Origin: a virus
Reading direction: 5' to 3' (one strand)
Length of the DNA: 50,495 nt
IMG/VR virus record: IMGVR_UViG_3300028840_001404
Coordinates: 1 to 50,495 of that record
Notes under the pieces: generated by a model
Databases searched by the model: none
What the model saw: the letters and a program-made list of their open reading frames with translations, nothing else
What the model was told of the DNA's origin: nothing
Position numbers and translations under genes: made by a program
Shown here: one piece after another, positions 1 to 50,495 of the stretch
Numbering within the stretch: the first letter of the stretch is position 1
Layout of the letters: each line of letters begins with the position of its first letter

Positions 1-144
1 CTTTGAGAATTTTACGGGAGGTTAAGGTGAGTTTTTCTAACTACCTTGAGAACGAAGTACTAGACCATGTAATGGGAGTTGGGGCTTATTCTGCTCCTAC
101 TGTGTATGCAGCCTTGTGTACTGCTGATCCCACTGAGGCTGGTA
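1..144. repeat. Terminal direct repeat, left copy (circularisation overlap)
   Basis: Bases 1-144 are identical to bases 50352-50495. An exact repeat at both ends of a contig is the usual sign of a circular assembly graph, or of a circularly permuted or terminally redundant phage genome. The repeat lies inside genes (the end of the gene at 49189-50376 and the start of the gene at 27-434), so it is more likely an assembly overlap than a packaged terminal repeat. The unique length is about 50,351 bases. Confidence 0.95.
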
Positions 145-434
145 CTGGAGCTAGTATGAATGAGGTCGCTGATGCAGGAGCATATGCTAGAGTTGCTGTT
201 GCTGGCTCGTTTGGCACCGCTGCTGCTGATGGCTCTATTTCTAATGATGCAGCAATTACATTTACTGAGGCAACAGGTTCCTGGGGAACAGTGACTCATT
301 TTGCGATTGTTGATAGTGGAACACACGGAGCGGGGAACATGCTTGCTTCTGGCGCGTTGTCGGCTTCCAAAACCATCTCCAGTGGAGATATTCCCAGGTT
401 TGCAATTGGGGAATTGCAAATTAATTTAGATTAG
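27..434 (+). CDS. Phage virion protein of the 'SFSNYLEN..LDHV' family (tail fibre-type)
   Basis: This 135-residue protein has the family opening SFSNYLENEVLDHV and the internal block EATGSWGTVTHFAI. I recognise this from many environmental phages, where it is usually labelled a tail fibre or virion protein. GTG at 27 is preferred over the upstream TTG because GGGAGG (16-21) sits five bases before it. It has no membrane segment, is rich in Ala, Gly, Ser and Thr, and should be mostly beta strand. It lies between two jelly-roll genes (49189-50376 and 455-1225) in a cassette that separates the two parts of the tail nozzle, so a tail-tip role is inferred. The exact function is unknown. Confidence 0.75.
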   Translation: MSFSNYLENEVLDHVMGVGAYSAPTVYAALCTADPTEAGTGASMNEVADAGAYARVAVAGSFGTAAADGSISNDAAITFTEATGSWGTVTHFAIVDSGTHGAGNMLASGALSASKTISSGDIPRFAIGELQINLD

Positions 435-454
435 TAAATATTTGATCGACCAAT

Positions 455-1225
455 ATGGCCTTTACTAAACAAGATTATTACGAGACCGGAGATAATTCCG
501 AAGTTGGTACATATTTTTATTACCAACGTGGTCAAGTATTTACTGCTTCTTCAAGTTATACCATCACTAGAGTATCACTAAAAGTTCGTAGACTGTCTGG
601 TTATGACCCTGGCAATGCTAAAGTAGAGCTATTTGCTGTTGATGAGAGTGACCATCCAACTGGGTCTGCCCTAGCTGATGCAACAATTGATGGTGGCACT
701 TTTGGAACTACGGCTGACTGGGAAGATTGGGATTTTAGTGTTGGATATGCTCTATCGTCTGGTACTAAATATGCAATTGTACTATCATGCCCCGATTTAA
801 ATAATAGTTCACTTCTATCGGTCCAGTGGCGAACTGATACTACATCACCAACATATACAGGAGGAGCGGATCTATATTCAGCCAACGGAGGATCAACATG
901 GTCTTCACTTGGCTATGATCTTATGTTCCGCACCTATAGTGGAAGCGACCACGTTACTCGCGAGCTTTCTGGAACTATTGACGGAACCAGCAGTATAACA
1001 GGTATTTTATCTGGAGTTTCACTTGACTTAGCAGGCACTATCACAGGTCAATCCTCTCTGACTGGAACTATTACGCCTACAATTCCATTATCTGGAACAA
1101 TCACGTCTCTTAGTACTGTGGTGGGGACGGTAACATTTGGACCATTAAGTGGAGATAAAGCAGAGAAGGTGAGAAAATACTTGGTTGCTTTTGGAAATGA
1201 TTCTGTTTCTTACGAGAGTGTTTAA
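455..1225 (+). CDS. Tail-tip jelly-roll protein with GTI repeats (receptor-binding candidate)
   Basis: This is a 256-residue protein. Residues about 1-165 form a beta-sandwich-type domain (GQVFTASSSYTITRVSLKVRR) that aligns with the N-terminus of the gene at 49189-50376. Residues about 168-230 are imperfect repeats of the form LSGTI..TSSITG, typical of phage surface proteins. The C-terminus (VRKYLVAFGNDSVSYES) resembles the end of 49189-50376 (VKRLVMFGKDRCYFEN). The TAA stop is followed by ACA ATG, and the next gene (1229-2734) continues in the same frame, so the two could once have been one protein or could be joined by readthrough. A role in host binding or nozzle decoration is inferred. 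Confidence 0.7.
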   Translation: MAFTKQDYYETGDNSEVGTYFYYQRGQVFTASSSYTITRVSLKVRRLSGYDPGNAKVELFAVDESDHPTGSALADATIDGGTFGTTADWEDWDFSVGYALSSGTKYAIVLSCPDLNNSSLLSVQWRTDTTSPTYTGGADLYSANGGSTWSSLGYDLMFRTYSGSDHVTRELSGTIDGTSSITGILSGVSLDLAGTITGQSSLTGTITPTIPLSGTITSLSTVVGTVTFGPLSGDKAEKVRKYLVAFGNDSVSYESV

Positions 1226-1228
1226 ACA

Positions 1229-2734
1229 ATGTCTACTCTAACGACAGTTACCGCTTCAATTGGTGATTTGGATACGTCAGATTCCCTTCAAGCATTTGAA
1301 GCTTTCCAGAAAGTTTTTGTAGCAAACGGTACCAATCTCAAAGTGGTTGACTTTGTGAATTGTGAGCTAACCCACACTGCCCTAACAACAGCCCACGCCA
1401 AAGGAGACACTCTTACTCAGGCTACCTCTAATGCTACAATGGTTGTTGACTTCACTAACACAGCTAAGACGAAGACCTATGGGTATGTTACCTCTGGCAC
1501 ATTTGATACGTCAAACTCGGTGACGGGCAGTGGAAGTGGAACAGCATTTACTCCAACTGCTACCGATACAGGAGCACCAGGAGGGAATCAACCTCATTGG
1601 TACGATTGGACGGTATACCCTGGAGGCTCTAGTGGAGCTATGCCAGAGAAGGCATATCTGGGATGTTTGTATCGTGGTCGATGTGTTTTGAGTGGTAATC
1701 CTAATTATCCATACCAATGGTATATGAGTAGAGTTGCCAATCCATTTGATTGGGCTTATACAGCTAATGATTCTTTGTCTCCTATTGCTGGAGGTAATTC
1801 TCAAGTTGGTCAGTTAGGTGATGTGATTAGGGCATTGATTCCTTATCAAGATGAGTACCTGATTTTTGGCTGCTCAAACTCAATCTGGGCTTTGAGGGGG
1901 GATGCTGCTGATGGAGGTTCTTTAACTCCATTAAATGATACGATAGGAATTTTTGGTTATCGGTCTTGGTGTTTTGACAGCAGACTCAATCTATATTTTT
2001 GTTCCAAGACAGGTATTTATAAGATTCCATATGGCTTTGGGCCTGCTCAACCTTTGTCTCAGTTTGTTCTCCCTGATCTGATTGCTGATACAGAACTTGA
2101 CCCAACAGTCCATAGAGTTAGTATGGAATATGACAGGGCACGAGAAGGTATTTTAATTACTATTACTACAATAACAGATGGAAGTAATGTTTGTTATTGG
2201 TATGATCTGAGTACCGAAGGTTTCTATCCTGAGTCTTATCCCAATGTATGTGGGGTCTATTCGTTGCATTTTTATGACTCTAATGATGACGCTGATCGAC
2301 ATTTGTTGCTTGGCAGCACGGATGGATATATTAGACAATTTGATGCCAGTACAAAAAATGATGCAACTACTAATGCAACTTCTGCAATTGAGTCTTATCT
2401 TACTCTTCCTATCATTGTGCCAGAGGATGATGACAATAATGTTCGGATGAATAAGATGTTAATCACTACTGCTGGCGGGGCTTCTGGTGGAAGTGGTTCT
2501 GACACTGATTCGGTTGATGTTGAAGTATATAAAGGAGACGATCCAGAAGAAGTGCTAGAGTCCATAGATGATGGTGATGCTCCATTTAACAGTAAAACTC
2601 TTTCTGGTCCTGGTAGAGCAAACTATATTCGTCAACGGGCAAAGGGGCATGCAGTTGGAATCAGGCTCTCTAATGACTCTGCTTCTAGCACATGGGCAGT
2701 TGAAAAGATTTCTGCTAATCTAACGGAGATATAA
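1229..2734 (+). CDS. Tail nozzle / tail tubular protein B-like beta-propeller, main body
   Basis: This is a 501-residue beta-rich protein. Segments such as AFQKVFVANGTNLKVVDF, YLGCLYRGRCVLSG, YQWYMSRVANPFDWAY and DEYLIFGCSNSIWAL are typical of the propeller nozzle (stabilisation protein, T7 gp12-like) of short-tailed phages. The usual N-terminal segment (PIKGLNRGI...RPGLKKW) is missing and is found instead as a separate small gene at 48960-49184. The start ATG lies four bases after the stop of 455-1225 and in the same frame. The protein should form the distal tail tube ring below the adaptor (46293-47054). The fold assignment is fairly secure; the split state is discussed in the findings. Confidence 0.75.
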   Translation: MSTLTTVTASIGDLDTSDSLQAFEAFQKVFVANGTNLKVVDFVNCELTHTALTTAHAKGDTLTQATSNATMVVDFTNTAKTKTYGYVTSGTFDTSNSVTGSGSGTAFTPTATDTGAPGGNQPHWYDWTVYPGGSSGAMPEKAYLGCLYRGRCVLSGNPNYPYQWYMSRVANPFDWAYTANDSLSPIAGGNSQVGQLGDVIRALIPYQDEYLIFGCSNSIWALRGDAADGGSLTPLNDTIGIFGYRSWCFDSRLNLYFCSKTGIYKIPYGFGPAQPLSQFVLPDLIADTELDPTVHRVSMEYDRAREGILITITTITDGSNVCYWYDLSTEGFYPESYPNVCGVYSLHFYDSNDDADRHLLLGSTDGYIRQFDASTKNDATTNATSAIESYLTLPIIVPEDDDNNVRMNKMLITTAGGASGGSGSDTDSVDVEVYKGDDPEEVLESIDDGDAPFNSKTLSGPGRANYIRQRAKGHAVGIRLSNDSASSTWAVEKISANLTEI

Positions 2735-2735
2735 T

Positions 2736-3368
2736 ATGGCGTTTGGCAGACAAAATGTTGGAACGAAAGAGAATCCAATTTGGGTTCAAAGAGGGGCTTC
2801 GGCATATGATATAGCAAATGCTAAAGCAGCGGCTAGAGAACAGGAAGTTCGAGGATTGTTGGACCAGGTTGTCGAGACCTATGCTCCTGGAGGGGCTTAC
2901 CTAAAAGGTGCTGAGGCGATGTTGGGAAGGGAGAAGCAGAAGTACCTTGGCTCTGCAACCCAACAGTTAATCTCTTCTGGTCTGTATGGGACTACTATGG
3001 CTGCTGGTCTTCCAAAGAAATGGGAGGAGGAAGTTGGAATGCCTTCTCGTTTGAAGCTGGAGGATATCAGGACTCAGGCTTACACTGGAGCTTTGGGCCA
3101 AAAGGCAAGCTTCATTGAAAGTATTTCTGAACAAGTGCCGAGTTATGAAACTATCGCTGGCTTGACTTCCCAAGCCGCTGCTGCTCCACAACAAACACTA
3201 AATAGTTGGCTGGCCGAAACTTTTGGTCGGGTTCCTAATGCTGCTACTCCCAAAGCTGATGTCTCTAAACAACAAGCTAGAGCTAGCTTGGCTGAAGATG
3301 ACAGAAGAAGGGCTGCATATCTGGCTCAGCTTCGTGCACAGTATGGAACTGCTGGAGTTGCTTCCTAA
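2736..3368 (+). CDS. Virion-associated protein of unknown function
   Basis: This is a 210-residue protein, Ala- and Gln-rich and probably helical, with no membrane segment or motif I recognise. GGAG lies eight bases before the ATG. Its stop overlaps the start of the tail fibre gene (TAATG at 3366-3370), so the two are translationally coupled. Its place between nozzle and tail fibre suggests a tail or internal virion component. I cannot name a family. Confidence 0.6.
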   Translation: MAFGRQNVGTKENPIWVQRGASAYDIANAKAAAREQEVRGLLDQVVETYAPGGAYLKGAEAMLGREKQKYLGSATQQLISSGLYGTTMAAGLPKKWEEEVGMPSRLKLEDIRTQAYTGALGQKASFIESISEQVPSYETIAGLTSQAAAAPQQTLNSWLAETFGRVPNAATPKADVSKQQARASLAEDDRRRAAYLAQLRAQYGTAGVAS

Positions 3369-5416
3369 TGGCTGAATCTTCCAGGGTACCACAGATTCCA
3401 GAAATCATTCCCGGCAACTGGGATACGGTTCGTCGATTTAGTAGAGACGTAGGAAAGTATATGCGTTCTCTTGCTAAATCCAATCAAACTATTTATCTCG
3501 CTGATCTCTACCTTACTTCTAGTACTGCATCACGACTGTTGGCAACAGATGCTTCACAGAAGATTGTTAGCACAGAGTTATCGTCATGGGTAACTGGCAC
3601 TGCTAACGAGATTAATATCACTGATGATGGTGACGGCACTATAACTATTGGTATCGCTGATCCTCTGATCGTAGCTAAGGGTGGAACCGGGACTGCAACG
3701 CTAACAGACCACAGTATACTACTAGGATCGGGGACGGACGCGATTACATCCCTCGGGGCTGCTACGGACGGCCAGTTGGCCATCGGGTCAACCGGGGCCG
3801 ATCCAGTTCTTGCAACCATAACCGGCACGGCGGATGAGATTGCTGTGACCAATGGGGCAGGTTCTATTACTTTATCCTTGGATGGGGATATAGGAGACAT
3901 AGCCGGGCTAACGCCAGACGATGGCAACTTCATTGTTGGAGATGGAGCTAACTGGGTAACTGAATCTGGAAATACGGCCCGCACATCTTTAGGGCTAGGC
4001 ACCGGAGATAGCCCCACATTTACCAATGGTACCTATACGGGCGGGCTTAGAATTGGGAGCTCAAATCCTATCACGGCTGGAGGGGTTAATCTCGCTAGAG
4101 GGGGGACCAGTGAACCTTATTATAAATTTGAGAATGATGGGGGCAATAATGAGTTAGCCCAAATACGTGGTCTTAACGGAGGTGGTTTACGTTTTACGAC
4201 TGGGGATGCCGTTACGGAATGGGCACGCTTTGATGCGTCTGGTAATTTTGGTATAGGAGCTACTAGTTTATCTCATAAATTTACTGTTACCGGAACAGTA
4301 GATTTTAGCAGCACCTTAGATGTTGGAGGGGCAACAAGTATTGATGGGCTAACTTCCATCCTAGCCCAAAATGGTGCTGGCAGCACAGAACAAATAAGGA
4401 TAGGCCGGAATGATAATGGCATACGTTATCACTCTATCTTTGGAGGACATGCCAGCGGAACCTCAAGCTTTTTAAGATTTGACATACATGATGGGGGGCT
4501 AACCCCCTTCACAGGTCAAAATACTGTATTAACCCTCTATGGGGAGACGCCGGAGGCTGAGGTGGCTGGACTGATAACCAGCACTTCAACTACGCCGTAC
4601 CTATTTTTACACAACACAACGGAAGAGGATACAGATGGAGGCCGGGAGTCTCGAATAAACTTCAAGGGGGAACAGAGTGGTGGGGAAGAATCTACTCTTG
4701 CAAGAATTGAAGTAAGTCACGATGGCTCCTCAGATGATGAAAAAGGTAAGATCGTTTTTAGCACAAATGATGGCAGTGATTCTGATACCCCAACAGACCA
4801 TTTAACCATCGACGCTGCTGGTAATACTTATATTGGAGATAGAGGTAGTAATTATGCAGAGTTCAAATCTGATGGGGAACTAAATCTTCATGGCACAGCC
4901 CGAGTCTATAAGGATATTCAAATTGGCTGTAGCCAAATGAAGAAAGGCGTTGGCAGTCCTCCCGGAGAGGGTTTAATAGACGGCTTTCCTACCTTGGATT
5001 ATGATGATAGCAGTGAGGAAGAGTCTTTTTGTGCTATGTTTGGTCCTCTAGATTGGGCAGGCAGTACTGACGCAACAATACATTTGGAATTCTTTGTTGA
5101 TACTGCCCCTGCTGCTGCTGCAAATGTTGTTTGGGGTGTAGAATATAAATCAATTCCTGCTGGTGGTACTATTGATTTTTCTAGTGGCACAACTACTGAT
5201 ACTGATACTGTGGCTATTACTACTGGTACCCCTGCAAATGACAAAAAGTTGCATGAGAGTACGGGTTTAACATTTTCTAATCTGGTTCAAGACGGTGTGT
5301 TGTTATTTCGTTTGTTCCGTGATGCAACTAATGCTAGTGATACATATACTGGTGATGCTAGGTTTTTGAAAGCTCATGTACACTATACGAGTGATAAATT
5401 GGGGACTGCTTTGTAA
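3368..5416 (+). CDS. Tail fibre protein
   Basis: This is a 682-residue protein. An N-terminal helical anchor (about 1-45) is followed by fibre-type sequence: KGGTGTATLTDHSILLGSG, LTPDDGNFIVGDGANWV and SGNTARTSLGLGTGDSPTF are hallmark phage fibre repeats. The distal part contains SGNFGIG and NTYIGDRGSNYAEF segments typical of trimeric fibres, then a C-terminal beta domain of about 150 residues. Bases about 3660-4080 are clearly richer in GC than the flanking gene, suggesting mosaic exchange within the fibre. It should bind the host surface. No intramolecular chaperone domain (Ser-Asp type) was recognised. Confidence 0.85.
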   Translation: MAESSRVPQIPEIIPGNWDTVRRFSRDVGKYMRSLAKSNQTIYLADLYLTSSTASRLLATDASQKIVSTELSSWVTGTANEINITDDGDGTITIGIADPLIVAKGGTGTATLTDHSILLGSGTDAITSLGAATDGQLAIGSTGADPVLATITGTADEIAVTNGAGSITLSLDGDIGDIAGLTPDDGNFIVGDGANWVTESGNTARTSLGLGTGDSPTFTNGTYTGGLRIGSSNPITAGGVNLARGGTSEPYYKFENDGGNNELAQIRGLNGGGLRFTTGDAVTEWARFDASGNFGIGATSLSHKFTVTGTVDFSSTLDVGGATSIDGLTSILAQNGAGSTEQIRIGRNDNGIRYHSIFGGHASGTSSFLRFDIHDGGLTPFTGQNTVLTLYGETPEAEVAGLITSTSTTPYLFLHNTTEEDTDGGRESRINFKGEQSGGEESTLARIEVSHDGSSDDEKGKIVFSTNDGSDSDTPTDHLTIDAAGNTYIGDRGSNYAEFKSDGELNLHGTARVYKDIQIGCSQMKKGVGSPPGEGLIDGFPTLDYDDSSEEESFCAMFGPLDWAGSTDATIHLEFFVDTAPAAAANVVWGVEYKSIPAGGTIDFSSGTTTDTDTVAITTGTPANDKKLHESTGLTFSNLVQDGVLLFRLFRDATNASDTYTGDARFLKAHVHYTSDKLGTAL

Positions 5417-5427
5417 AGGAATTTGAC

Positions 5428-6297
5428 GTGGCTGTAACTTATAGATTTGGAGAACAAGAGGTTAAAGCCCTTGCTGCTCAGGCTGGAAAGGCTCAAGCTG
5501 CCAGAGAACAAGTTAATCGCCGGTTCCAGAAGGATATGGCAATGCTTGGCTACCAGATGGAGCTACAGAAACAACAACGGGCGATGGCTTGGGAAATTGA
5601 GAAGATGGAGACGGCTTCTCGTCTAGACTTTCAAGCTAAGGAGAGTGAACGGATTCAGAAGCAACAGCAATTTCGATCTGCTCTGAATGAGATTGATAAG
5701 AGACGAGTGTCTAGGGGTGGCACTCTTCCGGATAATGTTGCTGATAGAGCTGCAATGAATCTGGCTTTGCAGTATCAAGGATTCTCTCCTCTAGCAGATG
5801 AGCTTCTTGGTCTTACTCCTTATCAAGAACAGATGATGGGGTTGCGTACAAGAGAACAGGAGATGAGGGAACGTCAACTAGCACTGCAAGAGGAGAAGTT
5901 TAGAACTACTGATGAATACCTGTTGGCTCAAAGAATGCAACAACAACAGGCCGGGATAACTCCACAACAGCCTGTAACGGAAGCTGTTCAACCTTCTGCT
6001 GCTCAAATAACAATGCCAGGAGTAAGCACTAAACCAATTCCATTGCGAGATATTCCTCCGAGCCAGGTCCCTCAGGATAACGGAGAGTATATTGTTCTTG
6101 ATCCTGAGTCTGGACAAATGTTAGCAATTACCCCACAAGAGTATCCTGAATATGTCGAACGTGGTTTCCTAGCAAATCCTATTTTGCCTTCTGGTCCTTC
6201 GTTTTGGGATAAGCTAAGACCCTTCAAGGATCATAAAGAAGAGATTGGTTTAGCTGCTTGGGGACGTAAATGGAAACCTGGATATATTAATCCGTAA
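5428..6297 (+). CDS. Coiled-coil virion protein, probable internal virion protein
   Basis: This is a 289-residue protein with a GTG start. Residues about 10-80 and 130-180 are rich in Gln, Arg, Glu and Lys and look coiled-coil (MLGYQMELQKQQRAMAWEIE). The C-terminal third is Pro-rich (ITPQQPVTEAVQP) and ends in a compact basic segment. It lies directly before the giant virion protein at 6303, the position of small internal (ejection) proteins in short-tailed phages. The function is inferred from position only. Confidence 0.6.
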   Translation: MAVTYRFGEQEVKALAAQAGKAQAAREQVNRRFQKDMAMLGYQMELQKQQRAMAWEIEKMETASRLDFQAKESERIQKQQQFRSALNEIDKRRVSRGGTLPDNVADRAAMNLALQYQGFSPLADELLGLTPYQEQMMGLRTREQEMRERQLALQEEKFRTTDEYLLAQRMQQQQAGITPQQPVTEAVQPSAAQITMPGVSTKPIPLRDIPPSQVPQDNGEYIVLDPESGQMLAITPQEYPEYVERGFLANPILPSGPSFWDKLRPFKDHKEEIGLAAWGRKWKPGYINP

Positions 6298-6302
6298 GGG
6301 AA

Positions 6303-9300
6303 ATGATGGCTAGAATTTATCATCCTAATGCTGTTCCATATTTTCCTGAACATAACGATGGAGTATTGGAGACTTTAGGGAAAAGTTTTGTTCGGGGGTT
6401 TCTGAATATTGGAGCCGGGGCTGTAGGTACAGCCGAATGGTTGGCAGAACAAACACCTTGGACGGAAGAGGGTGGTTTTCTTGAACAAATGCGGGTGAAT
6501 ATTCGTGAGGAAGAGAAGGAATGGGAAACTGATCCTGATTCCAAATTGGAATGGGTTGCAGGTGTAGTAGGTATGGCCCTTCCATACATGGGTGCTGCTA
6601 TGACTGGTCAAGCTGCAATTGGCCTTCCTGGAGCAGCAGCAGTAGGGTTTGCCGTAGAAGGACAGGAAGCTTATGAGTCAGCTAAAGCTAGGGGGGCTTC
6701 CGAAGGTCAAGCCAACTGGGAACGGGGGATCGTCGGTTCAGTCAATGCTGCAATTGAATCCTTGCAGATGGGAAGATTGTTTAAGTTTTCCAAATCCGGG
6801 ACTAAATCTTTTAAAGCATTTCGTAAACTCGCTTCACAAAAAGCATGGGATAAAGTATATAAAGAAGGTTTTAAGTTTAGTCGAGAACTTCTACTAAATT
6901 CAATCGAGGAAGCAGGGGAGGAATTTCTTCAAGAAGGCGTGTCACTTACCGTTCCATATTTTATGGAAGACTTAGGACCACAAGACCCTGCTGGTTTGTT
7001 TAATTATTTGATGGAGAATAAAGAACAGCTTGGGGCTGCTGTTTTGGGGGGTGCTGTCGTTGCTCCTTTATTGGGTGTGACAAGAGCAGCGATTCCTTCT
7101 CTAGCTGGTCCTAGTGTTGAATCTTTTAATAAACTCAAACAGAGGGTTAATGAAAGTACTTTGCTGAAAGCAACTAAGGAAGCTCGTATCAGAGATATTA
7201 ATAAGAAGATGGAACAAATCTTTGGTGAGGTTCCAGAAATAGTTGATGAAGCAGCTACGGTTGAGGAGGGGAAACGGTCTCCTGATACTCAGAATAAACA
7301 TGCCTCTTTGATTGATCGAATGGAGGAGAATCTTACTGTCTGGGAAGAAACTAGAGGAGAGCATGAAGAAATTATCAAGAGGAAACTTGGAGAGAAGTTT
7401 GGAGAAGTAGAGAATTTTAATAAGGAAGTATTGAATGATGATACTCTTCCTATAGAAGCTAAAGTAGCTAGTATTATGAGCTTTATGAAGGGGAGAATGG
7501 CTCCAGGCTATACTAGGTTTTTAGATTCTGGTTTTACTAAAGAAGAGTTTAATGAACTTCGTCATGTGGCAATGCAGGTTCATCAACATGATGTTCCTTC
7601 CCTTCTTAAATCTTTGACCGCGTTAGAGAAAATGTTTGCGGGTGAAGAGGGTGTAGGCAGATTGCCAGAAGTTAACGAGGTTAAAACTCTGGAACCTATC
7701 CTTGGTAAAACTTTTGTTCGTAAAGCTATTGATACAATCAAAAAAATTAAAGAGAAACCTAAGACTAGGGGACAGAAACTTCTAGGCCAGTTAAAGGAAG
7801 TAATGAACTTTCCCCGTTCTGTGTTGGCTTCTATTGACTTTAGTGCTGTTGGGCGGCAGGGTGCCTTGATGGCTTTCCTGAAACCTAAGGCTTGGCTTAG
7901 TGGTGTGGGTGCTGGCTATCGTGCGTTCTTTAGTGAAGACTATGCAGACTTTGTTGATCTGTCTTTGAAGACCCATCCGTTGTATAACACTTTACAGAAG
8001 AGTGGGGTTTTTCTTTCAGAAAGAGGAAAACTTAGTGAGTCAGAAGAATACTTTGCATCTCGCTTGGCTCATTCATTGCCAGGAATTAAAGCTTCAGAAC
8101 GGGCTTATGTTACTTCCTTGAATGTGATGAGAGCCCATGCTTTTTACTCTATTGCCACTGATTGGGCTGGTACTGGTAAGATGTCAGACCTTCCGGAATT
8201 GGCAAAGATTCTGAATCATTTGACTGGCAGGGGAAGTTTGGGTTCCTTAAAGAAACTGTCCCCCGCACTAAATATTATGTTTTTTGCTCCTAAGCTCCAG
8301 ATCGCTAGAGTTCAGACAATGACTGATTTGGTTCCTATTAGAGATGGTAAATTTTATTGGAGTCCTGCACAGAAGATTCTTGCTGCCGATCTTGCTAGTG
8401 CTTTTGGGACTGGAATGTTGGTTCTATGGCTGCTTAGCCATTTGAAGGGAGTTAAAGTCGAAGATGATCCTCGTAGTTCTGATTTTGGGAAGGTAAGGAT
8501 TGGTGATACCAGAATTGACTTCTGGGGTGGATATACTCAGATGATGAGATTGGTGGCCAATATAGCTACGGGTAAGGTTAAATCATCCACTTCTGGAGAA
8601 GTATATGATATTCCAATATCACAAACTATTGGCCGATACCTTCAAACTAAGCTCTCTCCTGTAGCGGGTGCAGCTTTGGATGTTTATCGGGGAGAAGACT
8701 TCAAAGGTGATCTTCTGGAACCAACTCCGGAGTCTGTAACAAAGCAAATCTATCAGAGATTTACCCCGCTGTTTATTCAGGACATGGCTGATTCTATTTA
8801 TTACCAGGGGTTGAATACAGGTACAGCCCTAACATCAGGTCTAGCACTGCATGGCATTGGAGCTATGACCTATCCTGTATCCGGCTCGACACAAGCAATG
8901 GCCTCTAAGAATCATTATGCGATGCAGACCTATGGAGAACGGTGGAATGATCTTGGCCCTATTTCGCAAAAATATCTGAGAGTGGCTAATCCTATTATTG
9001 ATGAGATGGATAGACGTGCTAGAAAGGAGCGGGTATCTAAAGCCGCCAAAGCCCGGTCCCTAAAGGAGCTTCGGAAATCTGAGAGGAAGCTGTTCCGAGC
9101 TTTGAAGCCAGAGATACGAAAGGAATTGGATAGATTGTTGATTCCAGTAGGTGGGTTGAGTAGGAGATTGTCCGAGGATTGGTATCTAAATGATTCCCGT
9201 TACCAACAGTACCAAGCTGAAGTGGCTGTTGAATTAAATAAGCTTCTTCCGTCTTTTATTGATGTGGATTTGGTTCCAGAAGTTAAGAGAGCAATTCTGG

Positions 9301-9383
9301 AAAAGGCTATCTCCCAGGTCAAAGAAGGGGTTCGGAAGGAAATAGTTATGAATGCTAAGTTTGAAGACTTGCGGAGGTTGTAA
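6303..9383 (+). CDS. Large internal virion (ejection-type) protein
   Basis: This is a 1026-residue protein, the largest in the genome. Hydrophobic Gly/Ala-rich stretches (about 84-120, GVVGMALPYMGAAMTG, and 240-265) may insert in membranes. The middle is helical and charged. Residues about 505-690 (SVLASIDFSAVGRQGALMAF, LNIMFFAPKLQIARVQT) resemble the C-terminal regions of large polyvalent phage proteins and internal virion proteins injected with DNA. No lysozyme or transglycosylase catalytic motif was recognised. ATG at 6306 is slightly better spaced from AAGGG than the ATG at 6303. It should act in DNA ejection, judged by size and place at the end of the morphogenesis arm. Confidence 0.65.
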   Translation: MMARIYHPNAVPYFPEHNDGVLETLGKSFVRGFLNIGAGAVGTAEWLAEQTPWTEEGGFLEQMRVNIREEEKEWETDPDSKLEWVAGVVGMALPYMGAAMTGQAAIGLPGAAAVGFAVEGQEAYESAKARGASEGQANWERGIVGSVNAAIESLQMGRLFKFSKSGTKSFKAFRKLASQKAWDKVYKEGFKFSRELLLNSIEEAGEEFLQEGVSLTVPYFMEDLGPQDPAGLFNYLMENKEQLGAAVLGGAVVAPLLGVTRAAIPSLAGPSVESFNKLKQRVNESTLLKATKEARIRDINKKMEQIFGEVPEIVDEAATVEEGKRSPDTQNKHASLIDRMEENLTVWEETRGEHEEIIKRKLGEKFGEVENFNKEVLNDDTLPIEAKVASIMSFMKGRMAPGYTRFLDSGFTKEEFNELRHVAMQVHQHDVPSLLKSLTALEKMFAGEEGVGRLPEVNEVKTLEPILGKTFVRKAIDTIKKIKEKPKTRGQKLLGQLKEVMNFPRSVLASIDFSAVGRQGALMAFLKPKAWLSGVGAGYRAFFSEDYADFVDLSLKTHPLYNTLQKSGVFLSERGKLSESEEYFASRLAHSLPGIKASERAYVTSLNVMRAHAFYSIATDWAGTGKMSDLPELAKILNHLTGRGSLGSLKKLSPALNIMFFAPKLQIARVQTMTDLVPIRDGKFYWSPAQKILAADLASAFGTGMLVLWLLSHLKGVKVEDDPRSSDFGKVRIGDTRIDFWGGYTQMMRLVANIATGKVKSSTSGEVYDIPISQTIGRYLQTKLSPVAGAALDVYRGEDFKGDLLEPTPESVTKQIYQRFTPLFIQDMADSIYYQGLNTGTALTSGLALHGIGAMTYPVSGSTQAMASKNHYAMQTYGERWNDLGPISQKYLRVANPIIDEMDRRARKERVSKAAKARSLKELRKSERKLFRALKPEIRKELDRLLIPVGGLSRRLSEDWYLNDSRYQQYQAEVAVELNKLLPSFIDVDLVPEVKRAILEKAISQVKEGVRKEIVMNAKFEDLRRL

Positions 9384-9385
9384 TA

Positions 9386-9568
9386 ATGGACCAAGAACAG
9401 CGAGACGAGCTTCTCATTAGACTTGATATGAGAACGGCTGCTAGTGAGAGATGGGAGGCAAAACACGAACAGTTGCACAAGGAAGAAAAAATAACTCGAA
9501 CTAAATGGACTATCTTTCTAGCAGGGTGTGTTGTTTCTCTAGTCTCTGCCCTCAAGTTCTGGAAATAA
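9386..9568 (+). CDS. Small membrane protein, holin candidate (XhlA-like layout)
   Basis: This is a 60-residue protein with a charged amphipathic N-terminal part (about 1-38) and one C-terminal membrane helix (TIFLAGCVVSLVSALKF, about 42-58). This layout is that of XhlA-type holin-associated proteins. It is the last gene of the late arm, just before the terminator, a common place for lysis genes. No endolysin was recognised elsewhere, so the lysis role is tentative. Confidence 0.5.
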   Translation: MDQEQRDELLIRLDMRTAASERWEAKHEQLHKEEKITRTKWTIFLAGCVVSLVSALKFWK

Positions 9569-9571
9569 GAA

Positions 9572-9600
9572 AAGGGGAGGGTTTCCCCTCCCCTTGTTTG
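9572..9600. terminator. Bidirectional intrinsic terminator between convergent arms
   Basis: A perfect 10-bp stem (9572-9581 with 9586-9595) with a TTTC loop stands between the last plus-strand gene and the last minus-strand gene. T-rich bases follow on both strands (GTTTGTATTATT on plus, TTCTTATTT on minus). The position between convergent operons supports termination in both directions. Confidence 0.85.
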
Positions 9601-9605
9601 TATTA

Positions 9606-9821
9606 TTAATCTTCGTAAGGTGGATTAAACTCTGGATCACAATCAACAATTTCCAAACATAACGCTGGAGTAATCCAGACTCCCGGTTTTTGGCATGTAT
9701 AACGTTCAAAGTTATACAGCTTTCTGCCTGTGTCTTCTGCAAAAAATTCCTCCAACACTTTCTTCTCTTTCTTTGTGGTAGTAACGATTGTTTCCTCATG
9801 GTTATGATAAACCACAAACAT
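9606..9821 (-). CDS. Hypothetical small protein
   Basis: This 71-residue acidic protein has a Cys-containing middle (ERYTCQKPGVWITPALCLEIVDC). AAGGAAAGG precedes the ATG at 9821. It is the last gene of the minus-strand arm. I do not recognise a family. A longer overlapping frame on this strand was rejected because this one has the better ribosome site. Confidence 0.55.
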   Translation of the reverse strand: MFVVYHNHEETIVTTTKKEKKVLEEFFAEDTGRKLYNFERYTCQKPGVWITPALCLEIVDCDPEFNPPYED

Positions 9822-9846
9822 TGTTTTTTACCTTTCCTTATTTTTC

Positions 9847-10281
9847 TTATCTCCGTTCAATAAACTTTCCATCAGAAATTTCCTTCCACTCCTTAGCAGA
9901 AATCTCTCTTGTACTTTTTACTTGTATTGGCTCACGCCACCTGTTTCCTGAGCTAAGGCCGATCAAACAAACCTTTCCAGTACTAACTTGGGCAAGAATG
10001 TATTCTCCATCGCCAAGACTAGCAAATCTTTGACCAACGGCATAAGTTTTTATAAAACCGGTGTCCTCCTTTATATCCTCATCCTCCTCTTCCAAATCAT
10101 TAATATGATCTATCAATATGTTTATATCAGCACGCAAATCATCAGCCAGGTATGCTGAATACTTCTCCTCGTCTACAAGCCGATCATTCAAACTATATAT
10201 CTTTCCCTCTATAATGCCTATCTCATCCCGAATCTCATCAAACATTCCTTCCACATACTTTTTTAGTTCTGCCACAGTCAT
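9847..10281 (-). CDS. Small protein with coiled-coil and SH3-like C-terminal module
   Basis: This is a 144-residue protein. Residues 1-70 are a charged coiled coil. Residues about 78-135 (YAVGQRFASLGDGEYILAQV...KVCLIGLSSGNRW...ISAKEWKEI) are a small beta-type module resembling the one in the gene at 23753-24088 (YSVGDILVYTNDTRTVV, then an ITADE ending). This recurring module in several early proteins suggests expansion by duplication. The function is unknown. Confidence 0.6.
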   Translation of the reverse strand: MTVAELKKYVEGMFDEIRDEIGIIEGKIYSLNDRLVDEEKYSAYLADDLRADINILIDHINDLEEEDEDIKEDTGFIKTYAVGQRFASLGDGEYILAQVSTGKVCLIGLSSGNRWREPIQVKSTREISAKEWKEISDGKFIERR

Positions 10282-10292
10282 AATATAGTCTC

Positions 10293-10535
10293 CTAATAGA
10301 CGTCCCCATTTTGTTTGATCTTCAAAGCCTCATAGCTTGCAGCTATACGACGATACATTTCCAACTTCATACACTCCAGTACTCCAATTACCTCATTGAT
10401 GTGTTGGTAGTTAACCCCCTTTCTGTCCAGATAATCCAGACACTCTCTTGTTAGACAATAGTTTAACTCTCCAGCATTTCTTGGATCAGTCCCTTTAGCG
10501 ATTTCGTCTCTTGCAGCTTGGGTAATATAGGGCAT
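10293..10535 (-). CDS. Conserved phage protein (DUF6899-like)
   Basis: This is an 80-residue protein. MPYI at the start, GELNYCLTRECLDYL, INEVIGVLECMKLEMYRR and the ending NGDVY match a small protein family common in phages, which I recall as DUF6899. It is helical with no catalytic motif. The function of the family is unknown. Confidence 0.75.
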   Translation of the reverse strand: MPYITQAARDEIAKGTDPRNAGELNYCLTRECLDYLDRKGVNYQHINEVIGVLECMKLEMYRRIAASYEALKIKQNGDVY

Positions 10536-10578
10536 GTTATAGTTCCTTTAAGGGTAAAAAGTTGGTAGTTAAGTTAAA

Positions 10579-10911
10579 CTACTTCTCTGGTGGTCTGGCC
10601 CCTCCATAAACCCAAGCATGCCAATCTGTTGAAGTTGGTTTTTGACATTTGATGATAATTGGGTCTTCACCAATCTCAATCTTGTTGTGACAGTCTAAGC
10701 ACAAAGTTTCCAAATTTGCCATGGTGTTTTTTCCTCACTTAGAACGAGGAAGAATATGGTGTGTGGTTAAATTCTTTTTTGAGCCACAGCTTCGGCATTT
10801 ACCTCCATCTCTTTTATTTACACGCTCACAGAGCCTTTTCCATTTAACCATATTAAACTGGTCTTTTCGGCTACATCCATACACTTTTGCTTGCCAAGGG
10901 TCCGCCAACAT
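10579..10911 (-). pseudogene. HNH endonuclease gene split by an in-frame TGA
   Basis: Read from ATG 10911 (AAGGAGGTGT just upstream), 58 codons encode an HNH N-terminal half: CRSCGSKKNLTTHHILPRSK. A TGA at 10737-10735 interrupts it, and the same frame continues GKNTMANLETLCLDCHNKI to a TAG at 10579. A typical HNH core reads HHI.PRS.GG...NL.TLC..CH, so TGA stands where GGA (Gly) is expected: a one-base nonsense change. The second half has its own ATG at 10722, without a strong ribosome site. Alternatives are two peptides that assemble, or readthrough. The intact protein would be about 110 residues. Confidence 0.75.
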
Positions 10912-10991
10912 ACACCTCCTTCTTTTAATTGATTCTAGCCCCCAGAACCCCCACTTAATCGGGGTCTGGAGAGAAACTAACCCGTCTCACG

Positions 10992-11147
10992 CTACTTGTA
11001 CAGAGGACATTCTGTGTCGGTACACAATTTTACCTCATTTGGATCATATCCACAGCACTCCAAGCACTGAAGTCGGATGGCCGATTTCCTACTACTCTTC
11101 CTTTTATTATATAATCCTCTGTATTTATTTGGTATTTCTCTAGACAT
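10992..11147 (-). CDS. Cys-rich phage microprotein (zinc-binding)
   Basis: This is a 51-residue protein with a basic N-terminus (about 1-26) and the zinc motif CLECCGYDPNEVKLCTDTEC, ending PLYK. This pattern (C..C, then V..C....CPL) is a small protein family I know from many phages. Its ATG shares its A with the TGA stop of the upstream gene at 11147. The function is unknown; a nucleic-acid or protein-binding zinc knuckle is likely. Confidence 0.75.
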   Translation of the reverse strand: MSREIPNKYRGLYNKRKSSRKSAIRLQCLECCGYDPNEVKLCTDTECPLYK

Positions 11148-11323
11148 CACAAATCCTCTGGATTGGTATTCAGACCAGCGTTGAACCCCTTTTCGTACCC
11201 CATCTTTTCGTACCCTGCAATACAGTCTTCACAAAGGTAAACGTCCAGTTCTCCCTGTTCTACACCTTGAACAGTCCAGACAAATTCTAGTTCTTTCCCA
11301 CATTCTGCACAGTAGGTTTTCAT
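11147..11323 (-). CDS. Zinc-ribbon microprotein
   Basis: This 58-residue protein carries CAEC near the N-terminus and CEDC at about 36-39, a four-cysteine zinc ribbon. ATG at 11323 is chosen over an upstream TTG because GGAGG lies eight bases before it. It is coupled to the next gene by a TGATG overlap. The function is unknown. Confidence 0.65.
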   Translation of the reverse strand: MKTYCAECGKELEFVWTVQGVEQGELDVYLCEDCIAGYEKMGYEKGFNAGLNTNPEDL

Positions 11324-11398
11324 CAATTTTTCCTCCAACAAAATTGCTTTACTTCAACTCATTCCTTTGCATTCATGCAACCATTCGTTTTGTCATCC

Positions 11399-11845
11399 TC
11401 ACTCTCCAATCAGCCCGAGGGCCAGTAAACAGACGATGATGCGTTGGACGGGGCTGGCAAACATCGCGAACCATGTGTATGATTCAAACCGTGGACCACC
11501 TACACTATTCCCATTCGCTTTCCAGAAATCCTCTAATGTCATCTTGAATGGCAGCGGATATTCGCCAACAGCTTCATCCCGTAGCCTCTCCGCCACCACC
11601 TCGGGCGGATCGGTGATCGGGGGAGGGACGGGGCAGGGACGCAACCAATCAAAAGTGAATGTCTTTCCATCTTCTGTCACTTTAGCCCCACAACGGGCAC
11701 AGCATCCTCCACAGTTTTGTGGGCCATGCTCCCACTGTCCATCCCCCACCAAACCTTCCAATATAACTGTACGGAACTCAACCAACATCAGAAGGTCTTC
11801 CCAAGTCTTGTCTATCAGGTCTTTGGCAGATAGTTTCTCACTCAT
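11399..11845 (-). CDS. Paralogous zinc/hydrophobic-tail protein, copy B
   Basis: This 148-residue protein is a clear paralogue of the gene at 12021-12482. Both start M.EKLSAK(D/E)L, share CPVPP.I.DPPEVV.ERL, and end in PVQR followed by a hydrophobic CLLALGLIGE tail. It carries a Cys cluster (CGGCCARCG at about 45-53). The hydrophobic tail of about 14 residues could be membrane-associated or a packing helix. AAGGATAAG precedes the ATG. The family is not recognised. Confidence 0.6.
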   Translation of the reverse strand: MSEKLSAKDLIDKTWEDLLMLVEFRTVILEGLVGDGQWEHGPQNCGGCCARCGAKVTEDGKTFTFDWLRPCPVPPPITDPPEVVAERLRDEAVGEYPLPFKMTLEDFWKANGNSVGGPRFESYTWFAMFASPVQRIIVCLLALGLIGE

Positions 11846-11848
11846 TTC

Positions 11849-12019
11849 TTATCCTTTTATTTCTCGAACCTCAAGCACTTCCCAATCCCATTCGTCTATC
11901 TCTTCTTCCGACAGTACATTACAATTATAGGGATCGGTTTCAGTTTTTTCTAAAGATTCAGCTTCAACAACCAACTTTTTCGTTACTTTACATTGCATTA
12001 CTACAATATACTTTTTCAT
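11849..12019 (-). CDS. Small conserved phage protein
   Basis: This 56-residue protein reads MKKYIVVMQCKVTKKLVVEAESLEKTE at the start and has an acidic C-terminal part. It looks like a small beta-type protein with one Cys. ATG at 12019 is chosen because GGAG lies seven bases upstream. It sits between the two paralogues (11399 and 12021), suggesting the unit duplicated around it. The function is unknown. Confidence 0.6.
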   Translation of the reverse strand: MKKYIVVMQCKVTKKLVVEAESLEKTETDPYNCNVLSEEEIDEWDWEVLEVREIKG

Positions 12020-12020
12020 A

Positions 12021-12482
12021 TTATTCTCCAATCAGTCCTAGAGCTAGTAAGCATATGAGGACGCGTTGGACAGGGGTGGAGTCATAGATATACCACCAAA
12101 ATCCATCTTCTCTGGTCTCAATAATTTTGTCCGCTATGGCCCCCATAGCTTCCCACCATACACATGGTCTTCGTGGGTGTTTTACTTGTACTGCCTTTAT
12201 TAACCTCTCCACCACTACCTCCGGCGGGTCCAAGATCTGGGGAGGAACGGGGCAGGCATCGGAATATCCCTTCGGTCGCGTCCACGGTATTTTCAGGTAG
12301 CCCTCGTGATTGTGCATCCACAACGTCTCGCCGCACTTGAGACATATTGCGCCTTCGCCCTCGTGTTTCCACGGCCCCTCGTCCCCCAGCCCGTGTCGCA
12401 CGGCGACGAGAAATGCCGTCATGATTTTCAGCTCTTCCCAGGACAGGGGCAGCAACTCTTTGGCGGATAGTTTCTCGTTCAT
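12021..12482 (-). CDS. Paralogous zinc/hydrophobic-tail protein, copy A
   Basis: This is a 153-residue paralogue of 11399-11845, with CLKC where the other copy has CARC, DACPVPPQILDPPEVVVERL, and the same C-terminal PVQRVLICLLALGLIGE. Bases about 12240-12480 are markedly richer in GC than the neighbours, so the N-terminal half may be newly acquired or converted from another phage. The function is not recognised. Confidence 0.6.
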   Translation of the reverse strand: MNEKLSAKELLPLSWEELKIMTAFLVAVRHGLGDEGPWKHEGEGAICLKCGETLWMHNHEGYLKIPWTRPKGYSDACPVPPQILDPPEVVVERLIKAVQVKHPRRPCVWWEAMGAIADKIIETREDGFWWYIYDSTPVQRVLICLLALGLIGE

Positions 12483-12485
12483 TTC

Positions 12486-12638
12486 TTATCCTTTTATTTC
12501 TCTAGCTTTCAAGTCTTTCCAAACTTTATTGGGTTTTCGTTTGTCTTCAGGAATAAAGTATAGACAGTTTTTTCCACACTTTGTTTTAACATAAGGACAC
12601 AGTTTAAGTTTACAATGTCCATCATCTGGAAGAGACAT
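12486..12638 (-). CDS. Cys-rich microprotein
   Basis: This 50-residue basic protein has cysteines at about 9, 14, 21 and 25 (HCKLKLCPYVKTKCGKNC), a likely small metal-binding knuckle. The ATG at 12638 lies one base after the stop of the DnaQ-like gene, whose end supplies the upstream purines. The function is unknown. Confidence 0.6.
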   Translation of the reverse strand: MSLPDDGHCKLKLCPYVKTKCGKNCLYFIPEDKRKPNKVWKDLKAREIKG

Positions 12639-12639
12639 A

Positions 12640-13395
12640 TTATTTCTTCTCAATCATTTGTTTACGTGCTGCATTGGATATCAGATACCATCGTCCACAG
12701 TCGGAGCAGCGGCATCTGTACCTAACAGTTCCCATGGCTGTTACCGACGGGCCTCTTGATTGTACGTTTGTTGACCCACACTTGGGGCATGACCAGTTAG
12801 GGTTACCCTCCAAGACTCCAACATGGGTATACTGTGGAGCATAATCCTCGATCAGAAGGAATAGTTCTTCTAGCAACAGAACATCCTGTTTACAGTAATT
12901 TACCATTTTCTTCAAAGCCTTCTTATCCCCATCCATCACATCATGCCAGAGCTGAATCCCACCGGTTTCTTCCTTCTGCTTCCCAAACAGCACTTGACAT
13001 AGATAGTTCAACCTATTGCTTGGGGCACGAAATTTGCTTCTCATCAATGACAGAGTATCTACTATTTTGTAAGAAGGGAATGCGGGGATACGGTGTTTCA
13101 ACATTTCCCACATAAGCCACTTTAGATCAAAGGCTTTACCATTATGTCCAACAATTTCATCAGCTTGATTCAATACTTCTACAAATTGTCTCAACATCTC
13201 TGTTTCATCCTGGTTCTTGTCCCAAGTCAGGGCATGAACTTGTTTCTCATTCTGCCACTTATAACAAATACAAATGATCTTGGCTTCCTTGGTAATGTTT
13301 TCTGGTCCAAGATTAACCTTACGTCCGATGTGCCAGAACCTTCCTTCGATCATAGACGTTTCGATATCAAAGAAGCACCTCTTGATCTTAGACAT
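12640..13395 (-). CDS. DnaQ/RNase H-like 3'-5' exonuclease with C-terminal zinc ribbon
   Basis: This is a 251-residue protein. DEDD exonuclease motifs are visible: CFFDIET (Exo I, D10/E12), IVGHNGKAFDLKWL (Exo II, about 81-94) and YCKQDVLLL (Exo III, about 167). Residues about 203-240 form a four-Cys zinc ribbon (CPKCGS...CRCSDCGRW). It should degrade single-stranded DNA or RNA 3' ends with two metal ions, in repair or nucleotide salvage. The polymerase at 31505 has its own exonuclease domain, so this is an additional one. GGAG precedes the ATG. Confidence 0.85.
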   Translation of the reverse strand: MSKIKRCFFDIETSMIEGRFWHIGRKVNLGPENITKEAKIICICYKWQNEKQVHALTWDKNQDETEMLRQFVEVLNQADEIVGHNGKAFDLKWLMWEMLKHRIPAFPSYKIVDTLSLMRSKFRAPSNRLNYLCQVLFGKQKEETGGIQLWHDVMDGDKKALKKMVNYCKQDVLLLEELFLLIEDYAPQYTHVGVLEGNPNWSCPKCGSTNVQSRGPSVTAMGTVRYRCRCSDCGRWYLISNAARKQMIEKK

Positions 13396-13440
13396 TATTG
13401 TTCTCCATATTGTTTAACAAAAATAAACCATGGTGTGATA

Positions 13441-13641
13441 TTACAAATCTTCTACCAATAAACCACCGAATGGGATTCCTCCTGGGGGATGAAAATTAAA
13501 CCAAGCTGAATCCAATCCAGTTTGTTTACACAACTTCAACTTCTTCTCCTCTGTTAAATCATATAAAGGAATAGTTTCTCCATCAATAACTATGCTTGGA
13601 CCTTCATCGCCATGATCCATATAATAATTAATCCAAACCAT
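13441..13641 (-). CDS. Hypothetical small protein
   Basis: This 66-residue protein is acidic and aromatic (WINYYMDHGDEGPSIVIDG) and ends in a Gly/Pro-rich segment. AGGAG lies before the ATG at 13641. I see no known motif. Confidence 0.5.
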   Translation of the reverse strand: MVWINYYMDHGDEGPSIVIDGETIPLYDLTEEKKLKLCKQTGLDSAWFNFHPPGGIPFGGLLVEDL

Positions 13642-13658
13642 GATCTATCTCCTAAATG

Positions 13659-13844
13659 TTATTCTTCTCTATATTGCTCAACAATAAAATCTTCTTCATG
13701 TAGGCCAGCATTGTAGGCCCGTTCCATCATAGACATAATCCAATGACCACAGCGTTCATTTGGTATCCAATGAGCAGCATTTATTTCTGAACCATGTTCA
13801 TGCAAATGACAGGATTTCTCTGTCTTTGTTATGTATAGATTCAT
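13659..13844 (-). CDS. Hypothetical small His/Cys-containing protein
   Basis: This 61-residue protein has a His-rich N-terminal half (CHLHEHGSEINAAHW) that could bind metal, and an acidic C-terminus. Its ATG overlaps the end of the upstream gene (13841). AAGAGG lies upstream. The family is not recognised. Confidence 0.5.
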   Translation of the reverse strand: MNLYITKTEKSCHLHEHGSEINAAHWIPNERCGHWIMSMMERAYNAGLHEEDFIVEQYREE

Positions 13845-14284
13845 TTTCTAAACCTCTTGATGGCTTGCTCTACGATTGGAGTAAAGACACGTCTGATTTC
13901 GGAGAAGTTAGCTTTTAGCAAATCAGTATAGATTATATTCTCCGACTTGCTAGAATCAACCCAACCTAGATTCTCAGCTTCCATCTCTTCAATATGACAT
14001 CCATCAGAAAGTCCTGTGAACCACCAACACCAGTTGTGGCAGTTTCTTAGGATTCTCAAATCAGTTAGTAAAATATCGTAAATGCTTAATGCTTTCTTCT
14101 CCACTAGAAGTTGCATTGCAAGATCATGTTCGCCAGGAATAAACAATTCAATATCAGGGAAACACTTTCTAACCTTGTTCCCGGCTTTGACTGCTCTTTC
14201 ACAATTCTCTTCAGCAGGGATAGAGCCATTACCACGAATACTGTGACTAAAATAGATTCTTGGTTTTGTTGGAATAAGTTTCAT
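13841..14284 (-). CDS. Nucleoside 2-deoxyribosyltransferase-like protein (DUF4406-type)
   Basis: This is a 147-residue protein. The opening PRIYFSHSIRGNG, the FIPGEHD segment and the later SDGCHIEEMEAENLG resemble the nucleoside deoxyribosyltransferase / DUF4406 Rossmann-like fold, where an early S/A-rich loop and a late E-x-x-x-A segment line the nucleotide pocket. It probably acts on nucleotides or modified bases, fitting its neighbours (deaminase, MazG-like protein). The ATG overlaps the TGA of the upstream deaminase remnant. Assignment is moderate. Confidence 0.5.
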   Translation of the reverse strand: MKLIPTKPRIYFSHSIRGNGSIPAEENCERAVKAGNKVRKCFPDIELFIPGEHDLAMQLLVEKKALSIYDILLTDLRILRNCHNWCWWFTGLSDGCHIEEMEAENLGWVDSSKSENIIYTDLLKANFSEIRRVFTPIVEQAIKRFRK

Positions 14285-14395
14285 CTTTTTCTCCCTTTGT
14301 AAGCATTGGCTGTCAATTCTCCAAGGCTTGCTTCCTTCTCTCCTTCTGGTGAAGCTGCTAGAACTAATACATCATCTGATAGGTGTGAACAGAGG
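14281..14395 (-). pseudogene. Remnant 3' end of a cytidine deaminase gene
   Basis: Immediately after the stop of the HNH gene, a frame reads DDVLVLAASPEGEKEASLGE and ends LTANAYKGRKR. This lines up with the C-terminus of the intact deaminase at 14883 (NDLLMLFGGENGTEEYTLGE, LLPHAYRRERDS). No catalytic part is present, so it is a fragment. The simplest explanation is that the HNH gene arrived with its own deaminase 3' end and displaced the resident one. Its TGA overlaps the next ATG at 14284, so it may still serve translational coupling. Confidence 0.7.
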
Positions 14396-14911
14396 CTATG
14401 GTTCTGGGATATGTTTCCACCTGAGCCCCTTACATATTTTACTGATTGCATTTTCTCCCACATTGAACATCTCCGCTAATTTTTTTAGAGAATAGTTTTT
14501 GTACTTTCTATATGCTTTGATGAATACAACGTCAAGCGGCTTAAGCTTGCTGTGAGGGTGGTTCTCTCCTTTGCCAAACTGGAAAGGGGACAAGTCTGTA
14601 TTTCGTCCATGTCGAACTGTGTCCAAAGAGTTTTCTTTGGATGTACCCCAAGCCAGATTTTCCAAGCTGTTGTCAAATGAGTTGCCATTCAAGTGTCTAG
14701 TTATCATACCTTCTGGCCTGGGCCCAACAAAGGTTTCTAATATCAACGCATGGACAAACTTCCTCTCTCCATGAACTAACCAAACAGCAAGATATTTACC
14801 ATCATGTTTCGTTCCAGATAGAAATCTCTTCTTTTTCTTGGACCATATCCTACCATCTGGTGTTGCTAAATGGTTTGGATAATTAGGAATCTCTTTCGCG
14901 TCGGTAAGCAT
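14396..14911 (-). CDS. HNH homing endonuclease with NUMOD-type motifs
   Basis: This is a 171-residue protein. The N-terminal EIPNYPNHLATPDGRIWS is a NUMOD4-like DNA-binding block. The HNH core is FVHALILETFVGPRPEGMITRHLNGNSFDNSLENLAWGT (first catalytic position RHLNG). The C-terminal SLKKLAEMFNVGENAISKI is a helix-turn-helix. The ATG lies inside the end of the deaminase gene (29-base overlap). It is a free-standing mobile endonuclease inserted in the deaminase locus. Confidence 0.85.
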   Translation of the reverse strand: MLTDAKEIPNYPNHLATPDGRIWSKKKKRFLSGTKHDGKYLAVWLVHGERKFVHALILETFVGPRPEGMITRHLNGNSFDNSLENLAWGTSKENSLDTVRHGRNTDLSPFQFGKGENHPHSKLKPLDVVFIKAYRKYKNYSLKKLAEMFNVGENAISKICKGLRWKHIPEP

Positions 14912-15302
14912 GTGGTAACAACTCCCCTAAAGTATATTCTTCAGTTCCATTTTCACCACCAAACAACATGAGAAGGTCGTTTGGGAACCATGTTGATAGG
15001 GCCTGTAGACAGCACCCACAACTTTTATGTGGACCAGTTGGACACCAAACGGCCAGGGCGGTGACATCATGGGCTCTAAATCCTCCAGCAAATAATCTAC
15101 ATAAAGCAGCTACCTCTGCATGCACCGCTGGATGTCCATTAAACTCCACATTTCCACCAACAACAATGTGGGAGGGTATACCTCGTTCTCTTGCTTCTGT
15201 CCTAATTGCACAGCCTACAGTGAAGTTGCTCTTGAATGCCTTAGAATTGCAGGCAGCCAAACGTGCTGCTGTGATAAGAGACTCTTTTTCCATCGTTGTC
15301 AT
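14883..15302 (-). CDS. cdd: Cytidine deaminase
   Basis: This is a 139-residue protein. Zinc-dependent deaminase motifs are complete: HAEVAAL (His61 and catalytic Glu63) and P-H-K-S-C-G-C-C-L-Q (91-100, Cys95 and Cys98). The FTVGCAIRT and GNVEFNGHPAVHAE segments match the homotetrameric cytidine deaminase family, though SFxPC-like features are reduced. It converts cytidine or deoxycytidine to uridine forms, feeding pyrimidine pools. AAGGAGG precedes the ATG at 15302. The last codons overlap the HNH gene. Confidence 0.8.
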   Translation of the reverse strand: MTTMEKESLITAARLAACNSKAFKSNFTVGCAIRTEARERGIPSHIVVGGNVEFNGHPAVHAEVAALCRLFAGGFRAHDVTALAVWCPTGPHKSCGCCLQALSTWFPNDLLMLFGGENGTEEYTLGELLPHAYRRERDS

Positions 15303-15424
15303 TCTCTACCTCCTTAAAAAAGATAAACCGGGGACAGTGAATAAACAATTATACTCCACGTCCACCACGATATAGAGTCCTGTCTTTCGCACTAGTCCCC
15401 GGCATCTATAGTCCCCGGTATCTA
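15303..15424 (-). promoter_or_regulatory. Deaminase leader with repeated GGGGAC arms and a U-tract hairpin
   Basis: On the minus strand, two tandem 16-base copies (15409-15424 and 15393-15408, one mismatch) each carry CCGGGGACTA-type sequence. A single complementary GTCCCCGG follows (15329-15336) and then TTTATCTTTTTT just before the AAGGAGG of the deaminase. Either upstream arm can pair with the downstream one. The outcome resembles an attenuator or riboswitch-style leader, or a terminator. A TATAAT is present at 15348-15353 without a clear -35. The function is inferred. Confidence 0.45.
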
Positions 15425-15721
15425 TCAAAATTTCTGAACGATCCACTCTTCCTCAAAGTTCTCACACGTATTGCTTAATGGGTACTTCAATCCAATCCGA
15501 TGTCTGGAAGCTGCACGACAAATTGATTTGTAGTTCTCATATGCTTCTGGTCTCCATTTCCTTACCGCTCTCAATCTTTGAAAAATGGACTGCCTAGTTA
15601 CTCCAAGCAGCATTGCTGTTTCAGAAATAGTTAACCCCATGCCAATAGGGGCAGGTGTGCAGCAAATCAAAGTTTCCATCTGCTTGCGAGTTACAGGTCT
15701 GATGTAGCTTCCTTTAGGCAT
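15425..15721 (-). CDS. Helix-turn-helix DNA-binding protein
   Basis: This 98-residue basic protein has a sigma-like HTH: LTISETAMLLGVTRQSIFQRL at about 30-50 (Met at 15721 as residue 1). The N-terminus TRKQMETLICC and basic C-terminal region suggest sequence-specific DNA binding. ATG 15721 overlaps the end of the upstream gene (stop at 15714). It may be an early or middle transcription regulator; the target is unknown. Confidence 0.7.
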   Translation of the reverse strand: MPKGSYIRPVTRKQMETLICCTPAPIGMGLTISETAMLLGVTRQSIFQRLRAVRKWRPEAYENYKSICRAASRHRIGLKYPLSNTCENFEEEWIVQKF

Positions 15722-16037
15722 TGTCAAATACCCCTCGTTCCCACAGTAGCCCTTCCAAAAGGATTGTATAGCATCTGATATCCCCGGTCTTCTCTAACCA
15801 CTGCTTTTTCGATATAGGTTTGTCAGGAAACTCTCTAATAAAATCTCCGAGAGCAACAATATGTTTGGTCACAAATCCCCACAAAGCTTGTTCAGGAGTG
15901 CAACCAAGGAATTCTGCTGCCTGTTTGAAATTACTAAGTCTATCTCCATAAGCATATTCCTCCCCTTTTTTGCTCAGTGTTTGTCTAATGTCTTCTATAG
16001 CATCTTCTACTAGATAGTTAAACTCTTCATTGGTCAT
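15714..16037 (-). CDS. MazG/Nmad1-like all-alpha NTP pyrophosphatase-type protein
   Basis: This is a 107-residue protein. IRQTLSKKGEEYAYGDRLSNFKQAA, followed by a KHIVALGDFI helix and EKTGDIRCYTILLEGLL, matches the nucleotide-modification-associated domain 1 / MazG-like pattern (KG.EYG...NF..., K, then E..D...Y). Such proteins hydrolyse or sense nucleotides. ATG 16037 is chosen over an upstream start because GGGAG lies eight bases before it and the ATG overlaps the TAA of the preceding microprotein. Confidence 0.6.
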   Translation of the reverse strand: MTNEEFNYLVEDAIEDIRQTLSKKGEEYAYGDRLSNFKQAAEFLGCTPEQALWGFVTKHIVALGDFIREFPDKPISKKQWLEKTGDIRCYTILLEGLLWERGVFDNA

Positions 16038-16192
16038 TATTGATCTCCCAACAGGTGGAACATAATCAGACAGCCAATACCAACCAAGATTGTGTCTAGT
16101 TGTTCCTCTAGAGAGCAATTAAATAAGTGATGAGCCAACACCAATATGGCTCCGTAACCTAAACCAATCCACATTTTAGTTGTCTGCTTCAT
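16037..16192 (-). CDS. Two-helix membrane microprotein
   Basis: This 51-residue protein has two hydrophobic stretches (MWIGLGYGAILVLAHHLF and ILVGIGCLIMFHLLG) joined by a short polar loop. The hairpin layout fits a small inner-membrane protein. GGAGATGG precedes ATG 16192, and the stop overlaps the next start (TAATG). It could be a lysis or exclusion factor, but no family is recognised. Confidence 0.6.
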   Translation of the reverse strand: MKQTTKMWIGLGYGAILVLAHHLFNCSLEEQLDTILVGIGCLIMFHLLGDQ

Positions 16193-16440
16193 CTTCCATC
16201 TCCTTCAATTAGTCCATACTTATCTGTCCAATCTCTCCAGTCTTGATATAGTTGTTGTTTTGTAGCTGCTACCTCAATTGTTATAACTTCTGGTTCCTTG
16301 TTTGGGGAAAACCCGCAACGGAAATATTCAAACCCTCCATCAACGAAGACTTTTTTACATGAACAAAAATGAAAATCATGTGTGGCACGAGAATAAATCA
16401 AATCGCCACAGTTAGGACATTTCACTGCTTGAACTTTCAT
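16189..16440 (-). CDS. Zinc-ribbon phage protein (DUF7695-like)
   Basis: This is an 83-residue protein. VKCPNCGDLIYSRATHDFHFCSC, followed by FVDGGFEYFRCGF and EVAATKQQLYQDW, matches a conserved phage zinc-ribbon family I recall as DUF7695. Four cysteines (C-x2-C and C-x-C) should bind zinc. The function is unknown. Confidence 0.75.
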   Translation of the reverse strand: MKVQAVKCPNCGDLIYSRATHDFHFCSCKKVFVDGGFEYFRCGFSPNKEPEVITIEVAATKQQLYQDWRDWTDKYGLIEGDGR

Positions 16441-16591
16441 TCTCTGCCCCTCCTAAAAGGTTATCAAACTCTTCATCCCAAGGCGATTGTTGACTGCCTT
16501 GACAAAACATACAGACGGTTTTTATTGGGTCTCCGTCTGCAACCTCATCAAAATAATATCCTAGTCCATCACAATACTTACATTTTGCCAT
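16412..16591 (-). CDS. Zinc-finger microprotein (DnaJ-type CxxC pairs)
   Basis: This 59-residue protein has CKYCDGLGYYF and CMFCQGSQ, two CxxC pairs spaced as in a DnaJ-like zinc finger. ATG 16591 shares its first base with the TGA of the FmdB-like gene. AGGAGGG lies upstream. The 3' end overlaps the next gene by 29 bases. Confidence 0.65.
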   Translation of the reverse strand: MAKCKYCDGLGYYFDEVADGDPIKTVCMFCQGSQQSPWDEEFDNLLGGAENESSSSEMS

Positions 16592-16788
16592 CAGTTTCCC
16601 TCCTGTCTCCTAACTATATCCTGTCCTGGCCAACCAGTTCCTTTTAGGATGAAACCTCCAATTTTAGAGATCAATCTATGGGTCGTTTCTTTTTTACACA
16701 TCGGACAAGTAGCTAGGTTTTTTGAATGGATTGATTGTTGAACTTCAAACTCGTTTCCGCATTTGCATCTGTATTGATAGGTTGGCAT
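16591..16788 (-). CDS. FmdB-type zinc-ribbon protein
   Basis: This is a 65-residue protein. MPTYQYRCKCGNEFEVQQSI, CPMC, RLISKIGGFILKG and GWPGQD are the signature of the FmdB/CxxC-CxxC putative regulatory family. It should bind zinc and may bind nucleic acid or ribosomes. A second, longer FmdB-like protein is at 40906-41262. Confidence 0.8.
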   Translation of the reverse strand: MPTYQYRCKCGNEFEVQQSIHSKNLATCPMCKKETTHRLISKIGGFILKGTGWPGQDIVRRQEGN

Positions 16789-16789
16789 T

Positions 16790-16924
16790 TCAATGTATCC
16801 TCATAAATTGGCTTTCCCCAGACCAAGTAACTTGCTCTAGTCTCTCTCCATGATTTCTCCTTTTTTGGATGGCATGGATATAAACCCACTCTCCTATGTC
16901 AAACTTTAGATCAATCGGTTTCAT
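16790..16924 (-). CDS. Hypothetical microprotein
   Basis: This 44-residue protein (IDLKFDIGEWVYIHAIQKRR) resembles short beta-barrel phage proteins that start with a K-F-x-I-G-x-x-V strand. ATG 16924 has only a modest purine run (GTGAGG) upstream. It lies between the lipoprotein and the FmdB-like gene. It is short, so moderate confidence. Confidence 0.5.
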   Translation of the reverse strand: MKPIDLKFDIGEWVYIHAIQKRRNHGERLEQVTWSGESQFMRIH

Positions 16925-16932
16925 CGTACGCC

Positions 16933-17619
16933 TCACAGAGTTGCCTTAGTAGCTGCAACCACTTTTTGAGTCTCTGCATCCTGGGCCTTACTGAGTTCAG
17001 TCTTCAATGCTGCTAGAATCAAGTCCATAGTCTCCAAGGGATCACTGCCTTCCTGTTGGATGGTCGTGGATAGGCTCTCTTTTAGCTCCTTAAACTTCTG
17101 CACTCCCACAACTACTTGCTTGAACTGGTCTTCTTTAAGGCCAATTTCATCATTCAGCGCAGCCATTGCCTCTTCAACTTCTTGTGGAGACCAATCCCCA
17201 GGCTTACGTCGCATCAATCCAAGCAGGCCAGTGAATCCTCCCATACCGGCCAACCCCAAGCCCATGGAGAACAAACCTTTTTCTGAAAACAGCAGCTCTT
17301 CTCTAGCATTGGCTTGGGCCAAGTTCTTAGTCACAATATCATTGATTTGGCTATAATCAATTTCCAAATCTTCAATACTATGCTTAAGAACATTTAGCTG
17401 AATTTCATAAGCCATGTCTACATAGCTATCAAGCTTCTCTGCTTTCTGAAGACTGGGCCAACCAGAGAATTCATTAGGCTCTGCAATTCCAGCCTCAGTC
17501 ACAAACTCTACTGCCCTTTGGTCAATATCAGCAGGAGTCACAATGTGTGACAGGCTGGCACATCCCACACCTAGGCCAATTAATACAACGGACATTGCCA
17601 CCACAAGATACTTACCCAT
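16933..17619 (-). CDS. Predicted lipoprotein of unknown function
   Basis: This 228-residue protein has a signal peptide with lipobox: LVVAMSVVLIGLGVGCAS, lipidated Cys at 20. The mature part is helical, with a Gly-rich hydrophobic segment at about 117-135 (FSMGLGLAGMGGFTGLLGLM) followed by RRK, which may be a membrane or membrane-active helix. It lies in the early replication arm, not with lysis genes. Candidates are superinfection exclusion or envelope modification; a spanin outer subunit is less likely given its size and strand. It ends in TGA. Confidence 0.7.
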   Translation of the reverse strand: MGKYLVVAMSVVLIGLGVGCASLSHIVTPADIDQRAVEFVTEAGIAEPNEFSGWPSLQKAEKLDSYVDMAYEIQLNVLKHSIEDLEIDYSQINDIVTKNLAQANAREELLFSEKGLFSMGLGLAGMGGFTGLLGLMRRKPGDWSPQEVEEAMAALNDEIGLKEDQFKQVVVGVQKFKELKESLSTTIQQEGSDPLETMDLILAALKTELSKAQDAETQKVVAATKATL

Positions 17620-17640
17620 TTTCGTTCTCCTGTGTTTTGG

Positions 17641-18222
17641 TTACTTGACAATCTTAACATTTTTGCCCAAAGCCTTACAAACTTCGGCTACTGTCATTTC
17701 CACCGGTCCTTCTTCTACTTTCTCCAAAACAAACCAAGGATAACTGTATCCGTTCCCAAGAAAAAGACCACTACTATAAGACCCAAAATCCATCACTTTT
17801 TGTCTTGATCCAACAGAATCATCCATAAATTTAGTCCAAGAATTGTTCCAGCCACATTCCATACTTTTTGCCTTCCTCAAAACTCGAACTCTATCACCGA
17901 TTTGGATATTGTGTTTTTGTTTCCACCCCTGTTCCAGCGTTTCATAAGCGTTCTTTTTTGTGCCTGTCTTCTTAACAATACCAGACTTTACCTTCTCCAA
18001 AACAAACCAAGGGTACCAGAAATTGTCTTCCAACAAAAAACCAGAATTGGGGTTAATGAACTTAACCACAAGCTCCTTGCCAATGGCTTCATCCATAAGG
18101 TAATCCCAACAAGTTCCCCATCCACTTTCTTTATCCTTCGCTTTTCGCAACACCTTAATGGTGTCACCAATCTTGATACCACAACACTCTTGCAGTTTTG
18201 TGTAAGCTTCTTTTTCAGTCAT
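17641..18222 (-). CDS. Tandem-duplicated beta-module protein
   Basis: This 193-residue protein is made of two copies of an approximately 85-residue module. Each has IKIGDTIKVLRKAK / IQIGDRVRVLRKAK, a GWGTCWDYLMD / GWNNSWTKFMD block, a SGFLLEDNFWYPWFVLEKV / SGLFLGNGYSYPWFVLEKV block, and then a linker. The module looks SH3-like (small barrel, conserved Trp and Tyr). ATG 18222 is preferred to the TTG one codon upstream. The role is unknown, perhaps protein-protein contacts. Confidence 0.65.
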   Translation of the reverse strand: MTEKEAYTKLQECCGIKIGDTIKVLRKAKDKESGWGTCWDYLMDEAIGKELVVKFINPNSGFLLEDNFWYPWFVLEKVKSGIVKKTGTKKNAYETLEQGWKQKHNIQIGDRVRVLRKAKSMECGWNNSWTKFMDDSVGSRQKVMDFGSYSSGLFLGNGYSYPWFVLEKVEEGPVEMTVAEVCKALGKNVKIVK

Positions 18223-18237
18223 CAATCAACCCTTTCA

Positions 18238-18324
18238 TTAATCAGCAATTGAGTTAAACAAAGCAATCAGTTCCAGAACGAATAGTATATACACCACTAT
18301 TTGTAGATATCTAATTGCTCTCAT
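18238..18324 (-). CDS. Single-helix membrane micropeptide
   Basis: This is a 28-residue peptide, RAIRYLQIVVYILFVLELIALF with short polar ends. It is one membrane helix with positive N-terminal charge. GAGG lies eight bases before ATG 18324. It sits in a run of tiny genes (18238-18732), each with its own ribosome site. Confidence 0.5.
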   Translation of the reverse strand: MRAIRYLQIVVYILFVLELIALFNSIAD

Positions 18325-18334
18325 TTGTTTATCC

Positions 18335-18502
18335 TCACCAAACTTTAGTTGGATGAACTGTTGTTTGTTTTCCACAAGCTGGACAGACGTGTATATACGT
18401 CTTGTTTACTACTAGATATCTGGGGGGATTGTGTCCAGGATGGTGGCAGGTTTCTTGTTCTTTTGATTTCCATAATTCTTTTGTTTTATTTTCTTGAATC
18501 AT
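18335..18502 (-). CDS. Zinc-binding microprotein (CHHP...CPACG)
   Basis: This 55-residue protein has ETCHHPGHNPPRYLVV and then YIHVCPACGKQTTVHP, a CH..H / CPxC metal site known from a small phage family (ribbon with HNPP segment). TAGGAG precedes ATG 18502. The function is unknown. Confidence 0.7.
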   Translation of the reverse strand: MIQENKTKELWKSKEQETCHHPGHNPPRYLVVNKTYIHVCPACGKQTTVHPTKVW

Positions 18503-18511
18503 ATTTTTCTC

Positions 18512-18586
18512 CTAGTGATATGTTGAGTATCCAGCAAAACAGATCAGGAATACAATTGATAGTGCAACGAAGTGTAGTTCTGTCAT
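18512..18586 (-). CDS. Single-helix membrane micropeptide
   Basis: This 24-residue peptide (LHFVALSIVFLICFAGYST) is nearly all one hydrophobic helix. Its ATG overlaps the TGA of the upstream gene (ATGA at 18583-18586), and GAGGAG lies eight bases upstream. This supports translation despite its size. Confidence 0.45.
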   Translation of the reverse strand: MTELHFVALSIVFLICFAGYSTYH

Positions 18587-18732
18587 TCAACTTTCTCCTC
18601 AGTATAAAAAGCATCCAAAGGTCTCAAGCTCTGCACAAACTCCGCAGCTTTTACTTCGGTATCGAATATAGCTGCCAATACATCATGTCCTGGCTCATAT
18701 TCTGATGGTTTAAAGACAACATACACCTTCAT
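18583..18732 (-). CDS. Hypothetical microprotein
   Basis: This 49-residue acidic protein (MKVYVVFKPSEYEPGHDVLA, then FDTEVKAAEFVQSL) is probably a small alpha/beta fold. It begins inside the end of the resolvase-like gene (overlap 23 bases) and ends in an ATGA overlap. The family is not recognised. Confidence 0.55.
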   Translation of the reverse strand: MKVYVVFKPSEYEPGHDVLAAIFDTEVKAAEFVQSLRPLDAFYTEEKVE

Positions 18733-19075
18733 TTACTCTCGCCTCCAATAAAAGGTTCAACCAATCATTCATTTCCATAACTGCATACGTTTTACTTCTA
18801 TTGCGAGAGAACAATAACACCGGAGTCTTACGACCAGACTCTCGTTCAGCCTGCTCCAACCATTGCCAAATCTTTGTTTTCTCTTGGCACTTCACCTCCA
18901 AACATAGATCGTTCAACTCTTCTGGCAACTGACAGATATCGCCCTTCCAATCAGGCAAAGCACCAGACATGGGAGTGCGTCTGCACTTACAGTTGAAGGC
19001 TTTGTTGATAGCATCAGCTACTTCTCTTTCCTTTCGACTGCCCTTCTGCTTGGCACTCCTACCCTTGATTGACAT
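18710..19075 (-). CDS. PD-(D/E)XK nuclease, Holliday junction resolvase-like
   Basis: This is a 121-residue protein. KGSRKEREVADAINKAF (N-terminal Glu), RRTPMSGALPDWKGDI (catalytic Asp), LCLEVKCQEK (E-x-K) and PVLLFSRNRSKTYAVM follow the order of the archaeal/phage resolvase-type PD-(D/E)XK fold. It should cut branched DNA during replication and packaging. ATG 19075 is chosen because GGAGGAGG lies immediately upstream. The frame is also open upstream into the truncated HNH gene apart from one TGA at 19108-19106. Confidence 0.65.
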   Translation of the reverse strand: MSIKGRSAKQKGSRKEREVADAINKAFNCKCRRTPMSGALPDWKGDICQLPEELNDLCLEVKCQEKTKIWQWLEQAERESGRKTPVLLFSRNRSKTYAVMEMNDWLNLLLEARVNEGVCCL

Positions 19076-19105
19076 CTTCCTCCTCCAATCTAGCAATGGC
19101 TTCTT

Positions 19106-19330
19106 TCAGTTTTTGCATAAGCACACCCCATTGAGCAAATTCCACCTAACAGAGTAGAGTTTTCTTGGTTGAATGTGATGTGACTCAAGTTCTTTTTCTT
19201 CTCCACAGATTTCACACCGATGGTCTGCAATCTCCTTTACTTTTTTTGCCCACAATATGTCTAAGTGCCTGTTGCCAAACCCTCTTGGTCTAGCAGCTTT
19301 ACGTTTCTTCTGTTTCTTCTTCTTCTTCAT
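19106..19330 (-). CDS. Truncated HNH endonuclease (NinG-like core)
   Basis: This is a 74-residue protein. A Lys/Arg-rich start leads to HRCEICGEEKELESHHIQPR and VRWNLLNGVCLCKN, where it stops at TGA. Family members continue with C-H (CLC..CH), so the fourth zinc ligand and the rest are missing: TGA stands where a Cys codon (TGC/TGT) is expected. The HNH histidines and Asn are present. It is probably inactive or a decay product. It overlaps the upstream gene by 32 bases. Confidence 0.65.
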   Translation of the reverse strand: MKKKKKQKKRKAARPRGFGNRHLDILWAKKVKEIADHRCEICGEEKELESHHIQPRKLYSVRWNLLNGVCLCKN

Positions 19331-19511
19331 CAGCGTTCTCTTTCTCTAGTTTTTCAATAGCTTCTTTCAGTTCTTTCAGCTCAACATTGACCCAGAGAAA
19401 CTGAGAGCTTCCTCTATTCTCTTGGTTAAGTTGTATGGTTATTTCATTCAGACCACAACCGGTCCAATCCACATAACATCTTGTTTCATTGTCTCTGTTT
19501 TCCAGTTCCAT
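19299..19511 (-). CDS. Hypothetical small protein with acidic tail
   Basis: This 70-residue protein has a beta-type N-terminal half (CYVDWTGCGLNEITIQL) and a helical, strongly acidic C-terminus (ENADEEEEETEET). The acidic run arises from the same bases that encode the Lys-rich start of the HNH frame. GGAG precedes the ATG at 19511, which touches the primase stop. Confidence 0.55.
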   Translation of the reverse strand: MELENRDNETRCYVDWTGCGLNEITIQLNQENRGSSQFLWVNVELKELKEAIEKLEKENADEEEEETEET

Positions 19512-20342
19512 TTATTCTCCTTTCAAGAATTCTATTGTAGCTTTCTTTCCTTTTGATTCATACAAAGCCCTCAAATCATTCGTTGGAGGGCAGTAACATC
19601 CGGTATAAAACACTGGTCCCCCTTCATCTGTTTTAACTTTTCCTAACTTATCACACAAATCTCTTGCCCCTTTTATTCCAGGCTTGTCGTTGTCACATAC
19701 AACTATTACCGTTCTTGGCTTGGGTGAATGCAAACACAACCAATGTGTAAGCATCTCTGAACAAGCATCACAGCTTGGCCTTCCTATAACTTGTACTCCA
19801 CACTCCAAGGCTATACAGGAATCACTCCACCCTTCACACACATACAGTGGTTTGCTGTGGTCAAATTCGATCTGAGGAACCATCAATCCCAACTTACTTC
19901 CTTCAACACAACACTTCCTCCTGTCCCGAAACACTCTCTGTATTCCACAGATTTTATTATCTGCCTCTCTGAGTGGCAAAATCCAAGCTTTCCCATCCCA
20001 TCCTGCAAGCCAAGGTTGAGTTATCATTAGTGTTTCGATCTGAGACAAACCGTCTGGCATCTCATTCTCATAATATTCTTGTGCTAGTTTGGCCCAGTCA
20101 AACTCTCTTAGTTGTTTAGGTTTGTTCTTTCTTAGGCTCCTTAGCCACTCCAACTGTTTGGATGTAATCTTTCCTGACATATTACAACTCCAACAGTGGA
20201 AAGTGCCAGAATATTCTCCCTCCAAGTCTATACTAAGATCAGGAGTTCCCATCAAGCTTTCGTGGAAAGGACAAAATACATATGCCCTCCGGGGATAAAT
20301 CTTGTGTATCTTAGCGGTCTTATTTTTGAGCTGTATGTTCAT
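19512..20342 (-). CDS. DNA primase (zinc finger plus TOPRIM)
   Basis: This is a 276-residue protein. An N-terminal zinc-binding segment (VFCPFHESLMG...FHCWSC, about 22-54) resembles the DnaG CHC2 finger. The TOPRIM region follows: PLYVCEGWSDSCIAL (catalytic Glu) and VIVVCDNDKPGIKGA (DxD). It should synthesise RNA primers for the helicase at 20588. It is compact compared with cellular DnaG and lacks the C-terminal helicase-binding domain, as in phage T7-type split arrangements. It is coupled to 20342-20527 by TAATG. Confidence 0.85.
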   Translation of the reverse strand: MNIQLKNKTAKIHKIYPRRAYVFCPFHESLMGTPDLSIDLEGEYSGTFHCWSCNMSGKITSKQLEWLRSLRKNKPKQLREFDWAKLAQEYYENEMPDGLSQIETLMITQPWLAGWDGKAWILPLREADNKICGIQRVFRDRRKCCVEGSKLGLMVPQIEFDHSKPLYVCEGWSDSCIALECGVQVIGRPSCDACSEMLTHWLCLHSPKPRTVIVVCDNDKPGIKGARDLCDKLGKVKTDEGGPVFYTGCYCPPTNDLRALYESKGKKATIEFLKGE

Positions 20343-20527
20343 TATACTTCTTCCAAGATCAATTCAATATCTGTTCCTTCTAACCACTCCACACTTTGTA
20401 GATAAAGAATCTCATCATATGCTCCACTCGTGTATTCACTAAGTTGGTACTCCTGCCTAAGGGTGGTAAAGATTTTGGCTTCTGGATCACACTTTTCCAA
20501 TTCGCTAATAAGTTCTTTAACAGTCAT
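20342..20527 (-). CDS. Small conserved phage protein (MTVKELISELEK type)
   Basis: This 61-residue acidic protein opens MTVKELISELEKCDPEAKIF, a motif of a widespread small phage protein family with a helix followed by short strands. ATG 20527 is chosen over an upstream ATG pair because AAAGGG is well spaced. The function is unknown. It is translationally coupled to the primase. Confidence 0.6.
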   Translation of the reverse strand: MTVKELISELEKCDPEAKIFTTLRQEYQLSEYTSGAYDEILYLQSVEWLEGTDIELILEEV

Positions 20528-20587
20528 TAGAAAAGCCCTTTCCATCATCTGATATTTTATAGCTTCTTAACTTTGGGTGTGTTTTAA

Positions 20588-22486
20588 TCAAAAGAGATTC
20601 CCCTCAATGTCACAAAAGCTACAGCAATATGGTTTGAAAATAACTGGAACTTCTACTCCTCCTGTGCCGCCCCTGTTTTTAGCCACAATAATCAACGCAT
20701 CTTCCGTTTCCTTATCATATAGACTTGGGCTTTCATTTTTTTCATAATATGCTTCTCGATATAGTAGCATGACTACATCTGCATTAGCCCTGATGTATAC
20801 ACTGCCCCACAAATCCCTCATCGTTGGTTTCGGGTCTTCCCCCCTATTTCTTCTCTCGTCAGGGGCACCACTTAGTTGTGCTAGAGCTACTATAGCAACC
20901 TTGTGCTTCTTTGCAAGCTTTTTCAGCTTATCCATTTGTCTCTTGACTTTGATGTCCTCTCTATCCGTTTTCTCACAGAGTTCTGCCATCTGTAGATAGT
21001 CAATGAAGAATACTTTACATCCTTCCGACGACCACTCTTCGACCAGCTTTTCTATCGAATCGTCTGGGGCTCCTTTTTCTAATCTCCACTCTGGATAAAA
21101 ACAATTCACCGATTCAGTAATGGCTATAGTGTTTAGTTTTTCTATTTGTTTGATTGCTTTTCTGATCTCGTTCTTCTCTTCCAGTGAGAGCTTTCCGGCC
21201 TTCAATTTTTGTGAATTAACGTCTGCTACCCTACAGACCAGCCGTTCCTGTAATTCTTCTAGAGTCATTTCTAATGACATGAAACCTACAGGTACTTTCT
21301 TCGCTGATGCGAGAATGAAGTCTAGTACTAAAGCGGTATTGTGTGTAACAATAAAATCATTGGTTAAATATAAACCATCCTGATTTTTTACTTTAATACA
21401 CACCTGCTCAGTAACTCTACTTTTGTTAATGGCAACTATCTTTTTAGAAAAGGCCCTAGGCTTAGTCCATTCACCTGCTTTCCTTTTACATAAGAATGGA
21501 CATTCTAACATTTTAACAACAACAACATATTCAGTTGACTTGTTGTCTTTTTTCCTGTCATAAATTCTTATGTGTGCTAGCCCTCCCAATGACCTTACTA
21601 AGTATTGTACGTCCTTAGCCAGTTGTTCAGACGTTGTGTAGAAATTAACTCTATTGTTTCTTGAACCCCCATCAGTATCCATAAGACCCCTGAGTAAGTC
21701 CATTCGCTGCTCAACATTTCCAAAAAGATAGTGTGGAGGAATTGCCTTATGTTTAGAGGTAACACAAAGTCCCAGCTTTTCTAAGGTTCTCTTTAATGGC
21801 ATTCTCCCTGTCCCAACCAATCTATAGTATGGACATTGACCAGATGTTATTTTTCTAAGTTTGACATCTTTGGGCAGCCGAGTAAAAACCTGATCCACAA
21901 TATCTTTATCTGTCTCTGAGCAGGAAAATCTTAGATTCCTGCCTGACAGGCTGCCATCTCCAATCAGTACCCCCAGTAAGTATGGATTAACTTCAAAGGA
22001 TTTATATGGAAAATTCACGGCATTATTTACAGGAATTTTCCATCGATATCCTTGTCCCTTCGTTAAACCAAGGTCCATGATTTTCTTTAATGTTACTGTT
22101 CTTTCATTGTTTCGATTAGAAATGACAGTCCATAGATGATCTAGACCACACTCTGTAGAAGTATTATCATTGAACTCAATTTTATATGACTGTTTAATTC
22201 CCTGTGGGAACACTCCAATTACTTCCGTCAATTTTCCATCTCGACCATACACCTTTTCCCCCACCCCAATTGCTCCGATTGGTTTCCAGCCCGCTTCTGT
22301 CAAAACAGGCATGTCAACAGGCTGCTCTTTTCCCATGCCAGAACTTCCACCTAAGACATACACACACCCTTTGTTGAATCCAAAGAAAAGTTTGTCTAAA
22401 GAGGCCAGCCCTGTTGAGTACCCCATCTTCGGTTTCTTGTATGAATCTAAGAAGCCGTCAAACGACATCTGTTCAAACTTTGGCAT
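20588..22486 (-). CDS. dnaB: DnaB-type replicative helicase interrupted by an intein
   Basis: This is a 632-residue precursor of which about 302 residues are helicase. The Walker A loop GGSSGMGK is split from its Thr (T-ALVLDF) by a 330-residue intein. The rest shows Walker B KVFFIDYLQMAE, the VAIVALAQLS motif, MRDLWGSVYIRANADVVMLL and the arginine-finger segment KNRGGTGG. The N-terminal DnaB domain is absent, leaving a RecA-type core like the T7 gp4 helicase half. ATG 22486 fits GGAG better than the in-frame GTG at 22492. It works with the primase at 19512. Confidence 0.9.
   Translation of the reverse strand: MPKFEQMSFDGFLDSYKKPKMGYSTGLASLDKLFFGFNKGCVYVLGGSSGMGKEQPVDMPVLTEAGWKPIGAIGVGEKVYGRDGKLTEVIGVFPQGIKQSYKIEFNDNTSTECGLDHLWTVISNRNNERTVTLKKIMDLGLTKGQGYRWKIPVNNAVNFPYKSFEVNPYLLGVLIGDGSLSGRNLRFSCSETDKDIVDQVFTRLPKDVKLRKITSGQCPYYRLVGTGRMPLKRTLEKLGLCVTSKHKAIPPHYLFGNVEQRMDLLRGLMDTDGGSRNNRVNFYTTSEQLAKDVQYLVRSLGGLAHIRIYDRKKDNKSTEYVVVVKMLECPFLCKRKAGEWTKPRAFSKKIVAINKSRVTEQVCIKVKNQDGLYLTNDFIVTHNTALVLDFILASAKKVPVGFMSLEMTLEELQERLVCRVADVNSQKLKAGKLSLEEKNEIRKAIKQIEKLNTIAITESVNCFYPEWRLEKGAPDDSIEKLVEEWSSEGCKVFFIDYLQMAELCEKTDREDIKVKRQMDKLKKLAKKHKVAIVALAQLSGAPDERRNRGEDPKPTMRDLWGSVYIRANADVVMLLYREAYYEKNESPSLYDKETEDALIIVAKNRGGTGGVEVPVIFKPYCCSFCDIEGNLF
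21338..22327 (-). mobile_element. Intein with LAGLIDADG endonuclease, class 3 signatures
   Basis: This 330-residue intein is inserted between Lys and Thr of Walker A. Block A (EQPVDMPVLTEAGWKPI) starts with Glu, not Cys, Ser or Ala. Block B is ECGLDHLWTV (Trp at about 66), block F is VCIKVKNQDGLYL (Cys at about 310), and block G is FIVTHN before Thr+1. Trp-Cys-Thr at these places is the known class 3 triplet. LAGLIDADG motifs LLGVLIGDGS and LLRGLMDTDG are both intact, so homing and splicing look functional. Confidence 0.85.
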
Positions 22487-22504
22487 AGCCACTTCTCCAA
22501 TAAA

Positions 22505-22524
22505 GGGGACACTCCATTGTCCCC
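22505..22524 (-). promoter_or_regulatory. GC hairpin just upstream of the helicase start
   Basis: A 7-bp stem (GGGGACA with TGTCCCC, loop ATGGAG) is followed by TTTATT and then the helicase ribosome site. It may be a weak terminator or attenuator between 22552-22824 and the helicase. The GTCCCC arm resembles the deaminase leader at 15303-15424. Confidence 0.45.
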
Positions 22525-22551
22525 ATTAAATCGACTCTGCTTCAACTAAGT

Positions 22552-22824
22552 CTACAGAATCTTTGTCATTCGTTCAAACTTTCTACAAGAATCCACATAG
22601 TCCCAGCTCAGGCCAAAAGGACCATCCCAACCTTCTTGTTCCAAATAAACTATGTTTCCTACATTACGACTAACACACTCAGCAATCTCTTTAGTTACCA
22701 AAAAACCAACACTGTTCTCGTCATAACCAATCCGGTTTTCAGGCTTCTCAAGTTTCTTTAGCTCTTCCTGCAACTTCTTAATATCAGCTTTGCACTGTTC
22801 AATTTTTGCTTGATTGCTGGTCAT
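22552..22824 (-). CDS. Hypothetical protein with N-terminal coiled coil
   Basis: This is a 90-residue protein. Residues 1-30 form a charged coiled coil (IEQCKADIKKLQEELKKLE). The remainder is a small domain with three Cys/Trp-containing segments (GWDGPFGLSWDYVDSC). AAGGAA precedes the ATG. It sits between the helicase and the PC4-like protein, so a replication accessory role is possible. Confidence 0.55.
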   Translation of the reverse strand: MTSNQAKIEQCKADIKKLQEELKKLEKPENRIGYDENSVGFLVTKEIAECVSRNVGNIVYLEQEGWDGPFGLSWDYVDSCRKFERMTKIL

Positions 22825-22834
22825 TGTCTTTTCC

Positions 22835-23086
22835 TTAAAAATCTGGAACGTCTTGCTTAGGCTTAATCAATCCGGAGTTGCTCAACAATGTGCTTACGCC
22901 AAGCCACAGATTGAGAAGATCCGTCTTATTGAAGAAAGGATTGTCCTTCCACTCCTTCGCTTCCTTATCAAACTTCTGATGCTGAACAGTGTAATACGTT
23001 GTTGGCTGGTCCTGATAAGACCCTTCCCATTGCACGATCTCAATCTGCCCACTCTTGAACTTCTGAACCATCTTTGCCTTTGCCAT
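22835..23086 (-). CDS. PC4/YdbC-like putative ssDNA-binding protein
   Basis: This is an 83-residue protein. VQKFKSGQIEIVQWEGSY, then YYTVQHQKFDKEAKEWKDN and NKTDLLNLWLGVSTLL, matches the strand-strand-strand-helix pattern of PC4-like proteins (K-F-x-G-x-I, basic Q-K, W-K, and a terminal D-L helix). Such proteins bind single-stranded DNA. It lies beside helicase, primase and exonuclease genes. ATG 23086 overlaps the TGA of the gene before. No OB-fold SSB was found elsewhere, so it may serve that role. Confidence 0.55.
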   Translation of the reverse strand: MAKAKMVQKFKSGQIEIVQWEGSYQDQPTTYYTVQHQKFDKEAKEWKDNPFFNKTDLLNLWLGVSTLLSNSGLIKPKQDVPDF

Positions 23087-23397
23087 CAATTTTCTCCTTT
23101 AATAAGATTAAAAATGTTTTGTCCTGTCAGTTTCCAGCGGCACCAGTCAAAGTTTTCTTGAACTTGTTTGTCTGAATATTTTGTTGCTTCATAACAAGCA
23201 ACACCACAAACAACAGTCCAATCACTGCCTGACTTCAGCAAAATATAAGCTGTGTTGGTATAAATTCCCTTAAAAACGTCCCCGTGTTTATACTCTGGTC
23301 CCTTCTCTTCCTTAATCTGGTCCTCCAATTCTCTGATATTCTGATTAATTGCCTCACGATCTTTCTTTGCTTGCTCTAGTCTATCTTCAAGACTCAT
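23086..23397 (-). CDS. Coiled-coil plus small beta-module protein
   Basis: This 103-residue protein has a charged coiled coil (about 1-35) followed by a module beginning YKHGDVFKGIYTNTAYILLKSG, similar in plan to other early proteins here (9847-10281, 23753-24088). The ATG at 23397 follows GGAGAG and overlaps the end of 23387-23749. The function is unknown. Confidence 0.6.
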   Translation of the reverse strand: MSLEDRLEQAKKDREAINQNIRELEDQIKEEKGPEYKHGDVFKGIYTNTAYILLKSGSDWTVVCGVACYEATKYSDKQVQENFDWCRWKLTGQNIFNLIKGEN

Positions 23398-23749
23398 TTT
23401 TGATTCTCTCCACACACTGATTGACGTTTGCGGTTACTGGGAACTTAGAAAACTTAGCCCATACTCTAGCTGCATTCCAACCCGTTTCTTCCTCCACAAT
23501 CTCCAGTGCCTTTTTTTGATCCAACGTTGGTGTCGGATATGATATATCTGTTTCTACGTTAGAACCAGGGGACTTAACTTCCTCATTGTAAACCCATGCT
23601 ACAAACTTGTCTGCTACATCTAGTACATCATCAGCCCCAATCACGTCATTTGAATTGGAAAAAAAGTCAACTGCTGCCTTCAAAGCACATTGTTTAACGA
23701 TCCGTCTGTCCTTTTCTTCCCATTCCTCTTTTGTCATCTCACTTGCCAT
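23387..23749 (-). CDS. Conserved phage replication-region protein
   Basis: This is a 120-residue protein. MTKEEWEEKDRRIVKQCALKAAVDFF and VLDVADKFVAWVY are a recurrent pattern in phage replication modules, where it is usually called hypothetical. It is helical and acidic. Its neighbours (Cas4-like exonuclease, PC4-like protein, helicase) suggest a DNA-metabolism accessory role. Confidence 0.65.
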   Translation of the reverse strand: MASEMTKEEWEEKDRRIVKQCALKAAVDFFSNSNDVIGADDVLDVADKFVAWVYNEEVKSPGSNVETDISYPTPTLDQKKALEIVEEETGWNAARVWAKFSKFPVTANVNQCVERIKNES

Positions 23750-23752
23750 TGT

Positions 23753-24088
23753 TTATTCCCCCTCCAATACCAACCTACCCTCTACTTTTTGCCAATCCAG
23801 GGTTGTAAGAAAAGACAACTCATCTGCCGTTATCTTGCGTATGTTTTCTACCTTAATGCTTTTGTTATTCCAGCATGTTCCTACTTCAGCAGAATAAGTG
23901 TCTTTAACTACAACCAAAGCAATTTCACCACTTGGCAAACAAGTAACAACTGTTCTAGTATCATTTGTATACACTAGAATGTCACCAACTGAATAAGTCT
24001 CCTCCTCACTAAGCTGCTTCTTCATATTCGCCGCTGTTTCATCCGAGATAGAGATTTTCTTACCATCAATCATCAAGTAATTGTTCAT
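23753..24088 (-). CDS. Early protein with 'IDGK..ISDETA' module and beta domain
   Basis: This is a 111-residue protein. The N-terminal NYLMIDGKKISISDETAANM is nearly the same as NYICIDGKRIKISDETAEEF in 24104-24535 and is related to HYIHTNGRDIELTGTQAKKF in 25399-25710. A beta module follows (YSVGDILVYTNDTRTVV). The set is a paralogous family spread through this operon. AAGGAG precedes the start. The role is unknown. Confidence 0.6.
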   Translation of the reverse strand: MNNYLMIDGKKISISDETAANMKKQLSEEETYSVGDILVYTNDTRTVVTCLPSGEIALVVVKDTYSAEVGTCWNNKSIKVENIRKITADELSFLTTLDWQKVEGRLVLEGE

Positions 24089-24103
24089 CATTTTCTCCTT
24101 AAT

Positions 24104-24535
24104 TTATTGGCCAATTCTTACATACAATGCTTTATTGTCTGCCGGAGCATAGGAACCGTGAACAGGACAAAGCTTGTTTTTTGCAAACCCAACATCAAAC
24201 TTTTCACACAAATTTCTAACATAATCAAAAGACTCAAAAGTCCATTTTGCATTACAAGAAGGCAATGGGACCTTAATCAGTTTTTTACCATGGTAATCAA
24301 TAATAGTCACCTTTTCATCATGTCCGAATGGGTGAGTGTCCAAGTATCCTTGTACCCTCTCCATAAAACTTGGATTGAACTGCTTCTTAAATTCCTCAGC
24401 AGTTTCATCACTAATTTTGATACGCTTTCCGTCAATACAAATGTAGTTCTTTATCATCTGATTGTTCTCCCATTCTTTAAGGAATTCTTCTGCTTCTTGA
24501 CTGTAATATTTAACAATTTTCCACTCATGGTTCAT
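24104..24535 (-). CDS. Early protein with 'IDGK..ISDETA' module
   Basis: This is a 143-residue protein with the shared NYICIDGKRIKISDETAEEF module at about 28-47, after a helical N-terminus. The C-terminal part has a CPVHG segment and several Cys residues. ATG 24535 forms an ATGA overlap with the Cas4-like gene and is better spaced than the ATG further upstream. The function is unknown. Confidence 0.6.
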   Translation of the reverse strand: MNHEWKIVKYYSQEAEEFLKEWENNQMIKNYICIDGKRIKISDETAEEFKKQFNPSFMERVQGYLDTHPFGHDEKVTIIDYHGKKLIKVPLPSCNAKWTFESFDYVRNLCEKFDVGFAKNKLCPVHGSYAPADNKALYVRIGQ

Positions 24536-25389
24536 TTTTCTGTCCTCCATTTAGAAATACAGCAGGGAGAAAACTTGCAACAACTTCTCACAGGACAATA
24601 GGATTCACACCTAATGCAACCCCCCTTTCGTGTCTCTATATGGTCCCCTCTATTGTTTTCTCTCATCCACTTCTCTGCTTCTTCCATCGTGTCTAGCACT
24701 CGCTCTGCTCTCTGCTTTCCTGTCTTCTTTACAGCGTATGTCGTAGGCTTTTCCCATCTGTCCTCCGAACTACACGAATATGGACTGCTAGAATGATACT
24801 CCAACTGGTCAAGAATAAACTGGTTTTGCTTCTCAAAGGACCAGAGTTTCAAAGGCATAGCTTTATAACTGATGATTGGATAATCCTTTTTAATAGTGTT
24901 TCTAAGCTTCCAATCTCTGTATAGCACGTCAGCAACCAAATCAACTACTTCTTTTCCCTCCATTCTCTGAAACCATGCGTAGATGTTAAGTTGTTCTTCC
25001 TCCTTATCTACTCCAAACTTTTCAAATCCCACTGCTTTGGTTTTGGTATCAATGATGTGTCCATCGAAGAAGTTGTCGGCCTTCCCGACAAGTGTAATAC
25101 CAAAAGGGTTTCCGTTTAAATCCACTGTCTGAGTTAGTTTATGCTCCGCCTCTTCTTCTGTGGTTGCCTTGGATTCACTATATTCGTGTACCGAAATGCC
25201 AATGAGAGTAGATAGCATATCACTTACATCATATTCGATATCATCAAATCTCTCAATCAATAGGGTCCTAATCCTTGGAGCATTAATTAAGTGGGTTGTA
25301 GACATCCGGCTAGGGTCTGGCCTCTTTAATACAGGCAACATTCTAGTTATTCTAGCAGGCAGCTTATATTTGTTGGTCACAGTTGCCAT
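24532..25389 (-). CDS. Cas4/RecB-like PD-(D/E)XK exonuclease with Fe-S cysteines
   Basis: This is a 285-residue protein. The nuclease core is visible: an N-terminal His in ISVHEYSE, GKADNFFDGHIIDTKTKAVG (D...D-x-K at about 102-118) and EEQLNIYAWF (Q-x-x-x-Y motif). The C-terminus has a Cys cluster (CIRCESYCPVRSCC...CC), as in Cas4/AddB-type iron-sulphur nucleases. It should process DNA ends during recombination or degrade host DNA. No cas genes or CRISPR arrays accompany it, so this is a phage recombination nuclease. Confidence 0.85.
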   Translation of the reverse strand: MATVTNKYKLPARITRMLPVLKRPDPSRMSTTHLINAPRIRTLLIERFDDIEYDVSDMLSTLIGISVHEYSESKATTEEEAEHKLTQTVDLNGNPFGITLVGKADNFFDGHIIDTKTKAVGFEKFGVDKEEEQLNIYAWFQRMEGKEVVDLVADVLYRDWKLRNTIKKDYPIISYKAMPLKLWSFEKQNQFILDQLEYHSSSPYSCSSEDRWEKPTTYAVKKTGKQRAERVLDTMEEAEKWMRENNRGDHIETRKGGCIRCESYCPVRSCCKFSPCCISKWRTEK

Positions 25390-25398
25390 GTTTTCTCC

Positions 25399-25710
25399 TT
25401 ATTCTTCAATCCTCTCTACTTGTCCACCCAACCACCCTTCCAACACACTCCTGGGAATCTTGCAAATGTTCTTAACTTCAACCCATTTGCCATTGTTCAC
25501 CATCGCATTGGTGTCTATATCCAAGAAACCAAACTTGGATACACCATCATCATATACACCCTTCTTAATAATTCTTAGCCGCCAACCACGTACAGCAATC
25601 AAATCTCCAGGCTTGAAAGTTTCCTCTCTTTCGACCGTATTTACAAACTTTTTAGCTTGAGTTCCAGTCAACTCTATGTCCCTGCCGTTTGTGTGAATGT
25701 AATGATCCAT
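25399..25710 (-). CDS. Early protein, distant paralogue of the 'IDGK' family
   Basis: This 103-residue protein opens DHYIHTNGRDIELTGTQAKKF and then has a beta module (FKPGDLIAVRGWRLRIIKKG, ending KNICKIPRSVLEGWL) like 23753-24088. The repeated layout suggests a duplicated early gene family. The function is unknown. Confidence 0.6.
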   Translation of the reverse strand: MDHYIHTNGRDIELTGTQAKKFVNTVEREETFKPGDLIAVRGWRLRIIKKGVYDDGVSKFGFLDIDTNAMVNNGKWVEVKNICKIPRSVLEGWLGGQVERIEE

Positions 25711-25721
25711 TTTCTTTTCTC

Positions 25722-26093
25722 CTATCTACAATGGTCAAAACTGTCAATTTCAATTCTAGAAGCAACAACAACCTTTCTGTTTGATTGGAGTCCCTTGGTA
25801 TGAATATCTTCTTCTTTGATTTTCACCTTAATAATTTTTCGTTTGTTAAAAAACACACATAAATCTCTCCAAAACCTGGCACTCGCTCTAGAAGTAAAGC
25901 AATGGAATCCTGATTTGTATAGAATATTATTATCATCCGTAAGTTTAGACCAAGAAGTTTTTGCTTTGTTTTGTCCTAGTTTCAACTGGAAGAATCTATT
26001 GCTTGTCCTATTGTATTTAGTCACAACCTTCCAAGCAGTAACATATCCGTCTTTCACTCTCAATGGAAAATCTGATTTATGGTGAAGGCACAT
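25722..26093 (-). CDS. Conserved phage protein (MCL... family)
   Basis: This 123-residue basic protein starts MCLHHKSDFPLRVKDGYVTAWKVV. SGFHCFTSRASARFW, then IIKVKIKEEDIHTKG and VVVASRIEID, matches a phage/bacterial family whose members begin MCL and end in a V-A-x-x-I strand. ATG 26093 (AAAGGAC upstream) is preferred over an ATG at 26129 inside the HNH gene. The function is unknown. Confidence 0.6.
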   Translation of the reverse strand: MCLHHKSDFPLRVKDGYVTAWKVVTKYNRTSNRFFQLKLGQNKAKTSWSKLTDDNNILYKSGFHCFTSRASARFWRDLCVFFNKRKIIKVKIKEEDIHTKGLQSNRKVVVASRIEIDSFDHCR

Positions 26094-26107
26094 TGTTTGT
26101 CCTTTCT

Positions 26108-26671
26108 TCAGTATATGTGTTTCCAGCATCTTCTCTTCACAATATCACATACCGCCGAAGGAGTTATCCCATATTCTTTTGCTAATTCAATACCTTTCTC
26201 TCCATTTGCTCTTCTTTTTCTAATATCCCTAACATCAGAACCCAAAAGTTTGCTTCTAACACTTTGCTCCCCGGACCTAAACTTCGTTCCACATTCAGGA
26301 GAGCAAGTCTTTTGTGCCCTTTCCTTTGGCTTGAATAATTTTTCACAAATTGGGCAATGTTTTTCCGGTATTCTGTCTTTTCGATTCCAGATGTTTGCTT
26401 TTTGTGAAACCCATTCTAAATTGCTTACATCATTGTTTGTCTTGTCTCCATCGATGTGATGACAAACACATCCTTCTGGACAAGGACCAACCCAAGTCTC
26501 CAAGACTAATCGATGAACTAGCTTATGCCAAGAGTGGCCCCCCTTTCCCAATACAATCTGCCAATATCCTCTTGGATGTTTGCACAGTTTCAATTGTTTG
26601 TTTCCTGCCTTCACTATTCCCGTTTGACTTATTTGATATGCAGGAAAACCATAAATTTCTCTGAATTCCAT
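26108..26671 (-). CDS. HNH homing endonuclease with NUMOD-type motifs
   Basis: This is a 187-residue protein. An N-terminal NUMOD4-like block (REIYGFPAYQISQTGIV), an HNH core (LVHRLVLETWVGPCPEGCVCHHIDGDKTNNDVSNLEWVS), an inserted zinc segment (CPICEKLF...CSPECG) and a C-terminal HTH (GIELAKEYGITPSAVCDIVK). All HNH residues are present. It is a second free-standing homing gene, related in layout to 14396-14911. A non-coding structured stretch lies upstream. Confidence 0.85.
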   Translation of the reverse strand: MEFREIYGFPAYQISQTGIVKAGNKQLKLCKHPRGYWQIVLGKGGHSWHKLVHRLVLETWVGPCPEGCVCHHIDGDKTNNDVSNLEWVSQKANIWNRKDRIPEKHCPICEKLFKPKERAQKTCSPECGTKFRSGEQSVRSKLLGSDVRDIRKRRANGEKGIELAKEYGITPSAVCDIVKRRCWKHIY

Positions 26672-27025
26672 GTACAGACTCCCAATTAAAGGAATGATCT
26701 TGGTGATCTGCTAGAAGAGATTCTATAAGTCTAACCGGCGATCAACTTAGACGTCTCGGTGTTCTCTCATCCATTCGCCGGTCATCTGGTTCGTTTCAGG
26801 AAGTTTTGAGATTCTTAATGCATCACTATGTTCTTATACGCTCTTGCAGGTCCAGGGGTTCTACGTATTTCGAGGGAAAATCCTGATTTTGTGAAAATTT
26901 CTCACTTTCTTCAATACCCTACCTCTCCGTAGTGAATTCAGGGAGGCTGACGAAGAGCTTTTTCACCTCTTTGATCTTTGAATTATCAATATTAGCTAGG
27001 CACATTGCACACACTCCTAGTAACT
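26672..27025 (-). other. Non-coding stretch with pseudoknot and a short MCL-type reading frame
   Basis: These 354 bases hold no normal gene. On the minus strand ACCGGCGA (26782-26775) pairs with TCGCCGGT (26741-26734), and GTCTA inside that loop (26752-26748) pairs with TAGAC directly after the stem (26733-26729), an H-type pseudoknot about 60 bases before the HNH start. A short frame lies upstream at 26919-27005. No group I intron core was recognised. Confidence 0.45.
26919..27005 (-). CDS. Short MCL-type peptide, probable gene remnant
   Basis: This 28-residue frame opens MCLANIDNSKIKEVKKLF, with TAGGAG nine bases upstream, and stops at TAG. The MCL start matches the family of 25722-26093. 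After the TAG the frame stays open for another 30 codons. It may be the 5' end of a gene broken by the HNH insertion, or a real micropeptide. Confidence 0.35.
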   Translation of the reverse strand: MCLANIDNSKIKEVKKLFVSLPEFTTER

Positions 27026-27673
27026 TTAATATGTAAAGCCCAAGGATTCAACTGCTGCCTTAAATTCCTTCATAAGCCTAGGCAGTCTAGCTTCTAGTCT
27101 TTCCTCTAGGCCAGGAGCAGTCAAATCCTCATCCGTTGCGTCAGGCCATATGGCCGTGGTCCTAGCAGCATCTAAATTCCTTTCTTTCCCTTCGGTATGT
27201 GGGAGCTGTGGTAAATTGTAAACAGGGTGTTCATTGCCATCTTTGTCAATTATGACGTATTCCCAACATGGTTGTCCTGGGTCGCCGCCAAATAGAATCT
27301 GTCTTTTTTCGCCTTTTCTCAACCCCCAACAATCCTTATCACCCGCATGGTAGACCGTGTTAGGAACATAATGAATTGGCCCGTCAGTGCTACACAAGTG
27401 CCACTTGATTAGTGGGGCCAATTGTGGAAAGCGCTTTGCTATTTCATTATGCAGGCACCCACCTCCATTACACCATAGTGTTTCACCACTCTTGTGTATA
27501 ACCGTCGGTTCACTCCATCGGCGGTCTTTAGTAAAGAGTTTGGCAGTAAGAGACAAACCCTTGTGTCCACGATGATCCTTGTCATCATAACAGACGGAGG
27601 CAATCAATGTTTCTGGCCGACCATCGTCACCAATATAGTCGGAACGAAATTTTTTAATTTGTTCTTCAAACAT
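27026..27673 (-). CDS. Conserved phage protein of unknown function (EIAKRFP..LIKWHLCSTDGP family)
   Basis: This is a 215-residue protein. KKFRSDYIGDDGRPETLIA, EIAKRFPQLAPLIKWHLCS, PIHYVPNTVYHAGDKD and IWPDATDEDLTAPGLEERL are strongly conserved blocks in a family I know from many phage genomes, always without function. ATG 27673 follows AGGAG and is preferred to the longer frame. It is soluble, with many His and Cys. Confidence 0.75.
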   Translation of the reverse strand: MFEEQIKKFRSDYIGDDGRPETLIASVCYDDKDHRGHKGLSLTAKLFTKDRRWSEPTVIHKSGETLWCNGGGCLHNEIAKRFPQLAPLIKWHLCSTDGPIHYVPNTVYHAGDKDCWGLRKGEKRQILFGGDPGQPCWEYVIIDKDGNEHPVYNLPQLPHTEGKERNLDAARTTAIWPDATDEDLTAPGLEERLEARLPRLMKEFKAAVESLGFTY

Positions 27674-27746
27674 CTTTTTCTCCTGTCTACAATGATTTAA
27701 GCTTTTTCTTTGTAAAACATTTGTAGTCTCCTTTATTGTATCTGTT

Positions 27747-28175
27747 CTAGCATCCACTCTCTTGTTTTACAAACTGTTTACATCGTTCCCACAATCTGCC
27801 CTGCATAATCCTTCTTGCGGCTTTGGTGTGTTCTTCTGCATGCCGATGAAAAGCATTGCTTTCTATCAAATTCTGAGTGCTTTTTATCTCTTCCACGTTT
27901 CGTCGCTTTAATGCGAAGTGTAGTTCATATATACCAGCAATTATTTCATGTTTTACTCTGTCGGAAAACTCTGACGCTACTAATCCTTTATCAATCCATC
28001 GGGCGTGTGCTGCTTCATGCGCCAAAGCAATCTGAGGATACTTCACATCTTTTTTTCCCTTATATATTTTTCTTTCTTCCCAATTACAAGCAGCGGTATG
28101 ATATAACTCATGTGGACCGTCAACTATTTCCCAACCATCCGGTATTCTCACACCGTCAATAATTCTCATCTTCAT
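27747..28175 (-). CDS. HEXXH-containing putative metallopeptidase-like protein
   Basis: This 142-residue protein carries ALAHEAAHARWIDKG, an HExxH zinc-protease type motif, at about 50-64, followed by a long helix (YELHFALKRRNVEEI) and a His-rich C-terminal helix (FHRHAEEHTKAARR). It could be a small M48-like or ImmA-like peptidase acting on host or phage regulators, but only the motif supports this. It starts inside the end of 28156-28374. Confidence 0.5.
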   Translation of the reverse strand: MKMRIIDGVRIPDGWEIVDGPHELYHTAACNWEERKIYKGKKDVKYPQIALAHEAAHARWIDKGLVASEFSDRVKHEIIAGIYELHFALKRRNVEEIKSTQNLIESNAFHRHAEEHTKAARRIMQGRLWERCKQFVKQESGC

Positions 28176-28374
28176 ATTCCCGATTCCATTTGTCAAATAA
28201 TACCGCTACAGCGGGATCAAATGGCGGTATCTCTTTGTTTAGTATGTCGTCAGGCGTTTTGATGCTTCGATAAAGGTTACCTCTCTCAGTAATGTACAAC
28301 CCTGCTTTCGATGGTGGTTGTGAATTATATACTCCAAGCATCATTACCGCCTGCCACTGTTTGGGTGGGATCAT
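28156..28374 (-). CDS. Hypothetical small protein
   Basis: This 72-residue protein starts MIPPKQWQAVMML (ATG 28374 after AAAGGAAAG) and ends in an acidic run that overlaps the next gene. GLYITERGNLYRSI suggests a small beta element. No family is recognised. Confidence 0.5.
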   Translation of the reverse strand: MIPPKQWQAVMMLGVYNSQPPSKAGLYITERGNLYRSIKTPDDILNKEIPPFDPAVAVLFDKWNREYEDENY

Positions 28375-28388
28375 TGTACTTTCCTTTC

Positions 28389-28547
28389 TCAAAAGTCAAA
28401 ACCCTTGAGCGAAACCCATTTGACTTGGTATCCCAGATTTTTTAACTCCTGTTCGTACTTCCTATCACTGGGCAAATCTTTGTTGGGTGTAATGTAATTA
28501 CGTTTCCATTGGTGTTCGTCTGGTGCTTTTGTCCATAGCTGGTGCAT
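28389..28547 (-). CDS. Hypothetical microprotein
   Basis: This 52-residue protein (MHQLWTKAPDEHQWKRNYIT, ending VKWVSLKGFDF) has AAGGAG before ATG 28547. A longer upstream frame lacks a ribosome site. The function is unknown. Confidence 0.5.
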   Translation of the reverse strand: MHQLWTKAPDEHQWKRNYITPNKDLPSDRKYEQELKNLGYQVKWVSLKGFDF

Positions 28548-28548
28548 G

Positions 28549-28731
28549 TTAACTCCTTGTGAATCTATCAATGAAGGTCTGTTTTTCCAGGTCTCGAAGC
28601 GCTTGTTTCCACATTTTATCATAGTGTCTTGCGTTCGGCACTACTCTCAATCTTCCCATGATTGATTTGCGTTTAAGAGGACAACGTTCGACCCATTCCT
28701 CAATCTCTCGCTCTACAGTCTCGCTTGCCAT
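28549..28731 (-). CDS. Hypothetical small basic protein
   Basis: This 60-residue helical basic protein (EEWVERCPLKRKSIMGRLRV) has GGAG before ATG 28731. It is the first gene after the tRNA-like element. It may bind nucleic acid by charge; no family is recognised. Confidence 0.5.
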   Translation of the reverse strand: MASETVEREIEEWVERCPLKRKSIMGRLRVVPNARHYDKMWKQALRDLEKQTFIDRFTRS

Positions 28732-28812
28732 TGCTTTCTCCTAGAATACAAATCCCACAAGAAAGAATCAGGGACTCCTTTCCCTTGCAACATCCCTATA
28801 CAGCAGGAGGAA

Positions 28813-28859
28813 GGGGCTAGGCCGGAATTGAACCGGCCTCACAAACGACCACAAGCCCC
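28813..28859 (-). other. tRNA-like element (T-arm plus acceptor stem only)
   Basis: On the minus strand a perfect T-arm (GCCGG TTCAATT CCGGC, 28837-28821) with canonical loop is enclosed by GGGGCTT...TAGCCCC (28859-28853 with 28819-28813). Only about 16 bases lie between the 5' acceptor strand and the T-arm, so D and anticodon arms cannot form. Extending 5' gives at best a degenerate D-arm. It is a tRNA relic, a minihelix, or an attP-like tRNA 3' half; no integrase is present. Confidence 0.5.
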
Positions 28860-28866
28860 ATAGATG

Positions 28867-29238
28867 CTACCCCATGTCGATACAGCCTACCATGCGGACT
28901 GACGACCTCTTACCGGCTCTCAGTTCGTTGACCAGCATCTCGACCGCACAGGCCAACTCATCTTCGATGTTCTGGATCCCAGCTTCACCACAAGGCAAAT
29001 CGGCATCGTTGGAAAGAAACGGTGAAGCGATAGAGTGGATGGCTTTCTTTGCTATAGCCACGCGCTCAAACGCCAGCTTGCCAGCGAATTTCTTGGCATC
29101 GAAGTTTGGACCGTCCTTCTCAGCATTGTATCGCGTCAACCACGTAGCACGCTTGACCTCACTACAGTTGGCGCACTTCGGAGCGGTTGACTGAAATACT
29201 CCATGTTCATCGCACTCATAATACTTTTGCTCTGCCAT
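28867..29238 (-). CDS. Zinc-finger-containing hypothetical protein
   Basis: This is a 123-residue protein. The N-terminal YYECDEHGVFQSTAPKCANC is a C-x2-H...C-x2-C zinc site. The rest is helical (FAGKLAFERVAIAKKAIHSI, ELACAVEMLVNELRAGKR). It is the first gene of the transcript from the promoter at 29290-29317. Its GC content is higher than that of the downstream operon. The function is unknown. Confidence 0.6.
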   Translation of the reverse strand: MAEQKYYECDEHGVFQSTAPKCANCSEVKRATWLTRYNAEKDGPNFDAKKFAGKLAFERVAIAKKAIHSIASPFLSNDADLPCGEAGIQNIEDELACAVEMLVNELRAGKRSSVRMVGCIDMG

Positions 29239-29289
29239 GTTAAGTCTCCCTAAAAATGTTTATTTGGTTGTCAATGATCCACTATCTAC

Positions 29290-29330
29290 AGTATAACATG
29301 TCTGTAAGGAAATGCAAGAAAAATCTTGCA
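29290..29330 (-). promoter_or_regulatory. Promoter 1 with palindromic operator
   Basis: On the minus strand, -35 TTGCAT (29317-29312), a 16-base spacer and -10 TATACT (29295-29290). The -35 is embedded in the palindrome TGCAAGA-AAAA-TCTTGCA (29313-29330). The same arrangement is found at 29681-29723. A regulator binding the palindrome would cover the -35. It drives 28867-29238 and probably the operon below. Confidence 0.7.
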
Positions 29331-29333
29331 ATT

Positions 29334-29387
29334 TTACCAATTCCGAATCCAGATGTACATTGCTAGAACAACTATACTCAGTTCCAT
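29334..29387 (-). CDS. Possible 17-residue membrane micropeptide
   Basis: This tiny frame reads MELSIVVLAMYIWIRNW, a hydrophobic helix, with GGAGG seven to eight bases before ATG 29387. It lies between the structured element at 29411-29464 and promoter 1. The ribosome site is strong, but the length makes it uncertain. Confidence 0.35.
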   Translation of the reverse strand: MELSIVVLAMYIWIRNW

Positions 29388-29410
29388 AATTCATCCTCCT
29401 ACCCATTTGA

Positions 29411-29464
29411 GATAACAGATCATAAGGGTAAGCTCCGTAGAGCCTACCGTTGCAATCTGTTATC
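29411..29464 (-). ncRNA. Nested hairpin RNA element with UACG tetraloop
   Basis: A perfect 10-bp outer stem (29411-29420 with 29455-29464) encloses an 8-bp inner hairpin (29428-29435 with 29440-29447) closed by a UACG loop (C-UACG-G, a stable UNCG type). It overlaps the stop codon of 29460-29627 and ends shortly before the next ribosome site. There is no U-tract, so it is more likely an mRNA stability or processing element than a terminator. Confidence 0.5.
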
Positions 29465-29627
29465 GTTCGGCAACTGACTTGTACTTCACTTCATCGATGC
29501 CCGTACTGGCCACATGTTCCTGCATCCGTTGTATGGCGGATACCGTGTTCGGGGCCTTGCCCAACCACCCGCCATCCATGCGCCTGCCATGCTTGCGACC
29601 TGACCACCTTACCAGATAAGTTACCAT
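29460..29627 (-). CDS. Small basic hypothetical protein
   Basis: This 55-residue protein (MVTYLVRWSGRKHGRRMDGG, then NTVSAIQRMQEHVAS and DEVKYKSVAER) has AGGAGG before ATG 29627 and promoter 2 about 55 bases upstream. It is basic and probably alpha/beta. It is the first gene of its own promoter module. Confidence 0.6.
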   Translation of the reverse strand: MVTYLVRWSGRKHGRRMDGGWLGKAPNTVSAIQRMQEHVASTGIDEVKYKSVAER

Positions 29628-29680
29628 GACTCATCCTCCTGTATTCGGTTGTCAATGAAATGTGTTGCCTCACTACACAT

Positions 29681-29723
29681 AGTATACCACAACCCTTACC
29701 CGATTGCAAGAAAAATCTTGCAA
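29681..29723 (-). promoter_or_regulatory. Promoter 2 with palindromic operator
   Basis: On the minus strand, -35 TTGCAA (29709-29704), a 17-base spacer and -10 TATACT (29686-29681). The palindrome TTGCAAGA-AAAA-TCTTGCAA (29704-29723) covers the -35. It is the best-formed of three similar promoters and drives 29460-29627. Confidence 0.75.
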
Positions 29724-29751
29724 AAGGGTGAAAATTGTGATATTAGCCTCC

Positions 29752-29928
29752 TCAAAACTCCTCAAGCAGTGTGCGGCGGAACCCGTGGAACCCATCGGCT
29801 GCGGCAATGGCTTCGACGTCGTCACATTGTTCCTTGGTGCCCTCACTAAGTAATACTACTTCATGTAGCCGATTAGATTCGTCCTCAGGCAACCCCCATA
29901 GAACATAATGCCTCATTGCCATTTCCAT
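29752..29928 (-). CDS. Small hypothetical protein
   Basis: This 58-residue acidic protein (MRHYVLWGLPEDESNRLHEV, then TKEQCDDVEAIAAADGFHGF) reads like a small alpha/beta protein. GGAGG lies before ATG 29928. It follows 30037-30348 in the same promoter module. I do not recognise a family. Confidence 0.6.
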   Translation of the reverse strand: MEMAMRHYVLWGLPEDESNRLHEVVLLSEGTKEQCDDVEAIAAADGFHGFRRTLLEEF

Positions 29929-30036
29929 GACTCGTCCTCCTGCGTATTTGGTTGTTTCTGCCTGTCAAGTACTTTTCCACCTTTTCTCGAGGTTCGTCGT
30001 TATTTTCCAAATTCCTGCCCTTCATGGCATTTTGTG

Positions 30037-30348
30037 TTACCGGACTAAAACAGATACATATACCCAGGGCCATTCACCATCTTCGGGAATGTTAAACTCT
30101 TCGACTTGCTCCAATACCATGTCTACCTCACTGGCCCTGTCAATATCGTTCAGAAGATCAGGGTTGCCATCTACGTCCCAATCACCTTGAACCAATTGTT
30201 CTACGGCGTCTGACAATGCGTTATACTCACTATTACCAATGCCCGTAGCTACATTCTCAAATTCAGTACCACACGTGCCACATCCCTGGAAATAGTCCGA
30301 ATACATGACGCCATGAGTGATAATCTCATACTCTTTGATCGGTTTCAT
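30037..30348 (-). CDS. Hypothetical protein with CxxC site
   Basis: This 103-residue acidic protein has a CGTCG site at about 23-27 and an alternation of strand and helix (FENVATGIGNSEYNALSDAV, PWVYVSVLV). GAGGAAAG precedes the ATG. It is the first gene after promoter 3. It may be a small host-takeover protein, judged only by its place. Confidence 0.6.
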   Translation of the reverse strand: MKPIKEYEIITHGVMYSDYFQGCGTCGTEFENVATGIGNSEYNALSDAVEQLVQGDWDVDGNPDLLNDIDRASEVDMVLEQVEEFNIPEDGEWPWVYVSVLVR

Positions 30349-30406
30349 GGTCTTTCCTCACAATCTCACAATCTTCATCTATCATGGATTCGATGCTTAC
30401 AAGTAT

Positions 30407-30435
30407 AGTATAACAGGTTTTGTTCGGGAATGCAA
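30407..30435 (-). promoter_or_regulatory. Promoter 3 (degenerate operator)
   Basis: On the minus strand, -35 TTGCAT (30435-30430), a 17-base spacer and -10 TATACT (30412-30407). The upstream half of the palindrome is degraded (TCTCAGA in place of TCTTGCA). It drives 30037-30348 and is the furthest upstream of the three. Confidence 0.7.
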
Positions 30436-31042
30436 GGAAAATCTGAGAAAATTGGAGAAAATTTGTGGTCCGATAAGGATGTGATAGGGGCAGAAGAGGG
30501 AATAAATTCATTCCTACCCCACATATTGGGGAAATAAGGGGGGATTTGTGAGGGTTGTACACTACCCCTAGTATGTCACCTTGCATGCGCACATGAGGCA
30601 GTTGGTCCGAAGTGCATGGCTGCACTAACGTCGGGGAGGAAGTCTCCTCGTCAACTCTGCTGGCCATCTGCCTAAGTCCGATAATACTGTGGCGGCCCTA
30701 GGTTAACATTATAGGACCTTACTTGTCATAAGAGTTATAGGACCTTGACCCAGGCTGCCCACAACGTCCTATAACCTTGAGGGGGAGGTGGGGAGAAGAA
30801 AAGGAAGGTGGGAGAGGTACTATAACAACCTTATAAATTTATACACCATATTGGGATCGAAGTTGCCCTCTAATGCACCAATGTGGAAGGAACTAGTTGT
30901 CTACAAAGAAGTTACATCAATTCAGTGCAGAGCTACACGAACACGGCCCATTGAGTAAGGGTACAGTATATTGTGCTGATCCTGGGCCGTTGCAGTTATA
31001 TTATCAACTCTAGCAGTGTCCACAAGACACAAAGTGCAGAAC
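30436..31042. other. Non-coding region with TTATAGGAC repeats, candidate control or origin region
   Basis: No gene is supported in about 600 bases. It contains TTATAGGACCTT twice in direct orientation (30709-30720 and 30735-30746, 26 bases apart) and TTATAGGAC inverted (30774-30766), then a long purine-rich run (about 30779-30820) and an AT-rich patch (about 30820-30850). A further TTATAGGAC lies at 34550-34558, in the other large non-coding region. Repeats, a purine tract and AT-rich DNA together suggest an origin or regulatory site. A minus-strand frame at 30326-30667 crosses promoter 3 and was rejected. Confidence 0.45.
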
Positions 31043-31080
31043 AAAAAGTTGTAAGAAATTTTTACTAGTTTTTCTTACAA
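31043..31080 (-). terminator. Intrinsic terminator of the polymerase operon
   Basis: On the minus strand a perfect 10-bp stem (TTGTAAGAAA with TTTCTTACAA, 31071-31080 and 31049-31058) is followed by CTTTTTGTT. It lies downstream of the last small gene of the polymerase operon (31174-31284). Confidence 0.7.
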
Positions 31081-31173
31081 GGCGTATACTGGAGGAGCCC
31101 GTTAGGGCGTGTCTTGTTTTGGGAGATTGTATCGTATCCATTCTACCTTTACCTCTTCGCCCAGACCAAATAA

Positions 31174-31284
31174 TTATCCTCCTTTCGCTGCACAAATTAC
31201 TATCCCAATCAATGCTCCTCCTCCCAAGAAAATAATGTTGGTAAGGACAGCAAACAGTACATCTCTAAAAGTAGTTTCTTCCAT
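31174..31284 (-). CDS. Single-helix membrane micropeptide
   Basis: This 36-residue peptide, MEETTFRDVLFAVLTNIIFL followed by a Gly-rich hydrophobic run (GGGALIGIVICAA), is one long or two short membrane helices. AAGGAG lies seven bases before ATG 31284, which overlaps the preceding stop. It is the last gene of the polymerase operon. Confidence 0.5.
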   Translation of the reverse strand: MEETTFRDVLFAVLTNIIFLGGGALIGIVICAAKGG

Positions 31285-31505
31285 CATTCATCTCCTTCTA
31301 CTTTATAAATACATTCAATTGTATAGGTGTTTGGTTTGAGGTTTATCCAAGGACTAGCAACAACTCGTTTTGCTAAAGACTCAGACTTGTAGACCATCAG
31401 CTTTGGTGGTGTGTATGAGCCTCCCCTAGTCCAGCATACAGACTTATCTAGATTCAATACAGCCCAAAGCTCTGTCGCTTTTTTAGAAGTATCTCTATAT
31501 CCCAT
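31284..31505 (-). CDS. Hypothetical small protein
   Basis: This 73-residue protein (KATELWAVLNLDKSVCWTRG, ending NTYTIECIYKV) looks beta-rich. It overlaps the polymerase stop (TAATG) and so is translated with it. No family is recognised. Confidence 0.55.
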   Translation of the reverse strand: MGYRDTSKKATELWAVLNLDKSVCWTRGGSYTPPKLMVYKSESLAKRVVASPWINLKPNTYTIECIYKVEGDE

Positions 31506-33355
31506 TATTTAATCTCCGAATATGTTTTACCTGATTTACAATCTACCTTAAAAGGAATAGATAGACTGACTGCATTTTCCATGCAATTTGTAATACACTT
31601 CTTTACTTCATTCAGATATTTCTCCTTACATTCACAGACATATTCATCATGCACAATCATCAGCATTCTTGCTCCCCAATTGGGGTGTTTCTTAAATTCA
31701 TCATAAATCTTTCGACCAGCAATCTTGGCCTGATCTGCTGCAAAGCCCTGAATCCAGAAATTAAAGCCCTGTCGAACACACCTGTCCTTACAGGGGTACT
31801 TACCTCCCGCATGTTGGGGAAGAACATCATAGTCTGGGAAACGTCTCCTCCGGCCCATCAGAGTACTCAAATAGCCCTTATTCTTGAGTTCTCTAGGTAT
31901 CCGGTCCATCGAGACCTTTACACCAGGATAAGCCTTAAAAAAGCCATCTACCCACCTTTGAGCCTCTTCCTTACTTACCCCCTGTCTCCAGGCAATTCCG
32001 GCTGCTGTTGATCCGTAGACGATTGGGAAGTTTGCTCCATTCTTTGCTCGATAGCGTTCAGATTTGAATTTTGAAGCTGCCTTAGAATGTGCCTCTGAAC
32101 CATCCATAAGTGTATCTTCGTCCAATCCAAGTTGGAAGATATGATTTGCCGTAAGCAAATGTAAGTCGAGATTTCGCTTGAAGGCATTGATTATCCTTTC
32201 ATCTTGACTTACTTCTCCTAAGATTCTTAATTCCTGCCCACTATAGTCTGCTCCAACAAGAATGTTGTCTGTGGTAAAGATTTCTCTATAGTTAATTTCT
32301 GGGTCCTTGACGTTTGGAAGCTGTTGAAGGTTCGGGTCATAACAGTTGGTTCTTCCAGTTTTTACAATTCCAAAACTAGGTCTGATCCTTCCATCTTCAT
32401 CAATCTGATCCCATGCTGGACTAACATAAGCTGATTGTAGTTTTTGTAATCTCTTATACTCAGCCAAGGAATCAATAAATGGGTGGCCCTTCAGCCTTTG
32501 AAGAGTAAGAGCATTGACCGTCAATTCTTTCTTTTTTGCAGTCTTCTCCTCCAGTTTAAGTCCTAGTTTTTTGCAACAGTTGACTAATTGTTGACCTGAG
32601 TTAAAATTGACTGGAAGTCTCCGGAACCCTTGACCAAATATCCCTGTCTGGATATCAGCCTTCTTATCAATCAACTCTAGCATAGAATCCTCCAAGGATT
32701 CCATCTTGTTAGCAATCTTAATCTCCAGAGCTTTTAGCTTGGTTTGATCTACTAGGATTCCATTCATTTCCATTTCTGCTGCTACGGGAATAAAATTTAG
32801 TTCGATCTGAAAGATATGCTCCAAGCCTTCTTCTTTAATCTGAGGTTGAAATATCTCCCATAGTTGATATGCCCAGATAGAGTCATTCATCGCATATTCG
32901 TAGAACTCTTCACTGTGCCTACCATAGCTCTCAGCTTCTTCCCATTGTGATATTCTCGACTGAGGCACTGCTAGAACTGTATTAGCTAGGGCCTTCAGGC
33001 TATGAGAATCACGATTCTCATCAAGCAAAAAACTAGCAATAAATGTGCAGAAGAGACTACAAGGCTCCACTGACAGGAACTTCTTACAGCATTTGAAATC
33101 ATATTTTGCATGGTGTGCAATGAAACTACCTGAAGAAAAGATATTAGACAGACAATTAAATATGGAGTTAGCATCTTCATTCTCCCAACAATCACAATAA
33201 CAAGCTCTCTCTCCATCACAGAAGCTAATGCCAACCGGCTCCATCTCAAGATAGTTTAGTCCAGTCGTCTCCCAGTCGAAACTATATACATCGGAATTTG
33301 ATTCTTCAAACCAAGCCTTAACTTCATCTGGAGTCATTAGAACTTGCTTTTTCAT
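31505..33355 (-). CDS. polA: DNA polymerase I (family A) with 3'-5' exonuclease
   Basis: This is a 616-residue protein. The exonuclease domain has FDWETTGL (D27/E29), HHAKYDFK and an Exo III Y-A-M-N-D-S. The polymerase domain has motif A VGADYSGQELRIL, motif B YRAKNGANFPIVYGS and motif C MLMIVHDEYVCE. Motif A has Gly where most family members have Gln (DYSQIELR). There is no 5'-3' nuclease domain, as usual for phage enzymes. ATG 33355 is chosen over upstream starts because GGAG is six bases away. It is the genome's replicase. Confidence 0.95.
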   Translation of the reverse strand: MKKQVLMTPDEVKAWFEESNSDVYSFDWETTGLNYLEMEPVGISFCDGERACYCDCWENEDANSIFNCLSNIFSSGSFIAHHAKYDFKCCKKFLSVEPCSLFCTFIASFLLDENRDSHSLKALANTVLAVPQSRISQWEEAESYGRHSEEFYEYAMNDSIWAYQLWEIFQPQIKEEGLEHIFQIELNFIPVAAEMEMNGILVDQTKLKALEIKIANKMESLEDSMLELIDKKADIQTGIFGQGFRRLPVNFNSGQQLVNCCKKLGLKLEEKTAKKKELTVNALTLQRLKGHPFIDSLAEYKRLQKLQSAYVSPAWDQIDEDGRIRPSFGIVKTGRTNCYDPNLQQLPNVKDPEINYREIFTTDNILVGADYSGQELRILGEVSQDERIINAFKRNLDLHLLTANHIFQLGLDEDTLMDGSEAHSKAASKFKSERYRAKNGANFPIVYGSTAAGIAWRQGVSKEEAQRWVDGFFKAYPGVKVSMDRIPRELKNKGYLSTLMGRRRRFPDYDVLPQHAGGKYPCKDRCVRQGFNFWIQGFAADQAKIAGRKIYDEFKKHPNWGARMLMIVHDEYVCECKEKYLNEVKKCITNCMENAVSLSIPFKVDCKSGKTYSEIK

Positions 33356-33608
33356 TTTCATCTCCATAGAATTGGAAGTAGAAATTCTCCAGTTGTTCCA
33401 ACTCTTCCTGATGAAGTTCAATATTATTACGAAACATTTCGATAGCTTCCCACAGCAGCTTACCCTCACTCATAAGGGTCTCAGGGGTAATCTGTCTGCC
33501 CCAGTATATGGTAGATGCAATGTATGGGGTATTCTGGTCCTTAAAATAAATCTCAAATAAGGCTGGATCAAGATTAGCCGTTTGCAGTAGTTTAGCTGTT
33601 GATACCAT
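33324..33608 (-). CDS. Hypothetical protein upstream of the polymerase
   Basis: This 94-residue helical acidic protein (MVSTAKLLQTANLDPALFEI, then EAIEMFRNNIELHQEELEQL) has GGAG seven bases before ATG 33608. Its end overlaps the polymerase start region. A small replication accessory role is possible from position only. Confidence 0.55.
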   Translation of the reverse strand: MVSTAKLLQTANLDPALFEIYFKDQNTPYIASTIYWGRQITPETLMSEGKLLWEAIEMFRNNIELHQEELEQLENFYFQFYGDENEKASSNDSR

Positions 33609-33609
33609 G

Positions 33610-33786
33610 TTAAGCTCCAATATCTTCTTCCAGTTGTTGAATAGTAGCTTCAAAAGCATCATCTACAGGATAGTATTTTTCCATTACATACAACGGTTTG
33701 CCGTAGGCACCATCAATATAATAATTGTATTCTTGTACTAGTTCACGATAACGTTCCAAGAATTCTAGCTTTTTGCTAAAGCTCAT
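33610..33786 (-). CDS. Hypothetical small protein
   Basis: This 58-residue protein (MSFSKKLEFLERYRELVQEY, then an acidic C-terminus) is helical and Tyr-rich. AAAGGG precedes ATG 33786, which lies inside the end of the zinc-ribbon gene. The function is unknown. Confidence 0.5.
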   Translation of the reverse strand: MSFSKKLEFLERYRELVQEYNYYIDGAYGKPLYVMEKYYPVDDAFEATIQQLEEDIGA

Positions 33787-33946
33787 CGTCAGCCCTTTCA
33801 CATTTAATTAATGCACAATCGAACGTCAATTCAAACCTGGTTCCACAACTATCACAAGTGCATATTTCCAAAAGAATGTGTTCAGTTCTTTCTGACAAAG
33901 ACACATCAAATCTTTTGCATCGGCATCTAGGACAACACGCCTCCAT
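33776..33946 (-). CDS. Zinc-ribbon microprotein
   Basis: This is a 56-residue protein. CCPRCRCKRFDV and later ICTCDSCGTRFEL form a C-x2-C / C-x2-C ribbon. ATG 33946 overlaps the stop of the HTH gene (TAATG). The function is unknown. Confidence 0.65.
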   Translation of the reverse strand: MEACCPRCRCKRFDVSLSERTEHILLEICTCDSCGTRFELTFDCALIKCERADDEL

Positions 33947-34296
33947 TAGAATTTCTCTTTTATCAAGGCATCTCTAGTATCCGGTTCCAGAGTGTCATAT
34001 GAAACAAACTTGCCATCCAACATGTCTTTAATTTTACAGTCCAGTTTACCCGTTAATCGCTTTATTCCATCCCTGTCTGATTTTACTTTTTCATAAGGTT
34101 TTGGAAAATTTTCCTTAAACCATTGAATCCTCCTTGTTACAGTGCTTGGCTTAATTCTTTGATATTCAGCAATTTCTTCTATTTTAAGATAGCACTCGTA
34201 CCCGCTCCACAGTAAAATGGTATCCAGATATTTTATTAGCTTCTTAACTCTTGGATCATTTTTGTCCATCACATCTTGTAAATCTCCCCAATTCAT
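33946..34296 (-). CDS. Helix-turn-helix protein upstream of the polymerase
   Basis: This 116-residue protein has IEEIAEYQRIKPSTVTRRIQWF at about 39-60, a clear HTH pattern, and a basic middle. It is among the first genes of the operon from the promoter at 34472-34499. It may regulate early transcription or bind the origin. Neither is shown directly. Confidence 0.6.
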   Translation of the reverse strand: MNWGDLQDVMDKNDPRVKKLIKYLDTILLWSGYECYLKIEEIAEYQRIKPSTVTRRIQWFKENFPKPYEKVKSDRDGIKRLTGKLDCKIKDMLDGKFVSYDTLEPDTRDALIKEKF

Positions 34297-34445
34297 TCTT
34301 CCATCTCCTTCAGCTCCTTCTCAGTTTTACCACTCAATCGCAGATAACACTTCTTACACTTCAATCTTTTGCCAAGTAAATCAAACCAATAGTAACAGCC
34401 TTTGCCAGTAATCTTTTTACCACACTCACTACAAATTCTTTGCAT
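34293..34445 (-). CDS. Zinc-finger microprotein, first gene of the polymerase operon
   Basis: This is a 50-residue protein. RICSECGKKITGKGCYYWFD and KCKKCYLRLSGK give two CxxC pairs. AAGGAG precedes ATG 34445, and the TGA overlaps the next ATG. It lies 27 bases after the predicted -10 of its promoter. Confidence 0.65.
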   Translation of the reverse strand: MQRICSECGKKITGKGCYYWFDLLGKRLKCKKCYLRLSGKTEKELKEMEE

Positions 34446-34471
34446 CACAATTCTCCTTAAAAAGTTGACCT

Positions 34472-34499
34472 TCTATAATATATACGAATCTGTTGTCAA
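34472..34499 (-). promoter_or_regulatory. Promoter of the polymerase operon
   Basis: On the minus strand, a perfect -35 TTGACA (34499-34494), a 16-base spacer and TATAGA (34477-34472). It is flanked by inverted GTTGAC (34464-34469) and GTCAAC (34495-34500), a possible operator. It differs from promoters 1-3, which use TTGCAT/A and TATACT. Confidence 0.65.
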
Positions 34500-34500
34500 C

Positions 34501-34986
34501 CTGTTCGCGGAAAAATGGAAATTTTGAAAAAATTTCTGCTAGACCTGAATTATAGGACGTGCCGGGAGCCTATTTTGGCTGGGGAAGGTCCGAAAATATC
34601 TCAGCTTTGCGGGTAGGAATTGACTGTGCTTGTTAGGCAGACAGTTTAACAATAGGAGTGTTGGGGGTAGGAATGAAGGAATTCTCAGATTTTTTTAAAA
34701 AAATTTTATTCCTTTGTGTCATAAGGACTTACGTGTTGAGAGAGTGTCATTCAGAGACCTTACACGCACATTTTCACTATATAGTAATAGAAAAGAGTTA
34801 ATTAAGTTAACAAACTTGGAGCATTAAGGCCGAAGGCCCAACGGTAAACATGATTGAGCGAACAAAACAGTTGACAAGGAATGGTGAAACTTAGTTCGCT
34901 ACAAATATCCTATAGTAGTTCTAGCAGTCAGCACCAGGATATCAAACGGCTGACAATAGAGAAAAGGAAAACTGGATTCTAATCTT
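34501..34986. other. Non-coding region between divergent arms
   Basis: No gene is seen in 486 bases. It holds a copy of TTATAGGAC (34550-34558), an A/T-rich run (34690-34712), GTTAATTAAGTTAAC (near 34796), and the inverted pair AGCGAAC (34857-34863) / GTTCGCT (34894-34900) around a TTGACA. The late (plus-strand) promoter should be here, but I find no well-formed -35/-10 pair. Late transcription may need a phage activator. Confidence 0.45.
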
Positions 34987-35217
34987 ATGAAAAAGCAATG
35001 CAGGAAGTGCAAACGATTTTTTCCACGATCAAAATTTTTTGATAGACGGGATCGGATTGGAGAAGTCTACGCTTTCTGCAAAACTTGTATGAGAAAGACT
35101 CCGTTGTATGTTTCGGTTCTGGTCAACGGAGAGTATGTGCCGGTTCTGGAAAAGACCTCCAGAGAACTAGACTATCCGGCTGAAGAAGACAGGGGTTATG
35201 GTAAGGTGAATGGTTAA
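34987..35217 (+). CDS. Zinc-finger protein preceding the terminase genes
   Basis: This is a 76-residue protein. CRKCKRFFPRSKFFDRR and FCKTCMRKTP form a C-x2-C...C-x2-C site like those attached to HNH and endonuclease VII proteins. It is basic at the N-terminus and overlaps the small terminase start (TAATG). The ribosome site is weak. It may bind DNA near the packaging start; this is inferred from position. Confidence 0.6.
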   Translation: MKKQCRKCKRFFPRSKFFDRRDRIGEVYAFCKTCMRKTPLYVSVLVNGEYVPVLEKTSRELDYPAEEDRGYGKVNG

Positions 35218-35834
35218 TGGCACGTTGGGACCAACAGGGTTATGAGGAAGCCGGAAGCCCTAGGGTTAATCCAAAGGAAAAGAAACCATTCTCCACAGAA
35301 TATTCTGCAATGGCTGAGAAGCTTGTTGCTTCTGGAGCCAATCAGAAAGACTTAGCTTTTGTTTTTGGTACTTCTCAGGATGTGATTCGGGAATGGAAGC
35401 GAGATCATCCGGAATTCAAAAACGCGGTCAAACGTGGAAAGGAGATCACATTATCCCGTTTGATTGGGGCTGGAATAAAAGCTGCCGAGGGAGCCACAGT
35501 AACCACCACGACTTACACCGGAACGGGGATAGTGGGGGAAAATGGTATGGTAGAGGAATTAATCCCCGGTACAGAGGTAGACGTAAAGAAGGAAGTCAAG
35601 GAAATTCCCCCGAACGATAAGTTGATTCAATTTCTTGCTAATACTCTTTCTCGCCAACTTGGCAAGGAAGATTGGGTTTCCAAACAATTTAGTGAAACGA
35701 AGGTTAGTGGTGAGGTTCAGCATAAGATTGATGCAAGTTCCGTTCAGAAACAGATTGAGGAACAGAGTGCTAGGTTAATTAAGCATGTTGATTCCAATGT
35801 TATTGATGCTGAGGTAATAGACAATCAGAGCTAG
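35217..35834 (+). CDS. terS: Terminase small subunit
   Basis: This is a 205-residue protein. The N-terminal HTH (AEKLVASGANQKDLAFVFGTSQDVIREW) and the following RGKEI helix are typical of small terminase DNA-binding domains. The middle has a beta/Gly segment, and the C-terminal part (LIQFLANTLSRQLGKEDWVSK) is helical. It sits directly before the large subunit. It recognises the packaging site and recruits 35866-37791. Confidence 0.8.
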   Translation: MARWDQQGYEEAGSPRVNPKEKKPFSTEYSAMAEKLVASGANQKDLAFVFGTSQDVIREWKRDHPEFKNAVKRGKEITLSRLIGAGIKAAEGATVTTTTYTGTGIVGENGMVEELIPGTEVDVKKEVKEIPPNDKLIQFLANTLSRQLGKEDWVSKQFSETKVSGEVQHKIDASSVQKQIEEQSARLIKHVDSNVIDAEVIDNQS

Positions 35835-35865
35835 TGAATATAAAAAGATCAGTAAAACTCCTGAA

Positions 35866-37791
35866 ATGTTGTTTCAGGCTGTTCCAAAGACTGTAGTCGA
35901 AAATCTACGGTTCCGGGCTGATCTGCATTCCTATCTCGTTACAGATGAAAAGGCAAAGATTGATTTCCTTGCTAAAGCGTTTATTGATCCCAGAATCTTC
36001 TTTAACACCTGTTTCTGGGTTCCTTCCCCAAAGCAGGGCAGTAAAAGCCCTAAAGTCCCCTTTATCTTATATCCCCATCAAGAGCGGGCTGTAACGAAAT
36101 TTAAGCACGGTATAGAAGTAGGTTATGATATACTTGCTGACAAGAGTCGTGATGAGGGGGCTACCTTCCTAGTCCTTGGAATGGGCATGGTTTATTGGCT
36201 GATTGAGCCCATGTTCCAAATGCTGTTGGGTTCGCGTGTGGAAGATTTGGTAGATCGGGCTACAGGCATCAAGAATGGGTTTGTGGTAGGTTTTGAGCGG
36301 TGTCTATTCTACAAGCTCCTGTTTATGCTGCAAGAGCTTCCGCTGTATCTGAAGCCAGAGTTTGAGAAATCTCACATGATCCTCCAGAACTTGGAGAATG
36401 GTTCCTGTTTTGAGGGGGAAACGACAAATGCTGGTTTTGGCAAGGGTGCCCGTGGTCGTGTGATTATGGTAGATGAGGCTGCCCAGATCGAACCCAAGTT
36501 GGCACAGAAGATATTTGAGAACATTGCGGATACGTCCAGTTGTTGCATTCTTAATTCGACTCAGGGGGACTGGGGAGAGGCCCATCCGTATGCTAAAGCC
36601 CTAAAGCATCCGGATACGCACAAAGTAATTCTTGACTGGACAGAGAATCCGAGAAAGAATCCGGGTTTGTATGAAAGCCCCAAGACAGGAATCGTCCGAA
36701 TCCATGATGTCGAGTATTATAAGAGACTATTTCCGGGGCGATTCGACGGTATATCTAGGGGGCAGGACGTGTCTGTGGAACATTTGGAAGGAACCTACCC
36801 CTTTGTGGCCGATGGCGGTATATCAAACTTCCACTGCAAGAGATCACCTTGGTTTGACAACTATTGCAGACGACCAAACACCACGGCCAGATCGGTAGCT
36901 CAAAATGTTCTCCGGATTCCTGCTGGTTCTACGGATATGTTCTTCCGTTACGATCTGATGGAGACTTTGCGAAGCCAAATTAGGTCTCCGAGATATGAGG
37001 GCAGGATAGAGTTTACTCTAGCAGAGAGTAAAATTCAAGAGGCTTGGTTTTCTCCTGGCGGTTCAAACAGTAATTTCTCCTGGTGGGATAGTTTGCCTAA
37101 TCGGCGTCCAGAACAGAGTCATAATTATGCTGTCGGGTGTGACATTTCAAGAGGTACTGGGGCTTCTAACTCTGTAGCGGCAGTGATTGACGTTAATACT
37201 AGTGAGTTAGTTGGCCTCTTGGTCACACCATATCATCGCCAGGAACAGTTTGCGGAATTGGTTGTTGCTTTGTGCGAATGGTTAGGGGGAGTAGAACGCC
37301 CATTACTGAATTGGGAGAAGAATGGTGCCAATGATTTTGAGGCCCGTCTTGATGAGTTAGGATATTATAATTTTTGGGATAGTAATAAGAATTTCTATGG
37401 CTGGCGTTCTTCGGGTGGACCAAATGGTACTAAGATTGAGTTGTTGAATTCCTACGAAGCTGCTTTATTTGAAGGGCAGAAAGAAAAGACAGAGTTTGAT
37501 TTTCTACATATCTATGATGAGCAAACAATAAATGAGATGGCTCAATATGTTTTCTTTGAGGGCCGTGTAGATGTGGGACCTGCTACAATGCAGACCGAAA
37601 GCAGTGGAGCAAAAGCTGCTCATGGTGACAGACCAATTGCTGTAGCTATAGCTAATCTTTGTGCAAAGCAGCAAGTACCGGGAAGGCGAGACCAATATAG
37701 TTTGGTAGAGGACGGTTCCTTTCTTGATCGTGTGAGAAGACACGAGGAAGCCGAGGCCAAGAAAAAACGAGACTCGAAGGAGTGGTGGTAA
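35866..37791 (+). CDS. terL: Terminase large subunit
   Basis: This is a 641-residue protein. The ATPase half shows an adenine-binding PHQ, a Walker A-like loop (DKSRDEGATFL, about 93-103) and Walker B RVIMVDEAAQ (about 200-209). The nuclease half shows VGCDISRGTGASNSVAAVID (about 423-442, catalytic Asp) and HGDRPIAVAIAN (about 586-597). No Shine-Dalgarno sequence precedes ATG 35866, and stop codons close the frame immediately upstream, so initiation may depend on coupling with the small subunit. Confidence 0.9.
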   Translation: MLFQAVPKTVVENLRFRADLHSYLVTDEKAKIDFLAKAFIDPRIFFNTCFWVPSPKQGSKSPKVPFILYPHQERAVTKFKHGIEVGYDILADKSRDEGATFLVLGMGMVYWLIEPMFQMLLGSRVEDLVDRATGIKNGFVVGFERCLFYKLLFMLQELPLYLKPEFEKSHMILQNLENGSCFEGETTNAGFGKGARGRVIMVDEAAQIEPKLAQKIFENIADTSSCCILNSTQGDWGEAHPYAKALKHPDTHKVILDWTENPRKNPGLYESPKTGIVRIHDVEYYKRLFPGRFDGISRGQDVSVEHLEGTYPFVADGGISNFHCKRSPWFDNYCRRPNTTARSVAQNVLRIPAGSTDMFFRYDLMETLRSQIRSPRYEGRIEFTLAESKIQEAWFSPGGSNSNFSWWDSLPNRRPEQSHNYAVGCDISRGTGASNSVAAVIDVNTSELVGLLVTPYHRQEQFAELVVALCEWLGGVERPLLNWEKNGANDFEARLDELGYYNFWDSNKNFYGWRSSGGPNGTKIELLNSYEAALFEGQKEKTEFDFLHIYDEQTINEMAQYVFFEGRVDVGPATMQTESSGAKAAHGDRPIAVAIANLCAKQQVPGRRDQYSLVEDGSFLDRVRRHEEAEAKKKRDSKEWW

Positions 37792-37795
37792 TTAT

Positions 37796-39571
37796 ATGGC
37801 TAAACACATTCTTGATGAAACTAATGTGAAAGATAGTTACCCCAAACGGCTACAAATGCTGTCTCGGATGTGGTCAAAAAAATGGGAGGGTGCATATGAC
37901 AAATCTCAAAAGTGTATGCGGTTATGGCTCTCCGGATACTTCGATAAGGGATATGCCCGCTGGCATATGTTGAATTATATGGATCGTGGAGTTTCTACGG
38001 TCACATCTTATCTTGTGTCAGGTAATCCGAAGGTTATGGTTGAAGCTGTTGCTCCGAATCTTCGTCAGTTTGCTTACAATATGAAGTTGATTCTTAACTT
38101 TGCTATTGAGCAGAACAATTTTGCTGAAGAGGTCCTAATTCCCGGTGCTGTTGCTTCAATGTTTGGGGATTGTATTGCTAGAACTTTTTACGAGTATGAT
38201 AGAGCAGTTTCACTTGATGATGAAACAATCAAGATTGGTACTCCACGTGTAGCACTGATTGAGCCTTGTGATTATATCGGAGACCCCTCGGCAAAAGTGC
38301 GGAGAGATTTTGCTATCGAAGGAGACCGATATCGTTTGCCTACCGAATATGCTAAGGATTTGTTTGGGAAGAAGTTTGCCGATCACATCAAACCGGATTG
38401 TAAATTGATTACAAAGTGTTCGGCTGAGGAATTGAGTAGCAAGGGATTTGATTTCAACAAACTGGCAGACCGGGAATATACTACATTCTTGGACATCTGC
38501 AACATTAAAGAAGGTACAATTGATACCATCATGCCGATGGGTCACAAAGCCGTGATTTTGAAGACGGTGGAGTGGGATGGGCCGGATCGAAGCCCCTATG
38601 ACGTTCTTGGATACCGGTATGCTCCGAACATCCCGATCTCGATTCCTCCAGCCTGGAACTGGTACGACCTTGATGTATCGGCCAACATCGTCGCTAAGGC
38701 CGCCCGTGAGCAGGCTGAAAGCCAGAAGACGATTCTAGCAGGGGAACCCATTGCTAAAGACGCAATGAAGTCGGTACTCAGTGGCAAGAACATGGACATG
38801 CTGTTGGCCAAACATGCGGATAAGATTCAGAAGTTTGAATTTGGTGGTGTGACGGCTGATAATTATGGCTGGCTTCAGTGGGCTAGTAATGAGTTTGCTC
38901 AGGCCGGTGGAGGAGCCAATCCTAATTTGGCTGGAAGTGGTCCTGCCGCTGATACATTGGGCCAAGAACAAATGGTTATGGCGAATGCCTCTAGAGTGGC
39001 AGGAAACTTCTACAACAGATTCCACAGTTGGATGACGAATGTTCTCCGGAAATGGTCTTGGGCTTTGATGGAAGACCCTGGAGCTTATTTTGAGGTGCTA
39101 GAAACAGTAGATATCCCTGGCGTTGGCAACTATGAGTATCCTGTATATTATTCGTCTGCTGACAAGGCGGCTGAATTTAATGATTTGATCTTTAAGCTTA
39201 TTCCATATAGTACTCAGCGTAAATCACCAGAACAGAAGTATGCAGAGTTGTTCCAATTCTGTACTCAATGGCTTCTGCCAACTATGCCGTATAGAATGCA
39301 GAGTGGGGCAACTATTGATATGGAAATGGTTGACAAGTTCTTGGCTGATTACCAAGGCATCGATTCATTCCCGCAATGGTATCATGGGACCCTGCCTGCC
39401 GATGGGCCAGATGTGAATTTTGTTATGTCAAGTAAAAGCCCTGGACAAGAGGATGACAGGTTTGGAGCTAGTCTTCCTTCTCGTACAGCAAACAATCAAC
39501 AGCAACAGTCCAGGGCAGGATTTGGAGGAGAAACTAATCTTAATCTAGGAGGCGTACCAAATGAAGTTTAG
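37796..39571 (+). CDS. Portal protein
   Basis: This is a 591-residue protein. MLNYMDRGVSTVTSYLVSG, the long helical middle (NIVAKAAREQAESQKTILAG) and its place right after the large terminase identify a portal. The C-terminal tail is Gln/Asn-rich. Bases about 38570-38820 are richer in GC than the rest, hinting at mosaic exchange. Twelve copies should form the vertex channel. The gene overlaps the protease gene by 11 bases. Confidence 0.85.
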   Translation: MAKHILDETNVKDSYPKRLQMLSRMWSKKWEGAYDKSQKCMRLWLSGYFDKGYARWHMLNYMDRGVSTVTSYLVSGNPKVMVEAVAPNLRQFAYNMKLILNFAIEQNNFAEEVLIPGAVASMFGDCIARTFYEYDRAVSLDDETIKIGTPRVALIEPCDYIGDPSAKVRRDFAIEGDRYRLPTEYAKDLFGKKFADHIKPDCKLITKCSAEELSSKGFDFNKLADREYTTFLDICNIKEGTIDTIMPMGHKAVILKTVEWDGPDRSPYDVLGYRYAPNIPISIPPAWNWYDLDVSANIVAKAAREQAESQKTILAGEPIAKDAMKSVLSGKNMDMLLAKHADKIQKFEFGGVTADNYGWLQWASNEFAQAGGGANPNLAGSGPAADTLGQEQMVMANASRVAGNFYNRFHSWMTNVLRKWSWALMEDPGAYFEVLETVDIPGVGNYEYPVYYSSADKAAEFNDLIFKLIPYSTQRKSPEQKYAELFQFCTQWLLPTMPYRMQSGATIDMEMVDKFLADYQGIDSFPQWYHGTLPADGPDVNFVMSSKSPGQEDDRFGASLPSRTANNQQQQSRAGFGGETNLNLGGVPNEV

Positions 39572-40349
39572 AGTTATTTTGCTGTGCATCCTTCTCGGAT
39601 TGGTTGGATGCGAGAACCGTGAACCTGAAGCTAAGCCTACGATGTTGGTAGGAATCGCAGATCAGGTTGAAGCAGTTCGGAGTACTGTTGTTCATGTAAT
39701 GAAGGAAGGGGATTGTCAGGGATCAGGTTGCATTATTAGTGCTGACGGTTTCATCTTTACTGCCAAGCATGTCACTGATGGAGATGATGGAGATTATATT
39801 GTCACGTTGGATAACGGTGATAAGTATCCTGTCGTCAAAGCCCTGGAGGTAAAAGATCATGACGTGGCTATTTTGAAAATCGAGCCAAAAGGTCCCCTGC
39901 CTTTCTGTAAACTAGCGGATGTAAAAGCCTTGCGTCCTGGCGATTTCTTGTTTATTATGGGCTCTCCTCTTGGAGACATAAACTTCAATTCTGTCACACT
40001 TGGCATCCTTTCTTATATGGAACGGGACTTGGACCAGTACTTGACTAACTACTCTTACGGCTGGACTCCGACGTTTCAATCCGATGCTGCTGCTTATCCC
40101 GGCAATTCTGGTGGTCCGGTTTTTAATCTAAATGGTGAGGTAGTTGGCGTTCTGGTCGCTGGAATGGAAGCTTGTTTGAACTATAGTGTACCTGTTAATG
40201 TCTTCATGGATGATTTGGCTACTATTCGTCTGTGGTTTGAGCTTTCCCGGTTTGAAGTTCTGGAGCCAAAGAAAGAGTCTGACCCTGTTTGGTATATGTC
40301 TGAAGATGAATATTATGAGTCTAGAGTGAAACATGCCGAAGGAGCTTGA
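39561..40349 (+). CDS. HtrA-like trypsin-fold serine protease with lipoprotein signal
   Basis: This is a 262-residue protein. A lipoprotein signal (VILLCILLGLVGCENRE, lipidated Cys17) leads to a trypsin-like domain with a complete triad: FTAKHVTDG (His70), KDHDVAILKI (Asp101) and YPGNSGGPVFN (Ser183). No PDZ domain follows. This is the S1C/HtrA type, not the usual prohead protease fold. It lies between portal and scaffold, where a capsid protease is expected, yet the signal would export it. It may be an envelope-acting cargo gene or a repurposed maturation protease. Confidence 0.8.
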   Translation: MKFRVILLCILLGLVGCENREPEAKPTMLVGIADQVEAVRSTVVHVMKEGDCQGSGCIISADGFIFTAKHVTDGDDGDYIVTLDNGDKYPVVKALEVKDHDVAILKIEPKGPLPFCKLADVKALRPGDFLFIMGSPLGDINFNSVTLGILSYMERDLDQYLTNYSYGWTPTFQSDAAAYPGNSGGPVFNLNGEVVGVLVAGMEACLNYSVPVNVFMDDLATIRLWFELSRFEVLEPKKESDPVWYMSEDEYYESRVKHAEGA

Positions 40350-40470
40350 AGGGAAATTAAAACAGCAGGTTAGAAAGAAGGGATTTACTGGCAAGAGGGC
40401 TGATCGTTATATTTATGGAACAATAGCTAAACGTTATAAAAAAGTAAATGGAAAGTGGGTTAAAAGGTAA
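40333..40470 (+). CDS. Small basic phage protein (MPKELEGKLK type)
   Basis: This 45-residue very basic protein (KLKQQVRKKGFTGKRADRYI, YGTIAKRYKK) matches a small family found next to capsid genes in environmental phages. It begins inside the protease gene (17-base overlap) and its TAA overlaps the next ATG. Confidence 0.6.
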   Translation: MPKELEGKLKQQVRKKGFTGKRADRYIYGTIAKRYKKVNGKWVKR

Positions 40471-40727
40471 TGAGGATTAGGACTTATCCAAAGTACACAG
40501 TTTTGAAGATTCTGTGGAAGGATATTACATCTGATCCTAGTTGGCATTCAAAGGAAGGGCTGGATAAGGCCGAAGCAACTTCAGTTGTCAGTGTAGGAAT
40601 GTTTCTAGCAAATCATAAAGGTGAGTTAAAGATTTGCCATGATGTAGCTGAGGATGGTAGTAGTGATTATCAAGTAATCCCTTGGGGATGTATAGACAAG
40701 ATTATCATACAAAAGGAGACGAAATGA
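40470..40727 (+). CDS. Conserved small phage protein
   Basis: This 85-residue protein has LKILWKDITSDPSWHS, a SVVSVGMFLANH segment and ends VIPWGCIDKIII, a pattern of a small phage family found in morphogenesis or early regions (W-x-D...G-W-H...SVG..L...IP...I). Its TGA overlaps the next start. Confidence 0.6.
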   Translation: MRIRTYPKYTVLKILWKDITSDPSWHSKEGLDKAEATSVVSVGMFLANHKGELKICHDVAEDGSSDYQVIPWGCIDKIIIQKETK

Positions 40728-40906
40728 CTTTCAAAGTTTTGGAAAATGTGACGAGAGAACAGATTGAGCAAATGACGACTGAGCAAGTAATAGAGCTTGG
40801 AGCAAAGGTTAACAAAGAAGCCGAGGGTGAAAAGATTCGTCAAGCCTTGTTGAATGTTCTTAATAATGCTGAGAAAAAGATTGTTGAATCTAAGGTGATC
40901 TCCTAA
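40724..40906 (+). CDS. Hypothetical small helical protein
   Basis: This 60-residue protein (TREQIEQMTTEQVIELGAKV) is helical and acidic. ATG 40724 is chosen because AAAAGGAG lies upstream. It ends by TAATG coupling to the FmdB-like gene. The function is unknown. Confidence 0.55.
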   Translation: MTFKVLENVTREQIEQMTTEQVIELGAKVNKEAEGEKIRQALLNVLNNAEKKIVESKVIS

Positions 40907-41262
40907 TGCCTTGTTATTGTTTTATTTGTTCAATGTGTGGAAAGAGTTTTGAGAAAAATATGCCCATGTCTCAAACCGGCAAAGAAATAAAATGTGAATG
41001 TGGAGGATTGGCAAGCAGAGATTTTCAAGCAGAGATATGTGGGGGAGTGCTGGATTCTCAACACCGTGAATATAACTTTGAAGGAGATCATGGTACAAGG
41101 TGTTATGCGGGAGCTTACCTTCCACAACAAAAAGAGGAGATGAGAAAGAATCATCCAGGAAGAGATTTTAAGTTTCGTAACAATTGTTATATTCCTGTGA
41201 TTAAAGATCGACAGGACTATAAGAAGTTTCTCAAAGAACGTGGAAATTGGGTAGAGTATTAA
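40906..41262 (+). CDS. FmdB-like zinc-ribbon protein
   Basis: This is a 118-residue protein. YCFICSMCGKSFEKNMPMSQ, then IKCECGGLASRDFQAE, is an FmdB-type ribbon followed by a C-terminal basic region. It is a second member of the type seen at 16591-16788, here in the head operon. Confidence 0.65.
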   Translation: MPCYCFICSMCGKSFEKNMPMSQTGKEIKCECGGLASRDFQAEICGGVLDSQHREYNFEGDHGTRCYAGAYLPQQKEEMRKNHPGRDFKFRNNCYIPVIKDRQDYKKFLKERGNWVEY

Positions 41263-41274
41263 TAGGAGACGAAA

Positions 41275-41577
41275 ATGTCAGAAATCGCGAGATGTATTAT
41301 ATGCCAAGCTGATTTTAGAGAAGAGGCTTTGAAAGACGGCAAGTGTTCTCTGTGTCAAAAAGAACACCCGGAGGAGAAGAGCAGAGAGGAAGTTCTAGCT
41401 AAGGTGAAAATTCCTAATAAGCTTGGTGATGAGTTGGATGAATTTCGAGTCAGAGAGATTGTTGGTGAGATGTTGGATGGTCGTTTGAAGCCGGTAGTGG
41501 AAAAGTTGGATGCTGCACTAGCCACTACTGAGGCTCCCAAGAAAGTCCCTGGCCGTCCTAAGAAGGAGACGAAGTAA
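41275..41577 (+). CDS. Zinc-knuckle protein with basic tail
   Basis: This 100-residue protein has CIICQADF and CSLCQKEH near the N-terminus and ends KKVPGRPKKETK, an AT-hook-like basic tail. It sits before the scaffold gene and overlaps it. A DNA- or capsid-binding role is possible. Confidence 0.55.
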   Translation: MSEIARCIICQADFREEALKDGKCSLCQKEHPEEKSREEVLAKVKIPNKLGDELDEFRVREIVGEMLDGRLKPVVEKLDAALATTEAPKKVPGRPKKETK

Positions 41578-42506
41578 TGTCAAATGAAGAAACTAAAGAG
41601 GTTGTAGAGGAAGTCTCTGAAGAAATACAGACCGAGGAGACTGTAGAGCCTACAGATAAGAGGGAAGGAATTCTTGATTATATTAAGAAAGCATGGAAGG
41701 GAGCTACTGACGATACCGAAGAGAAAGAGGAGGAGGAACCTACTGAAGCTGGCGAAGTAGAAACTCGGACAGAAGAAATCCCTAGTGAGTTCATTGAGGC
41801 CGCTAAAGCCGATGGTTGGGCTACTAAGGATATAGAAGAATTTGCTGCCAATAAGACTGATGATGAGTTGCTAGAACTGCTCCCCCATCTTACTGAAGAG
41901 GATGAGGAAGAGGTTGAAGATATTGCTGAGGAACCAGCTAAGGACGAAAAGACTCCGGAGAAAACCGAAGACCTTGAAGCCTTGAAGAGTTCTATGAAAG
42001 AGGAGCTTCTAAAAGAAGTTCTCCAAGAGCTTGGACCTAAATTTGAAACACTAGATGAATTTAAGGACGAGCAATACAGCCGCCAAGTGACTTCAGACTT
42101 TGAGACGGCTAACAAAATTCTAGACGGTGCCAGTAAGGACTTGCCTGTTTTTGGTGAGTTTGAGAAAATGCCCAAGTTTACCACTGGCTCCAGAAAAGGG
42201 CAATTGGTTCCGACGAGTGCGGAGTTTAAGGCTCGTGCGGAAGTGTTCCAACTGGCTGTTGACTTGATTGAAGCGGGACGCTCCAGTGATATGCATAGTG
42301 CAATGGACGACGCCCTGGCTTGGTATCGAGGAAAGTATGGTCAGAAAGAGACGGAGCGTAAAGTGATACGCAATCTGAAAGCCCAGGAAAAGAAGTTGTC
42401 TGGTGCAAGGACGGGTAAGGAAACTAAACGTGAGTATGAATCTACCCGTGATGAGATTATAGACTACGTTAGACAAACTCAGAAAGCATTGGGCGTAGAT
42501 GCGTAG
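41577..42506 (+). CDS. Capsid scaffold protein
   Basis: This is a 309-residue protein with a strongly acidic N-terminal half (EEKEEEEPTEAGEVETRTEE), a coiled-coil middle and a basic helical C-terminus (RKVIRNLKAQEKKL). This charge layout and the place immediately before the major capsid gene are typical of scaffolds. The basic end should bind the capsid inner face. Confidence 0.8.
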   Translation: MSNEETKEVVEEVSEEIQTEETVEPTDKREGILDYIKKAWKGATDDTEEKEEEEPTEAGEVETRTEEIPSEFIEAAKADGWATKDIEEFAANKTDDELLELLPHLTEEDEEEVEDIAEEPAKDEKTPEKTEDLEALKSSMKEELLKEVLQELGPKFETLDEFKDEQYSRQVTSDFETANKILDGASKDLPVFGEFEKMPKFTTGSRKGQLVPTSAEFKARAEVFQLAVDLIEAGRSSDMHSAMDDALAWYRGKYGQKETERKVIRNLKAQEKKLSGARTGKETKREYESTRDEIIDYVRQTQKALGVDA

Positions 42507-42551
42507 TGATGGATCGAAATAAAGCAAACTAATAACTAAGGAGTAAGTCTA

Positions 42552-43661
42552 ATGGCTTCTGCCCCAATTTTGGAACAGAATCTTGATATCATCCATGGGA
42601 CCCTTGAGAAGTTCATGGTCAAGGAACCTATTCTTGTTCATGCTTATGAGACCTATGAGGACCTGAATATTTATATGAAGGGTCATATGCAGGTCACGGG
42701 CAAGGAATTGAAAGGGACTGTGGAAACTGGTACGGTCGGTAACGCTGCTTGGAACAATCCCTGGCAGCTAGATAGTCTTGTTGTTAAGAACCTGACGAAG
42801 AACTATCAGCTTACGCCCTTTAAACATCTTAAAGGTGGTATGGCATTCAATGAAATGGAAGTCAGTGCTAACTCTGGTCCGGAGCAGGTTTTTGATGTGG
42901 TTAAGCTCCAGTATCGTAAAGCCAAGGCTGAAGTGGTTGATGAGTTTCGCAAAGCAATGTGGTCTGGTCCGACTAGTGCTTCGGATGTTACGAGTCCTTA
43001 TGGTATTCCCTGTTGGTTGACTGTTGGTACTCAGGCTAGTACTGGTGGTTGGACTGGTTATAGCGGTCGGTATAATGATGGTAGTACCCCTGGTACTGCT
43101 TTCGATGTTGCTGGCTTGGCTTCTAGTTCTTCGAGTGTTTCGGAGTATGCTTCTTATTATGCGGACCATCAAGGGAATCTTGATGAGTCTATGTTCCGTA
43201 TTCTGAATGAAGCTCTGATGCGTCAGAACTTCAAAGCTCCTACTCTGATGGATGTTGGAGACCAGCCGAAGGTTAACTATGCTTGCTTCAGTACTAAGAA
43301 TATTATTCTGACGCTGAATCAGCTTTACTTCCGGCTGAATTCGCAGGTTGGCCCTAATCCGATGGGTGCCGGATATTATCCTCTTAGTTCGACCCGCGTT
43401 CCTGGAGCGATTCCGCTGGTCTGGTCGGACATTCTGGATACCGCCAATACGTCGTTGTATGGGACCGATCCGATTTACGGTGTGAATATGAATGTTTTGT
43501 ATCCTGTTTATCTGAAGGATTGGAACTTTGCTCTGTCTTCAGATAAGGCTAAGGGACGTCACTTGGTTGTAAATCGGTTTATTGATTATGGTGGTCATCC
43601 TGCATGGTGTGACAGTCGTCATCATGCTGGTTTTCTGATCTCTTCGCACCCCTCTAACTAA
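42552..43661 (+). CDS. Major capsid protein
   Basis: This is a 369-residue protein. Its place after the scaffold and its sequence (LKGTVETGTVGNAAWNN, YGIPCWLTVG, YPVYLKDWNFAL) fit an HK97-fold capsid protein of short-tailed phages. TAAGGAG precedes the ATG. Codon choice is more GC-ending than in the early genes, as expected for the most expressed gene. Confidence 0.85.
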   Translation: MASAPILEQNLDIIHGTLEKFMVKEPILVHAYETYEDLNIYMKGHMQVTGKELKGTVETGTVGNAAWNNPWQLDSLVVKNLTKNYQLTPFKHLKGGMAFNEMEVSANSGPEQVFDVVKLQYRKAKAEVVDEFRKAMWSGPTSASDVTSPYGIPCWLTVGTQASTGGWTGYSGRYNDGSTPGTAFDVAGLASSSSSVSEYASYYADHQGNLDESMFRILNEALMRQNFKAPTLMDVGDQPKVNYACFSTKNIILTLNQLYFRLNSQVGPNPMGAGYYPLSSTRVPGAIPLVWSDILDTANTSLYGTDPIYGVNMNVLYPVYLKDWNFALSSDKAKGRHLVVNRFIDYGGHPAWCDSRHHAGFLISSHPSN

Positions 43662-43704
43662 GTGAACCATCCTCTTTACTGAAATGATTAACAGGAATTA
43701 TCAT

Positions 43705-44394
43705 ATGAAGGTGTGTGTTCATTGTGGTCAGAAAAAGAACCTAAGTGAGTTCCATGCCGACAGGTCACAATCTGACGGTGTAAGAACAACCTGCAAGGAG
43801 TGCTCTAAGGAGTATTCTAGACTAAGAAACTTGTCCAAAACAACAGGACAGGGTTTTGTTTGGAATACAAAGAAGATAGTTCCAAATGGATATAAACGCT
43901 GTGGTTCATGTGACCAAGTAAAAACTCTTGATGAGTTTGGTGCAAGAGAAAGAACACAAGATGGCAAGCGTTATAGTTGTAAAGAATGTGTGAATCTTCA
44001 AAACCAAGCCAGGATTGATTCTCTGGAAGGTATTGAAAGAGAAAAACACTTAGCTATTGCTAGGCAGAAATCCAGCAAAGCTCGTCAAACCGAGAAAGAG
44101 TTTTATGGTCCTTATTATACTGTGGTCCTAAATTGTAGAAGTATGGCTTCTAAGACCAACCACTCTTGGCAAGAGGTAGAATGCTGGTACGCCAAAACCT
44201 TCATGAGGCAGCAAGCACGTTGTGCAATCTGTGGTACAATTCCTGAAACCTTGTGTATAGACCACGACCACGAAACGCTGGAACTTCGTGGTCTATTGTG
44301 TAAAAACTGTAATACTGGAATAGGAATGCTGCAAGATTCAGCGGATATTTGCTCCTCAGCAGTTTCCTATCTACAAAATTTTAAAGGAGTATAG
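43705..44394 (+). CDS. Endonuclease VII-type homing endonuclease
   Basis: This is a 229-residue protein. Two N-terminal zinc-finger repeats (VCVHCGQKKNLSEF...CKECSKEYSR; KRCGSCDQVKTLDEF...CKECVNL) precede an endonuclease VII core: CAICGTIPETLCIDHDHETLELRGLLCKNCNTGIG. It is inserted between the capsid and decoration genes, a common homing site. ATG 43705 has AGGA upstream and is preferred over ATG 43684. Confidence 0.85.
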   Translation: MKVCVHCGQKKNLSEFHADRSQSDGVRTTCKECSKEYSRLRNLSKTTGQGFVWNTKKIVPNGYKRCGSCDQVKTLDEFGARERTQDGKRYSCKECVNLQNQARIDSLEGIEREKHLAIARQKSSKARQTEKEFYGPYYTVVLNCRSMASKTNHSWQEVECWYAKTFMRQQARCAICGTIPETLCIDHDHETLELRGLLCKNCNTGIGMLQDSADICSSAVSYLQNFKGV

Positions 44395-44396
44395 GC

Positions 44397-45656
44397 ATGA
44401 GTATTACTTGGGCTTTGGATGAACAGGCTAGAGTTAAGACTGTTTATTACGAGGGGACCAGTACTATCCGTGAGGGTATGCCGGTTGCCTACAATCATGA
44501 CACTACTACTAACTGGACCGGTGCTTCAGTAGCATCCGGAGCCGCTACCGAAACTGACACTACGGCTGAGGGCTATCAGAACGAAGGTAAGTTTGTTCGT
44601 GTCGAGAATGTTAGTGCTGATAATGCGTTTGCTTTCGCTGGCGTTGTACGTGAGGGGTCTTATTGTGGTACGGCTGGTCCAAAGGTTATTGATATTCTTG
44701 TTCCCAATGGAGCGATTGTTCCTGTCTGGACTGACAAGTCTGTCACGCTTAAGGACCCGATGTATCTGGAGCCAGGCCAGACTACGATGACCGATCTTGC
44801 TATTGGTCCGAAGGTTGGCTACTTTATGGAAACGGTTGATCGTTCTAGTACCTCCGGTATCTGTCTAGCAAAGCTGGAAGCTCCCGCCGTTCAGACCGGA
44901 GCCGAGGCGGTTCTTCGTGGCCGTACTGCTGCCCAGATGCCGACGGATGCTATTTGGAAGAACTTTGATCTTGCTTCGTTGAAGCAGACTCCGGGTGCTT
45001 CAGTTCTGGATGTTGATTTCACCCAGGGTGAGATTGCTGATGACATCTTCCAGACTGATACTACGGCTGCTGTTTTCAACCTTCCTGGCACTGGTGGTAT
45101 TGGTGAGTGTACTCTGTTCACTTCTGCCGATAACGAGGAAGCTTCGATGCAGTGGAATGTTCCTATCACCGTTTCGGGCGGAGCCAAGTGGGCGTTTGAG
45201 GTTCGTCTGAAATGTGAGAACATTACTGATGCTAGAGCTACTTGTGTTGCTGGTTTGATGTTCCGCACGGCAGAGCAGGCCGGTGATGTGGTTGCTGACG
45301 ACGGTGCAGCTTTGACTGATGGTGATTTTGTTGGCTTTGTCCGTTTCGCTGCCGATGGTGATATCATCGATTTCATCTATGACGAAGGTAGTCAGACTAC
45401 GAATGTTCATGATGATGATTACCATACCGTTGTGGCTAATACCTATGTGACTCTCGGAATGTACTACAATGGTACTACTATCCAGGGCTACGTTAATGGG
45501 ACTGCCACTGGTACGGCGATTAGTGCGGTTGACATTGCTGCTGCCGACTTCCCCACGGGTGCCGTTTGTGTTCCGACCTTTGCCGTTAAGGGTGACAATG
45601 CTGCCGATTTCGATTACACGATTGATTGGATTCGGGTGGCCCAAAACGACGCTTGA
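44397..45656 (+). CDS. Head decoration protein with lectin-like C-terminal domain
   Basis: This is a 419-residue protein. The N-terminal half (about 1-165) has the beta-rich profile of capsid decoration proteins, including GPKVIDILVPNGAIVPVWTD. The C-terminal half (about 200-419; YVTLGMYYNGTTIQGYVNGT) resembles concanavalin/LamG-type folds, with G-x-Y-x-N-G strands. It may bind host surface or particle carbohydrates. It directly follows the homing gene, whose insertion separated it from the capsid gene. Confidence 0.65.
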   Translation: MSITWALDEQARVKTVYYEGTSTIREGMPVAYNHDTTTNWTGASVASGAATETDTTAEGYQNEGKFVRVENVSADNAFAFAGVVREGSYCGTAGPKVIDILVPNGAIVPVWTDKSVTLKDPMYLEPGQTTMTDLAIGPKVGYFMETVDRSSTSGICLAKLEAPAVQTGAEAVLRGRTAAQMPTDAIWKNFDLASLKQTPGASVLDVDFTQGEIADDIFQTDTTAAVFNLPGTGGIGECTLFTSADNEEASMQWNVPITVSGGAKWAFEVRLKCENITDARATCVAGLMFRTAEQAGDVVADDGAALTDGDFVGFVRFAADGDIIDFIYDEGSQTTNVHDDDYHTVVANTYVTLGMYYNGTTIQGYVNGTATGTAISAVDIAAADFPTGAVCVPTFAVKGDNAADFDYTIDWIRVAQNDA

Positions 45657-45669
45657 TAGATTTGAATAA

Positions 45670-45703
45670 GGGTGGGTCTTAATGGGGCCCACCCAGCTTT
45701 TTC
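45670..45703 (+). terminator. Intrinsic terminator after the capsid-decoration genes
   Basis: GGGTGGG (45670-45676) pairs with CCCACCC (45688-45694), with wobble pairs extending the stem, followed by AGCTTTTTCT. It would set a high capsid-to-tail transcript ratio by partial termination. Confidence 0.8.
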
Positions 45704-45715
45704 TAAGGAGACGTG

Positions 45716-45865
45716 ATGAATAACGTACAAGCATTTGATTTGATTGTGAAAGTTACTGGTGAATTTAAAGGTAATCGTCAGGATCATGCAATGATTACTG
45801 AGGCTCTAGAAGTTATTAGGAAGATTGTGCTAGAACAGTCTACCGTTGTGGAGCCCGAAGATTAA
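45716..45865 (+). CDS. Microprotein between two terminators
   Basis: This is a 49-residue protein (MNNVQAFDLIVKVTGEFKGN, then MITEALEVIRKIVLEQ). AAGGAG precedes ATG 45716. It is enclosed by terminators at 45670-45703 and 45876-45913. It is helical and I do not recognise a family. Confidence 0.6.
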   Translation: MNNVQAFDLIVKVTGEFKGNRQDHAMITEALEVIRKIVLEQSTVVEPED

Positions 45866-45875
45866 GACGTCTCCA

Positions 45876-45913
45876 GTGGGTGGGGGAAAGGAAGCCCCTG
45901 CTCACGAATTTTT
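45876..45913 (+). terminator. Second intrinsic terminator
   Basis: An 11-bp stem with wobble pairs (45876-45886 with 45895-45905) and loop AAAGGAAG is followed by GAATTTTT. It lies just before the tail genes. Read-through by a phage antiterminator, or a promoter I cannot see, would be needed for the genes below. Confidence 0.75.
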
Positions 45914-45924
45914 GAGGAGTAGTT

Positions 45925-46293
45925 ATGAGTGCTGAATGTAATGTTAACGTAATAGCCAAGCTGACTGGGCTTGGAGACATCCAGGAGTTTGCTAAAAGGT
46001 TCTCTACTACAGCTACTCCTACACGGGCTATCTATCATTACGCTGTACAAGACACTGCTGATACAGCTCAGGCTCTCGAAGTTGGTGATGTTGGGACTAT
46101 CGAGCTCATTATTTTGAAGTGTGTCAGTAATGATGTCGATATTGATACGTCTTATGTATCTAGCTTTAGTGCTGAGATTGAAGTACAAGAGGGTGAATTG
46201 ACTATCTTCAAACCTACTGGCACGGTATATATTCAGAACGATGATGCCGGTGAGACATCAACTGTCGAATACCTCGTAATAGGAACCAGCTAA
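45925..46293 (+). CDS. Virion structural protein, unknown
   Basis: This 122-residue protein is beta-rich, acidic at the end (PTGTVYIQNDDAGETS). GAGGAG precedes ATG 45925, and its stop overlaps the adaptor start. It is probably a small head-tail or tail component. Confidence 0.6.
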   Translation: MSAECNVNVIAKLTGLGDIQEFAKRFSTTATPTRAIYHYAVQDTADTAQALEVGDVGTIELIILKCVSNDVDIDTSYVSSFSAEIEVQEGELTIFKPTGTVYIQNDDAGETSTVEYLVIGTS

Positions 46294-47054
46294 TGGCTAC
46301 ACTTAAGGTTACGTATTCCGACTTGTTAGTACGGGTATCCGACTTCCTCGGTTTGGGAAGCAGTACGCCAACTGGTGATGATCTTACCTTGTGTGGTGAT
46401 ATTGTAGCTAGAGGATACCGTCAGTTTCTCTATCCCGTTGATATGAGAACGGGGGATACTTATGAGTGGAGTTTTCTGAAAAAGTTCTTTGTCCTGCCCA
46501 TCAAGTCTGGTAAGTGGGTTTATCAGCTTCCAGAAGATTATTCTGAAATATTGACCGATCCTACTTATGATGACGACGATGGGTATAACTGTCTGGATAA
46601 GAGGACTCCTGAGGAAATTCTTAACCTACGTTCAGCAGTTGTGGAATCCTATCCTCCAAGCTACTATACTGTAGTTCCTCAAGGAACGAATTTGGAAACG
46701 GGCAGCTTCGATGAGCTTTGGATTTATCCGGAACCGGATGGTGCTTACAACCTTAAGTTCTTCTATAAAACTGATCCACTAAAGCCCAGCAACATTGCCG
46801 ATTACTTAGTAGGAGGAGTTAAAGGTGCCGAAGCCCTGATAGAATCTTGTCTAGCAGTAGCAGAGCTACAAGAAGATGACACCATAGGAGTGCATACACA
46901 AAAAGCAGAAGAGTTGATACAGAAGTTGATTGTAGTAGATTCTAAACGTGATGAGGATGCTATTGTCGGCAACCTTTACTCAAATACTGATCTCCTAGTG
47001 ACTCGCCGTCACCGGGGGATTCAAAACCTTTCTGACATTTATCCTGGAGAGTAA
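46293..47054 (+). CDS. Head-to-tail adaptor (tail tubular protein A-like)
   Basis: This is a 253-residue protein. Segments such as DLLVRVSDFLG, CGDIVARGYRQFLYPVD, YTVVPQGTNLETGSF and YNLKFFYKTDPLKPSN fit the adaptor family that joins portal and nozzle (T7 gp11-like or P22 gp4-like). It is placed between head and tail genes as expected. Confidence 0.75.
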   Translation: MATLKVTYSDLLVRVSDFLGLGSSTPTGDDLTLCGDIVARGYRQFLYPVDMRTGDTYEWSFLKKFFVLPIKSGKWVYQLPEDYSEILTDPTYDDDDGYNCLDKRTPEEILNLRSAVVESYPPSYYTVVPQGTNLETGSFDELWIYPEPDGAYNLKFFYKTDPLKPSNIADYLVGGVKGAEALIESCLAVAELQEDDTIGVHTQKAEELIQKLIVVDSKRDEDAIVGNLYSNTDLLVTRRHRGIQNLSDIYPGE

Positions 47055-47056
47055 AC

Positions 47057-47419
47057 ATGGCAACTGATTATGAGGCTATTAGAACTCTGAAGCAGCGTAA
47101 GAAAACTGTCACCGGAACGTATACGGCTCGTACCGGCAGACCTACGGATAGTTTTGTACTGGATCATCCTATCGATATTGCTGATCCTGCTGCTGATTTT
47201 ACTTTGACTATCCCTGATGGTGTAGCCATGGGGCAGGAACTTTTGATTGTTATGTCCAGCAACGACGATTCCAAGACTGCCACTATCAGCTTTACTCATC
47301 ATGAAAGTGCTGATGCTGGTACTACGTCACTCGATGCTGCTGATGAGGCAATTAAGGTTATCTGGACGGGGACTGAGTGGGATACCATTCTCTATTCTTG
47401 TGCCGCTGACGTTTCGTAA
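47057..47419 (+). CDS. Small beta-rich virion protein
   Basis: This is a 120-residue protein. After a basic start (RTLKQRKKTVTG) it is beta-rich (DFTLTIPDGVAMGQELLIVM, IKVIWTGTEWDTILYSC), typical of small phage coat or tail accessory proteins that carry G-Q-x-L-x-I-x-x-x-x-D segments. The specific role is unknown. Confidence 0.6.
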   Translation: MATDYEAIRTLKQRKKTVTGTYTARTGRPTDSFVLDHPIDIADPAADFTLTIPDGVAMGQELLIVMSSNDDSKTATISFTHHESADAGTTSLDAADEAIKVIWTGTEWDTILYSCAADVS

Positions 47420-47432
47420 TAGGAGTATAAAA

Positions 47433-47732
47433 ATGCCTAACAAATATTCCAATGCTTCTATTGCGAATGTTGGATCGGCTGGTGGGGTAGAAGTCCTCAG
47501 TATTACGACTAAAGATACTGATGCAGGGACATCCAGAGCTTGTAAGGAGGTTATTTTCTGGACCCCGGATTCGGACATCTATTTTACTGTAGGTACTACG
47601 GCTGCTGATGCTAATGATGTGCTTCTTCCTCCTACTGCTCCTATCACATTCCCGATTGATGATCCGAGTAAGCTTCAGTTCTATAATGACGGAAGCGGAA
47701 CGGAAACTGTGTATATGATCTGGAGGGTATAG
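47433..47732 (+). CDS. Small beta-rich virion protein
   Basis: This is a 99-residue protein (MPNKYSNASIANVGSAGGVE, then SDIYFTVGTTAADANDVLLP, ending TVYMIWRV). TAGGAG precedes ATG 47433; a longer upstream frame overlaps the previous gene. It is probably a virion component; related in layout to 47057-47419. Confidence 0.6.
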   Translation: MPNKYSNASIANVGSAGGVEVLSITTKDTDAGTSRACKEVIFWTPDSDIYFTVGTTAADANDVLLPPTAPITFPIDDPSKLQFYNDGSGTETVYMIWRV

Positions 47733-47734
47733 AG

Positions 47735-48448
47735 ATGTTTAATATGGCCTCTTCAGGTGGAAGTTCTAAATTTGATAGTGGTATTGAATTAACAGGTGGT
47801 GGAACCCTTTCTACCACCTCCAACGGCAACATCACCCTCCTGCCCAACGGCACTGGAATCACGATAGTAGGTGACGCTGGAAGCACGAGCCATAGTCTTG
47901 CTACTAATGATGATCTGTTTGTTAGTGGCAAGTTGGAAGTTGATGGCACTGCTCATTTTGATGGTACCTTGAGATCAGAGACCACGTTCGTTACTGTAGG
48001 GACACACCAAATAGCGGGAACGGTTGACTGGAGAGGTACAGGAGTTAGTTCTGGGGCTCACGTTGATTCAAAACGAAGTGAAGAGGTTATTACTGTTTCA
48101 AACGGAACTTCAACTGCCAATGGTTCGGATGCTGATTTGTTCCCAGCTAATTCAGTAATCAGAGCAGTGGCGGCTTATGTGGTGACACCAGACGGCGGCA
48201 CACTAGCCAGCACCTTTGACGTTGGGCGGACAAATGGCGGTAATCTTGACGAGTTTATAGACGCACAGTCGGTACTGGCTTCGGCTGGATTCAACCATGC
48301 AGCACACTCAGACGGGACATTGACGTATGCAAACATGCTTCAAGTGAGTAATGACACAGTAACAGTGACCCTAGATGCCAATGCTGATACTGATGTTCAG
48401 GTTCGTGTTGTTGTCTGGTACGATCAGATCACCGCACCGACTGCTTAA
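47735..48448 (+). CDS. Fibre-type virion protein
   Basis: This is a 237-residue protein. SGIELTGGGTLSTTSNGNIT and LFVSGKLEVDGTAHFDGTLR are fibre or tail-tip repeat-type sequence. The second half (about 100-237) is a beta domain with ADLFPANSVIRAVAAYVV. It resembles the tail fibre at 3368 in composition and may be a short side fibre. Confidence 0.65.
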   Translation: MFNMASSGGSSKFDSGIELTGGGTLSTTSNGNITLLPNGTGITIVGDAGSTSHSLATNDDLFVSGKLEVDGTAHFDGTLRSETTFVTVGTHQIAGTVDWRGTGVSSGAHVDSKRSEEVITVSNGTSTANGSDADLFPANSVIRAVAAYVVTPDGGTLASTFDVGRTNGGNLDEFIDAQSVLASAGFNHAAHSDGTLTYANMLQVSNDTVTVTLDANADTDVQVRVVVWYDQITAPTA

Positions 48449-48465
48449 TATTAGAGGGAGAGACA

Positions 48466-48750
48466 ATGAACTTTAATATATCTAATGAAGACCTTGCTAC
48501 TGTTGATCTTATTACTGAGACAGCAGATATGACAACGGTTGAGAAAGTAGAGTGGTCCTATCAGTATACCCACAGGGCTGCTAATCGTCAGGGCCAGTTG
48601 GTCAGGGCATGGCAGGCTGGGACTATATCACGTTTTGGACAGGAGATTGCAATACCACAAGCGATATTGGATGCATGGAAAGCAGAGATTAATGCTCTTG
48701 CTGACAGAATTGTAATTGCCCAAAATTATGTGGCTAGTGTAACTGAATAA
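48466..48750 (+). CDS. Hypothetical virion-region protein
   Basis: This 94-residue protein (ADMTTVEKVEWSYQYTHRAA) is alpha/beta with a C-terminal helix (AEINALADRIVIAQNYVASV). GAGGGAGAG precedes the ATG. Its place suggests a structural or assembly protein. Confidence 0.55.
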   Translation: MNFNISNEDLATVDLITETADMTTVEKVEWSYQYTHRAANRQGQLVRAWQAGTISRFGQEIAIPQAILDAWKAEINALADRIVIAQNYVASVTE

Positions 48751-48761
48751 GGAATACTTTA

Positions 48762-48959
48762 ATGGCAAAAGGAATGACAAAAGCTCAAGCTAAAAAAGCC
48801 GCTAAAAAGCAGAAGAAAACCGACGCCTATCAAAGATATTTAGCTTTAATTAGAAAAGGTGGTAGATCGGCTCTTCAAAAAGCCATGACTCAATATGACT
48901 GGATGAAGGCTGGACCTAGAACTAAAAAGATTGCGATGCAGAAAGCTCGGAGCAATTAA
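48762..48959 (+). CDS. Small Lys-rich protein
   Basis: This 65-residue very basic protein (TKAQAKKAAKKQKKTDAYQR) ends one base before the nozzle N-terminal gene. It may bind DNA or act inside the virion. No family is recognised. Confidence 0.55.
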   Translation: MAKGMTKAQAKKAAKKQKKTDAYQRYLALIRKGGRSALQKAMTQYDWMKAGPRTKKIAMQKARSN

Positions 48960-49184
48960 ATGCAGAAGCTTCCGCTGCCAATCAAAGGTTTAAACCGAGG
49001 GATAACCGTTGCCTTAACTCCAACGGAGTATACTACTAATATAAATAATGTCCGTCCTAAAGATGTGCTAGAGAACAGATTTAGAATGGGGCAGAGGCCA
49101 GGACTAAAGAAGTGGTCTACCGATAGAGTAGGTGGTGACAACCAACCTGTGATTGAAATTGTTTCTGTAAGTTCAATCAGTTAA
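48960..49184 (+). CDS. N-terminal segment of the tail nozzle, as a separate gene
   Basis: This 74-residue protein (LPLPIKGLNRGITVALTP, NINNVRPKDVLENRFRMGQR, PGLKKW) matches the start of propeller nozzle proteins: compare the T7 gp12 pattern I-K-x-L-x-x-G-I followed by a R-P-P-L-V segment. It stops with TAA. The rest of the nozzle is at 1229-2734, beyond a cassette of three genes. It may be a real short subunit or a nozzle start cut off by insertion. Confidence 0.65.
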   Translation: MQKLPLPIKGLNRGITVALTPTEYTTNINNVRPKDVLENRFRMGQRPGLKKWSTDRVGGDNQPVIEIVSVSSIS

Positions 49185-49188
49185 AATT

Positions 49189-50376
49189 ATGGCTACTCTT
49201 TATTCATATACTCCATATAATGAAGCCCTAGATGATCCAATAAATACAGCAAGTTCAAAGGGACAGGTTTTTACTTTATCTTCTGGGGGAACTGTTGAAT
49301 CTGTTACTCTTCGGGTTCGTCGGGTAAATAATGCTACTAATTGCAGGGTATCGTTATATTCTACTTCTGGTGGATTGCCCCTTGCTGAATTAGCTTATGT
49401 GGATGTAGACCCTTCTGGATGGAGTACGGGATATAATGACCTTGTTTTTACTTTTGACACCCCTTATGAAGCTGAGGCAGAAACATATTGTATTGTACTC
49501 TCTTCAACAGATGCTCCTTTTGATAATCCAAGTTGGGCTGTTTCAACAGATAATAATGGAACAGAGGCAGTATGGACAGTTGGTGGAGTTTGGGAAGTAT
49601 TTGTTGGACCAAGAGGACATTCTTTAACTGTTTCTGGAACTGAGGCAGGGCATGTCAAAGCCTCTAATCCTACTCCAGCCAATGGAGCTACAGAGGTAGA
49701 CTTTTCTGGCTACACTCTGTCTTGGGATGGGAATGGAGATACGTATGATGTTCGTGGAGGAGCTGCGGGTAATTTTGTCCTTCTAGCCTCTGGTATTTCT
49801 GACAAAACCTATACTTTGGATTCTAGTGAAGTCCCTTTGTTCAAGGAGGGTGTTGTCACTTGGCGTGTTGATTCAACTAAAGATACAGAGACTTTAACTG
49901 GAGATGAGTGGACATTTGACCCTCGTCCGGGAAAAGCGTCCTCTCCTACCCCTTCAGATGAAGGAACGGATATCTCTATCGAACAAGACTTCTCTTGGAC
50001 GATTGGTACAAATGGCACAACGAACGATCTTGTTCTAGCAGGTTCTACCATTCTCAGTGGAAGTACTGACACTTCATACAGTCTGGCTGCTGATCTGTTT
50101 GATTGGGAAGACAGTGTTGAATGGAGGGTAGACAGTATTAATGAGTTTGGTACTACAACTGGTGATACCTGGGGTTTTACGGCTAAAGATTTGGACCATC
50201 TCCGAATTACTTATAACTTGATTGATGGAGGAAGTGGTAATGGTCCTTATGACGATCCGGCCGGAGTAGAAGGTGTAGACTACTTTTGGACTGGATTAAA
50301 TAACGTTATAACAGTTAAACGGTTAGTCATGTTTGGTAAGGACCGTTGTTACTTTGAGAATTTTACGGGAGGTTAA
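49189..50376 (+). CDS. Tail-tip jelly-roll protein with two FN3/Ig-like repeats (receptor-binding candidate)
   Basis: This is a 395-residue protein. Residues about 20-140 are a jelly-roll domain paralogous to 455-1225 (GQVFTLSSGGTVESVTLRVRR). Two Ig/FN3-like repeats follow, each with PTP near the start and WRVDS...TGD.W.F near the end (ASNPTPANGATE...; ASSPTPSDEGTD...). The C-terminus VKRLVMFGKDRCYFEN resembles the end of 455-1225. It crosses the contig junction: its last 25 bases recur at 1-25. A host-surface binding role is inferred. Confidence 0.7.
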   Translation: MATLYSYTPYNEALDDPINTASSKGQVFTLSSGGTVESVTLRVRRVNNATNCRVSLYSTSGGLPLAELAYVDVDPSGWSTGYNDLVFTFDTPYEAEAETYCIVLSSTDAPFDNPSWAVSTDNNGTEAVWTVGGVWEVFVGPRGHSLTVSGTEAGHVKASNPTPANGATEVDFSGYTLSWDGNGDTYDVRGGAAGNFVLLASGISDKTYTLDSSEVPLFKEGVVTWRVDSTKDTETLTGDEWTFDPRPGKASSPTPSDEGTDISIEQDFSWTIGTNGTTNDLVLAGSTILSGSTDTSYSLAADLFDWEDSVEWRVDSINEFGTTTGDTWGFTAKDLDHLRITYNLIDGGSGNGPYDDPAGVEGVDYFWTGLNNVITVKRLVMFGKDRCYFENFTGG

Positions 50377-50495
50377 GGTGAGTTTTTCTAACTACCTTGA
50401 GAACGAAGTACTAGACCATGTAATGGGAGTTGGGGCTTATTCTGCTCCTACTGTGTATGCAGCCTTGTGTACTGCTGATCCCACTGAGGCTGGTA
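50352..50495. repeat. Terminal direct repeat, right copy
   Basis: Identical to bases 1-144. It includes the end of 49189-50376 and the first 118 bases of the gene that starts at 27 (here GTG at 50378, cut by the window end). Confidence 0.95.
50378..50495 (+). CDS. Partial second copy of the gene at 27-434
   Basis: This is the first 39 codons of the SFSNYLEN-type virion protein, cut by the end of the window. It is not a real duplicate: it is the terminal overlap of a circular map. Confidence 0.9.
   Translation, partial: MSFSNYLENEVLDHVMGVGAYSAPTVYAALCTADPTEAG

Follow-up and report, generated by a model that had tools for sequence, protein, structure and literature searches.

Two parts of a nozzle on either side of a circular junction

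The window, a stretch of 50,495 nt comprising the whole IMG/VR virus record IMGVR_UViG_3300028840_001404, carries near its end a 74-residue open reading frame (ORF) that looks like the start of a propeller-type tail nozzle, and near its beginning a propeller body that lacks this start. This raises the question of whether the two belong to one nozzle and, if so, how they came to be encoded apart. A sequence-only reading had taken them for a nozzle cut in two by inserted host-binding modules; that interpretation is partly supported by our analysis, and the split is older than it had assumed.

Both ORFs are present on the plus strand. The N-terminal piece (N-piece; PVIEIVSVSSIS) runs from an ATG to a TAA at 48960–49184, and the body (501 aa, 1229–2734) begins without that segment. 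The window ends are an exact 144-bp direct repeat, positions 1–144 being identical to 50352–50495, a repeat that could reflect a circular record or an assembly overlap and from which we take the record as circular. Because the record closes to a circle, the gap between N-piece and body measures 2,396 nt across the junction, close to the 2.4 kb given earlier. It holds three plus-strand ORFs: cassette protein 1 (395 aa, 49189–50376), a protein of the Gp80/GP4 fiber I type (27–434) and cassette protein 2 (256 aa, 455–1225). The description of these as two jelly-roll proteins and a small virion protein stands as far as the three ORFs go, but the 395-aa protein also has Fn3-like repeats.

Upstream lies the gene of an adaptor protein (46293–47054, plus strand; PF24175 SU10_adaptor, 1.4e-10), which would form the ring on which a nozzle docks; an upstream adaptor gene is shared with podophage nozzles. 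Of a six-fold ring under a dodecameric adaptor, it is the sole element visible in the window. A free-standing HNH/endonuclease VII-like ORF (43684–44394) is found beside the likely major capsid gene, and another within the cassette gap of a relative (L025, 6490–6930), both recognized by reading the sequence only; genes of this kind could drive module exchange.

Fold of the body and conservation of the N-terminal segment

The window body, which comprises the remaining propeller and the C-terminal platform part, matches PHROG 376, a tail protein family, at 4.6e-5, with only positions 225–386 of the 712-position profile covered rather than its full length. Its fold was assigned through the homologue in L100, where N-piece and body were folded as one chain by reading the single in-frame TAA between them as Ser, a modelling device that carries no claim about translation. 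AlphaFold predicted the L100 body with pLDDT mostly >90, and the 13 best PDB matches of the model were all phage tail or nozzle structures (Foldseek, 1.1e-10 to 1e-5), including Pa223, SU10, cyanophage A4, T7, and GP4. A second model with a better-aligned N-piece again had Pa223 as best match, with some phage baseplate proteins among the top matches. As modelled, the body has the fold of a phage nozzle. A manual count of strands from DSSP in the AlphaFold models is consistent with seven blades and with the position of a conserved motif, described below, in blade 1. In the body of L002 (1614–3575), as in that of L006, KLTHAAF is followed by an additional jelly-roll-like insertion of ∼150 residues, which marks another point at which the propeller has taken up a domain.

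The N-piece itself was placed less directly. AlphaFold put residues 1–62 at pLDDT <50 and called segment 64–74 a strand (A9 alignment model), so that, of the structural comparison suggested earlier, the body falls onto known nozzles but the N-piece receives no placement; the PHROG 376 profile did not match the N-piece either. By analogy, we infer that it comprises the platform strands and the first propeller strand. The segment has homologues in 121 loci, and pN/pS ratios of 0.05–0.13 in four close pairs indicate strong purifying selection; together, these observations show that the N-piece is not a chance ORF. Each of 20 phage records of 45–51 kb has one N-piece and no more, carried in a 75–137-aa open frame. 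In L005 (8115–8984), a LamG domain (PF13385, 2.9e-17) interrupts the N-piece between its RPGL motif and the last strand.

The split is shared across the clade

Searches of cultured phages with the body or the N-piece returned no relatives, and relatives were therefore taken from IMG/VR, where the body profile found 48 loci and the N-piece profile 80, and from bacterial genomes. Both parts are present in 76 distinct loci. In every one of these, the N-piece is a separate short ORF directly upstream, and fusion of N-piece and body was found in none of these split relatives. The sequences thus place the split state across the clade; it is not peculiar to the window phage, which runs counter to the proposal that a cassette inserted in this phage had made it. 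The sequence-only reading would have failed had relatives always encoded the 74-residue protein as a gene of its own away from the nozzle, and half of this holds: across the 76 relatives it is always separate, but never away from the nozzle.

Three arrangements recur. The N-piece is followed by a cassette, motif, and body in one ORF in 17/76 loci (type a); by a cassette ending in the motif and then a body that starts with it in 32/76 (type b); and, as in the window, by a cassette with motif, often a Gp80-type gene, a second cassette with motif, and a body in 27/76 (type c). The types were set by an HMM threshold, and a few loci are misplaced (e.g. L016 and L084). On a quick body tree, each arrangement requires at least 8–13 changes.

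The stop codon of the N-piece and the next start codon are separated by a median of 1 nt and often overlap. Such proximity would also fit programmed frameshifting or stop-codon readthrough, by which translation would link the pieces and leave no split protein in the virion. That explanation is extremely improbable in our assessment: every one of the three relative frames and of the three stop codons is used at these junctions, nearly all loci have a nearby start codon for the ORF that follows, and in types b and c this ORF encodes a cassette protein, not the body. We rejected frameshifting, readthrough, and assembly error as causes of the split on the junction evidence from the 76 loci; the pattern looks like that of coupled separate genes.

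Unsplit homologues and the origin of the split

Planctomycetota genomes searched with the N-piece profile yielded unsplit forms. Three loci encode single ORFs of 1456 aa (L144), 861 aa (L150), and 1345 aa (L151), each with the N-segment at the start, a large insert, and the propeller body at the end; in L144, the N-segment is matched at 5.7e-15 and the body at 8e-51. The stretch ahead of the L144 body, YQELLCASAGSTFYIEDT, sits at the place of the blade motif by our own reading, while the motif HMM gives no call. With order and insert position as in the window, the three loci indicate that the pieces belong to one ancestral protein and bear out the earlier view that the 74-aa ORF and the propeller belong to a single nozzle and are separated by variable modules.

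They also weigh on the alternative that the 74-aa ORF encodes some unrelated small tail protein, for instance one joining adaptor and nozzle, and neighbours the nozzle gene by coincidence. Every split relative encodes this protein separately, and in the AlphaFold model it was not folded against the body, yet the same segment and the propeller body share one chain, in the same order, in three homologous ORFs, and we regard a chance neighbour as very improbable.

The split form occurs in three other bacterial genomes (L005, L152, and L153). A branch with an SH-aLRT value of 95 separates the unsplit forms from all split ones on the quick body tree, and the split may therefore go back to a single fission. 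The unsplit homologues are distant, with long branches on the same tree, which counts against the model of an ancestral chain broken into the present pieces. All six copies from bacterial genomes (L005, L144, L150, L151, L152, and L153) are from Planctomycetota, the only phylum sampled with the N-piece profile, which hints at Planctomycetota as hosts. A 661-aa stabilization protein from Manatee Spring (L139), tried as a candidate unsplit nozzle, was rejected, as hhalign gave a probability of 11.6% for the N-piece and none for the body; a search for kin of L139 found none.

A blade motif at the C-terminus of the cassette proteins

A two-strand motif, KRLVAAxNNxIWYEDI, forms the C-terminal end of the cassette proteins; its occurrence there is new in this analysis. 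Scanning 5,215 ORFs with a motif HMM gave 115 matches within six residues of the C-terminus, 62 directly ahead of the body core, two within bodies, and none elsewhere. Where an N-piece is visible in the locus, 111 of 111 C-terminal matches lie downstream of it. Most relatives have the motif within the body ORF, as YKRLVAAGNDEIWYED ahead of the core TMVEL...DTSDQL. Recounted separately from the three arrangement types, 20 of 81 distinct bodies, including that of the window, begin after it, and the protein upstream of such bodies usually carries the motif at its C-terminal end. In the window, motif copies end both cassette proteins: copy 1 (NNVITVKRLVMFGKDRCYFENFTGG; 50299–50373, plus strand) was identified in the 395-aa protein by the C-terminal motif (CTM) HMM and within-locus comparison, and copy 2 (EKVRKYLVAFGNDSVSYESV; 1163–1222, plus strand) ends the 256-aa protein with the strands that most relatives have on the N-terminal side of the body.

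With the motif absent from the body and present on the cassette proteins, the window propeller seems, from these sequences, to be built from at least three polypeptides. The division into two pieces proposed earlier therefore has to be revised to three or more: the first two blade strands, too, are missing from the body and stand at the C-terminus of the 256-aa protein.

The motif might instead lack a structural role and be a remnant of module recombination or a site targeted by it. Exchanged cassettes are indeed flanked by motif copies, and two copies occur where one would suffice. What is conserved, however, is the protein sequence, given that copies from the same locus are identical at 62% of first and second codon positions but at 40% of third positions; moreover, in the 20 motif-less bodies the copy on the upstream protein, where it has one, is the only one adjoining the body. 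We consider a purely recombinational motif unlikely. The duplication still counts against a structural reading, since loci with a separate cassette mostly have two motif copies for apparently one slot, which the model of blade completion does not explain.

Cassette proteins diverge faster than the nozzle parts

Cassette protein 1 combines a jelly-roll-like domain, Fn3-like repeats, and the blade motif (phrog_877, 1.4e-4; motif HMM), and cassette protein 2 a jelly-roll domain and the motif. The latter domain shares 33% identity over 148 aa (E 3e-15) with a domain fused to the body in L100, for which AlphaFold predicts strands; the same stretch is thus one ORF in L100 and two in the window. Neither window cassette protein matched Pfam, DUF4082 (PF13313) included. 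DUF4082 scored above cut-off in the relative L153 (29.8 vs 28.4 bits) and below it in L100 and L116. Across relatives, cassette domains are of jelly-roll/DUF4082, LamG, and Fn3 types. In five loci, a cassette protein is divided into two ORFs in the middle of an Fn3-like domain at the same site, after ...TFSW (L010 2837/2844, L017 6590/6597, L026 6608/6612, L088 7051/7058, and L118 7114/7121), with the next start a few nucleotides past the stop. These loci show a second type of gene break within a domain, one that recurs.

The Gp80-type gene encodes 135 aa from a GTG at position 27, a start set by the homologue in L001, and the same gene also starts at 50378, within the terminal repeat. Its product matches PF23140 at 6.3e-42 (143.4 bits, above the Pfam cut-off of 27) and the GP4 chain 8jou_a in the PDB at 7.6e-11, and so belongs to the family of Gp80/fiber I of Ralstonia phage GP4. 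In several other inspected phages (e.g. phiM5 and Venkman), the Gp80 homologue directly follows the gene annotated as tail tubular protein A, unlike the window, where it stands between the nozzle pieces.

In close pairs with bodies 72–87% identical, N-pieces are 67–97% identical, whereas the N-terminal 60% of cassette protein 1 reaches only 24–41%. Fast cassette divergence beside a conserved N-piece and body is as predicted by module exchange. The cassette proteins are probably host-binding on this sequence evidence, and receptor exchange through them is plausible. It is quite possible, if short of an even chance, that the nozzle is split as described and the inserted domains are structural, serving as nozzle tip, fiber dock, or protection without receptor binding; inserted nozzle-tip or Ig-like domains build the tail tip in SU10 and T7 (PMC9509320, PMC6702177). 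The rapid divergence of cassette 1 and the changes of domain type between jelly-roll/DUF4082, LamG, and Fn3 argue against such a purely structural role.

A proposed assembly and its relation to known nozzles

The reading that we consider likely is that this podovirus-type tail nozzle is encoded in pieces, an ancestral single chain having been broken at a domain-insertion site, and that the pieces assemble non-covalently and leave the display domains exchangeable. From the sequences, the ancestral chain comprised an N-terminal segment, inserted domains, the blade-1 strands, the propeller, and the platform. A break at the insertion site made the N-terminal segment a gene of its own, positioned for coupled translation. 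In the window, a second break follows the first two blade-1 strands, so that they now end the upstream 256-aa protein, and a further copy of them forms the end of the 395-aa protein.

The T7 nozzle offers a template for how such chains might fit together. In T7 gp12, three strands of the platform barrel come from a 45-residue N-terminus, and blade 1 is closed by the first strand of the propeller, which serves as a velcro strand (PMC6702177). SU10 has nozzle domains that lie inserted between its blades (PMC9509320). If the window nozzle is built in an analogous way, the N-piece would provide strands of the platform together with the closing (velcro) strand, and the motif on the cassette tail would supply what blade 1 lacks, its first strands. 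The chains would then assemble into a hexameric nozzle without a covalent link, with the display domains (jelly-roll, Fn3, lectin-like) carried on the cassette tails at the tail tip. Joined only through a conserved short tail, these domains would be freely exchangeable, and they would probably serve host-surface recognition.

More tentatively, and in our view rather doubtfully, the nozzle could act as a plug-in dock in which each display protein donates its own copy of the two blade strands to the propeller. Different display proteins would then share equivalent slots or compete for them, and a single virion might carry a mixed set. Chaperone-usher pili use donor-strand complementation, in which a strand from one protein completes the fold of another. 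If the model holds, the nozzle would be alike in this respect; we claim no sequence relation.

The nozzles of T7 (gp12), SU10 (gp17), GP4, and Pa223 resemble the window nozzle in the fold of the propeller body (Foldseek, 1e-10 to 1e-5), and those of SU10 and T7 also in having domains inserted within the chain; a platform formed from the N-terminal segment and the C-terminal part in T7 (PMC6702177) is a further likeness. All four are single chains, whereas here separate genes encode the parts, the inserted domains are separate proteins, and the blade motif has moved to, and is repeated at, the C-termini of the inserted proteins. L144, L150, and L151 share with the window the order of N-segment and body and the place of the large insert, but are unsplit ORFs of 861–1456 aa, distant in sequence from the window form. 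No account of a split nozzle turned up in a literature search restricted to openly licensed papers.

Podophages eject their DNA through the gate that a propeller nozzle forms. The C-terminal blade motif provides a sequence tag by which cassette proteins can be found in uncultured phages where little else is recognizable. If the proposed assembly is true, a blade completed by strands from exchangeable proteins would represent a new means of attaching variable modules at the tail tip, by way of a short conserved C-terminal tail, and would account for the ability of a conserved ring to accommodate inserted domains of very different kinds.
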